Part shown: positions 1-47,768 of the stretch, piece after piece
How positions within the stretch are numbered: position 1 is the stretch's first letter
Layout: each line of letters begins with the position of its first letter
From: Halorubrum tebenquichense DSM 14210
GTDB taxonomy: Archaea; Halobacteriota; Halobacteria; Halobacteriales; Haloferacaceae
Assembly: GCF_000337415.1 (NCBI RefSeq)
Contig: NZ_AOJD01000053.1
Location: 1-47,768 of the forward strand
Length of the DNA stretch: 47,768 nt
Direction of reading: 5' to 3'
Position numbers and translations under genes: made by a program
Notes under the pieces: model-generated
Told to the model about the DNA's origin: nothing
What the model saw: the letters and a program-made list of their open reading frames with translations, nothing else
Database searches by the model: none

Positions 1-3
1 TGG

Positions 4-135
4 TGGTGTCCGGACCGATCTGCGATTTATAAACAGAAGCCGCATCGTAGCGAACTTCTGGGGCTTCGGTGGTGTCCGGACCGATCTGCGATTTATAAAC
101 AGAAGCCGCATCGTAGCGAACTTCTGGGGCTTCGG
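4..135. repeat. 66-bp direct tandem repeat, two full copies (4-69, 70-135), with TATA-like cores
   Basis: Two copies match base for base and follow each other directly; more may lie left of the window. Each holds a perfect TTTATAAA (26-33 and 92-99), which reads as a TATA box on either strand. About 20 nt downstream on the plus strand is TAGCGAAC, reminiscent from memory of the start-site motif of the reiterated promoters before haloarchaeal rRNA operons. Each unit also has a CAGAAG/CTTCTG inverted repeat. No rRNA gene lies to the right: the next gene is antisense. If these are promoters they either read leftwards out of the window or make an antisense/leader RNA. Repeat certain; promoter role inferred. 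Confidence 0.9.
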
Positions 136-160
136 TGGTCGTGTTCTCAGCAACAACCAC
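135..160. other. Imperfect hairpin next to the tandem repeat, downstream of psh
   Basis: GTGGT at 135-139 pairs with ACCAC at 156-160 and the pairing continues inward for about 3 bp with one G-T pair. It lies about 70 nt past the psh stop on the minus strand and right of the second repeat copy. It could be part of a terminator or an RNA processing stem. No U-tract follows on either strand, so the role is open. Confidence 0.35.
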
Positions 161-226
161 GTCGGAGCGGCAAGAGGGGATTTCGGCGGTCAGCGCGGTC
201 GACACGGACCGTCAAAGTACGAGACC

Positions 227-1273
227 TTATAAGAACGTCGCGAGTCCCAGCGCTTCGATCAGCGGCACGCCGGCGATGACCGACCCGATCAGGTAACCGC
301 CGATCGCACCGCCGTTCAACAGCGGGAGTCCCGCGTGCGGACGGCCCTGAATTACCCACCGCATCAACACGAGCAGCCCCGCGAGGGTACCGACCATCGC
401 CAGCAGCGCCGGGAGATTCACGCCCAAAACCGGGACCGCGAGGTTCGGGGCCGACGAGAACGTCGCCGCGCTCGCGATCAGCACCGTCGGAATGACGGCG
501 TCGCCCAGCCCGATGAAGAAGGCGTCGCGGTCGCCGGGCTCGGTGGGGTCGCCGGGCTCGGTGGGGTCGCCGGGTTCGGCGGACCCCGCGGCGTCGCCAC
601 CCTCGTCCGAAGCGTCCTCGGCGTCCGGAACGGCCTCGCCGTCCGCGTCCAGCTCCTCGTCGTCGCCCACCCCGGCGGCCTCCTCGCTCGCGGTCTCGCC
701 GTCGAGCAGCGAGTACGACAGCGACAGCGGGATCACCAGCACGACGGGGATGTTGAGGTCCATGATCCCCTCGGCGAGCGACAGCATGTGCTCGGTGCCG
801 TACACCGAGATGGCGTCGTAGACGGCGAGCACGGCGAGCAGCAGCAGCGCGGGCAGCAGGCCGAAGGAGATGCCGAACAGCCCGGCCGCGCCCGCCCCCA
901 TCAACACGCCCGCGGTGTCTATCACGTACCACTCCGGGTGGACGAGCAGGCCGGCTCCGACCGCGAGCGCCGGCACCGCGGCCGCGAGCGGCGAGACGAG
1001 CGCCGAGAAGACGTACCACGAGAGGTACGCGGAAACGCCGACGATCAGCAGGCGGATCGCCCCGTCGAGGTCGTAGCGGAACGCCGCGAGCATCAGCCCG
1101 GTCATCGCGACGATGGCGGCGACGTACACGAGACTGTTCGCGGGGTTGTCGGGGTTCTCGACCGCCTGATAGCCGCTCTCGGCGAACTCCGGGACCAGCG
1201 CCAGCGCGCCCAGTTGGACGGCGAGGAACAGCCCGACCACGAAGGCGACGCCGCGGTACTCGCGGGGGAACAT
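227..1273 (-). CDS. Presenilin-family intramembrane aspartyl protease (PSH)
   Basis: A 348-residue multi-spanning membrane protein of the archaeal presenilin/signal peptide peptidase homologue family, which cleaves transmembrane segments inside the membrane. The two catalytic aspartates are visible in the family motifs: YD at 152-153 and GLGD at 255-258. The C-terminal GLPLLN near 315-320 probably corresponds to the PAL motif. Between the catalytic helices is an acidic cytoplasmic loop (about 190-250) with a DPTEPG repeat. The start chosen is the ATG at 1273, just before the first hydrophobic helix. The frame stays open upstream, but the translation there is basic and Arg/Ser/Pro-rich, unlike haloarchaeal protein. 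No TATA-like element lies close to the ATG. Physiological substrates are unknown. Confidence 0.9.
   Translation of the reverse strand: MFPREYRGVAFVVGLFLAVQLGALALVPEFAESGYQAVENPDNPANSLVYVAAIVAMTGLMLAAFRYDLDGAIRLLIVGVSAYLSWYVFSALVSPLAAAVPALAVGAGLLVHPEWYVIDTAGVLMGAGAAGLFGISFGLLPALLLLAVLAVYDAISVYGTEHMLSLAEGIMDLNIPVVLVIPLSLSYSLLDGETASEEAAGVGDDEELDADGEAVPDAEDASDEGGDAAGSAEPGDPTEPGDPTEPGDRDAFFIGLGDAVIPTVLIASAATFSSAPNLAVPVLGVNLPALLAMVGTLAGLLVLMRWVIQGRPHAGLPLLNGGAIGGYLIGSVIAGVPLIEALGLATFL
529..580. repeat. 18-bp in-frame minisatellite inside psh
   Basis: An 18-bp unit (from about 531, 549 and 567) occurs nearly three times and encodes repeated Asp-Pro-Thr-Glu-Pro-Gly in the loop between the two catalytic aspartates of psh. 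The period is a multiple of three, so copy-number change alters only loop length. Confidence 0.8.
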
Positions 1274-2020
1274 TCGACCGCCGGTTCGGCGGCCGGGGGC
1301 TTCGGCCTTGCGCTTCCGGGGCGCGAACGCCGAGGCCGTCGGCTGTCGGTCGGAAGCGCGGCGCGACAGAACGGGTCCGGGCTCGGTGTGGGAGCGGGTG
1401 GGCCCGAACCCAAGCCGGCGGACGACGGACGGTGGAAGCGAGTGGCCGACCGGCCCGCCCCGAAAGGGATGGGGCCGGTCGGATTCGTCCGCGGCGTTTA
1501 CTTCCTCCGGCGACTGACGTAAGAACGTACCGGCCAAATTATCGATTCGGATACTCCCGTCGCGGCGGCGGGATCCCGGCCGCGCCGTCCTCGAACGAAC
1601 TCGCACGGTCGCGAGGGAACGAGCGATAGCGGTGGCGACCGCCCGCGGCCGGACCCGGCGAAGCGCGGACGGATACGGGGTGCGGAGACGGGGGGAACGC
1701 GGAACGAGCCGAACCGGGGAACGCGACCAGAGACGGAACTGGGCGGGAAGGGACGGAACTGAACGGGAAGCGGCGGAAAGGGGTGGACGAAAGGCGAACG
1801 GAGAGGTGGTGGGAGGCGGGCGGACGGGCGACGGCCGGACAGCGGACCCCCAGGCTGTCGTCGGCGACGCCGCCCGGGTGGTCGGGACGGGCGCGCGGAT
1901 TGTCAGCGCCGAACTCCAACGAGAAAAGCGTCGGACTTCGGCGACCGAACGTACGTGCCTCACGGGTATAAATATGTGAGATCCGGTCGCGGTGCGGCTC
2001 GCCGACGACCGCCGACCGGC
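1274..2020. other. Long non-coding interval (747 bp) between psh and the nitrilase gene
   Basis: No convincing gene is seen on either strand; the open frames here translate to basic Arg/Ser/Pro-rich strings. It holds a purine-rich plus-strand tract at about 1680-1830. On the minus strand there are TATA-like elements near 1538-1546 and 1963-1972, either of which could drive psh with a long 5' leader. No tRNA, 7S or RNase P RNA was recognised. Confidence 0.6.
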
Positions 2021-2827
2021 TCACCGACGGTCCCGGAGCGCCGGGAACTCCTCGCGGACCGCGGCGACCCGGTCGGAATCCACCGTCGCGGTGACGACGC
2101 CGGGGTCGTCGCCGACGGACGCGAGCGCGGTCCCCCACGGGTCGTACACCGCGCTCCGGCCGCAGAGCGCGTCGTCGCCGAAGCGACCGCTCCCGTTGAC
2201 GGCCGCGACGTACGCGAGGTTCTCGATGGCCCGCGCGCGGCCAAGTGTCCGCCAGTGTTCGATCCGGGGGTACGGCCACGCGCTCGGCACCAGCACGCAC
2301 TCGACGCCGCGGTCGACCATCCCGCGGAACTGCTCGGGGAACCGGAGGTCGTAACAGGTCGTCACGCCGACCGTGACGCCCGCGACCTCCGTCACCGGCG
2401 TCCGCTCGCCCGGGACCATCCGGTCCGTCTCCTCGGAGCCGTACCCGAACAGGTGCCGCTTCCGGTAGACGAGGCGGCGCTCGCCGTCGGCGTCGAACAG
2501 CACCGCGGCGTTCGCGAGGCCGGACGCCGCCGGCACGTCGACCCCGTCGGCGGCCGACGCCGCGAGGTCCTCGACGACCGTGCCCGCGAGCACCGCCACG
2601 TCGTGGTCGTCGGCCGCGGCGGCGAACCGGGCGAGGCGGTCGCCGGCGAGGCTCTCTGCGGCCCGTCCGTACGAGTCGAACGCGAAGTAGCCCACGTCGA
2701 ACAGCTCGGGGAGGACGACGAGGTCGGCCCCCTCGCCGGCGGCCGCCGCGACCCGGTCGAGCGCGCGGTCGACGTTCTCCGCGACCGCGCCGCCCTCGAC
2801 TTCCAACTGGACGCCGGCGATCCTCAT
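2021..2827 (-). CDS. Carbon-nitrogen hydrolase (nitrilase superfamily)
   Basis: A 268-residue cytoplasmic hydrolase of the nitrilase/omega-amidase superfamily, which cleaves non-peptide C-N bonds. The catalytic triad is readable: Glu41 in LPELFD, Lys123 in YRKRHLFG and Cys158 in TTCYDLRFPE. The last motif resembles omega-amidase-type members, so a role in clearing deaminated glutamine/asparagine products is possible but unproven. Length is normal. The ATG at 2827 overlaps the stop of the upstream SRPBCC gene by four bases (ATGA), so the two are probably translationally coupled. An upstream extension of the frame runs antisense through that gene and was discarded. Confidence 0.9.
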   Translation of the reverse strand: MRIAGVQLEVEGGAVAENVDRALDRVAAAAGEGADLVVLPELFDVGYFAFDSYGRAAESLAGDRLARFAAAADDHDVAVLAGTVVEDLAASAADGVDVPAASGLANAAVLFDADGERRLVYRKRHLFGYGSEETDRMVPGERTPVTEVAGVTVGVTTCYDLRFPEQFRGMVDRGVECVLVPSAWPYPRIEHWRTLGRARAIENLAYVAAVNGSGRFGDDALCGRSAVYDPWGTALASVGDDPGVVTATVDSDRVAAVREEFPALRDRR

Positions 2828-3255
2828 GCCGGCGACGCCAGCGACGCCCGGAGCGCGTCTTCGAGGTTGTCCAGTTCGGCGTCGAAGTTCCGCTTGAAGA
2901 ACGACTCGACGCCCGGGAGCCGCCCGTCGACCACGAACTCGTTGGCGAGGCGACAGCCGCCGTCGTCGGTCTCGGTGATCTCGTGTTCGCCGGTGACCCG
3001 GAACGCGCGGGACTTCCCGACGAACTTCACCCGGTGCGGGGCGTCGCGCTCGACCTCCTCCGTCTCGACGTCGATGGTCGAGCGGATCATCGGTATCGGC
3101 AGCGCGACGTGCCAGGTCGCGCTCCCGTCGTCGTGGACTTCGAAGGAGTCGACCACGCTGATCGCGCCCGCGCGCTGCTCCGCGTCCGAGATGAACGCCC
3201 ACACGTCGGCCGGCGGCGCGTCGAACTCGAACGTCCGCGAGACTCGAACGGTCAT
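2824..3255 (-). CDS. SRPBCC (START/polyketide-cyclase-like) family protein
   Basis: A 143-residue protein with the START/SRPBCC fold pattern. An N-terminal strand (MTVRVSRTFEFDAP) is followed by PADVWAFISDAEQ, alternating beta strands including a conserved-looking WHVALPIPMIRSTIDVETEE stretch, and a C-terminal amphipathic helix. These cytoplasmic proteins bind a small hydrophobic ligand in a cavity; the ligand is not predictable. It is first in a two-gene operon with the C-N hydrolase, overlapping it by four bases. Confidence 0.8.
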   Translation of the reverse strand: MTVRVSRTFEFDAPPADVWAFISDAEQRAGAISVVDSFEVHDDGSATWHVALPIPMIRSTIDVETEEVERDAPHRVKFVGKSRAFRVTGEHEITETDDGGCRLANEFVVDGRLPGVESFFKRNFDAELDNLEDALRASLASPA

Positions 3256-3339
3256 ACGATCCCGTTTGGGGCTACGGGGGTTAAAAATGCGCGTCGGCGG
3301 AGTCGGGGGCGGGGGCGAAGGACGCGGCGGGGCGGGCTC

Positions 3340-3567
3340 TCACCCGTCCGGGGTCACGCGCCAGGTCGTCGACTTGGCGCGGCCCCACTTCTCGATGTCG
3401 ACGTCGTCCGACTTCTCGGCGAGACGGGGGAGCCGCGATCCCACCTGCTTGGCGGTGAGACCGATCGCGTCGGCGATCGTCTTCGAGCGAACGTACCGCT
3501 CGCCACGGGTGACGCTGTCCGTGAGGTACGCGAGGATCCGCTGTTCCTCCTCGGTGTACTCGCTCAT
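3340..3567 (-). CDS. Small haloarchaeal winged-helix-like protein (probably DUF7123)
   Basis: A 75-residue protein with a helix-turn-helix pattern: EEEQRILAYLTDSV, then KTIADAIGLTAKQVGSRLPRL as the recognition region, then EKWGRAKSTTWRVT resembling the wing. Many haloarchaea carry such single-domain proteins; DUF7123 is assigned from memory. A DNA-binding role is inferred from the fold pattern only. It is separated from its neighbours by about 85 and 115 bp, so it is probably its own transcription unit. Confidence 0.75.
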   Translation of the reverse strand: MSEYTEEEQRILAYLTDSVTRGERYVRSKTIADAIGLTAKQVGSRLPRLAEKSDDVDIEKWGRAKSTTWRVTPDG

Positions 3568-3682
3568 TGGCGGATATACGGGTCTGACGCTCTTAACGGT
3601 TTCTCGTTTTCCGGAACGGACGCCGACGACGCCGCGGAGAGAGACCGAGCTGGCGGCCGACGGAGACGGTGCGGAGAGCCGG

Positions 3683-3865
3683 TCAGTCGAACAGTTGAAC
3701 CGCGCCGACGGCGAGCGTCGCGAAGACGAACGCGCCCGCGAATCCCCACGCCTTTCCGAGCTGTCCCGGGTACGCCAGCATCACCACGGCACCGACGACC
3801 GCGATGGCACCGAGCGCCAGCGCGACGCCGACCTCCTTGTCCGATTCGATGGAACCCTCGCTCAT
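3683..3865 (-). CDS. Two-helix small membrane protein (DUF7525-like)
   Basis: A 60-residue protein with two hydrophobic helices (about 12-32 and 38-57) and a short acidic N-terminus. The start chosen is the ATG at 3865 (MSEGSIESDK); an in-frame ATG eight codons upstream gives an unlikely basic extension. Small haloarchaeal membrane proteins of this kind have no known function; the DUF number is from memory. It lies between the small winged-helix gene and phoU with no overlap. Confidence 0.7.
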   Translation of the reverse strand: MSEGSIESDKEVGVALALGAIAVVGAVVMLAYPGQLGKAWGFAGAFVFATLAVGAVQLFD

Positions 3866-3971
3866 ACGAACCGCTTCGCGGGGGACCACTTAGTTCATGC
3901 GAAGCGAGCGACGCGACCGGCGGCGGGCGGTCGGTGAGAAATGCGTCCGAGAAGGCGACGGCCCGCGCGCC

Positions 3972-5003
3972 TCAGATGATCTCGACGTGTTCGGACGCCT
4001 CGTTGAGCGCGAGGTTCGCCGCGATCTCGGCGTTTCGCATCGCGTACTCCGCCGTGTGCTGGAGGCTGACGAGCACCTCCCGAGTCATGAGCAGCGTCTC
4101 GTTGTCCAGGTCGTTCGGCAGCTCGTCGAGGATCTCCTGTTCGCGGTCTTCGAGCCGCGAGAACAGGTCGCGGCACTCGACGGTGAGGTCGTAGTCGCGC
4201 TCGACGACGGCGCGGACCGCGAGCGCGGTCAGTTCGTCGACCTGGTCGGTGAACTCGCGGATCTGGCGCATCGTGGCGCTGTCGACGTCGAGCGTGTGCC
4301 CGTCGGCCTCCATCACGATCTCGGCGATGTCCTCCGCGTTGTCGGCGGTGAGTTCGAGGTTCTTCGCGACGGAGCGGTACCCGATCAGCGGGAAGCCCTC
4401 TTCGAGCCCGACCGCGCGGGCGAGGTTCGGGTTCTGGTAGGCGGTGAAGATGAGCCGGAGCAGGAGGACGAAGATCTTGTTCGCCTGCCGCTCCCGGTTG
4501 AGCGCGCGCTGCGCGAGGTCGGGGTTGCCGTGCGCGAGCGCCTTCACGGCCTCGCCGCGCATCGTCGAGCCGGTGTTCTCCAACCGTTCGAGCAGGTTGT
4601 CGAGGGTGAAGTCCTCGGGGTCGACCGAACAGCGGATCGAGATGTCCTCCGGCGTCTCCTCGATGACGCCGAGGCCCATCAGCTGCGTCTCGGCCTTGTA
4701 CACCGCGTTGATGTGCTCGCTGTCGAGGGTCCCCTCGCTGCGGACGTGGATCACGCGCCGCCCGAGCACATACTGTGCGACGATGGCGCGTTCGAGCGAG
4801 CGCGCGTCGAGCCCGTCGGCGTTGATCACCGCCTCCGACTCCTCGCTGCTCACCGACTCCGGCAGCACCGTGAGCGTCCCTTTGCCCCCCATGCGCAGCG
4901 ACACCTCGTCGCCTTTGTTCACGCCGTGTTCCTGTGCCCACTCGGCCGGGAGCGTCATCGCCAGCGTCGACGGCCCCAACCGTTGGACCTTCCGCGTTTC
5001 CAT
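3972..5003 (-). CDS. PhoU-domain regulator with N-terminal AbrB/SpoVT DNA-binding domain
   Basis: A 343-residue two-part regulator. Residues 1-50 (METRKVQRLGPSTLAMTLP, then GVNKGDEVSL) form a swapped-hairpin AbrB/SpoVT domain. The rest is helical and resembles two PhoU repeats, which sense or regulate phosphate uptake. AbrB-PhoU fusions are typical of haloarchaea and may regulate phosphate genes directly. No pst transporter genes are adjacent, so the target is unknown. A TTAAGG element about 29 nt before the ATG suggests a leaderless transcript; further A+T-rich TATA-like sequences lie at 5050-5080. Confidence 0.88.
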   Translation of the reverse strand: METRKVQRLGPSTLAMTLPAEWAQEHGVNKGDEVSLRMGGKGTLTVLPESVSSEESEAVINADGLDARSLERAIVAQYVLGRRVIHVRSEGTLDSEHINAVYKAETQLMGLGVIEETPEDISIRCSVDPEDFTLDNLLERLENTGSTMRGEAVKALAHGNPDLAQRALNRERQANKIFVLLLRLIFTAYQNPNLARAVGLEEGFPLIGYRSVAKNLELTADNAEDIAEIVMEADGHTLDVDSATMRQIREFTDQVDELTALAVRAVVERDYDLTVECRDLFSRLEDREQEILDELPNDLDNETLLMTREVLVSLQHTAEYAMRNAEIAANLALNEASEHVEII

Positions 5004-5226
5004 GCGCGACCGTATCGCGGGATAGACCTTAACGTTGTTCCCATGTTCATTATACGCTTCCCCGGATATACAAGGAAAATTCCCGATCGGCGTTCCTCGC
5101 GTGGCCGCGCGACCGACCGCGACGGCGAGCGATCGTCTCGGCGACGGACGACTCGCGCGGGGACGGACGGCTCGCGTGGCGGCGAACGATCCGCGCGCTT
5201 ATGTCGGTCAGGCGGGGATAACAGGT

Positions 5227-5586
5227 ATGACCGAGCGGGTACTCGTCGTCGACGACTCCTCCTTCCAGCGGACCGTCGTCCGGGATGCGCTGGCGGACCG
5301 GTTCGAGGTCGTCGGCGAGGCGGAAAACGGCGCAGAGGCGGTCGAACTCTTCGAGGCGTACGAGCCGGACGCGGTGTCGATGGACGTCGTGATGCCGGAG
5401 ATGACCGGGATCGAGGCCACGGCCGCGATCAAGGACCGCTGGCCGGACGCGGTGATCGTGATGTGTACGAGCGTCGACCAACAGGAGAAGATGATGGAGG
5501 CGGTGAAGGCGGGTGCCGACGGCTACGTGACGAAGCCCGTCGACGCGGAGGAGCTGGTCGGCGAGTTCGAGAGCCACCTCGGCTAG
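5227..5586 (+). CDS. CheY-like single-domain response regulator
   Basis: A 119-residue stand-alone receiver domain. It has the acidic pocket VVDDSS near residue 10, the phospho-acceptor Asp in SMDVVMPEMTG, Thr/Ser in VIVMCTSVDQQ and Lys in GYVTKPVDAEELV. The sequence closely resembles archaeal CheY, which links CheA phosphorylation to the archaellum, but no chemotaxis genes are nearby, so a general two-component role is equally possible. The start is the ATG at 5227; a TATA-like gcttatg about 27 nt upstream supports a leaderless mRNA. A longer in-frame extension is poorly protein-like. Confidence 0.88.
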   Translation: MTERVLVVDDSSFQRTVVRDALADRFEVVGEAENGAEAVELFEAYEPDAVSMDVVMPEMTGIEATAAIKDRWPDAVIVMCTSVDQQEKMMEAVKAGADGYVTKPVDAEELVGEFESHLG

Positions 5587-5650
5587 CTCCGCGGTCGCTC
5601 GACCGGGTCGCGGGGTTCCGACGGGATCGGACGACCGAAGGACCGTCGAA

Positions 5651-6031
5651 TCAGGCCGGATCGAACGACCGGAGAATCGTCGCGAGCGCGCTCGCCAACT
5701 CCTCGAACCGGTCGATCTCCATCGAGTCGGTCGTCAGCCACACGCCGTGGCCGCCGGCGATCACCCGCGTGAGGTATCCGTTCTCGAACACGCGCACGGT
5801 GAACCGGTAGTCGCCCAGCTGCGTGTCCGCGTACAGCGACTGCGCGCGGAACCCCTGTCGCTCGTTCTCCGCGAAGCCGACCAGGTCCGCGGTCCGGCTC
5901 AGGTCGCTGCGGAGGTACAGCTGTTCGACGTCGTCTTCGGTGAAGTACGTGAGGCTCCGGAGCTCGTCGCCCGTCGCGGTGCGGGCCGCGCTGAGGAGCT
6001 CGTCGGTCCGTTCGGTCGGTGGGTGAGACAT
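5651..6031 (-). CDS. Conserved haloarchaeal protein (DUF7522-like)
   Basis: A 126-residue soluble protein without a recognised catalytic motif. The middle (DVEQLYLRSDLSRTADL, then YRFTVRVFENGYLTRV) and the C-terminal helix resemble a small regulatory haloarchaeal family that I recall as DUF7522. The start is the ATG at 6031; the longer upstream frame crosses the intergenic region. It converges with cheY (64 bp between the stops) and diverges from the glycosyltransferase gene (131 bp). Function unknown. Confidence 0.7.
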   Translation of the reverse strand: MSHPPTERTDELLSAARTATGDELRSLTYFTEDDVEQLYLRSDLSRTADLVGFAENERQGFRAQSLYADTQLGDYRFTVRVFENGYLTRVIAGGHGVWLTTDSMEIDRFEELASALATILRSFDPA

Positions 6032-6161
6032 ACGACCACGATCAATGCTCACACACATGAGCGTGTGGGTGGCCGCGCCGAAACCGAGGGCGATGGTCGG
6101 GCCGAGCCCGGCACGGCCGAGAGGGACAGAGTTTACCGACTGCCGGGTGATCGCTCGTCTG

Positions 6162-7196
6162 ATGAGCGAGTACGACGACGTCTGCGTCCTGTTGCCGACC
6201 ATGAACGAGGCCGAGACGGTCGCACGCGTCGTCGCGGACTTCCGCGACGCCGGCTTCGAGCGGCTCCTCGTGATCGACGGCGGGTCGACGGACGAGACCC
6301 GGTCGATCGCCCGGGAGGCCGGCGCGCGCGTCGTCGAGCAGTCGGGGCGCGGGAAGGGGCAGGCCGTCAGGGAGGCGGTCCGGGACCACGTGGACGCGTC
6401 GTACGTGCTGATGGCCGACGCCGACGCCACCTACGACGCCGGGGACGCGGCGGCGATGCTCGGCCCCCTCCTCGACGGCGACGCCGACCACGTCGTCGGG
6501 AACCGGTTCGCCGACATGCGGCCGGGGGCGATGACGCGGCTGAACCGGATCGGGAACCGCCTGATCAACCTCGCGTTCCGGGCGATCCACCGCGAGAACT
6601 ACCGCGACATCCTCTCGGGGTACCGCGCGTTCACCCGGGAGTCGTTCGAGCGCCTCCACCTCACCGCGGACGGGTTCGGCATCGAGACCGAGATGGCCGT
6701 CGAGTGCGTGAAGAACCGCCTCTCGGTGTCGGTGGTGCCGGTCACGTACCGGGAACGCCCCGGCGGCTCGGCGACGAACCTCCACCCGATCCGGGACGGC
6801 GGCGTGATCTTCTTGGAGCTGTACCGCAAGGCGAAGACGAACAACCCCCTGTTCTACTTCGGCAGCGCCGGCGTGGCGTCGACCGCGGCGGGGATCCTGT
6901 TGGCGGCGTTCGTGCTGTACCGGTACCTCGCGTTCGGGATCAGCCACGAGGTGATCGCCGTCGGCGCGGTCGGGGCGACGATCCTCGGGATCCAGCTGCT
7001 CGTCTTCGGCGTCCTCGCCGACATGATCCACTCGCTCCACGTGGAGCAGATCGAGCGGTACGAACGGGCGGTCGACGACCGAGCGCCCCGGCGTCCGTCG
7101 GAGGTCGGGGAACCCGACGCCGCCGAGGGCCGGGGCCCCGATGCCCGCGGCGGGGAGTCCGCGCGCCGCGAGGGGCCGGGCGACGCCCGCGACTGA
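6162..7196 (+). CDS. aglJ: Family 2 glycosyltransferase, AglJ-like (S-layer/archaellin N-glycosylation)
   Basis: A 344-residue GT2 enzyme. It has the nucleotide-sugar pocket (LLPTMNEAETV, then VIDGGSTDET), the metal-binding DADATYD, and two C-terminal transmembrane helices (about 228-253 and 262-286). The arrangement matches haloarchaeal AglJ, which in Haloferax transfers the first hexose to dolichol phosphate for N-glycosylation at the inner face of the membrane. Dolichol-phosphate mannosyltransferases are the main alternative. The start is the ATG at 6162, with gtttacc about 30 nt upstream as probable TATA box. No other agl genes are present, as is usual for aglJ outside the main cluster. 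Confidence 0.75.
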   Translation: MSEYDDVCVLLPTMNEAETVARVVADFRDAGFERLLVIDGGSTDETRSIAREAGARVVEQSGRGKGQAVREAVRDHVDASYVLMADADATYDAGDAAAMLGPLLDGDADHVVGNRFADMRPGAMTRLNRIGNRLINLAFRAIHRENYRDILSGYRAFTRESFERLHLTADGFGIETEMAVECVKNRLSVSVVPVTYRERPGGSATNLHPIRDGGVIFLELYRKAKTNNPLFYFGSAGVASTAAGILLAAFVLYRYLAFGISHEVIAVGAVGATILGIQLLVFGVLADMIHSLHVEQIERYERAVDDRAPRRPSEVGEPDAAEGRGPDARGGESARREGPGDARD

Positions 7197-7284
7197 CCGA
7201 CGGTAGGGTCCCGGCGGCCGACGGTCTGCGGGCGGCGCGATCCGGGATACCATCGCTTTTGTCGCTCCGGGGACTTCCTCGGGT

Positions 7285-8310
7285 ATGAGCTCCCGTGGCA
7301 CGTCGTTGCGAGACAGGATCCGCGAACCGGAGTACACCGGGGAGAACCGCTGCGTTCCGTGTACCGTGCTGAACGTGGCGCTCGCCGCGGCGCTGACCGC
7401 GGCGTCAGCGGTGTTCGGCCCGGTGGTCGCGGCGGCCGTGCTGACCGCGTCGCTGGGGAGCATCTACTACCGAGGCTACCTGGTCCCCGGCACGCCGGAA
7501 CTCACGAAGCGGTACCTCCCCGACCGCGTGCTCCGCCTGTTCGGGAAGGCCTCCGAGGGTCCCCGAGACGGCTGGGAGGCGGGCGGGCGGTCCGGCGAGG
7601 TGACGGTGACCACGTTCGAGGCGGACCAGAGCGCCGAGGGCGTGATCGAGGTCGACGCCGGCTCCGCAGACGGGGCCGGGGATCGATCCGCGGACGGAGC
7701 CGGCGACTCGCCAGCGGACGACGAGCCGGAGTTCGAGACGGTGGAACGGATCCGCGACCAGCGCGAGAACGCCGTGGATCCGACCGAGTTCCTGCTCGAT
7801 ATCGGCGTCGTCGAGCCGACGGACGACGGCGCGGACCTCGTCTTCGAGGACGGCTTCGCCGAGGCGGTCGCGTCGCGCGTCTCGTCGCTCGAACGTGAGG
7901 ACGTGCGGGCGGAGACGCTCGCCGAGATGTTCGGCGTGAGCACGGACGACGTCGACTTCGAGGACCGAGAGTACCCCGCGGTGACGGTCTTACGGCGCGT
8001 TCGGAAGTGGCCAGGCGACGGCGCGTACCTCGCGGACGTGGCGTCGCACCTCGCGCTCGTCGAGCGCACCGATCGGTGGCTCGACGTCCCCGCCGAACAG
8101 CGGCTCGCCATCCTCCAGTCGCTCCGGTCGTTCCTCTCCTCGTGTCCGGTCTGCGGCGGCGAGGTCGCCGCGACCGCGGACACCGTCGAGTCCTGCTGTA
8201 TGGCCCACGAGGTGGTCGCGATCCGGTGTGAGGGCTGCGGCGAACACGTCCTCGAACTCGAACCGGAGAAGATCGCGACGCCGGGCGAGGACACGGGAAT
8301 CACGCCGTAA
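7285..8310 (+). CDS. Membrane-anchored protein with C-terminal zinc ribbon
   Basis: A 341-residue protein of unknown function. It begins with a short CVPC motif (about 23-26), a hydrophobic segment likely to form one or two helices (about 28-62), and GYLVPGTPELTKRYLPDRV. A long acidic, low-complexity linker rich in Gly/Ala/Asp (about 110-145) follows, then a helical region. The last 50 residues carry CPVCGG, then CC and CEGCGE, which look like a treble-clef or ribbon zinc site. It resembles haloarchaeal conserved proteins but I do not recognise a named family. It follows aglJ by 88 bp. Confidence 0.75.
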   Translation: MSSRGTSLRDRIREPEYTGENRCVPCTVLNVALAAALTAASAVFGPVVAAAVLTASLGSIYYRGYLVPGTPELTKRYLPDRVLRLFGKASEGPRDGWEAGGRSGEVTVTTFEADQSAEGVIEVDAGSADGAGDRSADGAGDSPADDEPEFETVERIRDQRENAVDPTEFLLDIGVVEPTDDGADLVFEDGFAEAVASRVSSLEREDVRAETLAEMFGVSTDDVDFEDREYPAVTVLRRVRKWPGDGAYLADVASHLALVERTDRWLDVPAEQRLAILQSLRSFLSSCPVCGGEVAATADTVESCCMAHEVVAIRCEGCGEHVLELEPEKIATPGEDTGITP

Positions 8311-8328
8311 GCCGGCGTAAGCGAGTTC

Positions 8329-8424
8329 TCACCCCATCTCGACCCGCGGGTCGAGGTAGCCGTACGCCATGTCCTGAACGACGTTCCCGACCACGCCGAC
8401 GCCGATGACGACGACGGCCCACGC
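8329..8424 (-). pseudogene. Remnant of a DppB-type ABC permease (C-terminal end only)
   Basis: About 30 codons survive on the minus strand, ending in GNVVQDMAYGYLDPRV and a TGA stop. This matches the C-termini of the two intact DppB permeases in the window (NLVADIVYAALDPRIRYD and NLIEDLVFTVLDPRISYDDR). Everything upstream is missing: at about 8425 the sequence passes into a truncated ATPase gene on the opposite strand. It is therefore a deletion remnant with no start of its own. Confidence 0.75.
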
Positions 8425-9559
8425 GCTGTTGGGACTGGAGGAGCCGACGGCCGGCGAGGTCCGCTTCGACGGCACGCCGGTCTCGGAGCTGACCGGGGCG
8501 GACCGACGGGAGTTCCGTCGGCGCACGCAGCTTATCGTTCAAGACCCGAACGACGCGCTCGACCCGCGGATGACGGTGGGGGAGGCGGTCGCCGAACCCC
8601 TCCGGATCCACGGGCTCGACGACGCCGAGCGGCGGCGCGCTGTCGTCGCCGACATCCTCGAACGCGTCGGGCTGTCGGCGGACGACCTGAACCGATACCC
8701 GCACGAGTTCTCCGGCGGCGAGAAACAGCGGGTCTCGATCGCGCGGGCGCTCGTCGTCAGCCCGGACCTCATCGTCGCGGACGAGCCGACGAGCGCGCTC
8801 GACGCCCGAGTGCGGTCCGAGGTCCTCGACCTCTTGGACCGGATCCGGCGCGAGTTCGACGTCGCCCTCCTCTTTATCAGCCACGACCTCGATGTCGTCC
8901 GGCGGAGCTGTGACCGGGTGGCGGTGATGTACCTCGGCGAAATCGTCGAGCGCGGCGCGACCGAGACCGTGCTGGCGGACCCGGCCCACCCCTACACGCG
9001 GGTGTTGCTCTCCTCCGTCCCCTCCCTCGACCCGGCGGACCGAGAGCTCGGTCGGCCGCTGACCGACACCGTCCCGGACCCGAGCGACCCGCCGTCGGGC
9101 TGCCGGTTCCACCCCCGGTGTCCGGACGTGATCCCCCCGGACGACCTCTCGGTGTCCGCGACGACGTGGCGAGCGATCGCCGAGTTCAGGTTCTCCGTTC
9201 AGGCGGGAGAGCTCCCGGAGGACGCGGTCGGAGACCCCGGAACGGACGATCACGGGGACGACGCCGAGGACCCCGCGGCGGCGGTCCGACGCGCCGTCGA
9301 CCTCGGGGCCGAGCTCCCCGACCCCGACGCGGAGGCCGCAGTCGACGACGCGGCCCGGTGGCTCGCGGACGGCGACGTCGACGCCGCCGACGAAGTGCTG
9401 GCAGCGGCCTTCCCCAGCGTCTGCGAGCGCGAGACGCCGGCGGCCGTCGAGCGACCGACCGTGGACGAAGGAGAACGGCGGAAAGCCGGGAGCGTCAGCT
9501 GTCTCCGGCACAGTCGAGAGAGCGCAGAAGCGGTCCGGTCGGACGGAAACGGCGATTAG
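8405..9559 (+). pseudogene. 5'-truncated DppF-type oligopeptide ABC ATPase lacking Walker A
   Basis: The open frame gives up to 384 residues, but homology begins only at LLGLEEPTAGEV (about 8426), the segment directly after Walker A in intact DppF proteins. The Q-loop (QLIVQDP), signature SGGEKQRV, Walker B ([12 protein letters not shown]), switch His (SHD) and C-terminal cysteine region are all intact, but the roughly 60-70 N-terminal residues with the ATP-binding P-loop are gone. The few residues before the match are antisense to the permease remnant. It cannot bind ATP normally, so it is a pseudogene, or at most a non-catalytic partner if translated. Its C-terminus carries the same inserted domain as the two intact DppF proteins. 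Its stop overlaps the convergent stop at 9556. Confidence 0.85.
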
Positions 9560-10095
9560 CGGACGATCCGCACCGTCGTCTCGTCGGTCAGGCCGCGCTC
9601 CTCGGCGTTCGTCGCGTTGATCGCGGCACCGATGGTGTAGCTTCCGACGCCCGCCGGCTCCCACTCGCTGTCGGAGACCCTGAACAGCTGGTCCCACCGC
9701 TTCCGGAACTCCTTGCGTTCGCCGCGGTCGAACGAGAGCGTCCCCTCCTCGTCCGGCGGGTCTCGGATCGGGACCTCCGCGGCCTCGACGTTGCCGTCGA
9801 CGGTCCACTCCCAGAGGAGCGGAGAAACGGTCGGGACCGATATCGGCACCGGCAGGCGGTTGCGGAGGGTCACGCGGAACGGGACCGGCTCGCCGACCTC
9901 GTACTCGTCGTCGGACGTCTCCACGGACACCGAGACCGGGAGGTGCCGGAACCGCCGAGGGATCAGGAGGTCGCTCAGCGTCGACGACGGGACGGACCGG
10001 AGCGCCTGAAGCTTGGTCTGTCGCTCTTTCTCCGACGGCGCGTGGGCCTCCTCGTCGTCGCGGTGGAGGGCGTTCGACTCGTAGATCCGACGCAT
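9556..10095 (-). CDS. Conserved haloarchaeal protein with a BsuPI/Ig-like beta domain
   Basis: A 179-residue soluble protein with no signal peptide. The N-terminal 50 residues are charged and helical. Residues about 52-178 are beta-rich and read like a small Ig-type or BsuPI-type domain: VSVSVETSDDEYEVGEPVPFRVTL, then SYTIGAAINAT, then TTVRIVR. Function unknown. The start is the ATG at 10095 (MRRIYESNA); an ATG further upstream adds an unlikely leader. It sits between the broken ATPase and the intact dppF, converging with the former (stops overlap by three to four bases). Confidence 0.7.
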   Translation of the reverse strand: MRRIYESNALHRDDEEAHAPSEKERQTKLQALRSVPSSTLSDLLIPRRFRHLPVSVSVETSDDEYEVGEPVPFRVTLRNRLPVPISVPTVSPLLWEWTVDGNVEAAEVPIRDPPDEEGTLSFDRGERKEFRKRWDQLFRVSDSEWEPAGVGSYTIGAAINATNAEERGLTDETTVRIVR

Positions 10096-10181
10096 TGGCG
10101 GCGTTACGGGGAGCGAGGGATAAAGGGTTACGCAGGAGGGCACTCGGCGCGGCCGAGTCCGATCGAGGGCCGCGGTCTCGA

Positions 10182-11510
10182 CTACGCCGCGTTACCGAAG
10201 GTCTCCCGCTCGGAGTCGAACCGGTCGTCGAACCGGAGACACGAGATGTGGTGGTCGTCGCTCACCCCGTACGTGCCCGGCTCGTGCGTCGAGCAGGGCG
10301 TGGTGAACGCGTCGTCCAGGGTCGTCGCCGCCGCCGACAGCTGCTCGTCGGCGAGCAGGTCGATCGCCTCCGAGACCGCGGCCTCCGCGTCGTCGTCGGA
10401 GAGCCGATCCGGGAGGTCGAACTCGGTGCGGACCATCCGGCCGAGCTCCTCGCGCGACGCGTCCGTCGGGTCGAGCCGCGACCCCTCGGTGTCGCTCTCG
10501 AGCTCCGCCGTCACCGACCCGACCGAGTCCGCCTCCCGGGTCCGGAGCTTCAGGTCCATGACCGACCGCCACGCCTCCTGCGAGAGGTCGTAGTCGGCGT
10601 CGCGGATCACCTTCGGACACCGGGTGTGGAACCGGCAGCCGGAGGGGGGGTCGAGCGGGGACGGAACGGTCCCGGACAGGAAGATCTGCTCGCCCTCCCA
10701 CAGCGGGTCCGGCTCGGGGATCGCCGAGAGGAGCGCCTCCGAGTACGGGTGGTAGGGCGGTTCGAACACCTCCTCCGTCGGCGCGATCTCCGCGATCTCG
10801 CCGAGGTACATCACCGCGATCCGGTCGGAGATGTGCTCGACGACGCTGAGGTCGTGCGCGATGAACACGTACGAGAGGCCGAACTCCTCTTGTAGGTTCT
10901 CCATGAGGTTGAGGATCTGCGCCTGAACGCTCACGTCGAGCGCGGACACCGGCTCGTCGCAGACGATCACCTCTGGGTCGACGGCGAGCGCGCGGGCGAT
11001 CCCGATCCGCTGGCGCTGGCCCCCGGAGAACTCGTGCGGGTAGCGGTTCGCGTGGCTCGGGTTCAGGCCGACGGTCTCCAGCAGCTCGTAGATCCGTTCC
11101 TGCCGCTCCTCGCCGCTCGCGATGTCGTGAATGTCGAGCGGCTCACCGATGATGTCGCCGACCGTCAGCCGGGGGTTCAGACTGGAGAACGGGTCCTGGA
11201 AGATGTACTGGACGTCTTTCCGGAGGTTGCGGAGGTCGGAGCTGGACAGCTCCGTGATGTCCTCGCCCTTGTAGTAGACGGAGCCGCCCGTCGGTTCGAC
11301 CAGACGGAGCATGCTCCGGCCGAGCGTCGTCTTCCCGCACCCGGACTCGCCGACGACGCCGAGCGTCTCGCCCTCGTGGAGTTCGAGGTCGACGCCGTCG
11401 ACCGCCTTCACCCACTGCGACCGGCCGAGGAGCTTGTCGACGAACCCGCCGGTCGAGTCGTAGTACTTCTCTAACCCCTCGACGCGGAGGATCGGTTCGG
11501 CGCTACTCAT
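10182..11510 (-). CDS. dppF: Oligopeptide ABC transporter ATPase, DppF type (operon 1)
   Basis: A 442-residue cytoplasmic ATPase, last gene of the minus-strand transporter operon. Walker A (GESGCGKTT, 54-62), Q-loop (QDP, 105-107), signature FSGGQRQR (161-168), Walker B with DEP (185-187) and switch His219 are all present. The C-terminal oligo_HPY motif starts with Cys292 and Cys298, but the next cysteines are at 406 and 424: about 107 helical residues are inserted where related proteins have about six. The ATG at 11510 overlaps the end of the DppD gene by eight bases. It pairs with DppD to power import; peptides are the likely substrate from family membership. Confidence 0.93.
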
Positions 11511-12579
11511 CGCGATCACCCTCGACGTACCCCGCGGCCGCGCCGTCCGCCGACCCGGTCGTCTCGACGGAGTACGTGAGTCCCTGCGAGAGCCCCTCCG
11601 TGTACTCGAGACAGGCCGCGGCGTGTTCCGTGTCGAGCGTCGCCTCCGCTCCCGACTCCACGTCGGTGAGCGGCGGCTCCTTGCGCGTACACTTCTCCTC
11701 GGCGAACGGACAGCGCGGGTGGAAGCTACATCCGGAGGGAAGCTCGACGAGGTCGGGCATCACGCCCGGGATCGTCTGGAGCCGCTCCCGCTTGTCGTTG
11801 ACGCGGGGGATCGAGCTCATGAGCCCGACCGTGTACGGGTGTTTCGGGTCGTAGTACAGCTCCTCGACGGGAGCCTTCTCGACGGGTTTCCCGGCGTACA
11901 TCACCATGACGCGGTCGCACACCTCGGCGATGACGCCGAGGTCGTGGGTGATGAGCTGGATCGCCGTGTCGAACTCGTCGGCCAGCTCCCTGAGCTCGTC
12001 CAAGATCTGCGCCTCGATGGTCACGTCGAGCGCGGTCGTCGGCTCGTCCGCGACGATCAGGTCGGGGTCACACGACAGGGCCATCGCGATGATCGCCCGC
12101 TGTTGCATCCCGCCGGAGAACTCGTGCGGGTAGTCGGAGAACCGCTCTTCGGCCTCCGGGATGCCGACGCGGTCGAGCAGCTGGATCGTTCGCGCCTTCG
12201 CCTCCTCGGACGAGTAGTCGAGGTGGTGTTCGATCGCCTCCGCGATCTGGCCGCCCACCGTGTACACCGGGTTGAGCGCCGTCTGCGCGTCCTGGAAGAT
12301 CATCGAGATCTCGTCGCCGCGGATCGAGCGGATCTCCGACTCGGACATCTCCAGTAGGTTCTCGCCTTTGAACAGGATCTCGCCGCTCTCGATCTGGCCC
12401 GGACTGTCGATCAGCCGCAGCACGGAGAGCGCCGTGACGCTTTTGCCCGCGCCGCTCTCGCCGACCACGCCGAACTTCTCGCCGCGCTCGATGCGGTACG
12501 AGAGGTCGTCGACGGCGGTCACCACGCCCTCCTGAGTGTAGAAACGGACGGTGAGGTCCTTCACTTCCAGCAGCGCCAT
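11503..12579 (-). CDS. dppD: Oligopeptide ABC transporter ATPase, DppD type (operon 1)
   Basis: A 358-residue ATPase with Walker A GESGAGKS (40-47), signature [10 protein letters not shown], Walker [13 protein letters not shown] and switch His in THD. The C-terminal oligo_HPY region has normal cysteine spacing ([14 protein letters not shown], later AACLEY), which in bacterial DppD-type proteins can hold a [4Fe-4S] cluster. Its ATG shares one base with the stop of the upstream permease (TGATG). It forms the nucleotide-binding heterodimer with DppF below it in the operon. Confidence 0.93.
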
Positions 12580-13631
12580 CAGTCCTCACCCCCGCGGCCG
12601 ACACCCGTCTGCTGTGCGTCCAGTGCGTCGTTGATACCGTCGCCGATCATGTTCATTGACATCACGAAGATGAAGATCGCCCCACCGGGGTACACGGTCG
12701 CCCACCAGGGGATCTGACCGCCCGGCCCCTGAATGAGCGTCGACCGCGTGGCGTTCAGCATGGTGCCCCACTCGGCCGAACTGGGGTCTAACCCGAGTCC
12801 GAGGAAGCCGAGCGCGGCGACGCCGATGACGACGCTCCCGATGTTGAGCGACGCCAGCACGATGAGCGGCGGCATCGCGTTGGGAGCGATGTGTCTGAAG
12901 ACGACCGAACGGTCGCGCGCGCCGAGCGCCTTCGCCGCCATCACGTACTCGTTTTCCTTGATCTTCAGCACTTCCCCTCTCACCAGGCGGCCGTACCCGG
13001 CCCAGCCGAAGAGGCTGAACGCCAAGACGAGCTGCCAGTAGCCGCCGCCGAGGATGGCGACGATGATGAGCGCCAGGATGAGCCCGGGGAACGCGAAGAT
13101 GGTGTCGACGATCCGCATCATCAGCTCGTCGACGTTGCCGCCGTAGTAGCCCGAGATGGAGCCGTAGATCAGGCCGAACGACGCCGTGAGTCCGACGACG
13201 ATGAAGCCGATCGAGAGGCTGTACCGGCCGCCGACGAGGAGCCGCGAGAACAGGTCGCGGCCGGAGCCGTCGACGCCCATCGGGTACTGCCACGAGGGCG
13301 GGTCGTACACCTCGACGCTCGGGTCGACGCCGAGATACAGGATCGTCGTCGGGTCGTACGGGGCCAGCGAGAACGGCTGGACGACGACGCCGAACACCTC
13401 GATGGGACGCGCGAACAGCGCCGCCAACGACATCAGAACGACGATGACGAGCGCGCCCATCGCGGAGCGGTTCCGCTTGAACTTCCGGAGGCCGCGCCGC
13501 CAGCGACCGACGGTCTCGCCGCTCGATTCGTCGGTCCAGTCGGACATCGGTTCTCTGTCTCTGACGCGGTCCGAATCGAATCCCGAGATGCGGATCCGGC
13601 CGCGTTCGTCGTGAGTTTGTCGGTCAGTCAT
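12579..13631 (-). CDS. dppC: Oligopeptide ABC transporter permease, DppC type (operon 1)
   Basis: A 350-residue inner-membrane permease. A hydrophilic N-terminus (about 55 residues) precedes the first helix (about 59-78), an extracellular loop, and five further helices. The ATPase-coupling EAA loop is visible as YVMAAKALGARDRSVVFRHIAPN. The C-terminus has the usual GDGINDALD. The ATG at 13631 overlaps the dppB stop by eight bases (ATGACTGA), and a second ATG lies 28 codons in. Operon position and overlaps indicate coordinated translation with dppB and dppD. Confidence 0.92.
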   Translation of the reverse strand: MTDRQTHDERGRIRISGFDSDRVRDREPMSDWTDESSGETVGRWRRGLRKFKRNRSAMGALVIVVLMSLAALFARPIEVFGVVVQPFSLAPYDPTTILYLGVDPSVEVYDPPSWQYPMGVDGSGRDLFSRLLVGGRYSLSIGFIVVGLTASFGLIYGSISGYYGGNVDELMMRIVDTIFAFPGLILALIIVAILGGGYWQLVLAFSLFGWAGYGRLVRGEVLKIKENEYVMAAKALGARDRSVVFRHIAPNAMPPLIVLASLNIGSVVIGVAALGFLGLGLDPSSAEWGTMLNATRSTLIQGPGGQIPWWATVYPGGAIFIFVMSMNMIGDGINDALDAQQTGVGRGGED

Positions 13632-14580
13632 ATCGGATCCTCGGGTCGAGCGCCGCGTACACGATGTCGGCGACGAGGTTCGCGAGAATGACGAAGAACC
13701 CGGTGAACAGGGTGATCGCCATGACGACGTTGATCTCTCGCTGATTGATGGCGTCGATGAACTCCCGTCCGAGCCCCGGCCAGTTGAACACGACCTCCAC
13801 GACGACCGAGCCGGCCACGATAGAGGCCGTGAGCGTCGCCGCGAGCGTGACGACCGAGATCAGGGAGTTCCGCAGCACGTGTTTGAGTATCACCGTGCGC
13901 TCGGGGAGCCCCTTCGCGCGCGCGGCGGTGACGTACTCCTTGTTCAGTTCCTCCGTCATCGACGTCCGCATCACGCGCATGATGCTCGCCGCCGAGGCGG
14001 TCCCGATGGTGATCCCCGGGAGGATGAGATACCGCAGCATCTCCGGGGAGATGAGCGACGATCTCGACGGCGCTAACACCGGGAAGAGACCCAGATACAG
14101 CGAGAATATCAGGATCAACATCAGGCCGAGCCAGAAGTTCGGGATCGAGATCCCGGACAGCGCGAGGAAGCGGCTGACGGTGTCGCCGAGCTGGTCCTTG
14201 TTGACCGCCGCGTAGACCCCCGCCGGGATGGCGATGATGAGCGCGAACGCCCAGCCGAAGAGACCGAGCGCGACGGTCTCGGGGAGCCGGGTCCACACGA
14301 TGTCGGAGACCTCGCGCCCCGTCTGGAGCTCCTGGCCGAAGTCGCCGACGAGCACGTTCGAGATCCAGTCCAGGTACTGCTCCCAGACGGGACCCGAGAG
14401 TCCCCAGCGTTCGCGGAGCGCGGCCTCTTCGGCCGCCGTCACGTCCGGGTTCAATGCGACGAGTTGGGTGACCGGGTCGCCGGGAGTCAGGTGGAACATC
14501 CCGAAGGTGATCACCGACACCCCGAACATGATCGGGATTATTGATAGCGTTCGCTTCAGTATGAAACGTTGGAGGCTCAT
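13624..14580 (-). CDS. dppB: Oligopeptide ABC transporter permease, DppB type (operon 1)
   Basis: A 318-residue permease of the DppB/OppB family with six predicted helices, an N-terminal helix (about 10-28) followed by HLTPGDPVTQL, the EAA-type coupling loop EYVTAARAKGLPERTVILKHVLRN, and the family C-terminus VYAALDPRIRYD. It forms the membrane channel with DppC. It lies 85 bp downstream of the substrate-binding protein gene, the only sizeable gap in the operon. Confidence 0.93.
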   Translation of the reverse strand: MSLQRFILKRTLSIIPIMFGVSVITFGMFHLTPGDPVTQLVALNPDVTAAEEAALRERWGLSGPVWEQYLDWISNVLVGDFGQELQTGREVSDIVWTRLPETVALGLFGWAFALIIAIPAGVYAAVNKDQLGDTVSRFLALSGISIPNFWLGLMLILIFSLYLGLFPVLAPSRSSLISPEMLRYLILPGITIGTASAASIMRVMRTSMTEELNKEYVTAARAKGLPERTVILKHVLRNSLISVVTLAATLTASIVAGSVVVEVVFNWPGLGREFIDAINQREINVVMAITLFTGFFVILANLVADIVYAALDPRIRYD

Positions 14581-14665
14581 CGTTGCGTGGTTACCGTGGT
14601 GGGTTCAGCTGTCAGTAGATGTAATGCGGTCATTCGTGTGATCGAAACGGGGCGTTCGCGGAGCG

Positions 14666-16639
14666 TCAGTTGTCCGCGGCGACCTGTTCAAGCAGCTCTT
14701 CGGCGCGCTCGACGCTGTACTCGTTCATCGGTCGGAGCTCCTCCTCCAGAGCCTCGGCGTCGGCGGTCCCGCTCCCCTGCGCCAGCTGCGGGATCGGGGT
14801 CCAGGCCGGTCGGCCGTAGCCGCTGAACACGTTCTCGACGATCCGCTCGCGGGGGATCAGGTGGTTGATCGCCTGCCGGAGCCGGGCGTCGTCGAACGGG
14901 GCGACGTTGACCGGGTACTGGATGTACTCGTAGCCGCCCGTCTCGACGCTGTAGACCAGGAACTCCTCCGAGGAGTCGAAGTCGTCGAGCGTCGACGTGT
15001 TGATCCCGTACGTGGAGTCGATCTCGCCGTTCTGAAGCGCACCGGACCGGGTGGAGTCGTCGGGGACGATCTCGACCTCGAACCCGTCGAGGACCGGCCC
15101 GTCGGGGAAGTCGCTGGAGCCGTCGAACCAGCTGAACGCCTCGCTGACGCCCTTCTGTTCGGTCCAGTAGTTGTCGAACTTCGTGACCTCGTAGTACTGG
15201 GCGTCCTCGAACTCGGAGAACTCGTAGGGGCCCGTCCCGATCGGGGTGTTACCCTCGCGCGGGTCGATGTTGCCCTTCTCGACCTCCTCGATCTGCGTGG
15301 CGTTGAGGATGAGCGGCGAGGGGAGCTCGCGTTCGGCCTCGGCGTCGGCGACCTGCGCGTACAGGTCGACCGTGTACTCGTCCACCTGGACCGCGGCCAG
15401 CAGCGAGTCGAACGTCTGTGCGGAGATGTCCGAGTTCTCGACGTACTCGAAGGTCGCGACCACGTCCTCCGCGGTGAGCTCGTCGCCGTTGTGGAACTCG
15501 ACGCCTTCCTGGAGGTTGTACCGGTACTGCATCCCGTAGGTGCCGTCCTCGATCGCCTCGGTGGCGTCGTCGGGGAGCAGGACGCGGACCTCGTCGTCCT
15601 CGGCGGGGTTGTCATCCGGGTGCGGGACGACGACCTGCTCGTCCGTGTCTGTCGCGCCCTCCTCGGTGGTGCCGACCGTCGACATGTAGTCCGCGTACGC
15701 GGTCCGGTCGATGTCGTTCGTGTCGCGCAGTTCGTAGCTCTCGGCGAGCCACGGGTAGACGTTACCCTGCGCGTCGTTTACCGTCAGCCCCTCGAAGATG
15801 AACCCCTGCGCCAGCGTCGAGGTCGTGTCGGTGCTGTGCGGGGGGTCGAACGACTCGATGTTCGCGCCCACCGCGAGCGACAGCGTGCCGCCCTCGGAGA
15901 GGTCCGAGAGGTCGGAGTCGCCCGCGGTGTTCTCGCGGTCGACCCACATGATCTGCTCGTCCTGCGGCGCGAACATGTTGTAGCTGTACATCCCCTCCTG
16001 GAACGGCCACATCTCGAACCCGTGGAGGTCCGTGTTCGAGACCGAGGTGGCGAGGTTGAAGTGGGTGATCGAGCTGTACCGGTTGTCCGCGAGGTAGTTC
16101 CAGACCTCGTCGTACCGCTCTCCGCGGAGTTCGGCGTCCGCGGCGACGTCGACGCCGTACCGCGCGGAGTCCATCAGGTCGTCCAGCTCGGAGTCGTTGA
16201 TCCCGTTGAGGTTACAACACTGGCCGACGTTGTCGGAGTGGTGGAGCGCGTTACAGAAGCTTCCGGGGTTGAACGTCCCGGAGAGGCCGATACACGGGAC
16301 GTACCCGTTGTTCTGGTATTCGGGGTCGAGGACGCGGCCGACGTACGTGTTCCACTCGTACGTCTCGACGGTCGTGTTGAAGTAGCCGGTCTGCTCCATC
16401 GACTCGGCGATGAGCTCGACCATCTGAAGCCGGTCGCTGTTGTCGGCGTTGACTTCGAGCTGAACGTCGAGGGGGAAGAGCTCTCCGTCGCCGCCGTCCC
16501 CGCCATCGCCACCGTCGCCGCCGTCGGATTGGCCGCCACACCCGGCCAGGCTGGCTGCGCCGGCCGCCCCGATGGTGGCGATAACGTTACGTCGATTTAT
16601 GTTTTGTTTGGAATCGGATGCGTTGTGCCGACTTGGCAT
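14666..16639 (-). CDS. dppA: Circularly permuted oligopeptide-binding lipoprotein (SBP_bac_5 family, operon 1)
   Basis: A 657-residue extracellular solute-binding protein. It has a Tat signal (Arg16-Arg17) and lipobox LAGC with Cys34, then a Gly/Asp linker to about residue 52. Residues 54-215 correspond to the C-terminal third of normal DppA: LDVQLEVNADNSDRLQMVEL, then TVETYEWNTYVGRV (like TYEWGEYL in E. coli DppA), NPGSFCNALHHSDN and LHGFEMWPF. After a linker (216-250), residues 251-657 are the normal N-terminal two thirds: GTLSLAVGANIESFDPPHST, LQEGVEFHNGDELTAEDV, GTGPYEFSEF, RLRQAINHLI, ending at ERAEELLEQVAADN. In standard proteins that end runs straight into the segment found here at residue 54, so the fold looks complete but circularly permuted. 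Four cysteines (116, 129, 141, 142) fall near the disulfide region of DppA. The ATG is 26 nt from a TATA box. Confidence 0.9.
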   Translation of the reverse strand: MPSRHNASDSKQNINRRNVIATIGAAGAASLAGCGGQSDGGDGGDGGDGGDGELFPLDVQLEVNADNSDRLQMVELIAESMEQTGYFNTTVETYEWNTYVGRVLDPEYQNNGYVPCIGLSGTFNPGSFCNALHHSDNVGQCCNLNGINDSELDDLMDSARYGVDVAADAELRGERYDEVWNYLADNRYSSITHFNLATSVSNTDLHGFEMWPFQEGMYSYNMFAPQDEQIMWVDRENTAGDSDLSDLSEGGTLSLAVGANIESFDPPHSTDTTSTLAQGFIFEGLTVNDAQGNVYPWLAESYELRDTNDIDRTAYADYMSTVGTTEEGATDTDEQVVVPHPDDNPAEDDEVRVLLPDDATEAIEDGTYGMQYRYNLQEGVEFHNGDELTAEDVVATFEYVENSDISAQTFDSLLAAVQVDEYTVDLYAQVADAEAERELPSPLILNATQIEEVEKGNIDPREGNTPIGTGPYEFSEFEDAQYYEVTKFDNYWTEQKGVSEAFSWFDGSSDFPDGPVLDGFEVEIVPDDSTRSGALQNGEIDSTYGINTSTLDDFDSSEEFLVYSVETGGYEYIQYPVNVAPFDDARLRQAINHLIPRERIVENVFSGYGRPAWTPIPQLAQGSGTADAEALEEELRPMNEYSVERAEELLEQVAADN

Positions 16640-17174
16640 ACCACATCGTACAACCGATTACTATAATATGTTACGATACGCCGAGAGAGTACGTTTGGAA
16701 GGCATTATTGGACAAAGTGTAATTTATCTACGCACTTGTAGCTCAAAATACAAATATTTGCGACTACAGAGCAACAATAAAGTGTGAATAATCATTATAG
16801 AACAAGGACTCGTCCGCCCTCAGAGAGCGGAAACCCCGGAATAGATCGCCATCGATCCGTGATCGTGACAGTTCTTCGAACTGACGGCGGATCAGTGTCA
16901 GACATAGATCATACGTGCTCGGCGGTGTAGGTGGTCATCGTGATCCCGGATCAGCGTCCGAGACCGAGTCCGGTGTCGTCGGGCGGTGACCGACGTCGCG
17001 GGGTGCCGGCTTCCCGGTCCGGTGTGATATCGACTCGATCGGAGCGGTCGTCCCGAAGCGGAGCCCGACGGACAAGAAGGAGCAAAAAATTCCGCATGAC
17101 GGCGGAACCCCACGTCCGGTCACGACATGTGAGTCGGGCTGAACTTTTTTGTATGCTCATTCATACCTTCTGGT
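16640..17174. promoter_or_regulatory. Divergent control region between the two transporter operons (535 bp)
   Basis: No gene is seen. The left part (16640-16800) is much richer in A+T than the window and holds the dppA1 TATA box plus an ATAAT-C-ATTAT palindrome (16788-16798) that could be a second TATA/operator. The right part has a CAGTTC-TTC-GAACTG hairpin or palindrome (16869-16883) and the repeats before dppA2. The arrangement would allow joint regulation of both operons. Confidence 0.65.
16660..16669 (-). promoter_or_regulatory. TATA box of dppA1
   Basis: An A+T-rich element (minus strand atattatagt) lies with its centre 26 nt before the dppA1 ATG at 16639, so transcription should begin at or within a few bases of the start codon (leaderless mRNA). 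Confidence 0.6.
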
Positions 17175-17177
17175 ATG
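17145..17177 (+). promoter_or_regulatory. dppA2 promoter with nested inverted repeats over the start codon
   Basis: A T-rich TATA-like element (17145-17152) lies about 27 nt before the ATG at 17175. Between them are GTATG (17151-17155), CATACC (17162-17167) and GGTATG (17172-17177). The middle element can pair with either the left or the right one, and the right arm contains the ATG. This could be a repressor operator or a start-codon hairpin. Confidence 0.5.
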
Positions 17178-19106
17178 TCACGCCGAGGCATGAATGATAG
17201 TGACGATTCCCCACACGTCGGTCGGCGGCAATGGCTCTCCGCGCTCGGTCTCGCCGGGGCGGTAACGCTCGCGGGCTGTTCCGGCGACGGCGGCGGCGGC
17301 GGCGGCGGCGACGGCAACAGTTCGAACGGCGGCGGTTCGAGCGGTGATCTCGGTCAGGAGGAGGTGTACGCGACGGCCGCGGCGGCCTCTTTCTCGACGC
17401 TCAATCCGATATATAACAGCGAGGATGGAGCTGGGGACGCGATCGCTCGCGCCCTCGATCTGGGCTACGTGTTCGACGAGAACAACGAGTACGTCCCGCT
17501 CCTCTACGACATGTCCACCGAGGACGGCGAGGTGTGGACCTTCGACGTCCGCGAGGGACTCGAGTTCAGCGACCCGTACGGCGAGGTGACCGCGAGCGAC
17601 TTCGTCTATCTCATTCAGGAGATACACCAGAGCAGTTGGGCGAGTTCGGTGAATTCGACGAACTGGACCGGCGTCGAGGTCGAAGAGACGGGCGAGTACG
17701 AGTTCCAGGCCACGCTTGAGACGCCGCAGCTCCTCTGGCCCGAGAGCTTCGATCCGCTGCTGTACCCGATCCCGCAGGAGCTGCTCGAACCGTACGTCGA
17801 GGAGGAAGACACCGAGGGGCTCCGGCAGGACGAGGAGCTGCTCGAACTCCAGTTCTCGGGGAATCTCGGCCCGTACGTCCTCGACGAGTGGCAGCGGGAC
17901 GGCGGGACCCGGTACAGCCGCAACGACGACTACTACCTCCGGGACGCGGACGACCTCCCGGACGCGTTCAACGAGGCCCCGTACTTCGAGGCCGCGGAGG
18001 TCCAAGTGATCGGCGAGCAGGCCTCGCGGCTCGGTGCGTTAGAGACCGGGGAGGTCGACTCGGCGGCGATCCCGCCGAACCAGGTCGAGTCGTACCGGAA
18101 CAACGACGAGATCTACGTCAACCGGATCCCGCAGCCGTACAACGAGAAGATCTCGGTCAACATGCGGGACAACGGGTGGACGACCGGCCCGGGGAACATG
18201 TTCCGACACGTCCCGTTCCGGCAGGCGATGGCCGCCGCCATCGACAAGGAGGGGCTGATCGAGGGCGTGTTCCGCGACTTCGCCCAGACGCACTTCACCT
18301 GGCAGCCGCGGTTCAGTAACTTCTACCCGCCGGAGGAGGACATTCCGCAGTTCGGCGTCGGCGACAGCTACGGGAGCGAGGTGGCCCGCGGGCTGGCCGA
18401 GGACGCGTTCGCGGAGTCCGAGTACGACTACCGGTTCGACGGCGAGACGATGGTCGACCCCGACGGGAATCAGGTCCAGCTCAGCCTCTACCACAGCGCC
18501 GGGCAGAACACCGAGCAGCTGATGGCGGACTTCATCGCCCAGGAGCTCGGCGACAACCTCGGCATGGACGTGACCGTCGAGGCCATCGACGGGACTCGGT
18601 TCAACAACGAGTACTGGCAGCAGACCGACTACCCCACTCCCGAGACGAACGAGGAGGGCGAGGTCACCAACGTGCCGGACGAGCTCGTCGACACGGTGAA
18701 CGGCGAGGAGGTGGAGTGGACCCAGCCCACCGCGACCAACCCCGGCCCGCGCAACGTCACGTCCAACCAGGAGTGGGACATGTCGGTCGTGTTCGGCCTG
18801 AACACGTACCCGCGGAACCCGCTCACCAATAACGTCTTCTTCGAGGGCGCGAACCCGCTGTACAACCCTGTCGGCTACTACCCCGGGTTCGACGCCGAGC
18901 AGCTGTTCCAGAGCGCGCGAGAGGCGACCACGCAAGAGGAGCTGGCCGACGCGCTCATCGAGCTGTTCGCCAACCTCGCCGAGGAGCAGCCGTACATCAT
19001 GCTCGCGTTCCCCGACGACACGGTCGGCTACCGCGAGGGACTCGAAGGGCCCATCGAGAACTTCTCCAACGGCTGGGACCTGGCCGCTTGGAGATACGGG
19101 GAGTAG
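17175..19106 (+). CDS. dppA: Oligopeptide-binding lipoprotein, normal domain order (operon 2)
   Basis: A 643-residue extracellular solute-binding protein of the SBP_bac_5 family. It has a twin-arginine signal (Arg17-Arg18), lipobox LAGC with Cys35 and a Gly-rich linker (35-60). The domains follow the standard order: ASFSTLNPIYNSEDGA at the start, TFDVREGLEFSD, LGPYVLDEWQRDGGTRY, FRQAMAAAIDKEGLI, and the C-terminal segment QLMADFIAQELGDNLGMDVTV. It is longer than bacterial DppA because of acidic inserts. The ATG at 17175 lies in a GGTATG inverted repeat; an ATG five codons later would also keep the signal peptide. It heads the plus-strand operon; the ligand is probably a peptide but cannot be read. 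Confidence 0.92.
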   Translation: MSRRGMNDSDDSPHVGRRQWLSALGLAGAVTLAGCSGDGGGGGGGDGNSSNGGGSSGDLGQEEVYATAAAASFSTLNPIYNSEDGAGDAIARALDLGYVFDENNEYVPLLYDMSTEDGEVWTFDVREGLEFSDPYGEVTASDFVYLIQEIHQSSWASSVNSTNWTGVEVEETGEYEFQATLETPQLLWPESFDPLLYPIPQELLEPYVEEEDTEGLRQDEELLELQFSGNLGPYVLDEWQRDGGTRYSRNDDYYLRDADDLPDAFNEAPYFEAAEVQVIGEQASRLGALETGEVDSAAIPPNQVESYRNNDEIYVNRIPQPYNEKISVNMRDNGWTTGPGNMFRHVPFRQAMAAAIDKEGLIEGVFRDFAQTHFTWQPRFSNFYPPEEDIPQFGVGDSYGSEVARGLAEDAFAESEYDYRFDGETMVDPDGNQVQLSLYHSAGQNTEQLMADFIAQELGDNLGMDVTVEAIDGTRFNNEYWQQTDYPTPETNEEGEVTNVPDELVDTVNGEEVEWTQPTATNPGPRNVTSNQEWDMSVVFGLNTYPRNPLTNNVFFEGANPLYNPVGYYPGFDAEQLFQSAREATTQEELADALIELFANLAEEQPYIMLAFPDDTVGYREGLEGPIENFSNGWDLAAWRYGE

Positions 19107-19145
19107 GTTCCTTCCTCGCCACCACGCGCTCTCTACGATATCAAC

Positions 19146-20120
19146 ATGGGATTTGGAAGGTACGTCACCGCTCGCGTTCTCTGGGCAGGAGTTGTATCGC
19201 TCGTCATCACGACGATCACGTTTCTGCTGCTGTCGGCCGCGCCGAACCCGGACGTACAGCAGGCCACCACGCAGGCGGCCCTCCAGGGGGGAGACCCCGC
19301 GGCGGCCGCGGAACGGGCGAGAGAGCTCCGGGGGCTCGACGAACCGCTCTACGTCAGGTACTTCGATTTCATCCAGGGCGTGTACACCCTCGATTGGGGC
19401 TGGTCGAGCAGTCGGAGCCAGCCGGTCCTTGAGGCCGTCGTCGGCGCGCTGTACTACACCGCGCAGTACTCGATCCCGTGGACGATCCTCACGGTGATCC
19501 TCGGGCCGCTCGTCGGCGTGTACTCGGCCGCGAACATGTACAGTTGGCGCGACCACGCGGCGACCGGGTTCGCCTTCTTCGGCTACGCCATCCCGAACTT
19601 CTTCTTCGGGATCATCCTGCTGTTGATCTTCGGAGTCTGGCTGGAGGTGATTCCGGTCGTCTACAACACGGACGTCGCGGTGTTCAGCGTCGAGAACGTC
19701 GTTCAGCTGGCGATCCCGGTGTTCGTGCTGGTCACCGGCTCGATCGGCGCGCTCATGCGCGTCTCCCGGAACGAGTCCGCGGAGTTCCAGAACTCCGACT
19801 TCATGAAGACCGCGAAGGCGAAGGGCGTCTCGCCGCTCCGGGCGTACGCGTACCACGTCATGCGCCCGACGCTCGTCCCGGTCTCGACGACGCTCGTCGG
19901 ACAGCTCCTCGCGCTGTTCTTAGGCTCGTCGCTGCTCGTCGAGGTCGTCTTCGGCATCCCGGGGCTCGGCCGGCTGACCTTCGAGGCACTGCTCTCACAG
20001 GACACCAACCTCGTGTTGGGGACGACCCTGTTCTTCACGTTCGTCGCGGTCGTGGGGAACCTCATCGAGGACCTCGTGTTCACCGTACTCGACCCGCGTA
20101 TCAGCTATGATGACAGGTAA
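19146..20120 (+). CDS. dppB: Oligopeptide ABC transporter permease, DppB type (operon 2)
   Basis: A 324-residue permease with an N-terminal helix (about 8-28), a hydrophilic loop containing GLDEPLYVRYFDF and five further helices. The coupling loop is DFMKTAKAKGVSPLRAYAYHVMRPT and the C-terminus is NLIEDLVFTVLDPRISYDDR. It starts 39 bp after dppA2 and is followed 14 bp later by dppC. Forms the transport channel with DppC. Confidence 0.93.
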   Translation: MGFGRYVTARVLWAGVVSLVITTITFLLLSAAPNPDVQQATTQAALQGGDPAAAAERARELRGLDEPLYVRYFDFIQGVYTLDWGWSSSRSQPVLEAVVGALYYTAQYSIPWTILTVILGPLVGVYSAANMYSWRDHAATGFAFFGYAIPNFFFGIILLLIFGVWLEVIPVVYNTDVAVFSVENVVQLAIPVFVLVTGSIGALMRVSRNESAEFQNSDFMKTAKAKGVSPLRAYAYHVMRPTLVPVSTTLVGQLLALFLGSSLLVEVVFGIPGLGRLTFEALLSQDTNLVLGTTLFFTFVAVVGNLIEDLVFTVLDPRISYDDR

Positions 20121-20134
20121 CTCAACGGAGAACG

Positions 20135-21319
20135 ATGGCGACTGAAAGCCCGGAACAGTTCGACCAAGTCGACTGGAACGACCTCTCGCGGTCGGGACGC
20201 TTCGATCTGTCGATCAACTCGATCGGGATGCTGGTGACGGCGCTCCCGCTCGCCCTGCTCGGCGTGTACGACTGGCGCTTCGTCGGCGACCGGACGGCGA
20301 CCTTCGAGTTCGTCGGTCTCGATCGGACGCTGGAGACGGTCGACTTCTTGTTCATCTTCACGCTGCTCTTGGCGTTCTGGTACCTCGTCTTGCCGCTGTA
20401 CCAGAACCCGCGGCGGACGCGGTACTACTGGAAGGAGTTCAAGCGCAACCGCCCGGCGGTCGTGAGCCTCGGTTGGCTCGGGATCGTGTTCGTCGGCGGG
20501 ATCGTCGGGCCGCTCGTGATGAACGCGCCGCAACAGGAACTGCTCATCGCCTACCAGCCGCCGGTGTTCACGTCGGTCGTCGACACGACGCCGGCGACCT
20601 GCGTCGGAGAGGTGATCAACGGGCGCTGTCACGGGACCTGGCAGCACCCGCTCGGCACGACGAACGCCGGCCGCGACGTGTTCACGATGATCGTCTACGG
20701 GATGACGATCAGCATGCAGATCGCCTTCATCACGACGACCATCGTCGCGACGGTCGGCATCACGTTCGGCACGCTGAGCGCGTACGCGGGCGGCTGGGTG
20801 GACGAGATAATGATGCGGTTCACCGACATCATCCTCTCGTTCCCGACGTTCCTGATGTTCCTGCTCATCCTGTACATCTACGGCGCGGGGCTCGGCATGT
20901 TCATCGTGGTCTTCTCGCTGTTCGCGTGGGGCGGGACGGCCCGGTACGTGCGGAGCAAGTCGCTGTCGATCTCCGAAGAGGAGTTCATCAAGTCCAGCCG
21001 CATCAGCGGCGCGAGCACGTATCAGGTCATCCGGGGCCATGTGGTCCCGAACGTGGCGAGCAGCATCATCACGCAGCTCACGCTGCTCATCCCCGGGTTC
21101 CTGCTGTACGAGGCCCAGTTAGCGTTCCTCGGAATCGGCGACTCGACGGTGCCCTCGTGGGGGCAGCTCATCGCGGCCGGTCGGAGCGACCTCTCGTTCG
21201 CCCCGTGGATCGTGTTAGCGCCCGGTATCGTGCTGTTCCTGACCATCCTCGCGTTCAACTTCCTCGGCGACGCGCTCTTGGACGCGTTGAACCCCGAAGC
21301 CGAGGCGGAGAACGCATAA
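20135..21319 (+). CDS. dppC: Oligopeptide ABC transporter permease, DppC type, with extended N-terminus (operon 2)
   Basis: A 394-residue permease, longer than most DppC proteins. Two extra hydrophobic segments (about 28-48 and 68-88) precede the usual first helix (about 110-130). The extracellular loop after it carries a cysteine pair (TCVGEVINGRCHG) that might form a disulfide. The core follows, with coupling loop EFIKSSRISGASTYQVIRGHVVPN and C-terminal NFLGDALLDALNPEAE. The final A of its stop is the first base of the dppD ATG (TAATG). Confidence 0.92.
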   Translation: MATESPEQFDQVDWNDLSRSGRFDLSINSIGMLVTALPLALLGVYDWRFVGDRTATFEFVGLDRTLETVDFLFIFTLLLAFWYLVLPLYQNPRRTRYYWKEFKRNRPAVVSLGWLGIVFVGGIVGPLVMNAPQQELLIAYQPPVFTSVVDTTPATCVGEVINGRCHGTWQHPLGTTNAGRDVFTMIVYGMTISMQIAFITTTIVATVGITFGTLSAYAGGWVDEIMMRFTDIILSFPTFLMFLLILYIYGAGLGMFIVVFSLFAWGGTARYVRSKSLSISEEEFIKSSRISGASTYQVIRGHVVPNVASSIITQLTLLIPGFLLYEAQLAFLGIGDSTVPSWGQLIAAGRSDLSFAPWIVLAPGIVLFLTILAFNFLGDALLDALNPEAEAENA

Positions 21320-22383
21320 TGCCAAGCGATCAGCTACTCGAGGTCGAAGACCTCACGACGACGTTCGGCACCGACGACGGAACGCTCACCGCGGTCGACG
21401 GGGTCGACTTCGACGTCGACACCGGCGAGACCGTCTGTATCGTCGGCGAGTCGGGGTCCGGCAAGACGGTCGCGACCGAGTCGATAACGCGGATCATCAA
21501 GACCCCGCCGGGGGAAATCGAAGGGACCGTCCGGTACAAGGGGCGAGACCTGCTGGCGATGCCCGAGTCGGAGCTCCGAGACATCCGCGGGAACGAGATC
21601 GCACACATCTTCCAGAACCCGCAGGAGGCGATGAACCACTGCTACACCGTCGGGTGGCAGATCACCGAGGCGCTCCAGATCCACCAAGACGTTTCGGACG
21701 AGGAGGCCCGCGCGAAGGCGGTCGACCTCATGGACCGAGTGGGGATCGCGAACGCGAGCGCGCGCTTCGACGACTACCCGCACGAGTTCTCCGGCGGCCA
21801 GAAACAGCGCGTGATGATCGCGATGGCGCTCGTCGGCGACCCCGACCTGCTCATTGCCGACGAGCCGACGACCGCCCTCGACGTCACGGTCCAGGCGCAG
21901 ATCCTGCGGCTCCTCGACGAGCTACAGGAGGAGTTCGACATGGGCGTGCTGTTCGTGACCCACGACCTCGGCGTCGTCGCGGAGATCGCCGACCGGATCG
22001 TCGTGATGTACGCCGGGAAGGTGATGGAGCGGGGCGGCGTCCTCGACATCTTCGATCACCCCGCACACCCGTACACCCAACAGCTGTTGGAGTGTCTCCC
22101 GGAGTTCGGCGGGACGACGGTGGGCGGGATCCCCGGAACGCTCCCCGACCCGCACGACCCGCCGGACGGGTGCCGCTTCGCGCCGCGCTGCGAGTACGCC
22201 GAGGGGGCGTGTCGCGCCGGGGAGCAGCCGGAGGAGATCGAGGTCAGCCCGGGACAGCGGGTCTCCTGCGTCCACTACCGGCCGGGGATGGACCCCTCGG
22301 TCGTGCGGAACGACAACTTCGAGCCCGTCGGGGGCGACGGAGCGGCCGACGGCGAGGGCGGGGTGAGTCGCGCCGATGACTGA
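21319..22383 (+). CDS. dppD: Oligopeptide ABC transporter ATPase, DppD type (operon 2)
   Basis: A 354-residue ATPase with Walker A GESGSGKT (43-50), signature [10 protein letters not shown], Walker [13 protein letters not shown] and switch His in THD. The C-terminal oligo_HPY motif has normal spacing ([14 protein letters not shown], later SCVHY). The ATG at 21319 overlaps the dppC stop by one base; the longer upstream frame is antisense-like noise in dppC. It pairs with the DppF encoded next. Confidence 0.93.
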
Positions 22384-23710
22384 GCCGCTGCTCTCGGTCC
22401 GGGACCTGAAGAAGCACTACCCGATCCGGAAGGGGATATTCAACCGACAGGTCGGCGCTGCCCGCGCCGTCGACGGGATCAGCTTCGACATCGAGCGCGG
22501 CGAGACCCTGGGACTCGTCGGCGAGTCCGGCTGCGGGAAGTCGACCGCGGCGAGTTCGGTGATCCGGCTGGAGGAGCCGACCGCGGGAGAGGTCGTGTTC
22601 AACGGGAACGGCCGGGAGAACGCGACCCGGAACGCCGACGGGACGCACCCCAACGACGTGACGGCGTTCGACGACGAGGAGCTGAAGGCGTTCCGTCGCG
22701 GCGCGCAGATGGTCTTCCAGGACCCGTCGTCGAGTTTCGACCCGCGGATGTCGATCGGGAACGCGGTCGGGGAACTGCTCAAGATCCACGGGATGAGCGA
22801 CCGCTACCGACGCCGGGCGATCGTCGAGGACCTGCTCGAACGCGTCGGCCTCTCGGGGAACGACTTCGACCGGTACCCGCACGAGTTCTCCGGCGGCCAG
22901 AAACAGCGGATCGCGCTCGCCCGGGCGCTGGTGTTGAACCCGGACCTCATCATCGCCGACGAGCCGGTGAGCGCCCTCGACGTCTCCATCCAGGCGGAGA
23001 TCCTCTCGCTGATCGACGACCTCCAGGAGGAGTTCGGACTGTCGCTGCTTTTCATCAGCCACGACATGTCCGTCATCCGCCAGATCTGCGACCGCGTGGC
23101 CGTGATGTACCTCGGCGAGATCGTCGAGATCGGACCGGTGGGGGAGATCTTCACCGACCCGCAACACCCCTACACGGAGGCGCTGCTGTCGTCGATCCCG
23201 ACGCCGGATCCGCGCGCGAGCGTCGGCGGCATCGAACTCAAGGGGACCGTTCCCAGTCCGACGAACCCGCCGAGCGGCTGTCGGTTCCACACGCGGTGTC
23301 ACAGGGTGATACAGCCGGAGGGCGTCGACGTCGATCAGGACGACTGGCGGGGGCTGTTGAACTTCCGAGAGAGCGTCGCGACAGGCCGGGTCGACATCGA
23401 GCAGGTCCGAGAGAGCCTGACAGCCGGCGGCGAAGAGCCAACGGACCGGGCGATCCAAGCCGAACTCCGAGAGGAGTTCGACATCGGTGACTCGATCGGT
23501 GACGAGGACCTCGAAGAGGCGTTCACAGAGTCGGTCCGGCTCCTCTTAGACGGGAACGCCGAACGGGCCGGGCAGTTCCTCGAAGAGCGGGTCACGACGC
23601 CGTGCGCCCAGACGGTCCCCGAGCGAACGGTCCACTCGCCCGACCACGAGTCCGCGTGCCTCCGGCACGAGGGCAGGGCGTCCGCGGAGCCGAACCCCGC
23701 GGACGACTGA
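22376..23710 (+). CDS. dppF: Oligopeptide ABC transporter ATPase, DppF type (operon 2)
   Basis: A 444-residue ATPase closing the plus-strand operon. Walker A GESGCGKST (49-57), Q-loop (QDP, 115-117), signature FSGGQKQR (171-178), Walker B with DEP (195-197) and His229 are intact. In the C-terminal motif Cys302 and Cys308 are separated from Cys410 and Cys428 by about 100 inserted, helical, acidic residues, as in the other DppF copies here. The ATG overlaps the dppD stop by eight bases (ATGACTGA, the same arrangement as the dppB/dppC junction of operon 1). Confidence 0.93.
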   Translation: MTEPLLSVRDLKKHYPIRKGIFNRQVGAARAVDGISFDIERGETLGLVGESGCGKSTAASSVIRLEEPTAGEVVFNGNGRENATRNADGTHPNDVTAFDDEELKAFRRGAQMVFQDPSSSFDPRMSIGNAVGELLKIHGMSDRYRRRAIVEDLLERVGLSGNDFDRYPHEFSGGQKQRIALARALVLNPDLIIADEPVSALDVSIQAEILSLIDDLQEEFGLSLLFISHDMSVIRQICDRVAVMYLGEIVEIGPVGEIFTDPQHPYTEALLSSIPTPDPRASVGGIELKGTVPSPTNPPSGCRFHTRCHRVIQPEGVDVDQDDWRGLLNFRESVATGRVDIEQVRESLTAGGEEPTDRAIQAELREEFDIGDSIGDEDLEEAFTESVRLLLDGNAERAGQFLEERVTTPCAQTVPERTVHSPDHESACLRHEGRASAEPNPADD

Positions 23711-23732
23711 CCGCGGTCGGGCGAGTTCCCCG

Positions 23733-24494
23733 CTACTCCGCCGTCGACGCGAACTCGGACGGGTCGATCCGCCGCGGCTCGGGCACGTTTACAGCGCTCG
23801 GAGCGACCGCCACGTCACCGCGGGAGTCCCCGATCCCGTCGCCGGCCTCTTCCCCGCCCTCGGGCGGGGCGAGCACCGCGGTCCCGCCGGCGGAGAGCGG
23901 GGCGAGGAGGCCGGCCGCGAGGGCCGGCGGATCGGAGAACGGGCGGCGGAGGACGACCCGCGTCCCCGCGTCCATCTCCCCCCGCTCGACGGCGGTCTCC
24001 GCGATCGAACACAGGTCGCCGTGCGTGAACTCGCGGGGCGGCCCGACGACGGCGACGTCGGCGGGGACGACGTCGCTCGGCGGCATCCCCGGGTTCTCGC
24101 TCCACAGCTCCTGCTCCCAGTGCGTGGTGTCGGGGCGGTCCGGCGGTCCCCCGAACGCGGCGAGGTTCGTTCCGGGTGCCGGGTCAAGGGCGGCCGCGGT
24201 CGCGACCGGCGCGAGGACGACGCGGTCGCCGGCCCCGATCCCGGCCGCCGGGTCGAACCGCACCGGCGCGCCGACGGCCGCGGCACCGAGGAACGCGAGC
24301 GCGGTGTGAAACCCCGGCGTCGGGTCGACGGCGACGGTCGCGCCCGCGCGGACCCCGAGGTATCGGAGCACGTTCGCCGCCTTGTACCCGTTCGTTATCA
24401 GGTCGTGGTGGGTCCGCTCCCGCCCGTCCGGCGTGACGAGCGCCGCGTCGCCGGTGCGGCGGTCGCGCGCGAGCAGGTCGCCGACGAGTTCCAT
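23733..24494 (-). CDS. AMP-binding-like protein, shortened and lacking catalytic motifs
   Basis: A 253-residue protein whose first 90 residues resemble the start of acyl-CoA synthetases of the ANL superfamily (GDAALVTPDGRERTHHDL, then AANVLRYLGVRAGATVAV, ALAFLGAAAVGAPVRFDP). The family's phosphate-binding TSGTTG-type loop, the YGxTE motif and the whole C-terminal domain are absent; normal proteins exceed 500 residues. Short homologues are common in haloarchaea as I recall, so it is probably a real protein with a non-adenylating role, not a fresh truncation. It converges with operon 2. Confidence 0.7.
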   Translation of the reverse strand: MELVGDLLARDRRTGDAALVTPDGRERTHHDLITNGYKAANVLRYLGVRAGATVAVDPTPGFHTALAFLGAAAVGAPVRFDPAAGIGAGDRVVLAPVATAAALDPAPGTNLAAFGGPPDRPDTTHWEQELWSENPGMPPSDVVPADVAVVGPPREFTHGDLCSIAETAVERGEMDAGTRVVLRRPFSDPPALAAGLLAPLSAGGTAVLAPPEGGEEAGDGIGDSRGDVAVAPSAVNVPEPRRIDPSEFASTAE

Positions 24495-24596
24495 GCGCGA
24501 ACCTCGGAGCGCGCGGCCCTTAACGCTGCGGCGTCGGGCGGTGAGAGCAGAGTCCCGATCCGCGGACCGGCGTCCCGTCGGCCGTCCGTCCGCGGG

Positions 24597-24917
24597 TCAG
24601 GGCGCGCCGGCGATGACCATCTTCGAGCCGTCCGCGGAGAAGGCCAGGTCGCGGGTGGACCCCGCGTCGACGCGGACCGCGTCGCCGGGACCGAGGTCGA
24701 CGGGGTCGCCGTCGACGGTGAGCGTCGCCTCGCCGTGGAGCAGCACGTACACCTCCTCGTGGTCGGCGTCCGCGTGGTCGTGTTCCATCCCCTCCCACCC
24801 GTCGTCGGCCTCGACGACGGTCACGCCGAGGTTCTCGCAGCCGAGCGCGTCGCGGAGGAAGTACATCCCGGGAGCGCGCGGTTCGACGTCGTCGTAGGCC
24901 GTCGTGTCGTAGCCCAT
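24597..24917 (-). CDS. Cupin-domain protein
   Basis: A 106-residue single-domain cupin. The metal-binding first motif is visible as EHDHADADHEEVYVLLHGEATL and the second as DLGPGDAVRVDAGSTRDLAF, though the usual second-motif histidine is not evident. Such small cytoplasmic beta-barrels bind metals or sugars; the substrate is unknown. The start is the ATG at 24917 (MGYDTTAYDD); an upstream in-frame start lies 17 codons earlier and is less likely. It stands alone between the AMP-binding-like gene and dnaJ. Confidence 0.85.
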   Translation of the reverse strand: MGYDTTAYDDVEPRAPGMYFLRDALGCENLGVTVVEADDGWEGMEHDHADADHEEVYVLLHGEATLTVDGDPVDLGPGDAVRVDAGSTRDLAFSADGSKMVIAGAP

Positions 24918-24995
24918 GGTCGAGCGGAGAGCGCCCACCGATGAAAAGCTACGGGCCGGCGAAGGCACCGTGAACCGGGCGCGGCGACCGGGTCG

Positions 24996-26162
24996 TCAGA
25001 AGGAACTCTTCAGCTTCTCGAAGAAGCCGCCGCCGACGTCGATGTCCTCGCCGCCGGCCTCGGCGAACGCCTCCAGCGCCTCGCGCTGTTCGTCGTTGAG
25101 CGACTCGGGGACGACGACGGCGACCTGAACGTAGAGGTCGCCGCGCCCGCGGCGGCGGAGCCGGGGCATCCCCTTCCCCTGAAGCCGGAACGTCTCGCCG
25201 CTCTGCGTGCCGGCCGGGACGTCCATCTCGACGGTGCCGTCGACCGTCTCCACCTCGACGGTGTCGCCGAAGACGGCCTGCGGGAACGAGACCGCCTCGT
25301 TGACGCGGAGGTCGTCGCCGTCGCGCTCGAATCGCTCGCCAACGTCGACGTCGACCTCGATCAGCAGGTCGCCCTTCGGACCGCCGTTCTCGCCGGGCGC
25401 GCCCTCGCGCTCCATGCGGAGGCTCTGTCCCGAGCGGATGCCCGCCGGAATCTCGACCGAGAGCGTGGCCTCCTCGCGGACGACGCCGTCGCCGCCGCAG
25501 TCGGCGCAGTCCTCGCTGTACAGTTCGCCCTCGCCCTCGCAGCGGGGGCACGTCGAGGTCTGCTGGACGCGCCCGAGGGGCGTCTGCTGGACCTGTTGGA
25601 CCTGTCCGCGCCCGTTACACTGCGGGCAGGTCTCCACGTCGGCGTCGGGCGGGTGGCCCGCGCCGTCGCAGGTGGCGCACTCGGTCGGCCGGGTGAGCGT
25701 GACCTCCTTGGTCGCGCCCTCGAACGCCTCCTCCAGGTCAATCGTCAGGCCGGTCTTGAGGTCGCGGCCCTGCCGGGGTCGGCTGCCGCCGCCCCCGCCG
25801 CCGCGGCCGCGACCGCCGCCGCCGAAGAACTGGTTGAAGATGTCCTCGAACCCGCCGGCACCGCCGGCACCGCCGGCACCGCCGAAGGGACCGCCCGCGC
25901 CGCCGGGGCCGCCGCCTCCGGTCGCGCCGCGCTTGTCAGCCTCGGTGAAGCGGTCGTGGCCCATCTGGTCGTACTGCTTCCGCTTCTGCTCGTCGGTGAG
26001 CACCTCCTTGGCCTTCTGGATCTTCTTGAACCGCTCCTCGGCGTTCTCGTCGTCGCTGACGTCGGGGTGGTGTTCGGCGGCCTGCTTGCGGTACGCCTTC
26101 TTTATCTCCTCCTCGCTGGCGTCCCGCGACACGCCGAGGACGTCGTAGAAATCTTCGCTCAT
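24996..26162 (-). CDS. dnaJ: Chaperone DnaJ (Hsp40)
   Basis: A 388-residue class I J-protein, cochaperone of DnaK. It has the N-terminal J domain with the HPD motif (EHHPDV, about residues 32-37), a Gly-rich region with a GGA repeat (about 75-120), four zinc-finger repeats ([36 protein letters not shown]) and the C-terminal substrate-binding domains. The acidic composition is typical of haloarchaea. It follows dnaK by 82 bp on the same strand, so the two may share a transcript. No grpE gene is in the window. Confidence 0.96.
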
Positions 26163-26244
26163 GCGTTGCGTTGGTTGAGTGGTGTTGATCGCCCGGTCGG
26201 TTTAAGCGACGGGGTCGAGGCGTCGAAAATCGGGTCGCGAGGGG

Positions 26245-28143
26245 TTACTCGTCGTCGTCGTCCACGTCTTCGAAGTCGGCGTCGACGTACTCCTCGTCGT
26301 CGGCGTCGGCACCGCCGGGGCCGCCGGCACCGCCCATACCGCCCATGCCGCCGGGACCGGCACCGCCAGCGCCGCCGGGACCGGCCTGCGCGGCCTGTCC
26401 CTCGTACATCTGCTTGCCGATCTCCTGGAGCTCCTCGGTGAGCGCCTCGGTGGCGGACTCGATCTCGTCGGTGTCGGCGTCCTCGTCTTCGAGGACCGCC
26501 TCGACGTCCTCGATGGCCGCCTCGATGTCGGCGACGAGCTCGTCGTCGTCGAGCTCATCCTCGTTCTCTTCGAGGAGGGTCTCGGCGCGCTGGATCGTCG
26601 TCTCGGCCTCGTTGCGGGCCTCGATCCGCTCGCGGCGGGCCTCGTCCTCCTCGGCGTGCTTCTCCGCTTCCTCCTGCATCTCCTCGATCTCGTCGTCGGA
26701 GAGGCCGACGCCGCCCTCGATGGTGATCGACTCGGCGTTGCCGGAGCCCTGATCTTCGGCCTCGACGTTGACGATGCCGTTCTCGTCGATGTTGAACGAG
26801 ACCTCGATCTGCGGCGTTCCGGCCGGGGCCGGCGGGATGCCGGACAGCTGGAACGCGCCGAGCAGCTCGTTCTCCTCGGCGATCTCGCGTTCGCCCTGGA
26901 AGACGCGGACGTTGACGGAGGTCTGGTTGTCCGCGGCCGTGGTGAACACCTTCGACTCCTCGGTCGGGATGGTGGTGTTCTTCTCGATGAGCCGCTCGAA
27001 GAGCCCGCCCTTCACCTCGATGCCGAGCGAGAGCGGCGTCACGTCCAGCAGGACGATGTCGTCGACGTCGCCGGAGAGCACGCCGCCCTGGACCGCCGCG
27101 CCGAGCGCGACCGCCTCGTCGGGGTTGACGTTCTTCTTCGGCTCCTGTCCGACCAGTTCCTCGACCTTCTCCTGGACCTGCGGCATCCGGGTGGAGCCGC
27201 CGACGAGGATGACCTCGTCGATGTCCGACTTCGAGTAGCCGGCGTCCGAGAGCGCCTGCTCGGTCGGCTCGACGGTGCGGTCGATGAGGTCCTTGGTGAG
27301 GTTCTCGAACGTCGCGCGGGTGACGGACTGTTCGAGGTGGACCGGGCCGCTGTCGGTCGCGGTGATGAACGGGAGGTTGACCGTCGTCTCCTTCTTGTTC
27401 GACAGCTCGATCTTCGCCTCCTCGGCGGCGTCCTTCAGGCGCTGGAGCGCCTGCCGGTCGTCGCGGAGGTCGATGCCGTGGTCGTTCTGGAACTCGTCCG
27501 CGAGGTGGTCGATGAGGGCCTCGTCCCAGTCGTCGCCGCCGAGGTCGTTGTCCCCGTTCGTGGCGACGACCTCGTAGACGCCGCCGCCGAGATCGAGGAC
27601 CGACACGTCGAACGTGCCTCCCCCGAGGTCGTACACGAGGACCGTCTGGTCGGACTCGTCGTCGAGGCCGTACGCCATGGAGGCGGCGGTCGGCTCGTTG
27701 ACGATGCGCTCGACCTCGAAGCCGGCGATCTCGCCGGCGTCCTTGGTCGCCTGCCGCTGCTTGTCGTTGAAGTAGGCGGGGACCGTGATGACCGCCTTCT
27801 CCACGTCGTCGCCGAGGTACTCCTCGGCGTCGCGTTTGATCTTCTGGAGGATCATCGCCGAGACCTGCTCCGGCGTGTACTCGTCGTCGCCGATCTCGAC
27901 GGTGTAGCCGTCCTCGCCCATGTGCCGCTTGATCGACTGGATCGTTCGGTCGGGGTTCTGGACGGCCTGGTTCTTCGCCGGCTTGCCGACGAGGCGCTCG
28001 TCGTCGTCGGCGAACGCGACGACCGAGGGCGTCGTCCGGTCGCCCTCGGCGTTCGCGATGATCTCCGGCTCGTCGCCTTCCATCACCGCGAACGCGGAGT
28101 TGGTGGTACCGAGGTCGATACCGAGAATTTTGTTGCTCGCCAT
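26245..28143 (-). CDS. dnaK: Chaperone DnaK (Hsp70)
   Basis: A 632-residue Hsp70. The N-terminal ATPase domain begins [19 protein letters not shown] and contains [16 protein letters not shown] and [14 protein letters not shown]; the substrate-binding domain and lid follow, ending in a Gly/Met-rich segment and an acidic tail. It folds and protects proteins with DnaJ and GrpE. The start is the ATG at 28143 (MASNKIL); an ATG three codons upstream is less like haloarchaeal relatives. Two possible promoters and two hairpins lie upstream, fitting the stress control expected of this gene. Confidence 0.97.
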
Positions 28144-28170
28144 CTTGGTCACAGATAGCGGCTTGTTTCG

Positions 28171-28178
28171 GTTAAAGG
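28171..28178 (-). promoter_or_regulatory. Proximal TATA-like element of dnaK
   Basis: The minus strand reads ctttaacc about 30-32 nt before the dnaK ATG, suitable for a nearly leaderless transcript. Confidence 0.4.
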
Positions 28179-28209
28179 TTACTAGACGCCGCCATTTCCG
28201 CGGAAGAAA

Positions 28210-28234
28210 GAAACCGCTGCCGTCGTGCGGTTTC
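28210..28234 (-). terminator. Hairpin between tpiA and dnaK (8-9 bp stem), possible terminator
   Basis: GAAACCGC (28210-28217) and GCGGTTTC (28227-28234) are perfect inverted repeats with a nine-base loop; one further A-T pair extends the stem. On the minus strand it is followed by tttctttctt, so it could end the tpiA transcript, whose stop is about 110 nt upstream. It would equally lie in the leader of a transcript from the distal dnaK promoter. Confidence 0.5.
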
Positions 28235-28241
28235 TCGATCG

Positions 28242-28272
28242 TGTGAGTCGCTCACATCGATGTCTTTATACA
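28242..28272 (-). promoter_or_regulatory. Distal dnaK promoter candidate with palindrome
   Basis: The minus strand has tgtataaagaca (28262-28272), a good TATA-like element. Just downstream is the perfect palindrome TGTGAG-TCG-CTCACA (28242-28256), near the predicted start site. A transcript from here would have a leader of about 100 nt into dnaK. The palindrome is a plausible repressor site. Confidence 0.45.
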
Positions 28273-28345
28273 GATCCGCAAACGCAGCGGCGTCCCGGCT
28301 CCGCTCGTGACCGCGGACCGGCCGCGGTTCGACCGGGTCCGCCCC

Positions 28346-28990
28346 TCAGATCCCGCTGACGAGGTCTTCGAGGACGGACTCGGGGTCGTCGGCCTTCGCG
28401 ACGCCGGAGGCGAGCAGGACGCCGGCGGCACCGAGGTCGCCGGCGGTGGAGACGTCCTCGCCGGTCGAGACGCCGGCCCCGCAGAACACGTCGACCGCGG
28501 GGTCGACGGCCTCGGCGGCCGCGACCGCGTCCTCGACGATCCCGGGGTCGGCGGTGGCGACGGAGACGTCGCCGCCGATCAGCTCGGGGGGTTCGACGGC
28601 GACCGCGTCGGGACCGAGCGCGGCGGCCGCACCGACCTGCGCCGGGTTGTTCGCGCAGACGATCGTCTCCAGGTCGGCGCGCCCGGCCGCGCGGACGGAG
28701 CCGTCCACGTCCGCGAGCTTCAGGCGGTTCTCGGAGTGGTTGATCAGCGTCCCCGCCGCGCCGTTGTCGGCGACGGCCTCCGCGAGCGTCGACCCGGTGT
28801 GCGAGCCGTGCGCGTTCGGCGAGACGTGCTGCGCCCACGTCTCGACGCCGGTGTCGGCGACGCGAGCGATGTCGGCCGCCTGCGGCGAGACCGCGATCCG
28901 CGCGCCGGACGCCTCGGCCACGTCGCGGGCCGCGGTCGCGACTTCGATCGGATCGCACGGGTACGCCTTGAGGTTCACCAGAATGAACAT
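28346..28990 (-). CDS. tpiA: Triosephosphate isomerase
   Basis: A 214-residue archaeal-type TIM that interconverts glyceraldehyde 3-phosphate and dihydroxyacetone phosphate. The active-site residues are visible: Asn and Lys in VNLKAYP, His in INHSENR, Glu in VEPPELIGG, and phosphate-binding loops [10 protein letters not shown] and LLASGVAKA. The short length is normal for Archaea. The start is the ATG at 28990 ([10 protein letters not shown]); an in-frame ATG 12 codons earlier would add an atypical basic leader. It diverges from the DICT-domain gene. Confidence 0.95.
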
Positions 28991-29102
28991 ACGCTCATTC
29001 GGGGGGCGCGGCGCAAATAGCTTCATGCTTCGCGGCGCTCCCCCGATGGACCGTCAGGGACCCCGAAACCGGGGGCGGTCTCAGTCCGGAGAGCAGAAAC
29101 GA

Positions 29103-29110
29103 CCTTATAC
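29103..29110 (+). promoter_or_regulatory. TATA box of the DICT-domain gene
   Basis: The plus strand reads ccttatac about 28-30 nt before the ATG at 29136, consistent with a leaderless transcript and supporting that start over longer in-frame extensions. Confidence 0.5.
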
Positions 29111-29135
29111 CCCGCTGTTGTGGGTCCGACAAGAG

Positions 29136-29915
29136 ATGTCCCTCATCGAGCTCATCGCGGGCGTGGAGGCTCACGAGGCCACGCTAACCGTGTACAACGC
29201 GGATCCGGCGGTTACAGACGAGCTTCGGGAGTACTTCGCCGACCGCAACGTCCGGATCGTCGACGACCAGACGGCCTCCGGCCCGGAGGAGTTCGCCGTG
29301 CTGGCGCGGGACGGCGAGTTCGTCACGGCGGTGACCGTCGACGACCTGTTGCCGCGGCCGAGCGGGGACGAAGACGGGGAGCCCGCGACCGGAACCGGCG
29401 ACCGGGACGACGGGGACGGGACGGCCGGGCGCGTCGGGGAGCCGGTGTTGGACCACCTCGACGAGACGATGTTCACCTCCTACTCCCGCGAGGACATGGT
29501 CGCCGCGTCCCGCGAGATCGAGGACCGCGCCTGGCGGGTCGGCGACGGGGAGCTCCACGCCGGGTTCCAGACGCTCGACGTGCTCACCAGGGAGGCCGAC
29601 ACCTACGCCCTGCTCGGCGAGAAGGAGCGGCTCGACGTCCACGCGTACGCCGCGGACGAGGGCGACGCGCCCGACGTGGACCACTACACCGTCCACGTCG
29701 GCGAGACCGCCGAGATCCGGGAGACGTGGTTCGTCGCGTACGACGGCGGGGGGTACGACGACGCGAAGTGCGCGCTGCTCGCCGAGGAACGCGCGCCGGG
29801 CGAGTTCTTCGGGTTCTGGAGCTACGACCCCGAGACGGTCGACTACATCATCGACTACCTGACCGAGCGCTACGGCGGATCGGAGCAGACCGACGACGGC
29901 GGAGCGACGGTGTGA
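29136..29915 (+). CDS. DICT-domain sensory protein
   Basis: A 259-residue soluble protein. It begins SLIELIAGVEAHEATLTVYN and continues with alternating strands and helices, an acidic Gly/Asp linker (about 72-100), and a second part with TMFTSYSREDMVAASREIEDRAWRVGDGELHAGFQTL and ETWFVAYDGGGYDDAKCALLAEE. This matches the DICT sensory domain found beside two-component and cyclic-nucleotide signalling domains. No output domain is fused here, as is common in haloarchaea, so the partner is unknown. The last bases overlap the presumed GTG start of the broken dsbB. Confidence 0.8.
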   Translation: MSLIELIAGVEAHEATLTVYNADPAVTDELREYFADRNVRIVDDQTASGPEEFAVLARDGEFVTAVTVDDLLPRPSGDEDGEPATGTGDRDDGDGTAGRVGEPVLDHLDETMFTSYSREDMVAASREIEDRAWRVGDGELHAGFQTLDVLTREADTYALLGEKERLDVHAYAADEGDAPDVDHYTVHVGETAEIRETWFVAYDGGGYDDAKCALLAEERAPGEFFGFWSYDPETVDYIIDYLTERYGGSEQTDDGGATV

Positions 29916-30327
29916 AAGGCGGGCGCTCGGCGGCGACCGCGTGGTAGTCGGCCGCGACGGCCGTCGCGACGGTCGCGCCCGCGGGGAGCCTCCGGTTCTG
30001 GTTCAGCCTCGGATTCGGGCTCACCCCTGCGACCTCTGCTGGTACCAGCGGATCGCCATGTACCCGCTCGTCGTCGTCCTCGGCGTCGCCGCCGTCGAGG
30101 AGCGGCCGGCGGTCGCGCGGACCGCGCTGCCGATCGTCGCGGTCGGGCTGAGCGTCGCCGCGTGCCACTCGTACATCCAGACGACGCTGGCGGAGTGTAC
30201 GGTCCGGGGTCCCTGCGCGATCGTGCTGTGGCGGGGCCCGCTGGTCGGCCCCTCAGTCCCGAACCTCTCGCTCGTCGCGTTCGGACTGCTCGCGGTCCTG
30301 CCCGTCGGGATGCGTCGACGCGTCTGA
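29912..30327 (+). pseudogene. Decayed DsbB-family disulfide-bond oxidoreductase
   Basis: The intact part (from PCDLCWYQRIAMYPLVVVLG) has the family's first cysteine pair Cys-x-x-Cys, hydrophobic helices and a second pair in ECTVRGPC, as expected of DsbB, which re-oxidises DsbA-like proteins using quinone. The N-terminal helix (SLRFWFSLGFGL) is in another frame: a one-base deletion in the C run at about 30024-30028 separates it from PCDLC. In that upstream frame there is no ATG; the only plausible start is the GTG at 29912, and a TAG stop follows at 29945-29947. Two separate lesions indicate a pseudogene; a sequencing error could explain only the frameshift. The open frame from 29941 reads the N-terminus out of frame. 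Confidence 0.72.
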
Positions 30328-30375
30328 CGGGTGGGAAAGGGCGGAAAAGCGTGGAAGTTCGGCGGGCGCGGGCGG

Positions 30376-30903
30376 TCAGTCTTTCCGCTTGACGACGTCG
30401 CCGAGAGTCATCGTCCCGGGGTCGTCAGTCTCCCAGTCGGCGTCGTCGGCCGACTGGCCCTCGACGAGCGAGACGTCGAGCGCGCGTTCGAGCTTGCGCT
30501 GGACCTCGTCGGTCGGGAGCGTGTCGCCGCGTTCGAGCTTGCGGATGAGGCTCGCCTTCTCGTTGAGCTGGTCGGCCAGCTCCTCCTGGCTCAGCCCGCG
30601 CGACTCGCGCGCCTCGCGGATCACCTCGTCGTAGTCGGTGGCGATCTCGTCCATGTCGTCGAACATGTCGCGGGGGCGCGTCGAGCCGCCCGAGGAGCCG
30701 GAGGAGCCGGACGAGCCGGACGACGAGGACGACTTCCCGGTGCTGGAGCTGGTGGAGTACTTGCCGCCGCCGGAGCTCGTCGACTCGTCGCGGACCTCGG
30801 TCCCGAAGTCCGTACACGAGCTACAAAGCTCCAGTTCGGCACCTTCGACCTTCGTCGTCGTCAGCGAGGCCTCCTCGGTGCCGCACATCTCACACTGGGG
30901 CAT
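30376..30903 (-). CDS. MBF1-like (multiprotein bridging factor) HTH regulator
   Basis: A 175-residue archaeal MBF1 relative. It has an N-terminal zinc ribbon (CEMCG, then CSSC near residues 27-30), a Ser/Gly-rich linker (about 42-75), and a C-terminal cro-type helix-turn-helix (ARESRGLSQEELADQLNEKASLIRKLERGDTLP). Archaeal MBF1 proteins associate with ribosomes or the basal transcription machinery. The long serine-rich linker is unusual in length but the domains are standard. It diverges from aroA. Confidence 0.88.
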   Translation of the reverse strand: MPQCEMCGTEEASLTTTKVEGAELELCSSCTDFGTEVRDESTSSGGGKYSTSSSTGKSSSSSGSSGSSGSSGGSTRPRDMFDDMDEIATDYDEVIREARESRGLSQEELADQLNEKASLIRKLERGDTLPTDEVQRKLERALDVSLVEGQSADDADWETDDPGTMTLGDVVKRKD

Positions 30904-31059
30904 ACGCGACGCTAACGCTCCCGGTGGTATAAAGGGTGTGCCGCGACGCCGCGTCGACCCCTCGCCCTCAACGCCGTGTCAACACTCGCCCTCGACGCCG
31001 GGAGGTCGCAATCGTGCCGCGGTCGGTACCGACTTGTCGCCGCGGCCGGCAGGGGACGT

Positions 31060-32463
31060 ATGGACGTTCACGTCACGCGCTCGGAGCTCCGAGGGACCGC
31101 CCGCGCGCCGCCGTCGAAGAGCTACACCCACCGCGCGCTGCTCGCGGCCGGCTACAGCGGGGGCGCGACCGTCGAGTCGCCCCTGATCTCGGCAGACACG
31201 CGAGCCACGGCGCGCGCCGTGAACGCGTTCGGCGGGTCCGTCGCGCCCGCGGGGGCGGCGGGGAGCGAGTCGACGACCGAAGGCGACTCCGACGGCGACC
31301 TCGGCGACGCCGACGCGCTCGCGGTCGACGGGTTCGCCGGCCGCCCCGGCGTCCCCGACGACGTGATCGACTGCGCGAACTCGGGGACGACGATGCGGCT
31401 CGTCACCGCCGCGGCCGCGCTCGCGGACGGGGTCACCGTCCTCACCGGCGACGGGTCGCTGCGCTCGCGCCCGCAGGGACCGCTCCTCGACGCGCTCGGG
31501 GACCTCGGCGCGCGCGCGGAGTCGACGCGGGCGAACGGGCGGGCCCCGCTGGTCGTCGGCGGGCCGCTCGCGGGCGGCGAGGTGGCGATCCCGGGCGACG
31601 TGTCCTCGCAGTACGTCACGGCGCTCCTGATGGCCGGAGCGGTCACCGACGAGGGGATCGAGGTCGACCTCACGACCGCGCTGAAGTCGGCCCCGTACGT
31701 CGACATCACGCTCGAACTGCTCGCGGACTTCGGCGTCGAGGCGACCCCCGTCGACGAGGCCGGCGACCCCCTCGACGGGGCGGCGGGTGCCGCCGGGTTC
31801 TCGGTCCCGGGCGGGCAGACGTACGAGCCGGCGGGCGGCAGCTACGCGGTCCCCGGCGACTTCTCGTCCATCTCGTACCTGCTCGGGGCGGGGGCGGTCG
31901 CGGCCGAACCGGGCGAGACGGTCCGGATCGAGGGGGCGCGGCCGAGCGCGCAGGGCGACGCGGCGATCGTCGAGATCGTCGAGGAGATGGGCGCGGCGGT
32001 CGACTGGGACCGCGAGGCCGGCGAGATCGCGGTCGAGCGCGCCGCCCTCTCGGGCGTCACGGTCGACGTGGGCGACACGCCGGACCTCCTCCCGACGATC
32101 GCCGCGCTCGGCGCGGTCGCGGACGGCGAGACCCGCATCGAGAACTGCGAACACGTCCGCTACAAGGAGACCGACCGCGTGTCTGCGATGGCCGAGGAGC
32201 TAGAGAGACTCGGCGCGGAGACGACCGAGGAGGAGGACGTGCTCACGGTCCACGGCTCCGAGAGCGACCTCCGCGGGGCGACCGTCGACGGCCGGGCCGA
32301 CCACCGGATCGTGATGGCGCTCGCGGTCGCCGCGCTCGCCGCCGAGGGGACCACGACGATCCGCGGTGCCGAGCACGTCGACGTCTCGTTCCCCGGCTTC
32401 TTCGAGACCGTGGCCGATCTCGGGATGGCCGTCGAACACGAGAACGCGCAGGGAAGACAATAG
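31060..32463 (+). CDS. aroA: 3-phosphoshikimate 1-carboxyvinyltransferase (EPSP synthase)
   Basis: A 467-residue enzyme of aromatic amino-acid synthesis that joins shikimate 3-phosphate and phosphoenolpyruvate. Motifs seen: PPSKSYTHR (shikimate phosphate binding), [20 protein letters not shown], the [13 protein letters not shown] stretch, RYKETDR and [13 protein letters not shown]. Length is slightly above the usual 430 because of a Gly/Ser/Asp-rich insert near residues 58-85. The start is the ATG at 31060; the upstream frame lacks homology. The codon-rich acidic composition is like its neighbours. Confidence 0.95.
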
Positions 32464-32511
32464 TTATAGACGTTCGCAACTCACACAATACTAGATGGTG
32501 GCAGATAGCAA

Positions 32512-32769
32512 ATGAGCGGCGAATCGTCGCCGAACGAGTCGGGTGACGGGCCGAACCCGGCGATCGTCGTGGGCGTCGTGTTCTCGGCTATCGTGGCGCT
32601 CACCGTGATCGCGTACACGGTGACGGTGAGCGCGGTCAACCTGTTGACCGTCGACCTGCTCGCGTATCCGATCGCCGGGGTCGCGCCGTTCGTCGTGATC
32701 ACTGGCGCGATCCTCACGATCCCCATAATGATTCCGACGGCCCTGATCTCGATGAAGCGGCTCGGCTGA
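32512..32769 (+). CDS. Small two-helix membrane protein
   Basis: An 85-residue protein with a charged N-terminus (MSGESSPNESGDGPNP), then two hydrophobic segments (about 17-43 and 50-77) and a short basic end. No motif identifies a function. It lies 48 bp after aroA; a TATA-like agttatag overlaps the aroA stop about 45 nt upstream, so it may have its own promoter. Confidence 0.7.
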   Translation: MSGESSPNESGDGPNPAIVVGVVFSAIVALTVIAYTVTVSAVNLLTVDLLAYPIAGVAPFVVITGAILTIPIMIPTALISMKRLG

Positions 32770-32866
32770 CCGCGACCGCGGCGCGGCCCGGTCCTCGTTC
32801 GAGGCGTGACGGTCCCCCCGGTTCCGGACCGACGGGTACAGGTGCCCGCCGGAACGACACGGGGAC

Positions 32867-34018
32867 ATGGACGATATCGACGTCGAGCCCGTCGACCGGG
32901 TCGACGAGGGCGGCGACGCCGCCGTCGAACCCGCGGCGACGGACGAGGCACTGACCGTCGACGACGACCTCGCCGACCTCCCCGCGGGCGTCGACGCGCC
33001 AGACTACGTGCTGTACGGCGGGAAGGGCGGCGTCGGCAAGACGACGATGGCGGCGGCGACGGGGCTGGCCTCGGCCGCCGGCGGCGTCCGCACGCTCGTC
33101 GTCTCCACCGACCCCGCGCACTCGCTGTCCGACACCTACGAGACCGACATCCCCGCCGAGCCGGCGCAGATCCGCGAGGACGTGCCGCTGTACGCCGCCG
33201 AGATCGACCCCGACGCCGCGGTCGAGGAGGGGATGTTCGGCTCCGACGCGGACCCGCTCGGCGGGCTGGGCGAGATGGGCGACGCGATGGGCGGGATGGG
33301 CGGCGAGGGGGCCGCGGACGAGCCCGGCGAGGGGCTCGGCGGGCTCCTCGGCGGGACGATGCCCGGCGCGGACGAGGCCGCGGCGATGCGACAGCTGCTG
33401 GAGTACCTCGACGACCCGCGGTTCGACCGCGTCGTCGTCGACACCGCGCCGACCGGCCACACCCTCCGGCTGCTCCAGCTGCCGGAGATCATGGACTCGA
33501 TGCTCGGCCGCGTGATGAAGCTCCGCCAGCGCTTCTCCGGGATGATGGACGGGATCAAGGGGATGTTCGGCGGGGGCGACGACGAGCCGGACCCCTCGGC
33601 GGACCTGGAGGAGCTCCGCGAGCGCATCGAGCGTCTCCGGGCCGTCCTCCGCGACCCGGCGAAGACCGACTTCCGCGTCGTCATGATCCCCGAGGAGATG
33701 AGCGTCGTCGAGTCCGAGCGGCTCGTCGCCCGCCTCGACGAGTTCGGTATCCCGGTGAACACGCTCGTCGTCAACCGCGTGATGGAGGGCGTCGACGACG
33801 TGACCGGCGGGGGCGGAACCGGTATCGACCCCGACTGGGTCGTCGAGCCGAACCCCGACAGCTGCGAGTTCTGCGCGCGTCGGTGGGACGTCCAGCAGAA
33901 CGCGCTCCGGGAGGCGACCGACCTGTTCCGCGGCCGGGAGGTGAAGCGGGTCCCCCTGCTCGCGAACGAGGTCCGCGGCGAGGCCGCGCTGCGTGTCGTC
34001 GCCGCCTGCCTGAACTGA
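32867..34018 (+). CDS. ArsA/Get3-family ATPase
   Basis: A 383-residue P-loop ATPase. After an acidic 45-residue extension comes the deviant Walker A GGKGGVGKTT (51-60), then STDPAHSLSD (switch I region) and DTAPTGHTLRLLQLPEIM (switch II). The CEFC pair, which binds zinc in Get3 dimers, lies near the C-terminus (NPDSCEFCARRW). A Gly/Met-rich, flexible insert (about 123-165) and a second Met-rich helix (MKLRQRFSGMMDGIKGMFGGG) sit where Get3 builds its hydrophobic client groove. A role in tail-anchored membrane-protein targeting is therefore more likely than arsenite export; no ars genes are near. Confidence 0.88.
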   Translation: MDDIDVEPVDRVDEGGDAAVEPAATDEALTVDDDLADLPAGVDAPDYVLYGGKGGVGKTTMAAATGLASAAGGVRTLVVSTDPAHSLSDTYETDIPAEPAQIREDVPLYAAEIDPDAAVEEGMFGSDADPLGGLGEMGDAMGGMGGEGAADEPGEGLGGLLGGTMPGADEAAAMRQLLEYLDDPRFDRVVVDTAPTGHTLRLLQLPEIMDSMLGRVMKLRQRFSGMMDGIKGMFGGGDDEPDPSADLEELRERIERLRAVLRDPAKTDFRVVMIPEEMSVVESERLVARLDEFGIPVNTLVVNRVMEGVDDVTGGGGTGIDPDWVVEPNPDSCEFCARRWDVQQNALREATDLFRGREVKRVPLLANEVRGEAALRVVAACLN

Positions 34019-34038
34019 GCGGCGTCCGACGACCCGGG

Positions 34039-34701
34039 CTACTTCCCCGAGTTGGCGTCGGAGAACAGCCCCGCCCGGACATCGTCCGCGACGCCCGCGA
34101 GGTGCGCCTGTCCGAACACCGCGACGAGCAGCGCGCCCACCGAGTTGTACGTGAGGTCGGCCACGGTGTCGTCGAGCCCGTGTTGCGCGAGTGGCATGTC
34201 GATCCCGGTCTCGTCGGCGACGATGTCGAGTCCGAACTCGAACAGCTCCCAGAAGACGCCGAACCCGAGCACCACCACGAAGATGAAGGCGAACGCGAAC
34301 CGGGCGGGGATCCGGATCTCGTCGCTGTGGAGGTCGACGGCGCGGATCGCGGTGTATCCAGCGCCGGCGACGAGCGACGCCGACAGCGCGTGCGTGAGGT
34401 GGTCCCACCAGCCGATCTGCGCGTAGAACCCCGCCGACCCGAGGGTGTGGAGGAACACCGCTGCCGTGATCCACACGCCGAGCCACGGGTCCAGCGGGAT
34501 GTCGTAGTTCCGTTCGAGGATCGCCGGGATGAACGTGACGAGGAGTCCGATCGTCCCGTTCGTTACCGCCTTCGTCCCGCCGCCCGGCAACCCCAGGCTC
34601 CCGCCGACGAGCCCGTAGACGACGATTCCGACGAGGAGCACCTGCATCCCCCGTGTGATCCGTCGCTGCGTCCGCATCGAGGGGCGAGGGAGGATCCTCA
34701 T
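34039..34701 (-). CDS. Multi-spanning membrane protein (DUF2238/YjdF-like)
   Basis: A 220-residue protein with about six hydrophobic helices. Motifs WWDHLTHALSASL, FWELFEFGLD and LDDTVADLTYNSVGALL match the pattern I know from YjdF (DUF2238) proteins, with conserved His, Glu and Asp within helices that suggest a buried metal or proton site. Function unknown. Its ATG overlaps the stop of the preceding membrane-protein gene by four bases. Confidence 0.75.
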   Translation of the reverse strand: MRILPRPSMRTQRRITRGMQVLLVGIVVYGLVGGSLGLPGGGTKAVTNGTIGLLVTFIPAILERNYDIPLDPWLGVWITAAVFLHTLGSAGFYAQIGWWDHLTHALSASLVAGAGYTAIRAVDLHSDEIRIPARFAFAFIFVVVLGFGVFWELFEFGLDIVADETGIDMPLAQHGLDDTVADLTYNSVGALLVAVFGQAHLAGVADDVRAGLFSDANSGK

Positions 34702-35333
34702 CGGCGCACCACCCGCCGGATGGCGCGTCCCAGACGCCGCCCTCGGCGTCTGAAGTACGCGTCGAAGAGGATCCCGGCGGCGAGTCCGGCCAGCGTCACG
34801 TAGATCCACTCCATCATCAGCGCGTCGTTCGTCGTCAGGTAGTTCGTTCCGAGCAGCCGATCGGCGTTCCATCGCAGGATCGTCCACGCGCCCGCCGTCG
34901 CCAGCGTCGTTAGCGTGACGAGCGCGACGGCGAACCAGTGGGTCACTTGGAGCGACGTGAACATGTGGAACTCGACGATGAGGACGAGCGCCAGGGCGGC
35001 GAGCGCGAGGTACGTCGCGAAGACGCCGAGTTCGCCGCCGAACAGCGCTCGCACGAGCGCCGGCAGCAGCGCGAGCCCGAGCAGTTCGGCCGGGAGCAAC
35101 ACCTTCCAGTCCCGCGCCGAGACGGCGGGGGCCGCGACGACCGCGACGAGGCCGACGACGAACACGAGCGACAGCAGGTCGGCGTCGAGGAGGCTCTCGA
35201 CGAACACCCCGGCGAGCACCGCGACCATCGCCCACACGACGATCGCGTTGGTGCGGCCGTTTCGGAGGAGCCGAACTAACCGGTCCTCGACGGTCTCGTC
35301 GCCCGCCCCTCCGTCGCGTTGCGTTCCGTCCAT
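34698..35333 (-). CDS. Multi-spanning membrane protein of unknown function
   Basis: A 211-residue protein with an acidic N-terminus (about 25 residues), then around six hydrophobic helices and a basic C-terminal tail (FRRRGRRLGRAIRRVVRR), consistent with a cytoplasmic end. I do not recognise a family. The start is the ATG at 35333. It is co-directional with, and overlaps by four bases, the DUF2238-like gene, suggesting a functional pair in the same membrane complex. Confidence 0.75.
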   Translation of the reverse strand: MDGTQRDGGAGDETVEDRLVRLLRNGRTNAIVVWAMVAVLAGVFVESLLDADLLSLVFVVGLVAVVAAPAVSARDWKVLLPAELLGLALLPALVRALFGGELGVFATYLALAALALVLIVEFHMFTSLQVTHWFAVALVTLTTLATAGAWTILRWNADRLLGTNYLTTNDALMMEWIYVTLAGLAAGILFDAYFRRRGRRLGRAIRRVVRR

Positions 35334-35444
35334 ACGGGGCCTCAACGCCGAGGGCACTAATAGGGGTTGCTCCGTCCGACGGACGGCCCGAGACCGGACG
35401 GGCCGAACGGACGCCCTTTTACCCGCTACGCCCGTCCGATCGGT

Positions 35445-36233
35445 ATGAACTGCCGGCGGTGTGGCACCCCGATCGAGAAGCCGGGGGACTACTGTCTGAC
35501 CTGTAACACCGCCAACGCCGACGCCGTCGTCGCCGAGTTCGAGAGCGACCGCGCGCACCTGACGATACTCGACGAGGACGCGGTCGTCGGCCAGACGACG
35601 GTCACCACGCGCCCGGAGGCGGGCGAGCGGCTGAGCGAGGTCCAACTCCGGAACTTCGCCGGCCGCGTCGCGGACGAAATCCGCCGGAAGCGCCCCGAGA
35701 CCGTCTACGCCGCCGGCGAGCGTGAACCCCTCCGCGAGACGCGCGCGCAGCTCCACCACGAGTTCTACCGCGTCCCGGACGGCGGCGCGGGGGGTCGCCG
35801 GGAGGGCGCTGACGACGACAGCGACGACGCCCGCGGGAACGTGAGTCCGGTCGTCGCGTGGGTCCTCGACCGCCGCGGGGACCGGTCGCTGGCGGTGGTC
35901 GAGACGCCGCCGAGGGAGAAGATCGGGGGGTCCCACTCGACGCTGATCGGCGACCGCAAGGGCCGGAAGGCCGTCCAGACCGTCGCGGAACACCCGCACG
36001 TCAAGAAGATCGTTCCCGGCCCCATCGACGCCGGCGGGACCGGGTCGCGGACCGGCCTCCGCGCGAAGGCGACGCGCGCCGGGACCAACGGGAACGTCCG
36101 ACTCCTCCTACGCGACGGGTCAAGCGTTCAGGAGAACCGGATCGTCACCACGGCGATGGATCGCGAGACCGGCGAGCGCGTCCGCGAGGACCTCAACGAG
36201 GCGCTCCGCGACGCGGAGCTTCAGGACCCGTAG
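35445..36233 (+). CDS. DUF2103 predicted metal-binding protein
   Basis: A 262-residue protein with an N-terminal zinc ribbon (CRRCG, then CLTC, residues 3-24) and a C-terminal core with KIGGSHSTLIGDRKGRKAV, HVKKIVPGPI and RLLLRDGSSVQENRIVTTA, the hallmark of the archaeal DUF2103 family. An acidic linker lies at about 110-135. The biochemical role is unknown; the conserved basic stretch and ribbon hint at nucleic-acid binding. The start is the ATG at 35445; the upstream frame has no homology. Confidence 0.82.
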   Translation: MNCRRCGTPIEKPGDYCLTCNTANADAVVAEFESDRAHLTILDEDAVVGQTTVTTRPEAGERLSEVQLRNFAGRVADEIRRKRPETVYAAGEREPLRETRAQLHHEFYRVPDGGAGGRREGADDDSDDARGNVSPVVAWVLDRRGDRSLAVVETPPREKIGGSHSTLIGDRKGRKAVQTVAEHPHVKKIVPGPIDAGGTGSRTGLRAKATRAGTNGNVRLLLRDGSSVQENRIVTTAMDRETGERVREDLNEALRDAELQDP

Positions 36234-36380
36234 TCGGGGCCGCCGCGGCGACCGAGTCCCGACCGCCGTGTCCACATCCGTCCGTCGATGTCCAGATCTC
36301 CGGCGTACGGCCCGGAACCGACCGCTACCGACCACCGCTCCGTCGCGGGGTTTTTCACGAAACCGGGCGTTGCGAGCGGT

Positions 36381-37079
36381 GTGAGTAGCCTCGTCACGCT
36401 CGGCGCGGGCGTCGTCTTCGGACTGGCGCTCGCGGCTCCGCCCGGCCCGATGAACGCGGTGATCGCCGAGGAGTCGGTCCTCCGGGGTCGCGTCGCCGGG
36501 GTCAGGGCCGGACTCGGAGCCGCGACCGCCGACGCGATCTTCTTCGTCCTCGCGTACGTCGGCGTCGTCGCGGTCGTGGAGTCGTTCCCGCTGGTACAGG
36601 GACTCATGGTGGCGGTCGGCGGCGTTCTGATGCTGTACTTCGCGGTCGGCGCGGCGCAAGGGGCTCGGGAGTCGTTCCGCCCGACCGAGGGGGAAGAGCC
36701 GATCGTCGCGGAGGGGAAGGGGTTCCGCAAGGCGCTGGTGCTCGCCTTAACGAACCCGTACCAGGTGCTGTTCTGGCTGACCATCGGCGTCGGCCTCCTC
36801 CGGCCCGGCGAACTCGACGTCCTCTCGCGGCTGCCGGTCGTCGGCGCTGACCTCGCCGGGACGCTCGTCGTCGCCACCGGATCGCCCGCGCTCATCGTCG
36901 GCTTCTTCCTCGGCGTGCTGCTCTGGGTCACCGGGTTCCCGACCGGGCTCGTCGCGGCGGAGCGCCGGATCGAGACGTTCGCGCCGGTCGTCGCCGTCGG
37001 TTCCGCCGTCGTGCTCGCCGGCTTCGGCGTCTACTTCCTCTACGACGCGGCGACGACGCTCTCGGCGCTGGCCGTCTGA
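36381..37079 (+). CDS. LysE-family amino-acid exporter-like membrane protein
   Basis: A 232-residue transporter with about six helices. The LysE signature APPGPMNAVIAEESVLRG occurs in the first loop, and NPYQVLFWLTIGVG in a later helix. Proteins of the family export amino acids or metabolites; the substrate here is unknown. I prefer the GTG at 36381 (VSSLVTLGAG) because the 31 residues added by the upstream ATG at 36288 are hydrophilic and unlike the family. Not obviously in an operon. Confidence 0.8.
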   Translation: MSSLVTLGAGVVFGLALAAPPGPMNAVIAEESVLRGRVAGVRAGLGAATADAIFFVLAYVGVVAVVESFPLVQGLMVAVGGVLMLYFAVGAAQGARESFRPTEGEEPIVAEGKGFRKALVLALTNPYQVLFWLTIGVGLLRPGELDVLSRLPVVGADLAGTLVVATGSPALIVGFFLGVLLWVTGFPTGLVAAERRIETFAPVVAVGSAVVLAGFGVYFLYDAATTLSALAV

Positions 37080-37187
37080 GCGGAGAGTCGGCGGGAGGCG
37101 ACCGAGGCCCGTTCCGTGACGGGCGACGCCCGCGGTCCGGCGACCGACATGGACAACGGCTTTGCCCCGTCGGTGCGAGCGTCCCGT

Positions 37188-38240
37188 ATGTTCGAGAAGA
37201 CGACGTGGATCAAGCTCCCGCGGAACGTCCTCGTGGGACACGACGTCCTCGACGACCTCGGAGAGGCGGTCGGCGACCTCTATCTCACGGGCCGACCGCT
37301 GATCGTGACCAGTCCGACGCCGAACGAGATCGCCGGTGACCGCGTCCGGGCGCAGTTCGACGACCCGGCGACCGCCGTCGTCGAGGAGGCCTCGTTCGCC
37401 GCCGTCGAGGAGCTGAAAGAGACCGCGGAGGCGGTCGACCCCGGCTACCTGATCGCGTTGGGCGGCGGGAAGCCGATCGACATCGCGAAGATGGCCGCCG
37501 ACCACCTCGACGTCGGCTTCGTCTCCGTCCCGACGGTCGCCTCCCACGACGGCATCGTCTCCGGGCGCTCCTCGATCCCCGAGGGCGACACGCGCCACTC
37601 GGTCGCCGCCGACCCGCCGCTCGCGGTCGTCGCGGACACGACGCTGATCGCTGACGCGCCGTGGCGGCTCACCACCGCGGGCTGTGCGGACATCATCTCC
37701 AACTACACCGCGGTGAAGGACTGGCGGCTCGCCCGCCGCCTGCGCAACGTCGAGTACAGCGAGTACGCGGGCGCGCTCTCCGAGATGACCGCGGAGCTGC
37801 TCGTCGAGAACGCCGACATGATTCGACCGGGGTTAGAGGAGTCGGCGTGGGTCGTCGTGAAGGCGCTCGTCTCCTCGGGCGTCGCGATGTCCATCGCCGG
37901 CTCCTCGCGGCCCGCCTCCGGCGCGGAACACCTCATCTCCCACCAGCTCGACCGGATCGCCCCCGGCAAGGCGCTCCACGGCCATCAGGTCGGCGTCGCG
38001 TCGATCCTGACCGAGTACCTCCACAGCGGCGAGAACGGCCGGTGGGACGCCATCCGCGACGCGCTCGCCGAGCTCGACGCCCCGACGACCGCGGCCGGAC
38101 TCGGGGTAGACGACGCGGAGCTGATCGCCGCCCTGACGAGCGCCCACGAGATCCGCGACCGCTACACGATCCTCCAGGGCGGGATCAACGAGGAGGCGGC
38201 GATCGAGGTCGCGACGGCGACCGGCGTCATCGACGACTGA
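37188..38240 (+). CDS. egsA: sn-Glycerol-1-phosphate dehydrogenase
   Basis: A 350-residue NAD(P)-dependent enzyme that makes the glycerol-1-phosphate backbone of archaeal ether lipids from dihydroxyacetone phosphate. The iron-type dehydrogenase fold shows GGGKPIDIAKMAAD, SHDGIVSGRSSI and the metal-ligand histidines in GAEHLISHQLDR and GKALHGHQVGVAS. Length is standard. The start is the ATG at 37188 (MFEKTTWIKL); the upstream extension has no homology. Its substrate connects to the triosephosphate isomerase encoded 8 kb away. Confidence 0.95.
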   Translation: MFEKTTWIKLPRNVLVGHDVLDDLGEAVGDLYLTGRPLIVTSPTPNEIAGDRVRAQFDDPATAVVEEASFAAVEELKETAEAVDPGYLIALGGGKPIDIAKMAADHLDVGFVSVPTVASHDGIVSGRSSIPEGDTRHSVAADPPLAVVADTTLIADAPWRLTTAGCADIISNYTAVKDWRLARRLRNVEYSEYAGALSEMTAELLVENADMIRPGLEESAWVVVKALVSSGVAMSIAGSSRPASGAEHLISHQLDRIAPGKALHGHQVGVASILTEYLHSGENGRWDAIRDALAELDAPTTAAGLGVDDAELIAALTSAHEIRDRYTILQGGINEEAAIEVATATGVIDD

Positions 38241-38346
38241 GTCGCCTCCGGGTCGCCGCGGGCGGGACGGTCCCCGGCGGACGCCGGATTCCGGCGACGG
38301 AGACCGACCTCGAAAGGCCAATAACGCTGCCGAGAGTACGTCCGAT

Positions 38347-39006
38347 ATGTCCACCGTCAGCGTCCGCGACAGGGCCGCAGAACACCCCACCGCGATAACC
38401 GTCCTCCTCACCGTCGTCGGCTACGGCGCGGTCGGCGGCGTGTTCCTCGTCCCGGAGTTCCAGGCGCTGTTCCCGACGCTCACGCGGGGGACCGTCGACC
38501 TCCTCGCGCACGCCATCGCCGCCGTCAACACCGTCACCGTGATCTCCCTCTCGCTCGGCTGGTACTGGATCCGCAACGACGAGGTGAAGAAACACGCCGC
38601 GGCGATGACGACGTCGTTCGTCCTCATCCTCCTCTTCCTCGCCATGTACCTCCCGAAGGTCGCGGGCGGCGGCACCAAGGAGTTCGTGCTGGACTCGTCG
38701 TACGCGTGGGTGCCGCTGTGGGACTGGGTGTACCCGGCGTACCTGATCATGCTCGCGATCCACATCGTCCTCTCCGTTGTCTCGGTCCCCGTCGTCCTCT
38801 ACGCCATCGTCCTCGGGCTCACCCACTCCGAGCGGGAACTGCGGAACGAGACCCCGCACCGACGCGTCGGTCGGATCGCGGCGAGCGCGTGGATCCTCTC
38901 GCTCGCGCTCGGGGTCGTCACCTACCTCCTCTTGAACCACCTGTACGACTCGACGTTCGCCGCCGCCGAGGCCGCAACGGTCCTCCTGCCGGCCGTTCCG
39001 GTCTGA
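38347..39006 (+). CDS. DUF420 membrane protein
   Basis: A 219-residue protein with about five or six helices. The pattern AHAIAAVNTVTVISLSLGWY, EVKKHAAAMTTSFVLILLFL and YPAYLIMLAIHIVLSVVSVPVVL, with histidines inside helices, matches DUF420, a family often found near haem-copper oxidase assembly genes. No oxidase genes are adjacent here. The DUF420 assignment rests on the spacing of His residues and hydrophobic segments. Confidence 0.82.
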   Translation: MSTVSVRDRAAEHPTAITVLLTVVGYGAVGGVFLVPEFQALFPTLTRGTVDLLAHAIAAVNTVTVISLSLGWYWIRNDEVKKHAAAMTTSFVLILLFLAMYLPKVAGGGTKEFVLDSSYAWVPLWDWVYPAYLIMLAIHIVLSVVSVPVVLYAIVLGLTHSERELRNETPHRRVGRIAASAWILSLALGVVTYLLLNHLYDSTFAAAEAATVLLPAVPV

Positions 39007-39099
39007 CGGCCGAAGGAGTTCTCTCTCCCTCCGCAAAGCGGTCCCGGCCGCCCCCGCCGACACCGCAACGCTTGACCCGCGGGCGCGACACTCGTACCC

Positions 39100-40422
39100 A
39101 TGACCGACTGGATCGGCGAGACGTTCACGAGCGACGCGGGCTGGAACCACCTCCTCGACTTGGTTGACCTCGACGAACGAATGGCCGGCTCGGCGGGCGA
39201 GCGCGAGGCGCTGGAACTGACGCGGGACGCGTTCGCCGACGTCGGCGCGCGGAACGCCGAGATCGAGGAGTTCGAGGTCCAGGGCTGGGAGCGCGGCGAC
39301 AGCGCGGTCCGGGACGCGGCGACCGGTGACCCGGTCGCGGTCGGCCCGAACGCCTGTATCGCGCTGCCGAGGAGCCCGAGCGCCGAGGCGACGGGCGAGT
39401 TCGTCGACCTCGCGCACGGCGTCCCGGAGGACTTCGAGGCCGACCTGACGGGGAAGGTCGTGATGGTCTCGTCGGACACCCCCGACTCCGTCGACCGGTT
39501 CATCCACCGCCGGGAGAAGTACTACCGCGCCGTCGACGCGGGCGCGGCCGCCTTCGTCTTCGCCAACCACGTCGAGGGGACGCTCCCCCCGACCGGAAGC
39601 GTCGGGACCGCGGACGCGCCCGTCGGGGAGATCCCCGCCGTCGGCGTCTCGAAGGAGACGGGCGCGCGGCTCGCGCGCCGAAACGGGGGCGACGAGCTGA
39701 CCGTCGCGGTCGACTGCGAGACCCCCGCGGCGACGAGCGGGAACGCCGTCGCCGAGCTCGGACCCGACACCGACGAACACCTGGTCGTCTCCTCGCACGT
39801 CGACGCCCACGACCTCGCGGAGGGGGCGATGGACAACGGCGCGGGCACGGCGACCATCCTCGAGGTCGCGCGGGCGCTCGCGGCCCGGGAGGACGAACTC
39901 GACGTCCGGGTGCGGTTCGCCGCGTTCGGGGCCGAGGAGGTCGGCCTCGTCGGCTCGTCGGTCGCCGCGGAGGCGGCCGACCGGGAGGCGGTCCGCGCCG
40001 TCGTCAACGTCGACAGCAACGTGTTCGGCCGGACGCTTCGAGTCGACCACCACGACTTCGACGCGCTCGCTGACGCCGCGAAGCGGGTGAGCGACCGCTT
40101 CGATCACCCGATATCGACCGGCGGAGAGCTGGTCCCGCACAGCGACCACTGGCCGTTCGTGAAACGCGGGATCCCGGGCTACATGATCTCCGGCGAGACC
40201 GAGGGGCGCGGCCGCGGCTGGGGACACACGCACGCCGACACGCTCGACAAGCTAGAGTCGCGGAACCTCAGGGAACAGGCGATCCTCCTGACAGAACTCG
40301 TCGTCGACCTCGCGGACGCCGACGCGTCGATCCCGCGCCGCGACACGGACGAGGTCGCCGCGGCGCTCGAAGACGAGGGGAAGGCGACCGGGATGAAGCT
40401 CACCGGCGACTGGACGTTTTAG
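39100..40422 (+). CDS. M28-family zinc metallopeptidase
   Basis: A 440-residue peptidase of the aminopeptidase Y/S family. Zinc and catalytic residues are readable: His and Asp in SSHVDAHDL, Asp in AMDNGAGTA, the Glu pair in FGAEEVGLVGSS, a further Asp in VVNVDSN, and His in WGHTHADTLDKL. A protease-associated domain (about 90-190) lies between the N-terminal helix and the catalytic part. No signal peptide is seen, so it probably works in the cytoplasm, perhaps on imported peptides from the transporters upstream, which is inference. Confidence 0.9.
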   Translation: MTDWIGETFTSDAGWNHLLDLVDLDERMAGSAGEREALELTRDAFADVGARNAEIEEFEVQGWERGDSAVRDAATGDPVAVGPNACIALPRSPSAEATGEFVDLAHGVPEDFEADLTGKVVMVSSDTPDSVDRFIHRREKYYRAVDAGAAAFVFANHVEGTLPPTGSVGTADAPVGEIPAVGVSKETGARLARRNGGDELTVAVDCETPAATSGNAVAELGPDTDEHLVVSSHVDAHDLAEGAMDNGAGTATILEVARALAAREDELDVRVRFAAFGAEEVGLVGSSVAAEAADREAVRAVVNVDSNVFGRTLRVDHHDFDALADAAKRVSDRFDHPISTGGELVPHSDHWPFVKRGIPGYMISGETEGRGRGWGHTHADTLDKLESRNLREQAILLTELVVDLADADASIPRRDTDEVAAALEDEGKATGMKLTGDWTF

Positions 40423-40504
40423 CGACCGAAGCGCGGAGGGCGGCTGGTCGAGAGGGCAGCGGGTCGAGAGGGCGGGCAGGCGACGGGGTCGGACGCCGAC
40501 CTCG

Positions 40505-40948
40505 TCAGGCGACGACGAACTGGTTCCAGATCCCCTCGATGACGAAGAACAGCGCGTAGTACGACGACCACACCAACACGACGAGCGAGGCGGCGATGGA
40601 GCTTTTCGGAGCCTCTATATCCATGTCGTTGCGCGCCTCGACGTTCCGGGCCTCGAGCTCGAAGAGGTCGGCGATGAACATCGCGAGCACGAGCACCGAG
40701 AGGATCGTCCCGCTGACGGGCGAATCGAGGATGAACAGGAAACACAGGAGAACGAGCCCGACGTTGGTGAACACGTGGGGGTCGTACGCCTCCACGCTGT
40801 CGGCGTCCTGTCCCTGTTCGACGTGCCGCCTGTGTGCGAGGTGCCGCGTCGCGAGGTTCGCGACGGTCATCACGAAGATCGCGTACGGCAGCACCGGCCC
40901 GGCGGCCGACAGCCAGCCGAGGGGAACGAGGAACTGCAGTGGGTCCAT
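40505..40948 (-). CDS. Small membrane protein of the bc-complex cluster (probably DUF7313)
   Basis: A 147-residue protein with four hydrophobic segments and a conserved central block FIADLFELEARNVEARNDM followed by APKSSIAASLVVLVW. I recall this as haloarchaeal DUF7313. The start is the ATG at 40948; a GTG three codons earlier is possible. It is the last gene of the minus-strand cluster containing the cytochrome b genes, so a structural or assembly role is plausible but unproven. Confidence 0.7.
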   Translation of the reverse strand: MDPLQFLVPLGWLSAAGPVLPYAIFVMTVANLATRHLAHRRHVEQGQDADSVEAYDPHVFTNVGLVLLCFLFILDSPVSGTILSVLVLAMFIADLFELEARNVEARNDMDIEAPKSSIAASLVVLVWSSYYALFFVIEGIWNQFVVA

Positions 40949-41047
40949 ATCCACCACTTCCGTTCACGACGTATTAGAGTGTTTCCGATCGGCGCGCCCG
41001 CGAGACGGGGAGGGTCGCCGCGAGCGCGGACCGGACCCCATCGACGC

Positions 41048-41800
41048 TCACCCGATCTCCGCGGTCGGCGAGAGGAGGTCGACGGTCGTCGCGGTCTCGA
41101 CGCGGACCGGTCGGTGCGGCTCGACGGTCCCGCGGCGGGTCCCGTCGACGACCAGCGCGACCGGCTCTTGGTCGCGCTCGACGGTGACGCGGACGCCGTC
41201 CGTCACGACCCACGTGTCGGGTCGAGTCGTGAACGGCGAGACGGGGACGACGGAGAGACCGCTCCCCGGCGACACCACCGGCCCGCCGGCCGCGGCCGCG
41301 TACCCGTCGCTGCCGAGCGGCGTGGCGACCGCGGCCCCGTCCGCGCGCACCGAGACCGACTCGCCGTCGGGGAACGCGAGCCCGTACTCCGAGATCCGCG
41401 CCGGCGTCGCCGTCACGAACGCGACGTCCGCCGCCGCGAGGCGACGCCGACCGTCCCCCGCGCCCTCGACCGCGAGAACCGGGTGGCCGACGCGCTCGAA
41501 TCCCCCGATCGCGCCCTCTGACCCGTCGAGACCGGCGACGACGGCGTCGAGACGGTCGGCCGCGAGGGCCGCGTCGACGGCGTGACGGCCGTCCCCGACC
41601 GGAAGGATCGGAACCGGAGGCGCGCCCCCGCTCGCGACCGTGCGCGCCGCGTCCCGCAGCGCGGTCGCTCCGACGGCGACGATCGCGTCGCTCTCCCGGG
41701 GGTCGACGAGGCGTGCGCCGGCGGCGGTCGCCGCCGTTCGCATCGCCGTCGCCGGCTCGCCGTCGCCGAGAACCGCGAGGCGGCGCGTCGGCTCACTCAT
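41048..41800 (-). CDS. NAD-kinase-like protein lacking the GGDG motif
   Basis: A 250-residue protein. Its C-terminal half reads like NAD kinase (ATPLGSDGYAAAAGGPVVSP, then VVPVSPFTTRP and LVVDGTRRGTV, which parallel TPTGSTAYSLSAGGPI, ICPHSL and SLDGQ). The N-terminal half has a nucleotide-fold start (RRLAVLGDG) but where the catalytic GGDGT loop should stand it has IVAVGATALRDA. It probably binds a nucleotide without phosphorylating NAD. It lies within the respiratory cluster, so a redox-sensing role is possible. Confidence 0.75.
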   Translation of the reverse strand: MSEPTRRLAVLGDGEPATAMRTAATAAGARLVDPRESDAIVAVGATALRDAARTVASGGAPPVPILPVGDGRHAVDAALAADRLDAVVAGLDGSEGAIGGFERVGHPVLAVEGAGDGRRRLAAADVAFVTATPARISEYGLAFPDGESVSVRADGAAVATPLGSDGYAAAAGGPVVSPGSGLSVVPVSPFTTRPDTWVVTDGVRVTVERDQEPVALVVDGTRRGTVEPHRPVRVETATTVDLLSPTAEIG

Positions 41801-41906
41801 GCGCGAGGCTGGGGCGAGCGGAGGTGAAAAGCTCCCGGTTCGTCGTCGGTCACCGAGTCCGGGACGGACCCTCCGACAACGAGAAGGAAGACGAGCGGTC
41901 GTGCGT

Positions 41907-42185
41907 TCAGTTCGCGGCCGCGTCGTCGTCGTTGAGGGAGGCGCGGAGCTGCCGGCTGACCGGGATCAGCACCCAGAACGTCAGCATACCGAGGATCATC
42001 AGCCAGAAGAACATGTCGCCCGCGAGCAGTCCGATCTCACCGTACGCCGTGTTCACGCCTTCCGCCGGGTTCACGAGCTGAACCACCTCGTAGTACGACG
42101 GCGTCCGGTACCAGCCGCCGAAGGTGATCCACCCGAGACCGCCGATCGCGAACAGGGCGAAGCCCTTCATGAACTCGTCTGCCAT
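41907..42185 (-). CDS. Small membrane protein of the bc-complex cluster (probably DUF7314)
   Basis: A 92-residue protein with two hydrophobic helices (about 7-25 and 52-76) and an acidic tail. It contains GGLGWITFGGWYRTPSYYEVVQLVNPAEGVNTAYGEIG between them. I recall the family as DUF7314, found beside haloarchaeal cytochrome b genes. It starts four bases after the end of the DUF7315-like gene, so they are co-transcribed. Likely a minor subunit; unproven. Confidence 0.75.
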   Translation of the reverse strand: MADEFMKGFALFAIGGLGWITFGGWYRTPSYYEVVQLVNPAEGVNTAYGEIGLLAGDMFFWLMILGMLTFWVLIPVSRQLRASLNDDDAAAN

Positions 42186-42189
42186 TATC

Positions 42190-42621
42190 TCACGTTTCGT
42201 TGGCGTCGTCTTGAGACTTTCCCATCCCTTGTCCGCGGAACCGGGTTCCGAGGACGTACACGGCGGTTCCGAGGACGATGAACCCCACGCCGGTGATCGC
42301 CAGAATCGCCACGAGCACGTCCTCCGGCGGCAGGATCCCGGCGCTGTCGAGCAGGTAGACGATGGTCGTTCGGATGAAGCTGATCTGGAGCGTCGCGGCG
42401 TCGATGAGCGTGAACCCGACGAAGTAGGTCACCACCGCGGCGAGCGTCGAGAAGACGGTCACCGCCTTGTACAGCCTGAACGGGACGACGATCTCGCGGC
42501 CGCTCGGTCCCTGCCGCGGACCGGTCGGCTCGTTGCGCGGATCGGCGTCATCGTCGCCAGCGATCGGATCGCCGGTCTCGTCGAACGCCTGCGTGGAGTC
42601 GCCGTCTGTTGAGGATGACAT
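42190..42621 (-). CDS. Small membrane protein of the bc-complex cluster (probably DUF7315)
   Basis: A 143-residue protein. The first 45 residues are acidic and disordered-looking, followed by two hydrophobic helices (about 53-73 and 103-125) with FRLYKAVTVFSTLAAVVTYFV and LVAILAITGVGFIVLG. I recall it as DUF7315 of the haloarchaeal bc cluster. It follows the subunit-IV gene by 88 bp and precedes the DUF7314-like gene by four. Probable accessory subunit; function not known. Confidence 0.75.
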   Translation of the reverse strand: MSSSTDGDSTQAFDETGDPIAGDDDADPRNEPTGPRQGPSGREIVVPFRLYKAVTVFSTLAAVVTYFVGFTLIDAATLQISFIRTTIVYLLDSAGILPPEDVLVAILAITGVGFIVLGTAVYVLGTRFRGQGMGKSQDDANET

Positions 42622-42709
42622 TGGTGACGCGGAGCGGCGGGAAGCGGGTGGGGAGACGGTGGCGGTCGGAACTGCGGTGCGACCGAGAGTGGTGTGCGGT
42701 TCTCGGCCG

Positions 42710-43528
42710 TTACTTCGGCGGCCGGAGCATGTAGTACCGGCGGTTGAGGTCGTACATGTACCCCTCGCGCATCGTCTTCAGCACCGCGTACGTGACGACG
42801 CCGCCGGCCACCGGCAGCATGAACACGAGCGAGAACAGCAGCTCGAGCTGGACCGGGAAGAAGTTCTGGATGGCGAGCGCCGCCAGCGTGATCGCCAGGA
42901 TGACCCCGGCGACGCCGAGCGCGGCCCAGCCCGGCTCCTCAACGGGTCGTCGGGCGTTCCCCTTGTTGAGGAAGGGAACGAGCGTGATGACGCCGAAGAT
43001 GGCCCCGTGGGCGATGAGCCCGAGCAGCTCGTTGGACATGACGATGTTGCCGCCGAGCACCGCGAGGTCGGGATTGATCGGGTCGAGTTTCAGCAGGCCG
43101 AACGACCAGTAGAGGTACCAGTCGGGCAGGATGATCGCCGGCGTGGAGCCGGGGTTCGCCGGGTCGCCGAAGTGCGACGGGAGGATCGAGGCCACGAGCA
43201 GGATGATCCCGAGGAAGAACGACGTGATCGCGAGGTTCCGGATCGTCTCGTGGGGCCACGTCGGGAAGCCGAGCACGTCGCGCTCGACGTACGTCGACTC
43301 CGTGCGCAGATCCTCGTCCTCGCGCCGGGAGCGCTCGAAGTACTGGTAGGTGAGCTGTGCGAGCCCCTGGCTGCGCTCCTTGCGCTCGGACCAGGTCGGT
43401 GTCTCGTCGTCCGGCGGGACCGTCGCCGGCGGCCCGCCGTCGGTGCGCGCCGCCTCGTCGGTGCCGCCGTCCGTGCGCACTTGCTCGTCGGTGCGGTCGT
43501 CGGCCGTGGGGGTGGTGTCGTCGGTCAT
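42710..43528 (-). CDS. petD: Cytochrome b C-terminal (subunit IV-type) subunit
   Basis: A 272-residue membrane protein with an acidic N-terminal extension (about 95 residues) and four hydrophobic helices. The quinol-oxidation motif is present as PDWY (135-138), a variant of PEWY seen in other haloarchaea. It corresponds to subunit IV of split b6f-type complexes and forms the Qo site with the cytochrome b encoded four bases upstream. The long acidic extension is unusual for the family and probably lies outside the membrane. Confidence 0.9.
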   Translation of the reverse strand: MTDDTTPTADDRTDEQVRTDGGTDEAARTDGGPPATVPPDDETPTWSERKERSQGLAQLTYQYFERSRREDEDLRTESTYVERDVLGFPTWPHETIRNLAITSFFLGIILLVASILPSHFGDPANPGSTPAIILPDWYLYWSFGLLKLDPINPDLAVLGGNIVMSNELLGLIAHGAIFGVITLVPFLNKGNARRPVEEPGWAALGVAGVILAITLAALAIQNFFPVQLELLFSLVFMLPVAGGVVTYAVLKTMREGYMYDLNRRYYMLRPPK

Positions 43529-43532
43529 TGGA

Positions 43533-44342
43533 TTAGTGCGGTTCCGCGATGCCCTGCACCCAGACGATGCCGACGTGGATCGCGATGAGCGAGGTGACCA
43601 CGAACGGCAGCACGAACACGTGCAGGATGTACATTCTCACGAGCGTCGCCTGTCCGAGGGTGAACCCGCCGAACAGCAGCTGAGCCGCCCACTCGCCGAC
43701 GAGCGGGGTCGCGAGCGCCAGTTCGACGCCGATCTGCGCCGCCCAGAAGGACAGCTGCTTCCACGGCAGGACGTACCCGGAGAACCCGAACAGCAGCGTC
43801 AGGGCGATGAGCACGACGCCGAGGATCCAGTTGACCTCGCGCGGCTCCTTGTACGCGCCGGTGAAGTAGACGCGCAGCATGTGGAGGAACACCGCCGCCA
43901 CCATGAACTGCGCCGCCCAGCGGTGGATCGACCGGAGCATGAAGCCGAACTGGACGTCTTTCATGATCATCACCATCGAGTCGTACGCGGCGGTGGGGTC
44001 GCCCTGCGCGACCGCCCCCGCGGTCGACGGCGCGTAGTAGAACCCGAGCATCGCGCCCGACACCGCCGCGAGCAGGTACGCGATAATCGAAAGGGACCCG
44101 AGCGAGTACAGCGGGTACCAGTACCAGAACTTGTTGTCGAGGTCGTACTGCTCGGTGTGGCTCTTGGGCATCTGGAGGTTCGCGCGGTAGTACATCGTCT
44201 CCAACAGTTCGAGGTAGTCGACGATGCGGAGCCGCTTGTCCAGCCAGATGAGCGTGGTTAGGAACACCGTCTCGATGGCGGTGAGGTCCTGGCTCTTGAG
44301 CCACGCGTTGTGGTCCATGTCGTCTTGTTTTTTCAGACTCAT
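43533..44342 (-). CDS. petB: Cytochrome b N-terminal (b6-type) subunit
   Basis: A 269-residue protein with four main helices that carries the two haems b of the quinol oxidase. The ligand pairs are His140/His154 (helix B) and His241/His256 (helix D). The latter spacing of 15 residues is that of cytochrome b6, whereas mitochondrial cytochrome b has 14. SGYVLPW (188-194) matches the b6 loop. A 70-residue N-terminal part precedes helix A. It lies seven bases after the DUF7318-like gene and four before petD, so the subunits are translated together. Confidence 0.93.
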   Translation of the reverse strand: MSLKKQDDMDHNAWLKSQDLTAIETVFLTTLIWLDKRLRIVDYLELLETMYYRANLQMPKSHTEQYDLDNKFWYWYPLYSLGSLSIIAYLLAAVSGAMLGFYYAPSTAGAVAQGDPTAAYDSMVMIMKDVQFGFMLRSIHRWAAQFMVAAVFLHMLRVYFTGAYKEPREVNWILGVVLIALTLLFGFSGYVLPWKQLSFWAAQIGVELALATPLVGEWAAQLLFGGFTLGQATLVRMYILHVFVLPFVVTSLIAIHVGIVWVQGIAEPH

Positions 44343-44349
44343 TGTCGAA

Positions 44350-44739
44350 TCACTTCTTGTAGTACGGGTACACAGCCCGTTTCAGCGTGTCCGCGAGGTT
44401 TCCGGTGTCGATGCCGTTGCCCTCCTTGTCCTCTTCCCGGACGTACAGGTCCTCCCACTTGCGCCGGCGCTTCTTCACGATCATCACGTCGGGGAGGAAC
44501 TCCTTCCGGTAGAGCAGGAGGATGAACGCGAGGTCGATGAAGATGAGCGCCAGCAGCGCGCCGACGTACATGTTCCCGGCCTCCGTCGACGCCCACGCGG
44601 ACATCAGCCCGTAGGTGAAAAGCGCCACGAAGACGACCTCCACGACGGTCAGGAGGACGATCGCGATCGCGGCCGCGGTGCTCTCGCGGGCCGGCTCGTA
44701 GCGGTGGATGTCACCGTACGAGGAGCCGCCGGAACTCAT
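44350..44739 (-). CDS. Small membrane protein of the bc-complex cluster (probably DUF7318)
   Basis: A 129-residue protein with two hydrophobic helices (about 20-46 and 56-76) and a basic, hydrophilic C-terminus (KKRRRKWEDLYV). It starts MSSGGSSYGDIHRYEP. The family, recalled as DUF7318, sits between halocyanin and cytochrome b genes in haloarchaea. Its ATG overlaps the halocyanin stop by four bases. Probably a subunit or assembly factor; no motif shows which. Confidence 0.78.
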   Translation of the reverse strand: MSSGGSSYGDIHRYEPARESTAAAIAIVLLTVVEVVFVALFTYGLMSAWASTEAGNMYVGALLALIFIDLAFILLLYRKEFLPDVMIVKKRRRKWEDLYVREEDKEGNGIDTGNLADTLKRAVYPYYKK

Positions 44740-45383
44740 CTCGCACCCCCGTGGCCCGTGTGGGCCGACTCGCCGTACTTGAGCATGTAGAACGTGAACA
44801 CGAAGGTCAGACCGATACCGAGGATGGCAGAGATGCCGACCCAGTGGGCGTGGAGCGGGACGCCGACGTGGGCGATGTCCTCCGGCCACCCGGTGTTCGC
44901 GCCGCCGACCTCGACGGTCGCGATGTCCTCGCCGACGGCGATGCCGCCGTGCATGCCGGTAGCGGTGTGAGGCACGCAGTGGTAGTGGGTGATGCCGGCG
45001 TCCTCGCCGCTGGCCTCGTACTCGTAGGTGTATCCCTCCTCGTCGACGGGGTCGCCGCTGTCGAGGGCGGCCGGGCCGCCGTCGTCGACCGTCTGGACGT
45101 TGTGTGCGCCGCCGTTGCCCGTCCACTCCCAGACGATTGTCGTCCCCTCGTCGACCCACACCAGCGTCGGGTCGAACGCGAGGCCGCTGCTGCCGGCCCC
45201 GACCGAGATGGTCACTTCGTCCTGGCCGCGGGCGTCGGTGTAGGACCCGACGTTCCCGCCCGAAGCACCGCTCGGCCAGTCGGGTTCCACTTCCTGTGCA
45301 GCCGCCGTTCCGGTCGCCCCGGCGGAGGCCGCGACGGCGGCGGTCGCGCCGCCGGCCGTCCGCACGAAGTCCCGCCTTTTCAT
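44736..45383 (-). CDS. Membrane-anchored halocyanin (blue copper protein)
   Basis: A 215-residue exported copper protein. It has a Tat signal (MKRRDFVRTAGGATAAV, no lipobox), a cupredoxin domain with ligands His94, Cys136, His139 and Met144 (AHNV, HYHCVPHTATGMH), and a C-terminal transmembrane helix (about 180-203), so the copper domain faces outward. It occupies the place where a Rieske protein is usual in bc operons and may be the electron acceptor of the complex. Starts at ATG 45383; the upstream frame adds a non-signal leader. Followed by the DUF7318-like gene with a four-base overlap. Confidence 0.9.
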   Translation of the reverse strand: MKRRDFVRTAGGATAAVAASAGATGTAAAQEVEPDWPSGASGGNVGSYTDARGQDEVTISVGAGSSGLAFDPTLVWVDEGTTIVWEWTGNGGAHNVQTVDDGGPAALDSGDPVDEEGYTYEYEASGEDAGITHYHCVPHTATGMHGGIAVGEDIATVEVGGANTGWPEDIAHVGVPLHAHWVGISAILGIGLTFVFTFYMLKYGESAHTGHGGAR

Positions 45384-45478
45384 ACAGTTTCCCTCAGGAC
45401 GGGGTCCGCTTAAACCCACCGACTGAAACCGCCGACGTGGAGGAGGCTTCGGGGGCTGAGACCGCCGAAATCGACGGA

Positions 45479-46363
45479 TTACTCGTCGCGGTCGCGGTCA
45501 CTCTCGACGGGGGCCTCGTCGGTCACGACGCCGTCCTCGACGGGGACGAACTTGGGCCGCTCTTTGGCCTCGCGGAGCGCCCGCAGTCGGTCCCGGTACT
45601 CCTCCGAACGGAACCGGTCCGAGAGCCGCGCGTTCGCCACCATCGCGAACAGGAATCCGCCCACGAGCAGGAAGACGATACCCATCGCCGGCGCGACGAT
45701 GGTCCCGAGGTCGGCGACGGCGCTCGCGACGAGGAGGGCGACGCCGGCCAGCACCTGAATCGCGGCGACGACCTGTATCACGAGGTTGCCGAACTCGCCG
45801 GACCCCTCCGGGACGCTGTCCGGGTGCGGGAGCGACCAGTCCTCGGGCGGTTCGGGCACCTCGTAGGAGTCCATCGCCGCGAGCGCGACGACGGGCTCTA
45901 TGTCGCGGAGGACCGTCCCCTCGCCGCGCACTTCTCCGGTGGGGCGGATGATCGCGTACCCCTCGTCGGAGTAGACGAGGATGCGCTCCTCGCCGTCCTC
46001 GCGGACGCGCTCTAAGACCCCGAACACGTCTCGGGTCGCGATCCGGGACTTCAGCTCGGCGTCGACGCGGTCGAGGAGTCGCTCGCCCGTGATCCACGTG
46101 TCGGGGTCGAAGGCGGCGTCCCACTCCTCCGCGCTCATCTCCGCCATGTCCGACGGACCGAAGTCGTCGAAGTCGTACTCCGACTCGACGCGCTCGCGGA
46201 GCGCCTCGATGTCGGTCTCGTCCCCGGAGTCGCCGCCGGAGCCGGCCGGGCGGGACCCGTCGGTCTCGGCCTCCGCGTCCGGGCCTCCCGAACCGTCGGA
46301 CGCCGGGTCTGCCGGCTCCTCCGGCGGCGACTCCGACTCCGACCGCGTCGAGGTGTCCTCCAT
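45479..46363 (-). CDS. bc-complex cluster protein with acidic N-terminus and two helices (probably DUF7319)
   Basis: A 294-residue protein. The first 50 residues are acidic and low-complexity; residues 50-195 form a soluble domain (EYDFDDFGPSDMAEMS, GVLERVREDGEERILVYSDEG) and two hydrophobic helices (about 200-245) follow. No iron-sulfur or haem-binding motif is visible, so it is not a Rieske protein. Recalled as DUF7319. It is first in the minus-strand cluster, 95 bp before halocyanin. The start is the ATG at 46363. Confidence 0.75.
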   Translation of the reverse strand: MEDTSTRSESESPPEEPADPASDGSGGPDAEAETDGSRPAGSGGDSGDETDIEALRERVESEYDFDDFGPSDMAEMSAEEWDAAFDPDTWITGERLLDRVDAELKSRIATRDVFGVLERVREDGEERILVYSDEGYAIIRPTGEVRGEGTVLRDIEPVVALAAMDSYEVPEPPEDWSLPHPDSVPEGSGEFGNLVIQVVAAIQVLAGVALLVASAVADLGTIVAPAMGIVFLLVGGFLFAMVANARLSDRFRSEEYRDRLRALREAKERPKFVPVEDGVVTDEAPVESDRDRDE

Positions 46364-46479
46364 CGTCTCGACGGTACGTGCTCCTGACGCTAACTGTTTT
46401 CGTCCGCGCCCGGGCAACGGGACCGACCCGCCGGCCGCGGATCGCGGGGCTTTACGCGCCGGAGCGCGTAGCCGCTCGC

Positions 46480-46962
46480 ATGGTCGACGAGTCGGTCATC
46501 GCGGCGCTGGCCGGGGCCTCTGTGACGTCGAGTCTCCCCTTCCTCCTGTACGGCGCTTGGATCATGATCGACGCCGAGACGGTGTCGTGGAACGTGCTGA
46601 TGCGGCACCTGCGGTACATCGTGGCCGGGCTCCTGCTCACGACCGTCCCCCTCGCCGGGTGGATGCTCCCGCGCATCCTCGACCAGCTGACGGGGATGGC
46701 GATCCTCCACGCCTTCTTCGGCGTTCAGGCGTACGCCCTGCTTGCGTTCGCGCTGACCGGCATCGTCCGGATCTTCCAGGCCAAGCGGAACGCCGACGCG
46801 TACGAGGACCCCGACGTCGACATCGGCGAGATCCACGAGGACATGGGCCACTGGCGGAAGCGGCTCCGCGCCGGCGTCGCGGGCTTCATGCTACTGTGGC
46901 TGTGCGCGTGGGTGACCGGGATCTACCGGCTCCTCACGCTCCACTTCGGCTCGCTGTTCTGA
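46480..46962 (+). CDS. Small membrane protein of the bc-complex cluster (probably DUF7321)
   Basis: A 160-residue protein with four hydrophobic helices (about 8-25, 42-63, 75-95 and 128-150) and a charged cytoplasmic loop EDPDVDIGEIHEDMGHWRKRL. It diverges from the DUF7319-like gene across 116 bp, so the two may share a control region. Recalled as DUF7321 and regularly adjacent to the haloarchaeal bc cluster. Histidines in or near helices could coordinate a cofactor, but nothing proves that. Confidence 0.72.
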   Translation: MVDESVIAALAGASVTSSLPFLLYGAWIMIDAETVSWNVLMRHLRYIVAGLLLTTVPLAGWMLPRILDQLTGMAILHAFFGVQAYALLAFALTGIVRIFQAKRNADAYEDPDVDIGEIHEDMGHWRKRLRAGVAGFMLLWLCAWVTGIYRLLTLHFGSLF

Positions 46963-47050
46963 CCGCTCGACGCTCGACGGCCGACCGGCGTCGCGAAGCG
47001 TTCCGGCGACCGACAGCTTCAATCCGGGTTTGGTCTTAACAGGTGATATC

Positions 47051-47671
47051 GTGGCAGTCACCTTCGATCTGTTCGGGACCCTCGTCGGCGTCGAGTACCC
47101 GTCGGACCCGGCGGAAGCGGTCGCGCGCGAACTGGAGTCCCGCGACGTGGCGGTCCCCGACGACTGGCACGTCGCGTACGGCGAGCGACACGTCGAGGCA
47201 CCGGCCGGCGCGGAAGTGCCCCTCCCCGCCCACGTCGCCCGCGCGCTCGACTCCCGCGGCGTCGACGTGACGGAGAACGCCGCCAGACACGCCGTGATCG
47301 CCGCGTTCGATCCCGACGTTACCCGGCGCGACGGCGCGCTGGAGGCGGTCCGCGGCGCGGCCGAGCGCGGCCCGGTGGGGCTGCTCTCGAACTGCGCCGT
47401 GCCCGAACTCGTCCCGCGGACGCTGATCCGCGCGGGGCTCCGCGGCGAGTTCGACGCGGTCACGACGAGCATCGGCTGCGGCTGGCGGAAACCCCACCCC
47501 TCCGCGTTCGAGGCCGCGGCCGAGGCGCTGGGGACCTCGACGACCGGGCTCGTCCACGTCGGGGACGACGCCGAGACCGACGGCGGGGTCGTCGCCGCCG
47601 GCGGGCGCTTCGTCGACGTGACGGAGACGCCGCTGTCGGCGGTCGTCGCGGAGTTGGAAGCCGAGCAGTAG
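47051..47671 (+). CDS. HAD-superfamily hydrolase
   Basis: A 206-residue phosphatase-like enzyme. The HAD motifs are readable: catalytic Asp in FDLFGTLVG (near residue 6), Ser/Asn in LLSNCAVP, Lys in GWRKPHPSAF and the acidic VGDDAETDGG. The cap region (about 15-85) is small and helical. Substrate unknown. I chose the GTG at 47051 because the protein then begins exactly at the family's first strand; an in-frame TTG lies seven codons upstream. Its last four codons and stop form the first unit of the tandem repeat that follows. Confidence 0.85.
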   Translation: MAVTFDLFGTLVGVEYPSDPAEAVARELESRDVAVPDDWHVAYGERHVEAPAGAEVPLPAHVARALDSRGVDVTENAARHAVIAAFDPDVTRRDGALEAVRGAAERGPVGLLSNCAVPELVPRTLIRAGLRGEFDAVTTSIGCGWRKPHPSAFEAAAEALGTSTTGLVHVGDDAETDGGVVAAGGRFVDVTETPLSAVVAELEAEQ

Positions 47672-47731
47672 GTCGGAAGCCGAGCAGTAGGTCGGAAGCC
47701 GAGCAGTAGGTCGGAAGCCGAGCAGTAGGGT
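47657..47731 (+). repeat. 19-bp tandem repeat, four copies, starting inside the HAD gene
   Basis: The unit gaagccgagcagtaggtcg begins at 47657, 47676, 47695 and 47714; the last copy is slightly changed at its end. The first copy encodes the final Glu-Ala-Glu-Gln and stop of the HAD gene. Because 19 is not a multiple of three, the TAG stops of successive copies fall in all three frames. Confidence 0.92.
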
Positions 47732-47756
47732 CGTCCGGGCGTTCGGACGGTCGCGG

Positions 47757-47768
47757 TCAGTCGAACCA
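47757..47768 (-). CDS. Possible 3' end of a minus-strand gene cut by the window edge
   Basis: The minus strand reads Trp-Phe-Asp-stop up to 47757. Only three codons are visible, so this is a guess from the stop and the expected convergent gene order. Confidence 0.2.
   Translation of the reverse strand, partial: WFD

Follow-up and report, generated by a model that had tools for sequence, protein, structure and literature searches.

Organization of the locus

The window analyzed here, the whole stretch of 47,768 nucleotides from Halorubrum tebenquichense DSM 14210, carries a gene for a solute-binding lipoprotein, the genes of an ABC importer behind it, and a second binding-protein gene belonging to a neighboring operon. 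The features are:

14666..16639, minus strand: SBP_bac_5 lipoprotein of 657 aa, very probably circularly permuted (reading frame, profile and structure-chain matches)
16538..16639, minus strand: putative signal peptide carrying a twin-arginine pair (R16 R17) and a probable lipobox cysteine (C34), from conservation, the lipobox by eye
16481..16537, minus strand: Asp/Gly-rich tether, residues 35-53, differing in length among relatives
15932..16480, minus strand: residues 54-236, the ancestral C-terminal part, first in the present chain
15893..15931, minus strand: residues 237-249, linker from the old C-terminus to the old N-terminus
14669..15892, minus strand: residues 250-657, the N-terminal part of the ancestral chain, now in last place, with its end after ERAEELLEQV (a presumed helix)
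13624..14580, minus strand: permease B (BPD_transp_1)
12579..13631, minus strand: permease C (BPD_transp_1, OppC_N)
11503..12579, minus strand: ATPase D (ABC_tran, oligo_HPY)
10182..11519, minus strand: ATPase F (ABC_tran, oligo_HPY)
17175..19106, plus strand: SBP_bac_5 protein of the neighboring operon, in normal order, divergently transcribed

The binding-protein gene is a single frame of 657 aa without interruption, as the initial annotation had stated, and it lies on the minus strand, which corrects the strand given there. R16, R17 and C34 are invariant in 17 aligned proteins, and the Pfam TAT_signal profile reaches 14 bits, under its cut-off of 22.7. The full B-C-D-F set expected behind the gene is present at 10182-14580 on the same strand, so that two oligopeptide-type permeases and two ATPases adjoin the binding-protein gene, the arrangement of DppBCDF/OppBCDF-type systems.

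The two parts of the protein match the family in swapped order

The initial annotation had proposed that the C-terminal third of a DppA/OppA-type protein, placed at residues 54-215, now precedes the N-terminal two thirds, placed at residues 251-657, and that the profile coordinates of the two parts should be swapped. The SBP_bac_5 profile (PF00496) matched the whole protein with 209 bits (cut-off 32.4), and its coordinates were indeed swapped: positions 291-340 corresponded to residues 60-109, a match that is weak alone (15.8 bits, under the cut-off, with E 0.0078), and positions 5-275 corresponded to residues 297-652 (E 5e-57). Because positions 291-340 precede positions 5-275, the collinear order of the profile is absent, and the protein is a rotated relative of SBP_bac_5 and not a standard member. 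The identity of the first part stood, with its end moved to about residue 236, since residues 237-249 are the linker; the second part was borne out as residues 250-657 by profile matches, chain matches and alignment.

Solved structures gave the same order. In 3m8u, chain positions 351-457 aligned with residues 58-173 (20 bits) and positions 61-340 with residues 368-653 (51 bits). In 1xoc (AppA), positions 69-316 aligned with residues 359-620 (61 bits), and weaker stretches placed residues 39-213 at 347-507 (14 bits) and residues 248-303 at 19-74 (3.5 bits); together these pieces, two of the three weak, span chain positions 19-316 and 347-507 with no overlap. The swapped segments jointly cover one parent chain with no duplication. 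All solved SBP_bac_5 chains that were aligned in detail (three, three and two chains) have the normal order, and none among the best 60 of 75 and the best 60 of 90 solved chains had a best stretch spanning both permuted parts. A fold-wide HMM built from normal-order proteins also reads the window protein as permuted. The 11 NCBIfam families among the matches listed were all far under their cut-offs, and AlphaFold2, run on an alignment of 17 permuted sequences including the window protein, gave a poor model (mean pLDDT 43.7, pTM 0.32).

The known members of the family, DppA, OppA, AppA, NikA and HbpA, resemble the window protein in the sequence of both parts, in having two permeases and two ATPases encoded in the operon, and in secretion as a lipoprotein, which is predicted for the window protein, but DppA/OppA-type proteins have the normal order, whereas the window protein is rotated.

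Position of the cut and of the new junction

Locus L024 of Halalkalicoccus paucihalophilus encodes a normal-order relative that reads ERAGELLDEVGEDLGLEYPLEVTLETNADN through the region opened in the permuted forms. At this region the window protein ends after the helix with ERAEELLEQVAADN, followed by the stop codon, and its first sequence past the tether is FPLDVQLEVNADN. The old C-terminus, which in L024 is MWLERE followed by a stop, runs on in the window protein as MWVDRENTAGDSDLSDLSEGGTL into the old N-terminus. Junctions, linker and ends align residue by residue. The cut of the permuted members is confined to one short stretch, within a few residues, their linkers are mostly similar (like PxxTDLSDLQEGGTL), and several share tails of the form GYxSxV. 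In the L024 group of normal forms, the N-terminal linker and the junction resemble those of normal outgroups.

These alignments suggest that the permutation opened the ancestral chain at the boundary of a helix (ERAEELLEEV) and the next strand (FPLDVQLE), both assigned by comparison with the family. A linker of about 13 residues would have bridged the former C-terminus (WxDRE) and the former N-terminus (EGGTL), and a signal peptide with its lipid-anchor cysteine would have been placed ahead of the new start.

The permuted order recurs in independent genomes

A scan of named genomes yielded 17 loci, 16 of them permuted across both parts, the sole normal-order locus being L024, so that chance does not account for the order. 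This answered the initial annotation's call for a search of haloarchaeal genomes, as did a sample of 391 such genomes, drawn by the tool, rich in relatives of the window and overlapping the named set: 93 genomes had a match with E of 1e-40 or lower, of which 36 gave a single permuted-order alignment across both parts. Many of the remaining matches were two adjacent pieces in normal order. Among the distinct sequences of the window's family that were fetched, 47 of 83 had the permuted order. Viral contigs, when scanned, yielded no relatives.

Unpermuted orthologues of the window protein are close to it, up to 65% identical in the N part and 69% in the C part, and they sit ahead of the same transporter genes as the permuted forms. 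For L024 the figures are 65% and 63%, respectively, and identity between permuted and unpermuted orthologues ranges from 64.5% (window protein and L024) to 73.4% (L045 and L065).

Compared with five permuted relatives, the window gene had dN/dS of 0.19-0.31 over the mature protein, which speaks against a pseudogene. The C part gave 0.16-0.27 and the N part 0.18-0.35; the linker, with few sites, gave 0.3-1.2.

The draft state of the window's assembly (93 contigs) leaves room for an artefact of assembly or annotation in which two tandem binding-protein genes were collapsed into one, an explanation that the initial annotation had itself named as fatal to its proposal. A misassembly would, however, have to recur in 36 genomes. 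The permuted order is present in one- or two-contig assemblies such as G206, G038 and G006, independent assemblies agree (16 of 17 named loci and 36 of 391 genomes, sets that overlap), and dN/dS is well below 1. We therefore reject this explanation, which is scarcely credible.

Relationship of permuted and normal forms within the family

For the family trees, the two parts were set in a common order before alignment; the careful tree has 41 rows. Normal-order L065 paired with permuted L045 both in the tree of the N part (support 98/94) and in that of the C part (99/92), a pairing to be expected where both halves come from one parent. This bears on the possibility that the gene is a chimera of two unrelated binding proteins, one contributing its last third and the other, fused behind it, its first two thirds. 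Rotation and fusion of close paralogues are indistinguishable in a single protein, and the part-trees do differ in places, the normal group L067-L069 being placed among permuted forms by the N-part tree alone. Against this stand the two well-supported L045-L065 pairings and the nearly equal closeness of both parts of the window protein to the same unpermuted orthologue, L024, and a chimera is very improbable. Circular permutation, the interpretation of the initial annotation, is supported as the reading that best accounts for the gene, and from the comparisons made here we consider its product very likely to be a genuine circular permutant of an SBP_bac_5 solute-binding lipoprotein of the oligopeptide/nickel type.

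The permuted forms of the window's family are not one clade. The 41-row tree has three label changes, a single permuted clade occurred in 0 of 200 bootstrap trees, and such a clade was rejected by the AU test (p 2.8e-5), as was a grouping of the permuted forms plus L065 (p 0.0011). The tree of permeases and ATPases likewise pairs normal L065 with a permuted locus, L107 (support 100/98), which is another locus of the genome carrying L045. When identity was followed along L065 in 10 windows against 12 rows, no clear mosaic was seen: L045 was the closest row in 6 of the 10 windows, and at most 3 points off in the other 4. This lack of monophyly, despite similar cuts and linkers, does not fit one clean event.

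Two histories could produce this pattern, and each seems to us somewhat unlikely. The chain may have been permuted several times independently, each time at almost the same position, a history consistent with the tree, with the concordant pairing in the transporter tree, with the outgroup-like linker and junction retained by the L024 group, and with the separate origins supported between families (see below). The cut shared within a few residues, together with mostly similar linkers and several common tails, argues the other way. Alternatively, the chain may have been permuted once and then have reverted to normal order in L065 and perhaps the L055/L024 group. The three changes in the tree would be accounted for by one gain and two losses; moreover, the junction of L065 and L055/L105 is shortened and carries FP, as permuted starts do, and the N-terminal DLSGIQEGGTL of L055 resembles the permuted linker. 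However, the junctions and linkers of L024, L059 and L062 are like those of outgroup normal forms, so that reversion there would have had to recreate ancestral sequence. Recombination between the two orders may also have taken place, alongside parallel origin and reversion.

Two further rotated families

A search of the phylum uncovered a second family of distant relatives (28-38%) in the permuted order. Its cut lies about 17 residues earlier, before the same helix and not after it, and its linker is short; this position was read in all 19 members fetched, each of which is followed by matches to B, C, D and F. Single alignments of this family across both parts were found in 33 of 381 haloarchaeal genomes. 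In one further genome, G164 (contig C5, 154975-156586), a permuted protein of this family is split over two frames, possibly by a recent frameshift.

In a tree that included nine normal relatives, seven of them from the window's own family, the window's family and the second family were separated by a branch with 100/100 support, and each held normal and permuted members. Forcing all permuted forms together cost 576 log units (p 6e-4), and a single origin of the second family was not rejected (p 0.35).

The third family is that of the protein at 17175-19106, whose orthologue in Halorubrum coriense (L009 5635-7530, minus strand) is permuted. The window's genus was represented by 52 genomes, and 34 of them have a member of this family, 19 in the permuted and 15 in the normal order. 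The 19 permuted members share one cut, each with a short linker, and they fit a single origin (support 73/75; 72% of bootstrap trees). In a close relative, G006, the binding-protein gene of the neighboring operon contains an in-frame stop (contig C1, 410258-411856). In all three closely read families, then, the cut is found just before or just after what sequence comparison indicates to be the same helix.

Distribution in haloarchaea, other archaea and bacteria

The SBP_bac_5 profile was run over 24 haloarchaeal genomes drawn by the tool, 7 of them from the window's genus and including the window's own genome. The 133 rows obtained comprise 105 proteins or stretches and two unpaired fragments. 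By order, 65 stretches were normal, 2 were normal in two pieces, 24 were swapped (in 14 genomes) and 14 ended early; eight of the early-ending stretches were examined with the fold-wide HMM built from normal proteins and all eight were permuted, and another two belong to the window's family. Of 59 SBP_bac_5 proteins in eight genomes, picked partly as known carriers, 18 were permuted. Since sampling was not random, the counts of swapped proteins are not frequencies.

Outside the haloarchaea, 28 archaea of the same phylum gave 146 rows (about 142 proteins), two of them swapped (L208 and L209) and confirmed by the HMM. L208 (3233-4996, minus strand) has a C-terminal PGF-CTERM motif just above its cut-off, and its anchor may thus sit at the other new end. 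A plasmid search with permuted L188 returned 152 records, 35 covered over at least 80%, and the 40 matches listed include single alignments across both parts in Alphaproteobacteria. The fold HMM confirmed three permuted cases on plasmids of Alphaproteobacteria (L227, L228 and L230) and one on a haloarchaeal plasmid. Two of the bacterial proteins are annotated as "ABC transporter substrate-binding protein", and annotated ABC permease and ATP-binding genes follow both. A plasmid search with L208 was uninformative on order, since most of the 40 matches listed (of 2783 records) cover the N part only.

Export by the Tat pathway was considered as a reason why rotation is tolerated. This idea is weakened, because the signal peptides of L227 and L230 look Sec-type by eye; that of L228 looks Tat-like.

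A tree of 82 representatives, made by a quick method and with long branches and composition warnings, showed 12 changes of order, at least 6 of them forced by well-supported branches, and one clade of all permuted SBP_bac_5 forms was rejected. Rotation of the same type has thus arisen more than once in SBP_bac_5 proteins.

An all-against-all search for swapped order among 156 records gave five components. The first mirrors the main set in antisense, the second holds the binding proteins of the first and second families, and the third holds those of the third family. The other two, a fused two-ATPase protein and a protein that we take to be TrkA-like, proved on reading to be internal-repeat matches and were set aside.

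Transporter genes and likely function

The permuted chain is expected to fold into a single ordinary binding protein and to deliver its ligand to the B-C-D-F importer; the rotation would attach the membrane tether to a different part of the fold. In most loci of the window's family with room for them, B, C and D lie behind the binding-protein gene at much the same distances in either order, with at least one of the three undetected by comparison in some loci (e.g., L061, L075, L077, L078, L097, L104).

It could be argued that the chain folds but has stopped feeding an importer, serving for example as a receptor or persisting as a remnant, and several permuted genes would suit such a role: L187, L189, L190, L193 (both), L194, L195, L197 and L198 had no permease or ATPase detected downstream on the same strand within the 4.6-8.4 kb covered. 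For the window gene this is improbable, however, as B, C, D and F are retained behind it, relatives of either order mostly keep their transporter genes too, and the gene is under purifying selection.

The genome from which the window comes has a second permuted SBP_bac_5 protein, L187 itself (contig C45, 5399-7402, a 668-codon frame), which together with the loci just named forms a set of similar orphans with no permease or ATPase detected downstream.

Discussion

Importer binding at this locus would be carried out by a protein whose parts have been rotated, and the initial annotation had proposed that this came about by tandem duplication followed by loss of the outer ends. That route, which follows from general knowledge of permutation, is plausible for the window gene. 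A related genome does contain a fused tandem pair: L207 (1114-5859, minus strand) is one frame of 1582 codons encoding two complete SBP_bac_5 proteins, the second copy by eye lacking a signal peptide of its own. L207 is another SBP_bac_5 protein and not the ancestor of the window gene, and it indicates that the duplicated state required by the usual model does occur. Remnants of the lost outer ends, in contrast, were not found by similarity search of the window flanks, where the sole significant match, between the N part and the second binding protein at 17175-19106 (E 5e-7), is expected homology.

Circularly permuted binding proteins have been engineered as sensors; these share the idea of moved termini, but are man-made and derive from other binding proteins. 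Among natural proteins, the glycine betaine-binding proteins, a different and smaller class of solute-binding proteins, offer a parallel, a rotation within solute-binding proteins as in the window protein. According to the published account, circular permutation occurs among glycine betaine-binding ABC-type proteins (2B4L, 1R9L, 1SW1), which have less than 24% pairwise identity and whose permutation was detected by structure (PMC2395249). Natural permutation of binding proteins as such is thus already known. The haloarchaeal case differs in that permuted and unpermuted orthologues are 64.5-73.4% identical, share the same operon position and include several independent cases. For SBP_bac_5, no description of circular permutation was found in one library of open-access papers, and the initial annotation knew of no example in the family.

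A broader reading, which we offer tentatively as one possibility, is that SBP_bac_5 proteins have been permuted many times on either side of one surface helix, with switching in both directions in some operons, so that rotation would be an easy and possibly adaptive means of re-siting the tether. Within it, the recurrence is well supported; two-way switching and an adaptive reason are not yet so. The window protein is one of many rotations in SBP_bac_5, and such repeated rotation in a superfamily constitutes a natural experiment on how much protein order matters. One practical consequence is that the profile libraries tried score permuted proteins mainly by one part. For the biology of the family, our results suggest that an ABC binding protein can have its lipid tether moved to another part of the fold, and the presence of permuted and unpermuted orthologues at the same operon position, down to a single genus, makes the route, cost and consequence of natural permutation directly testable.
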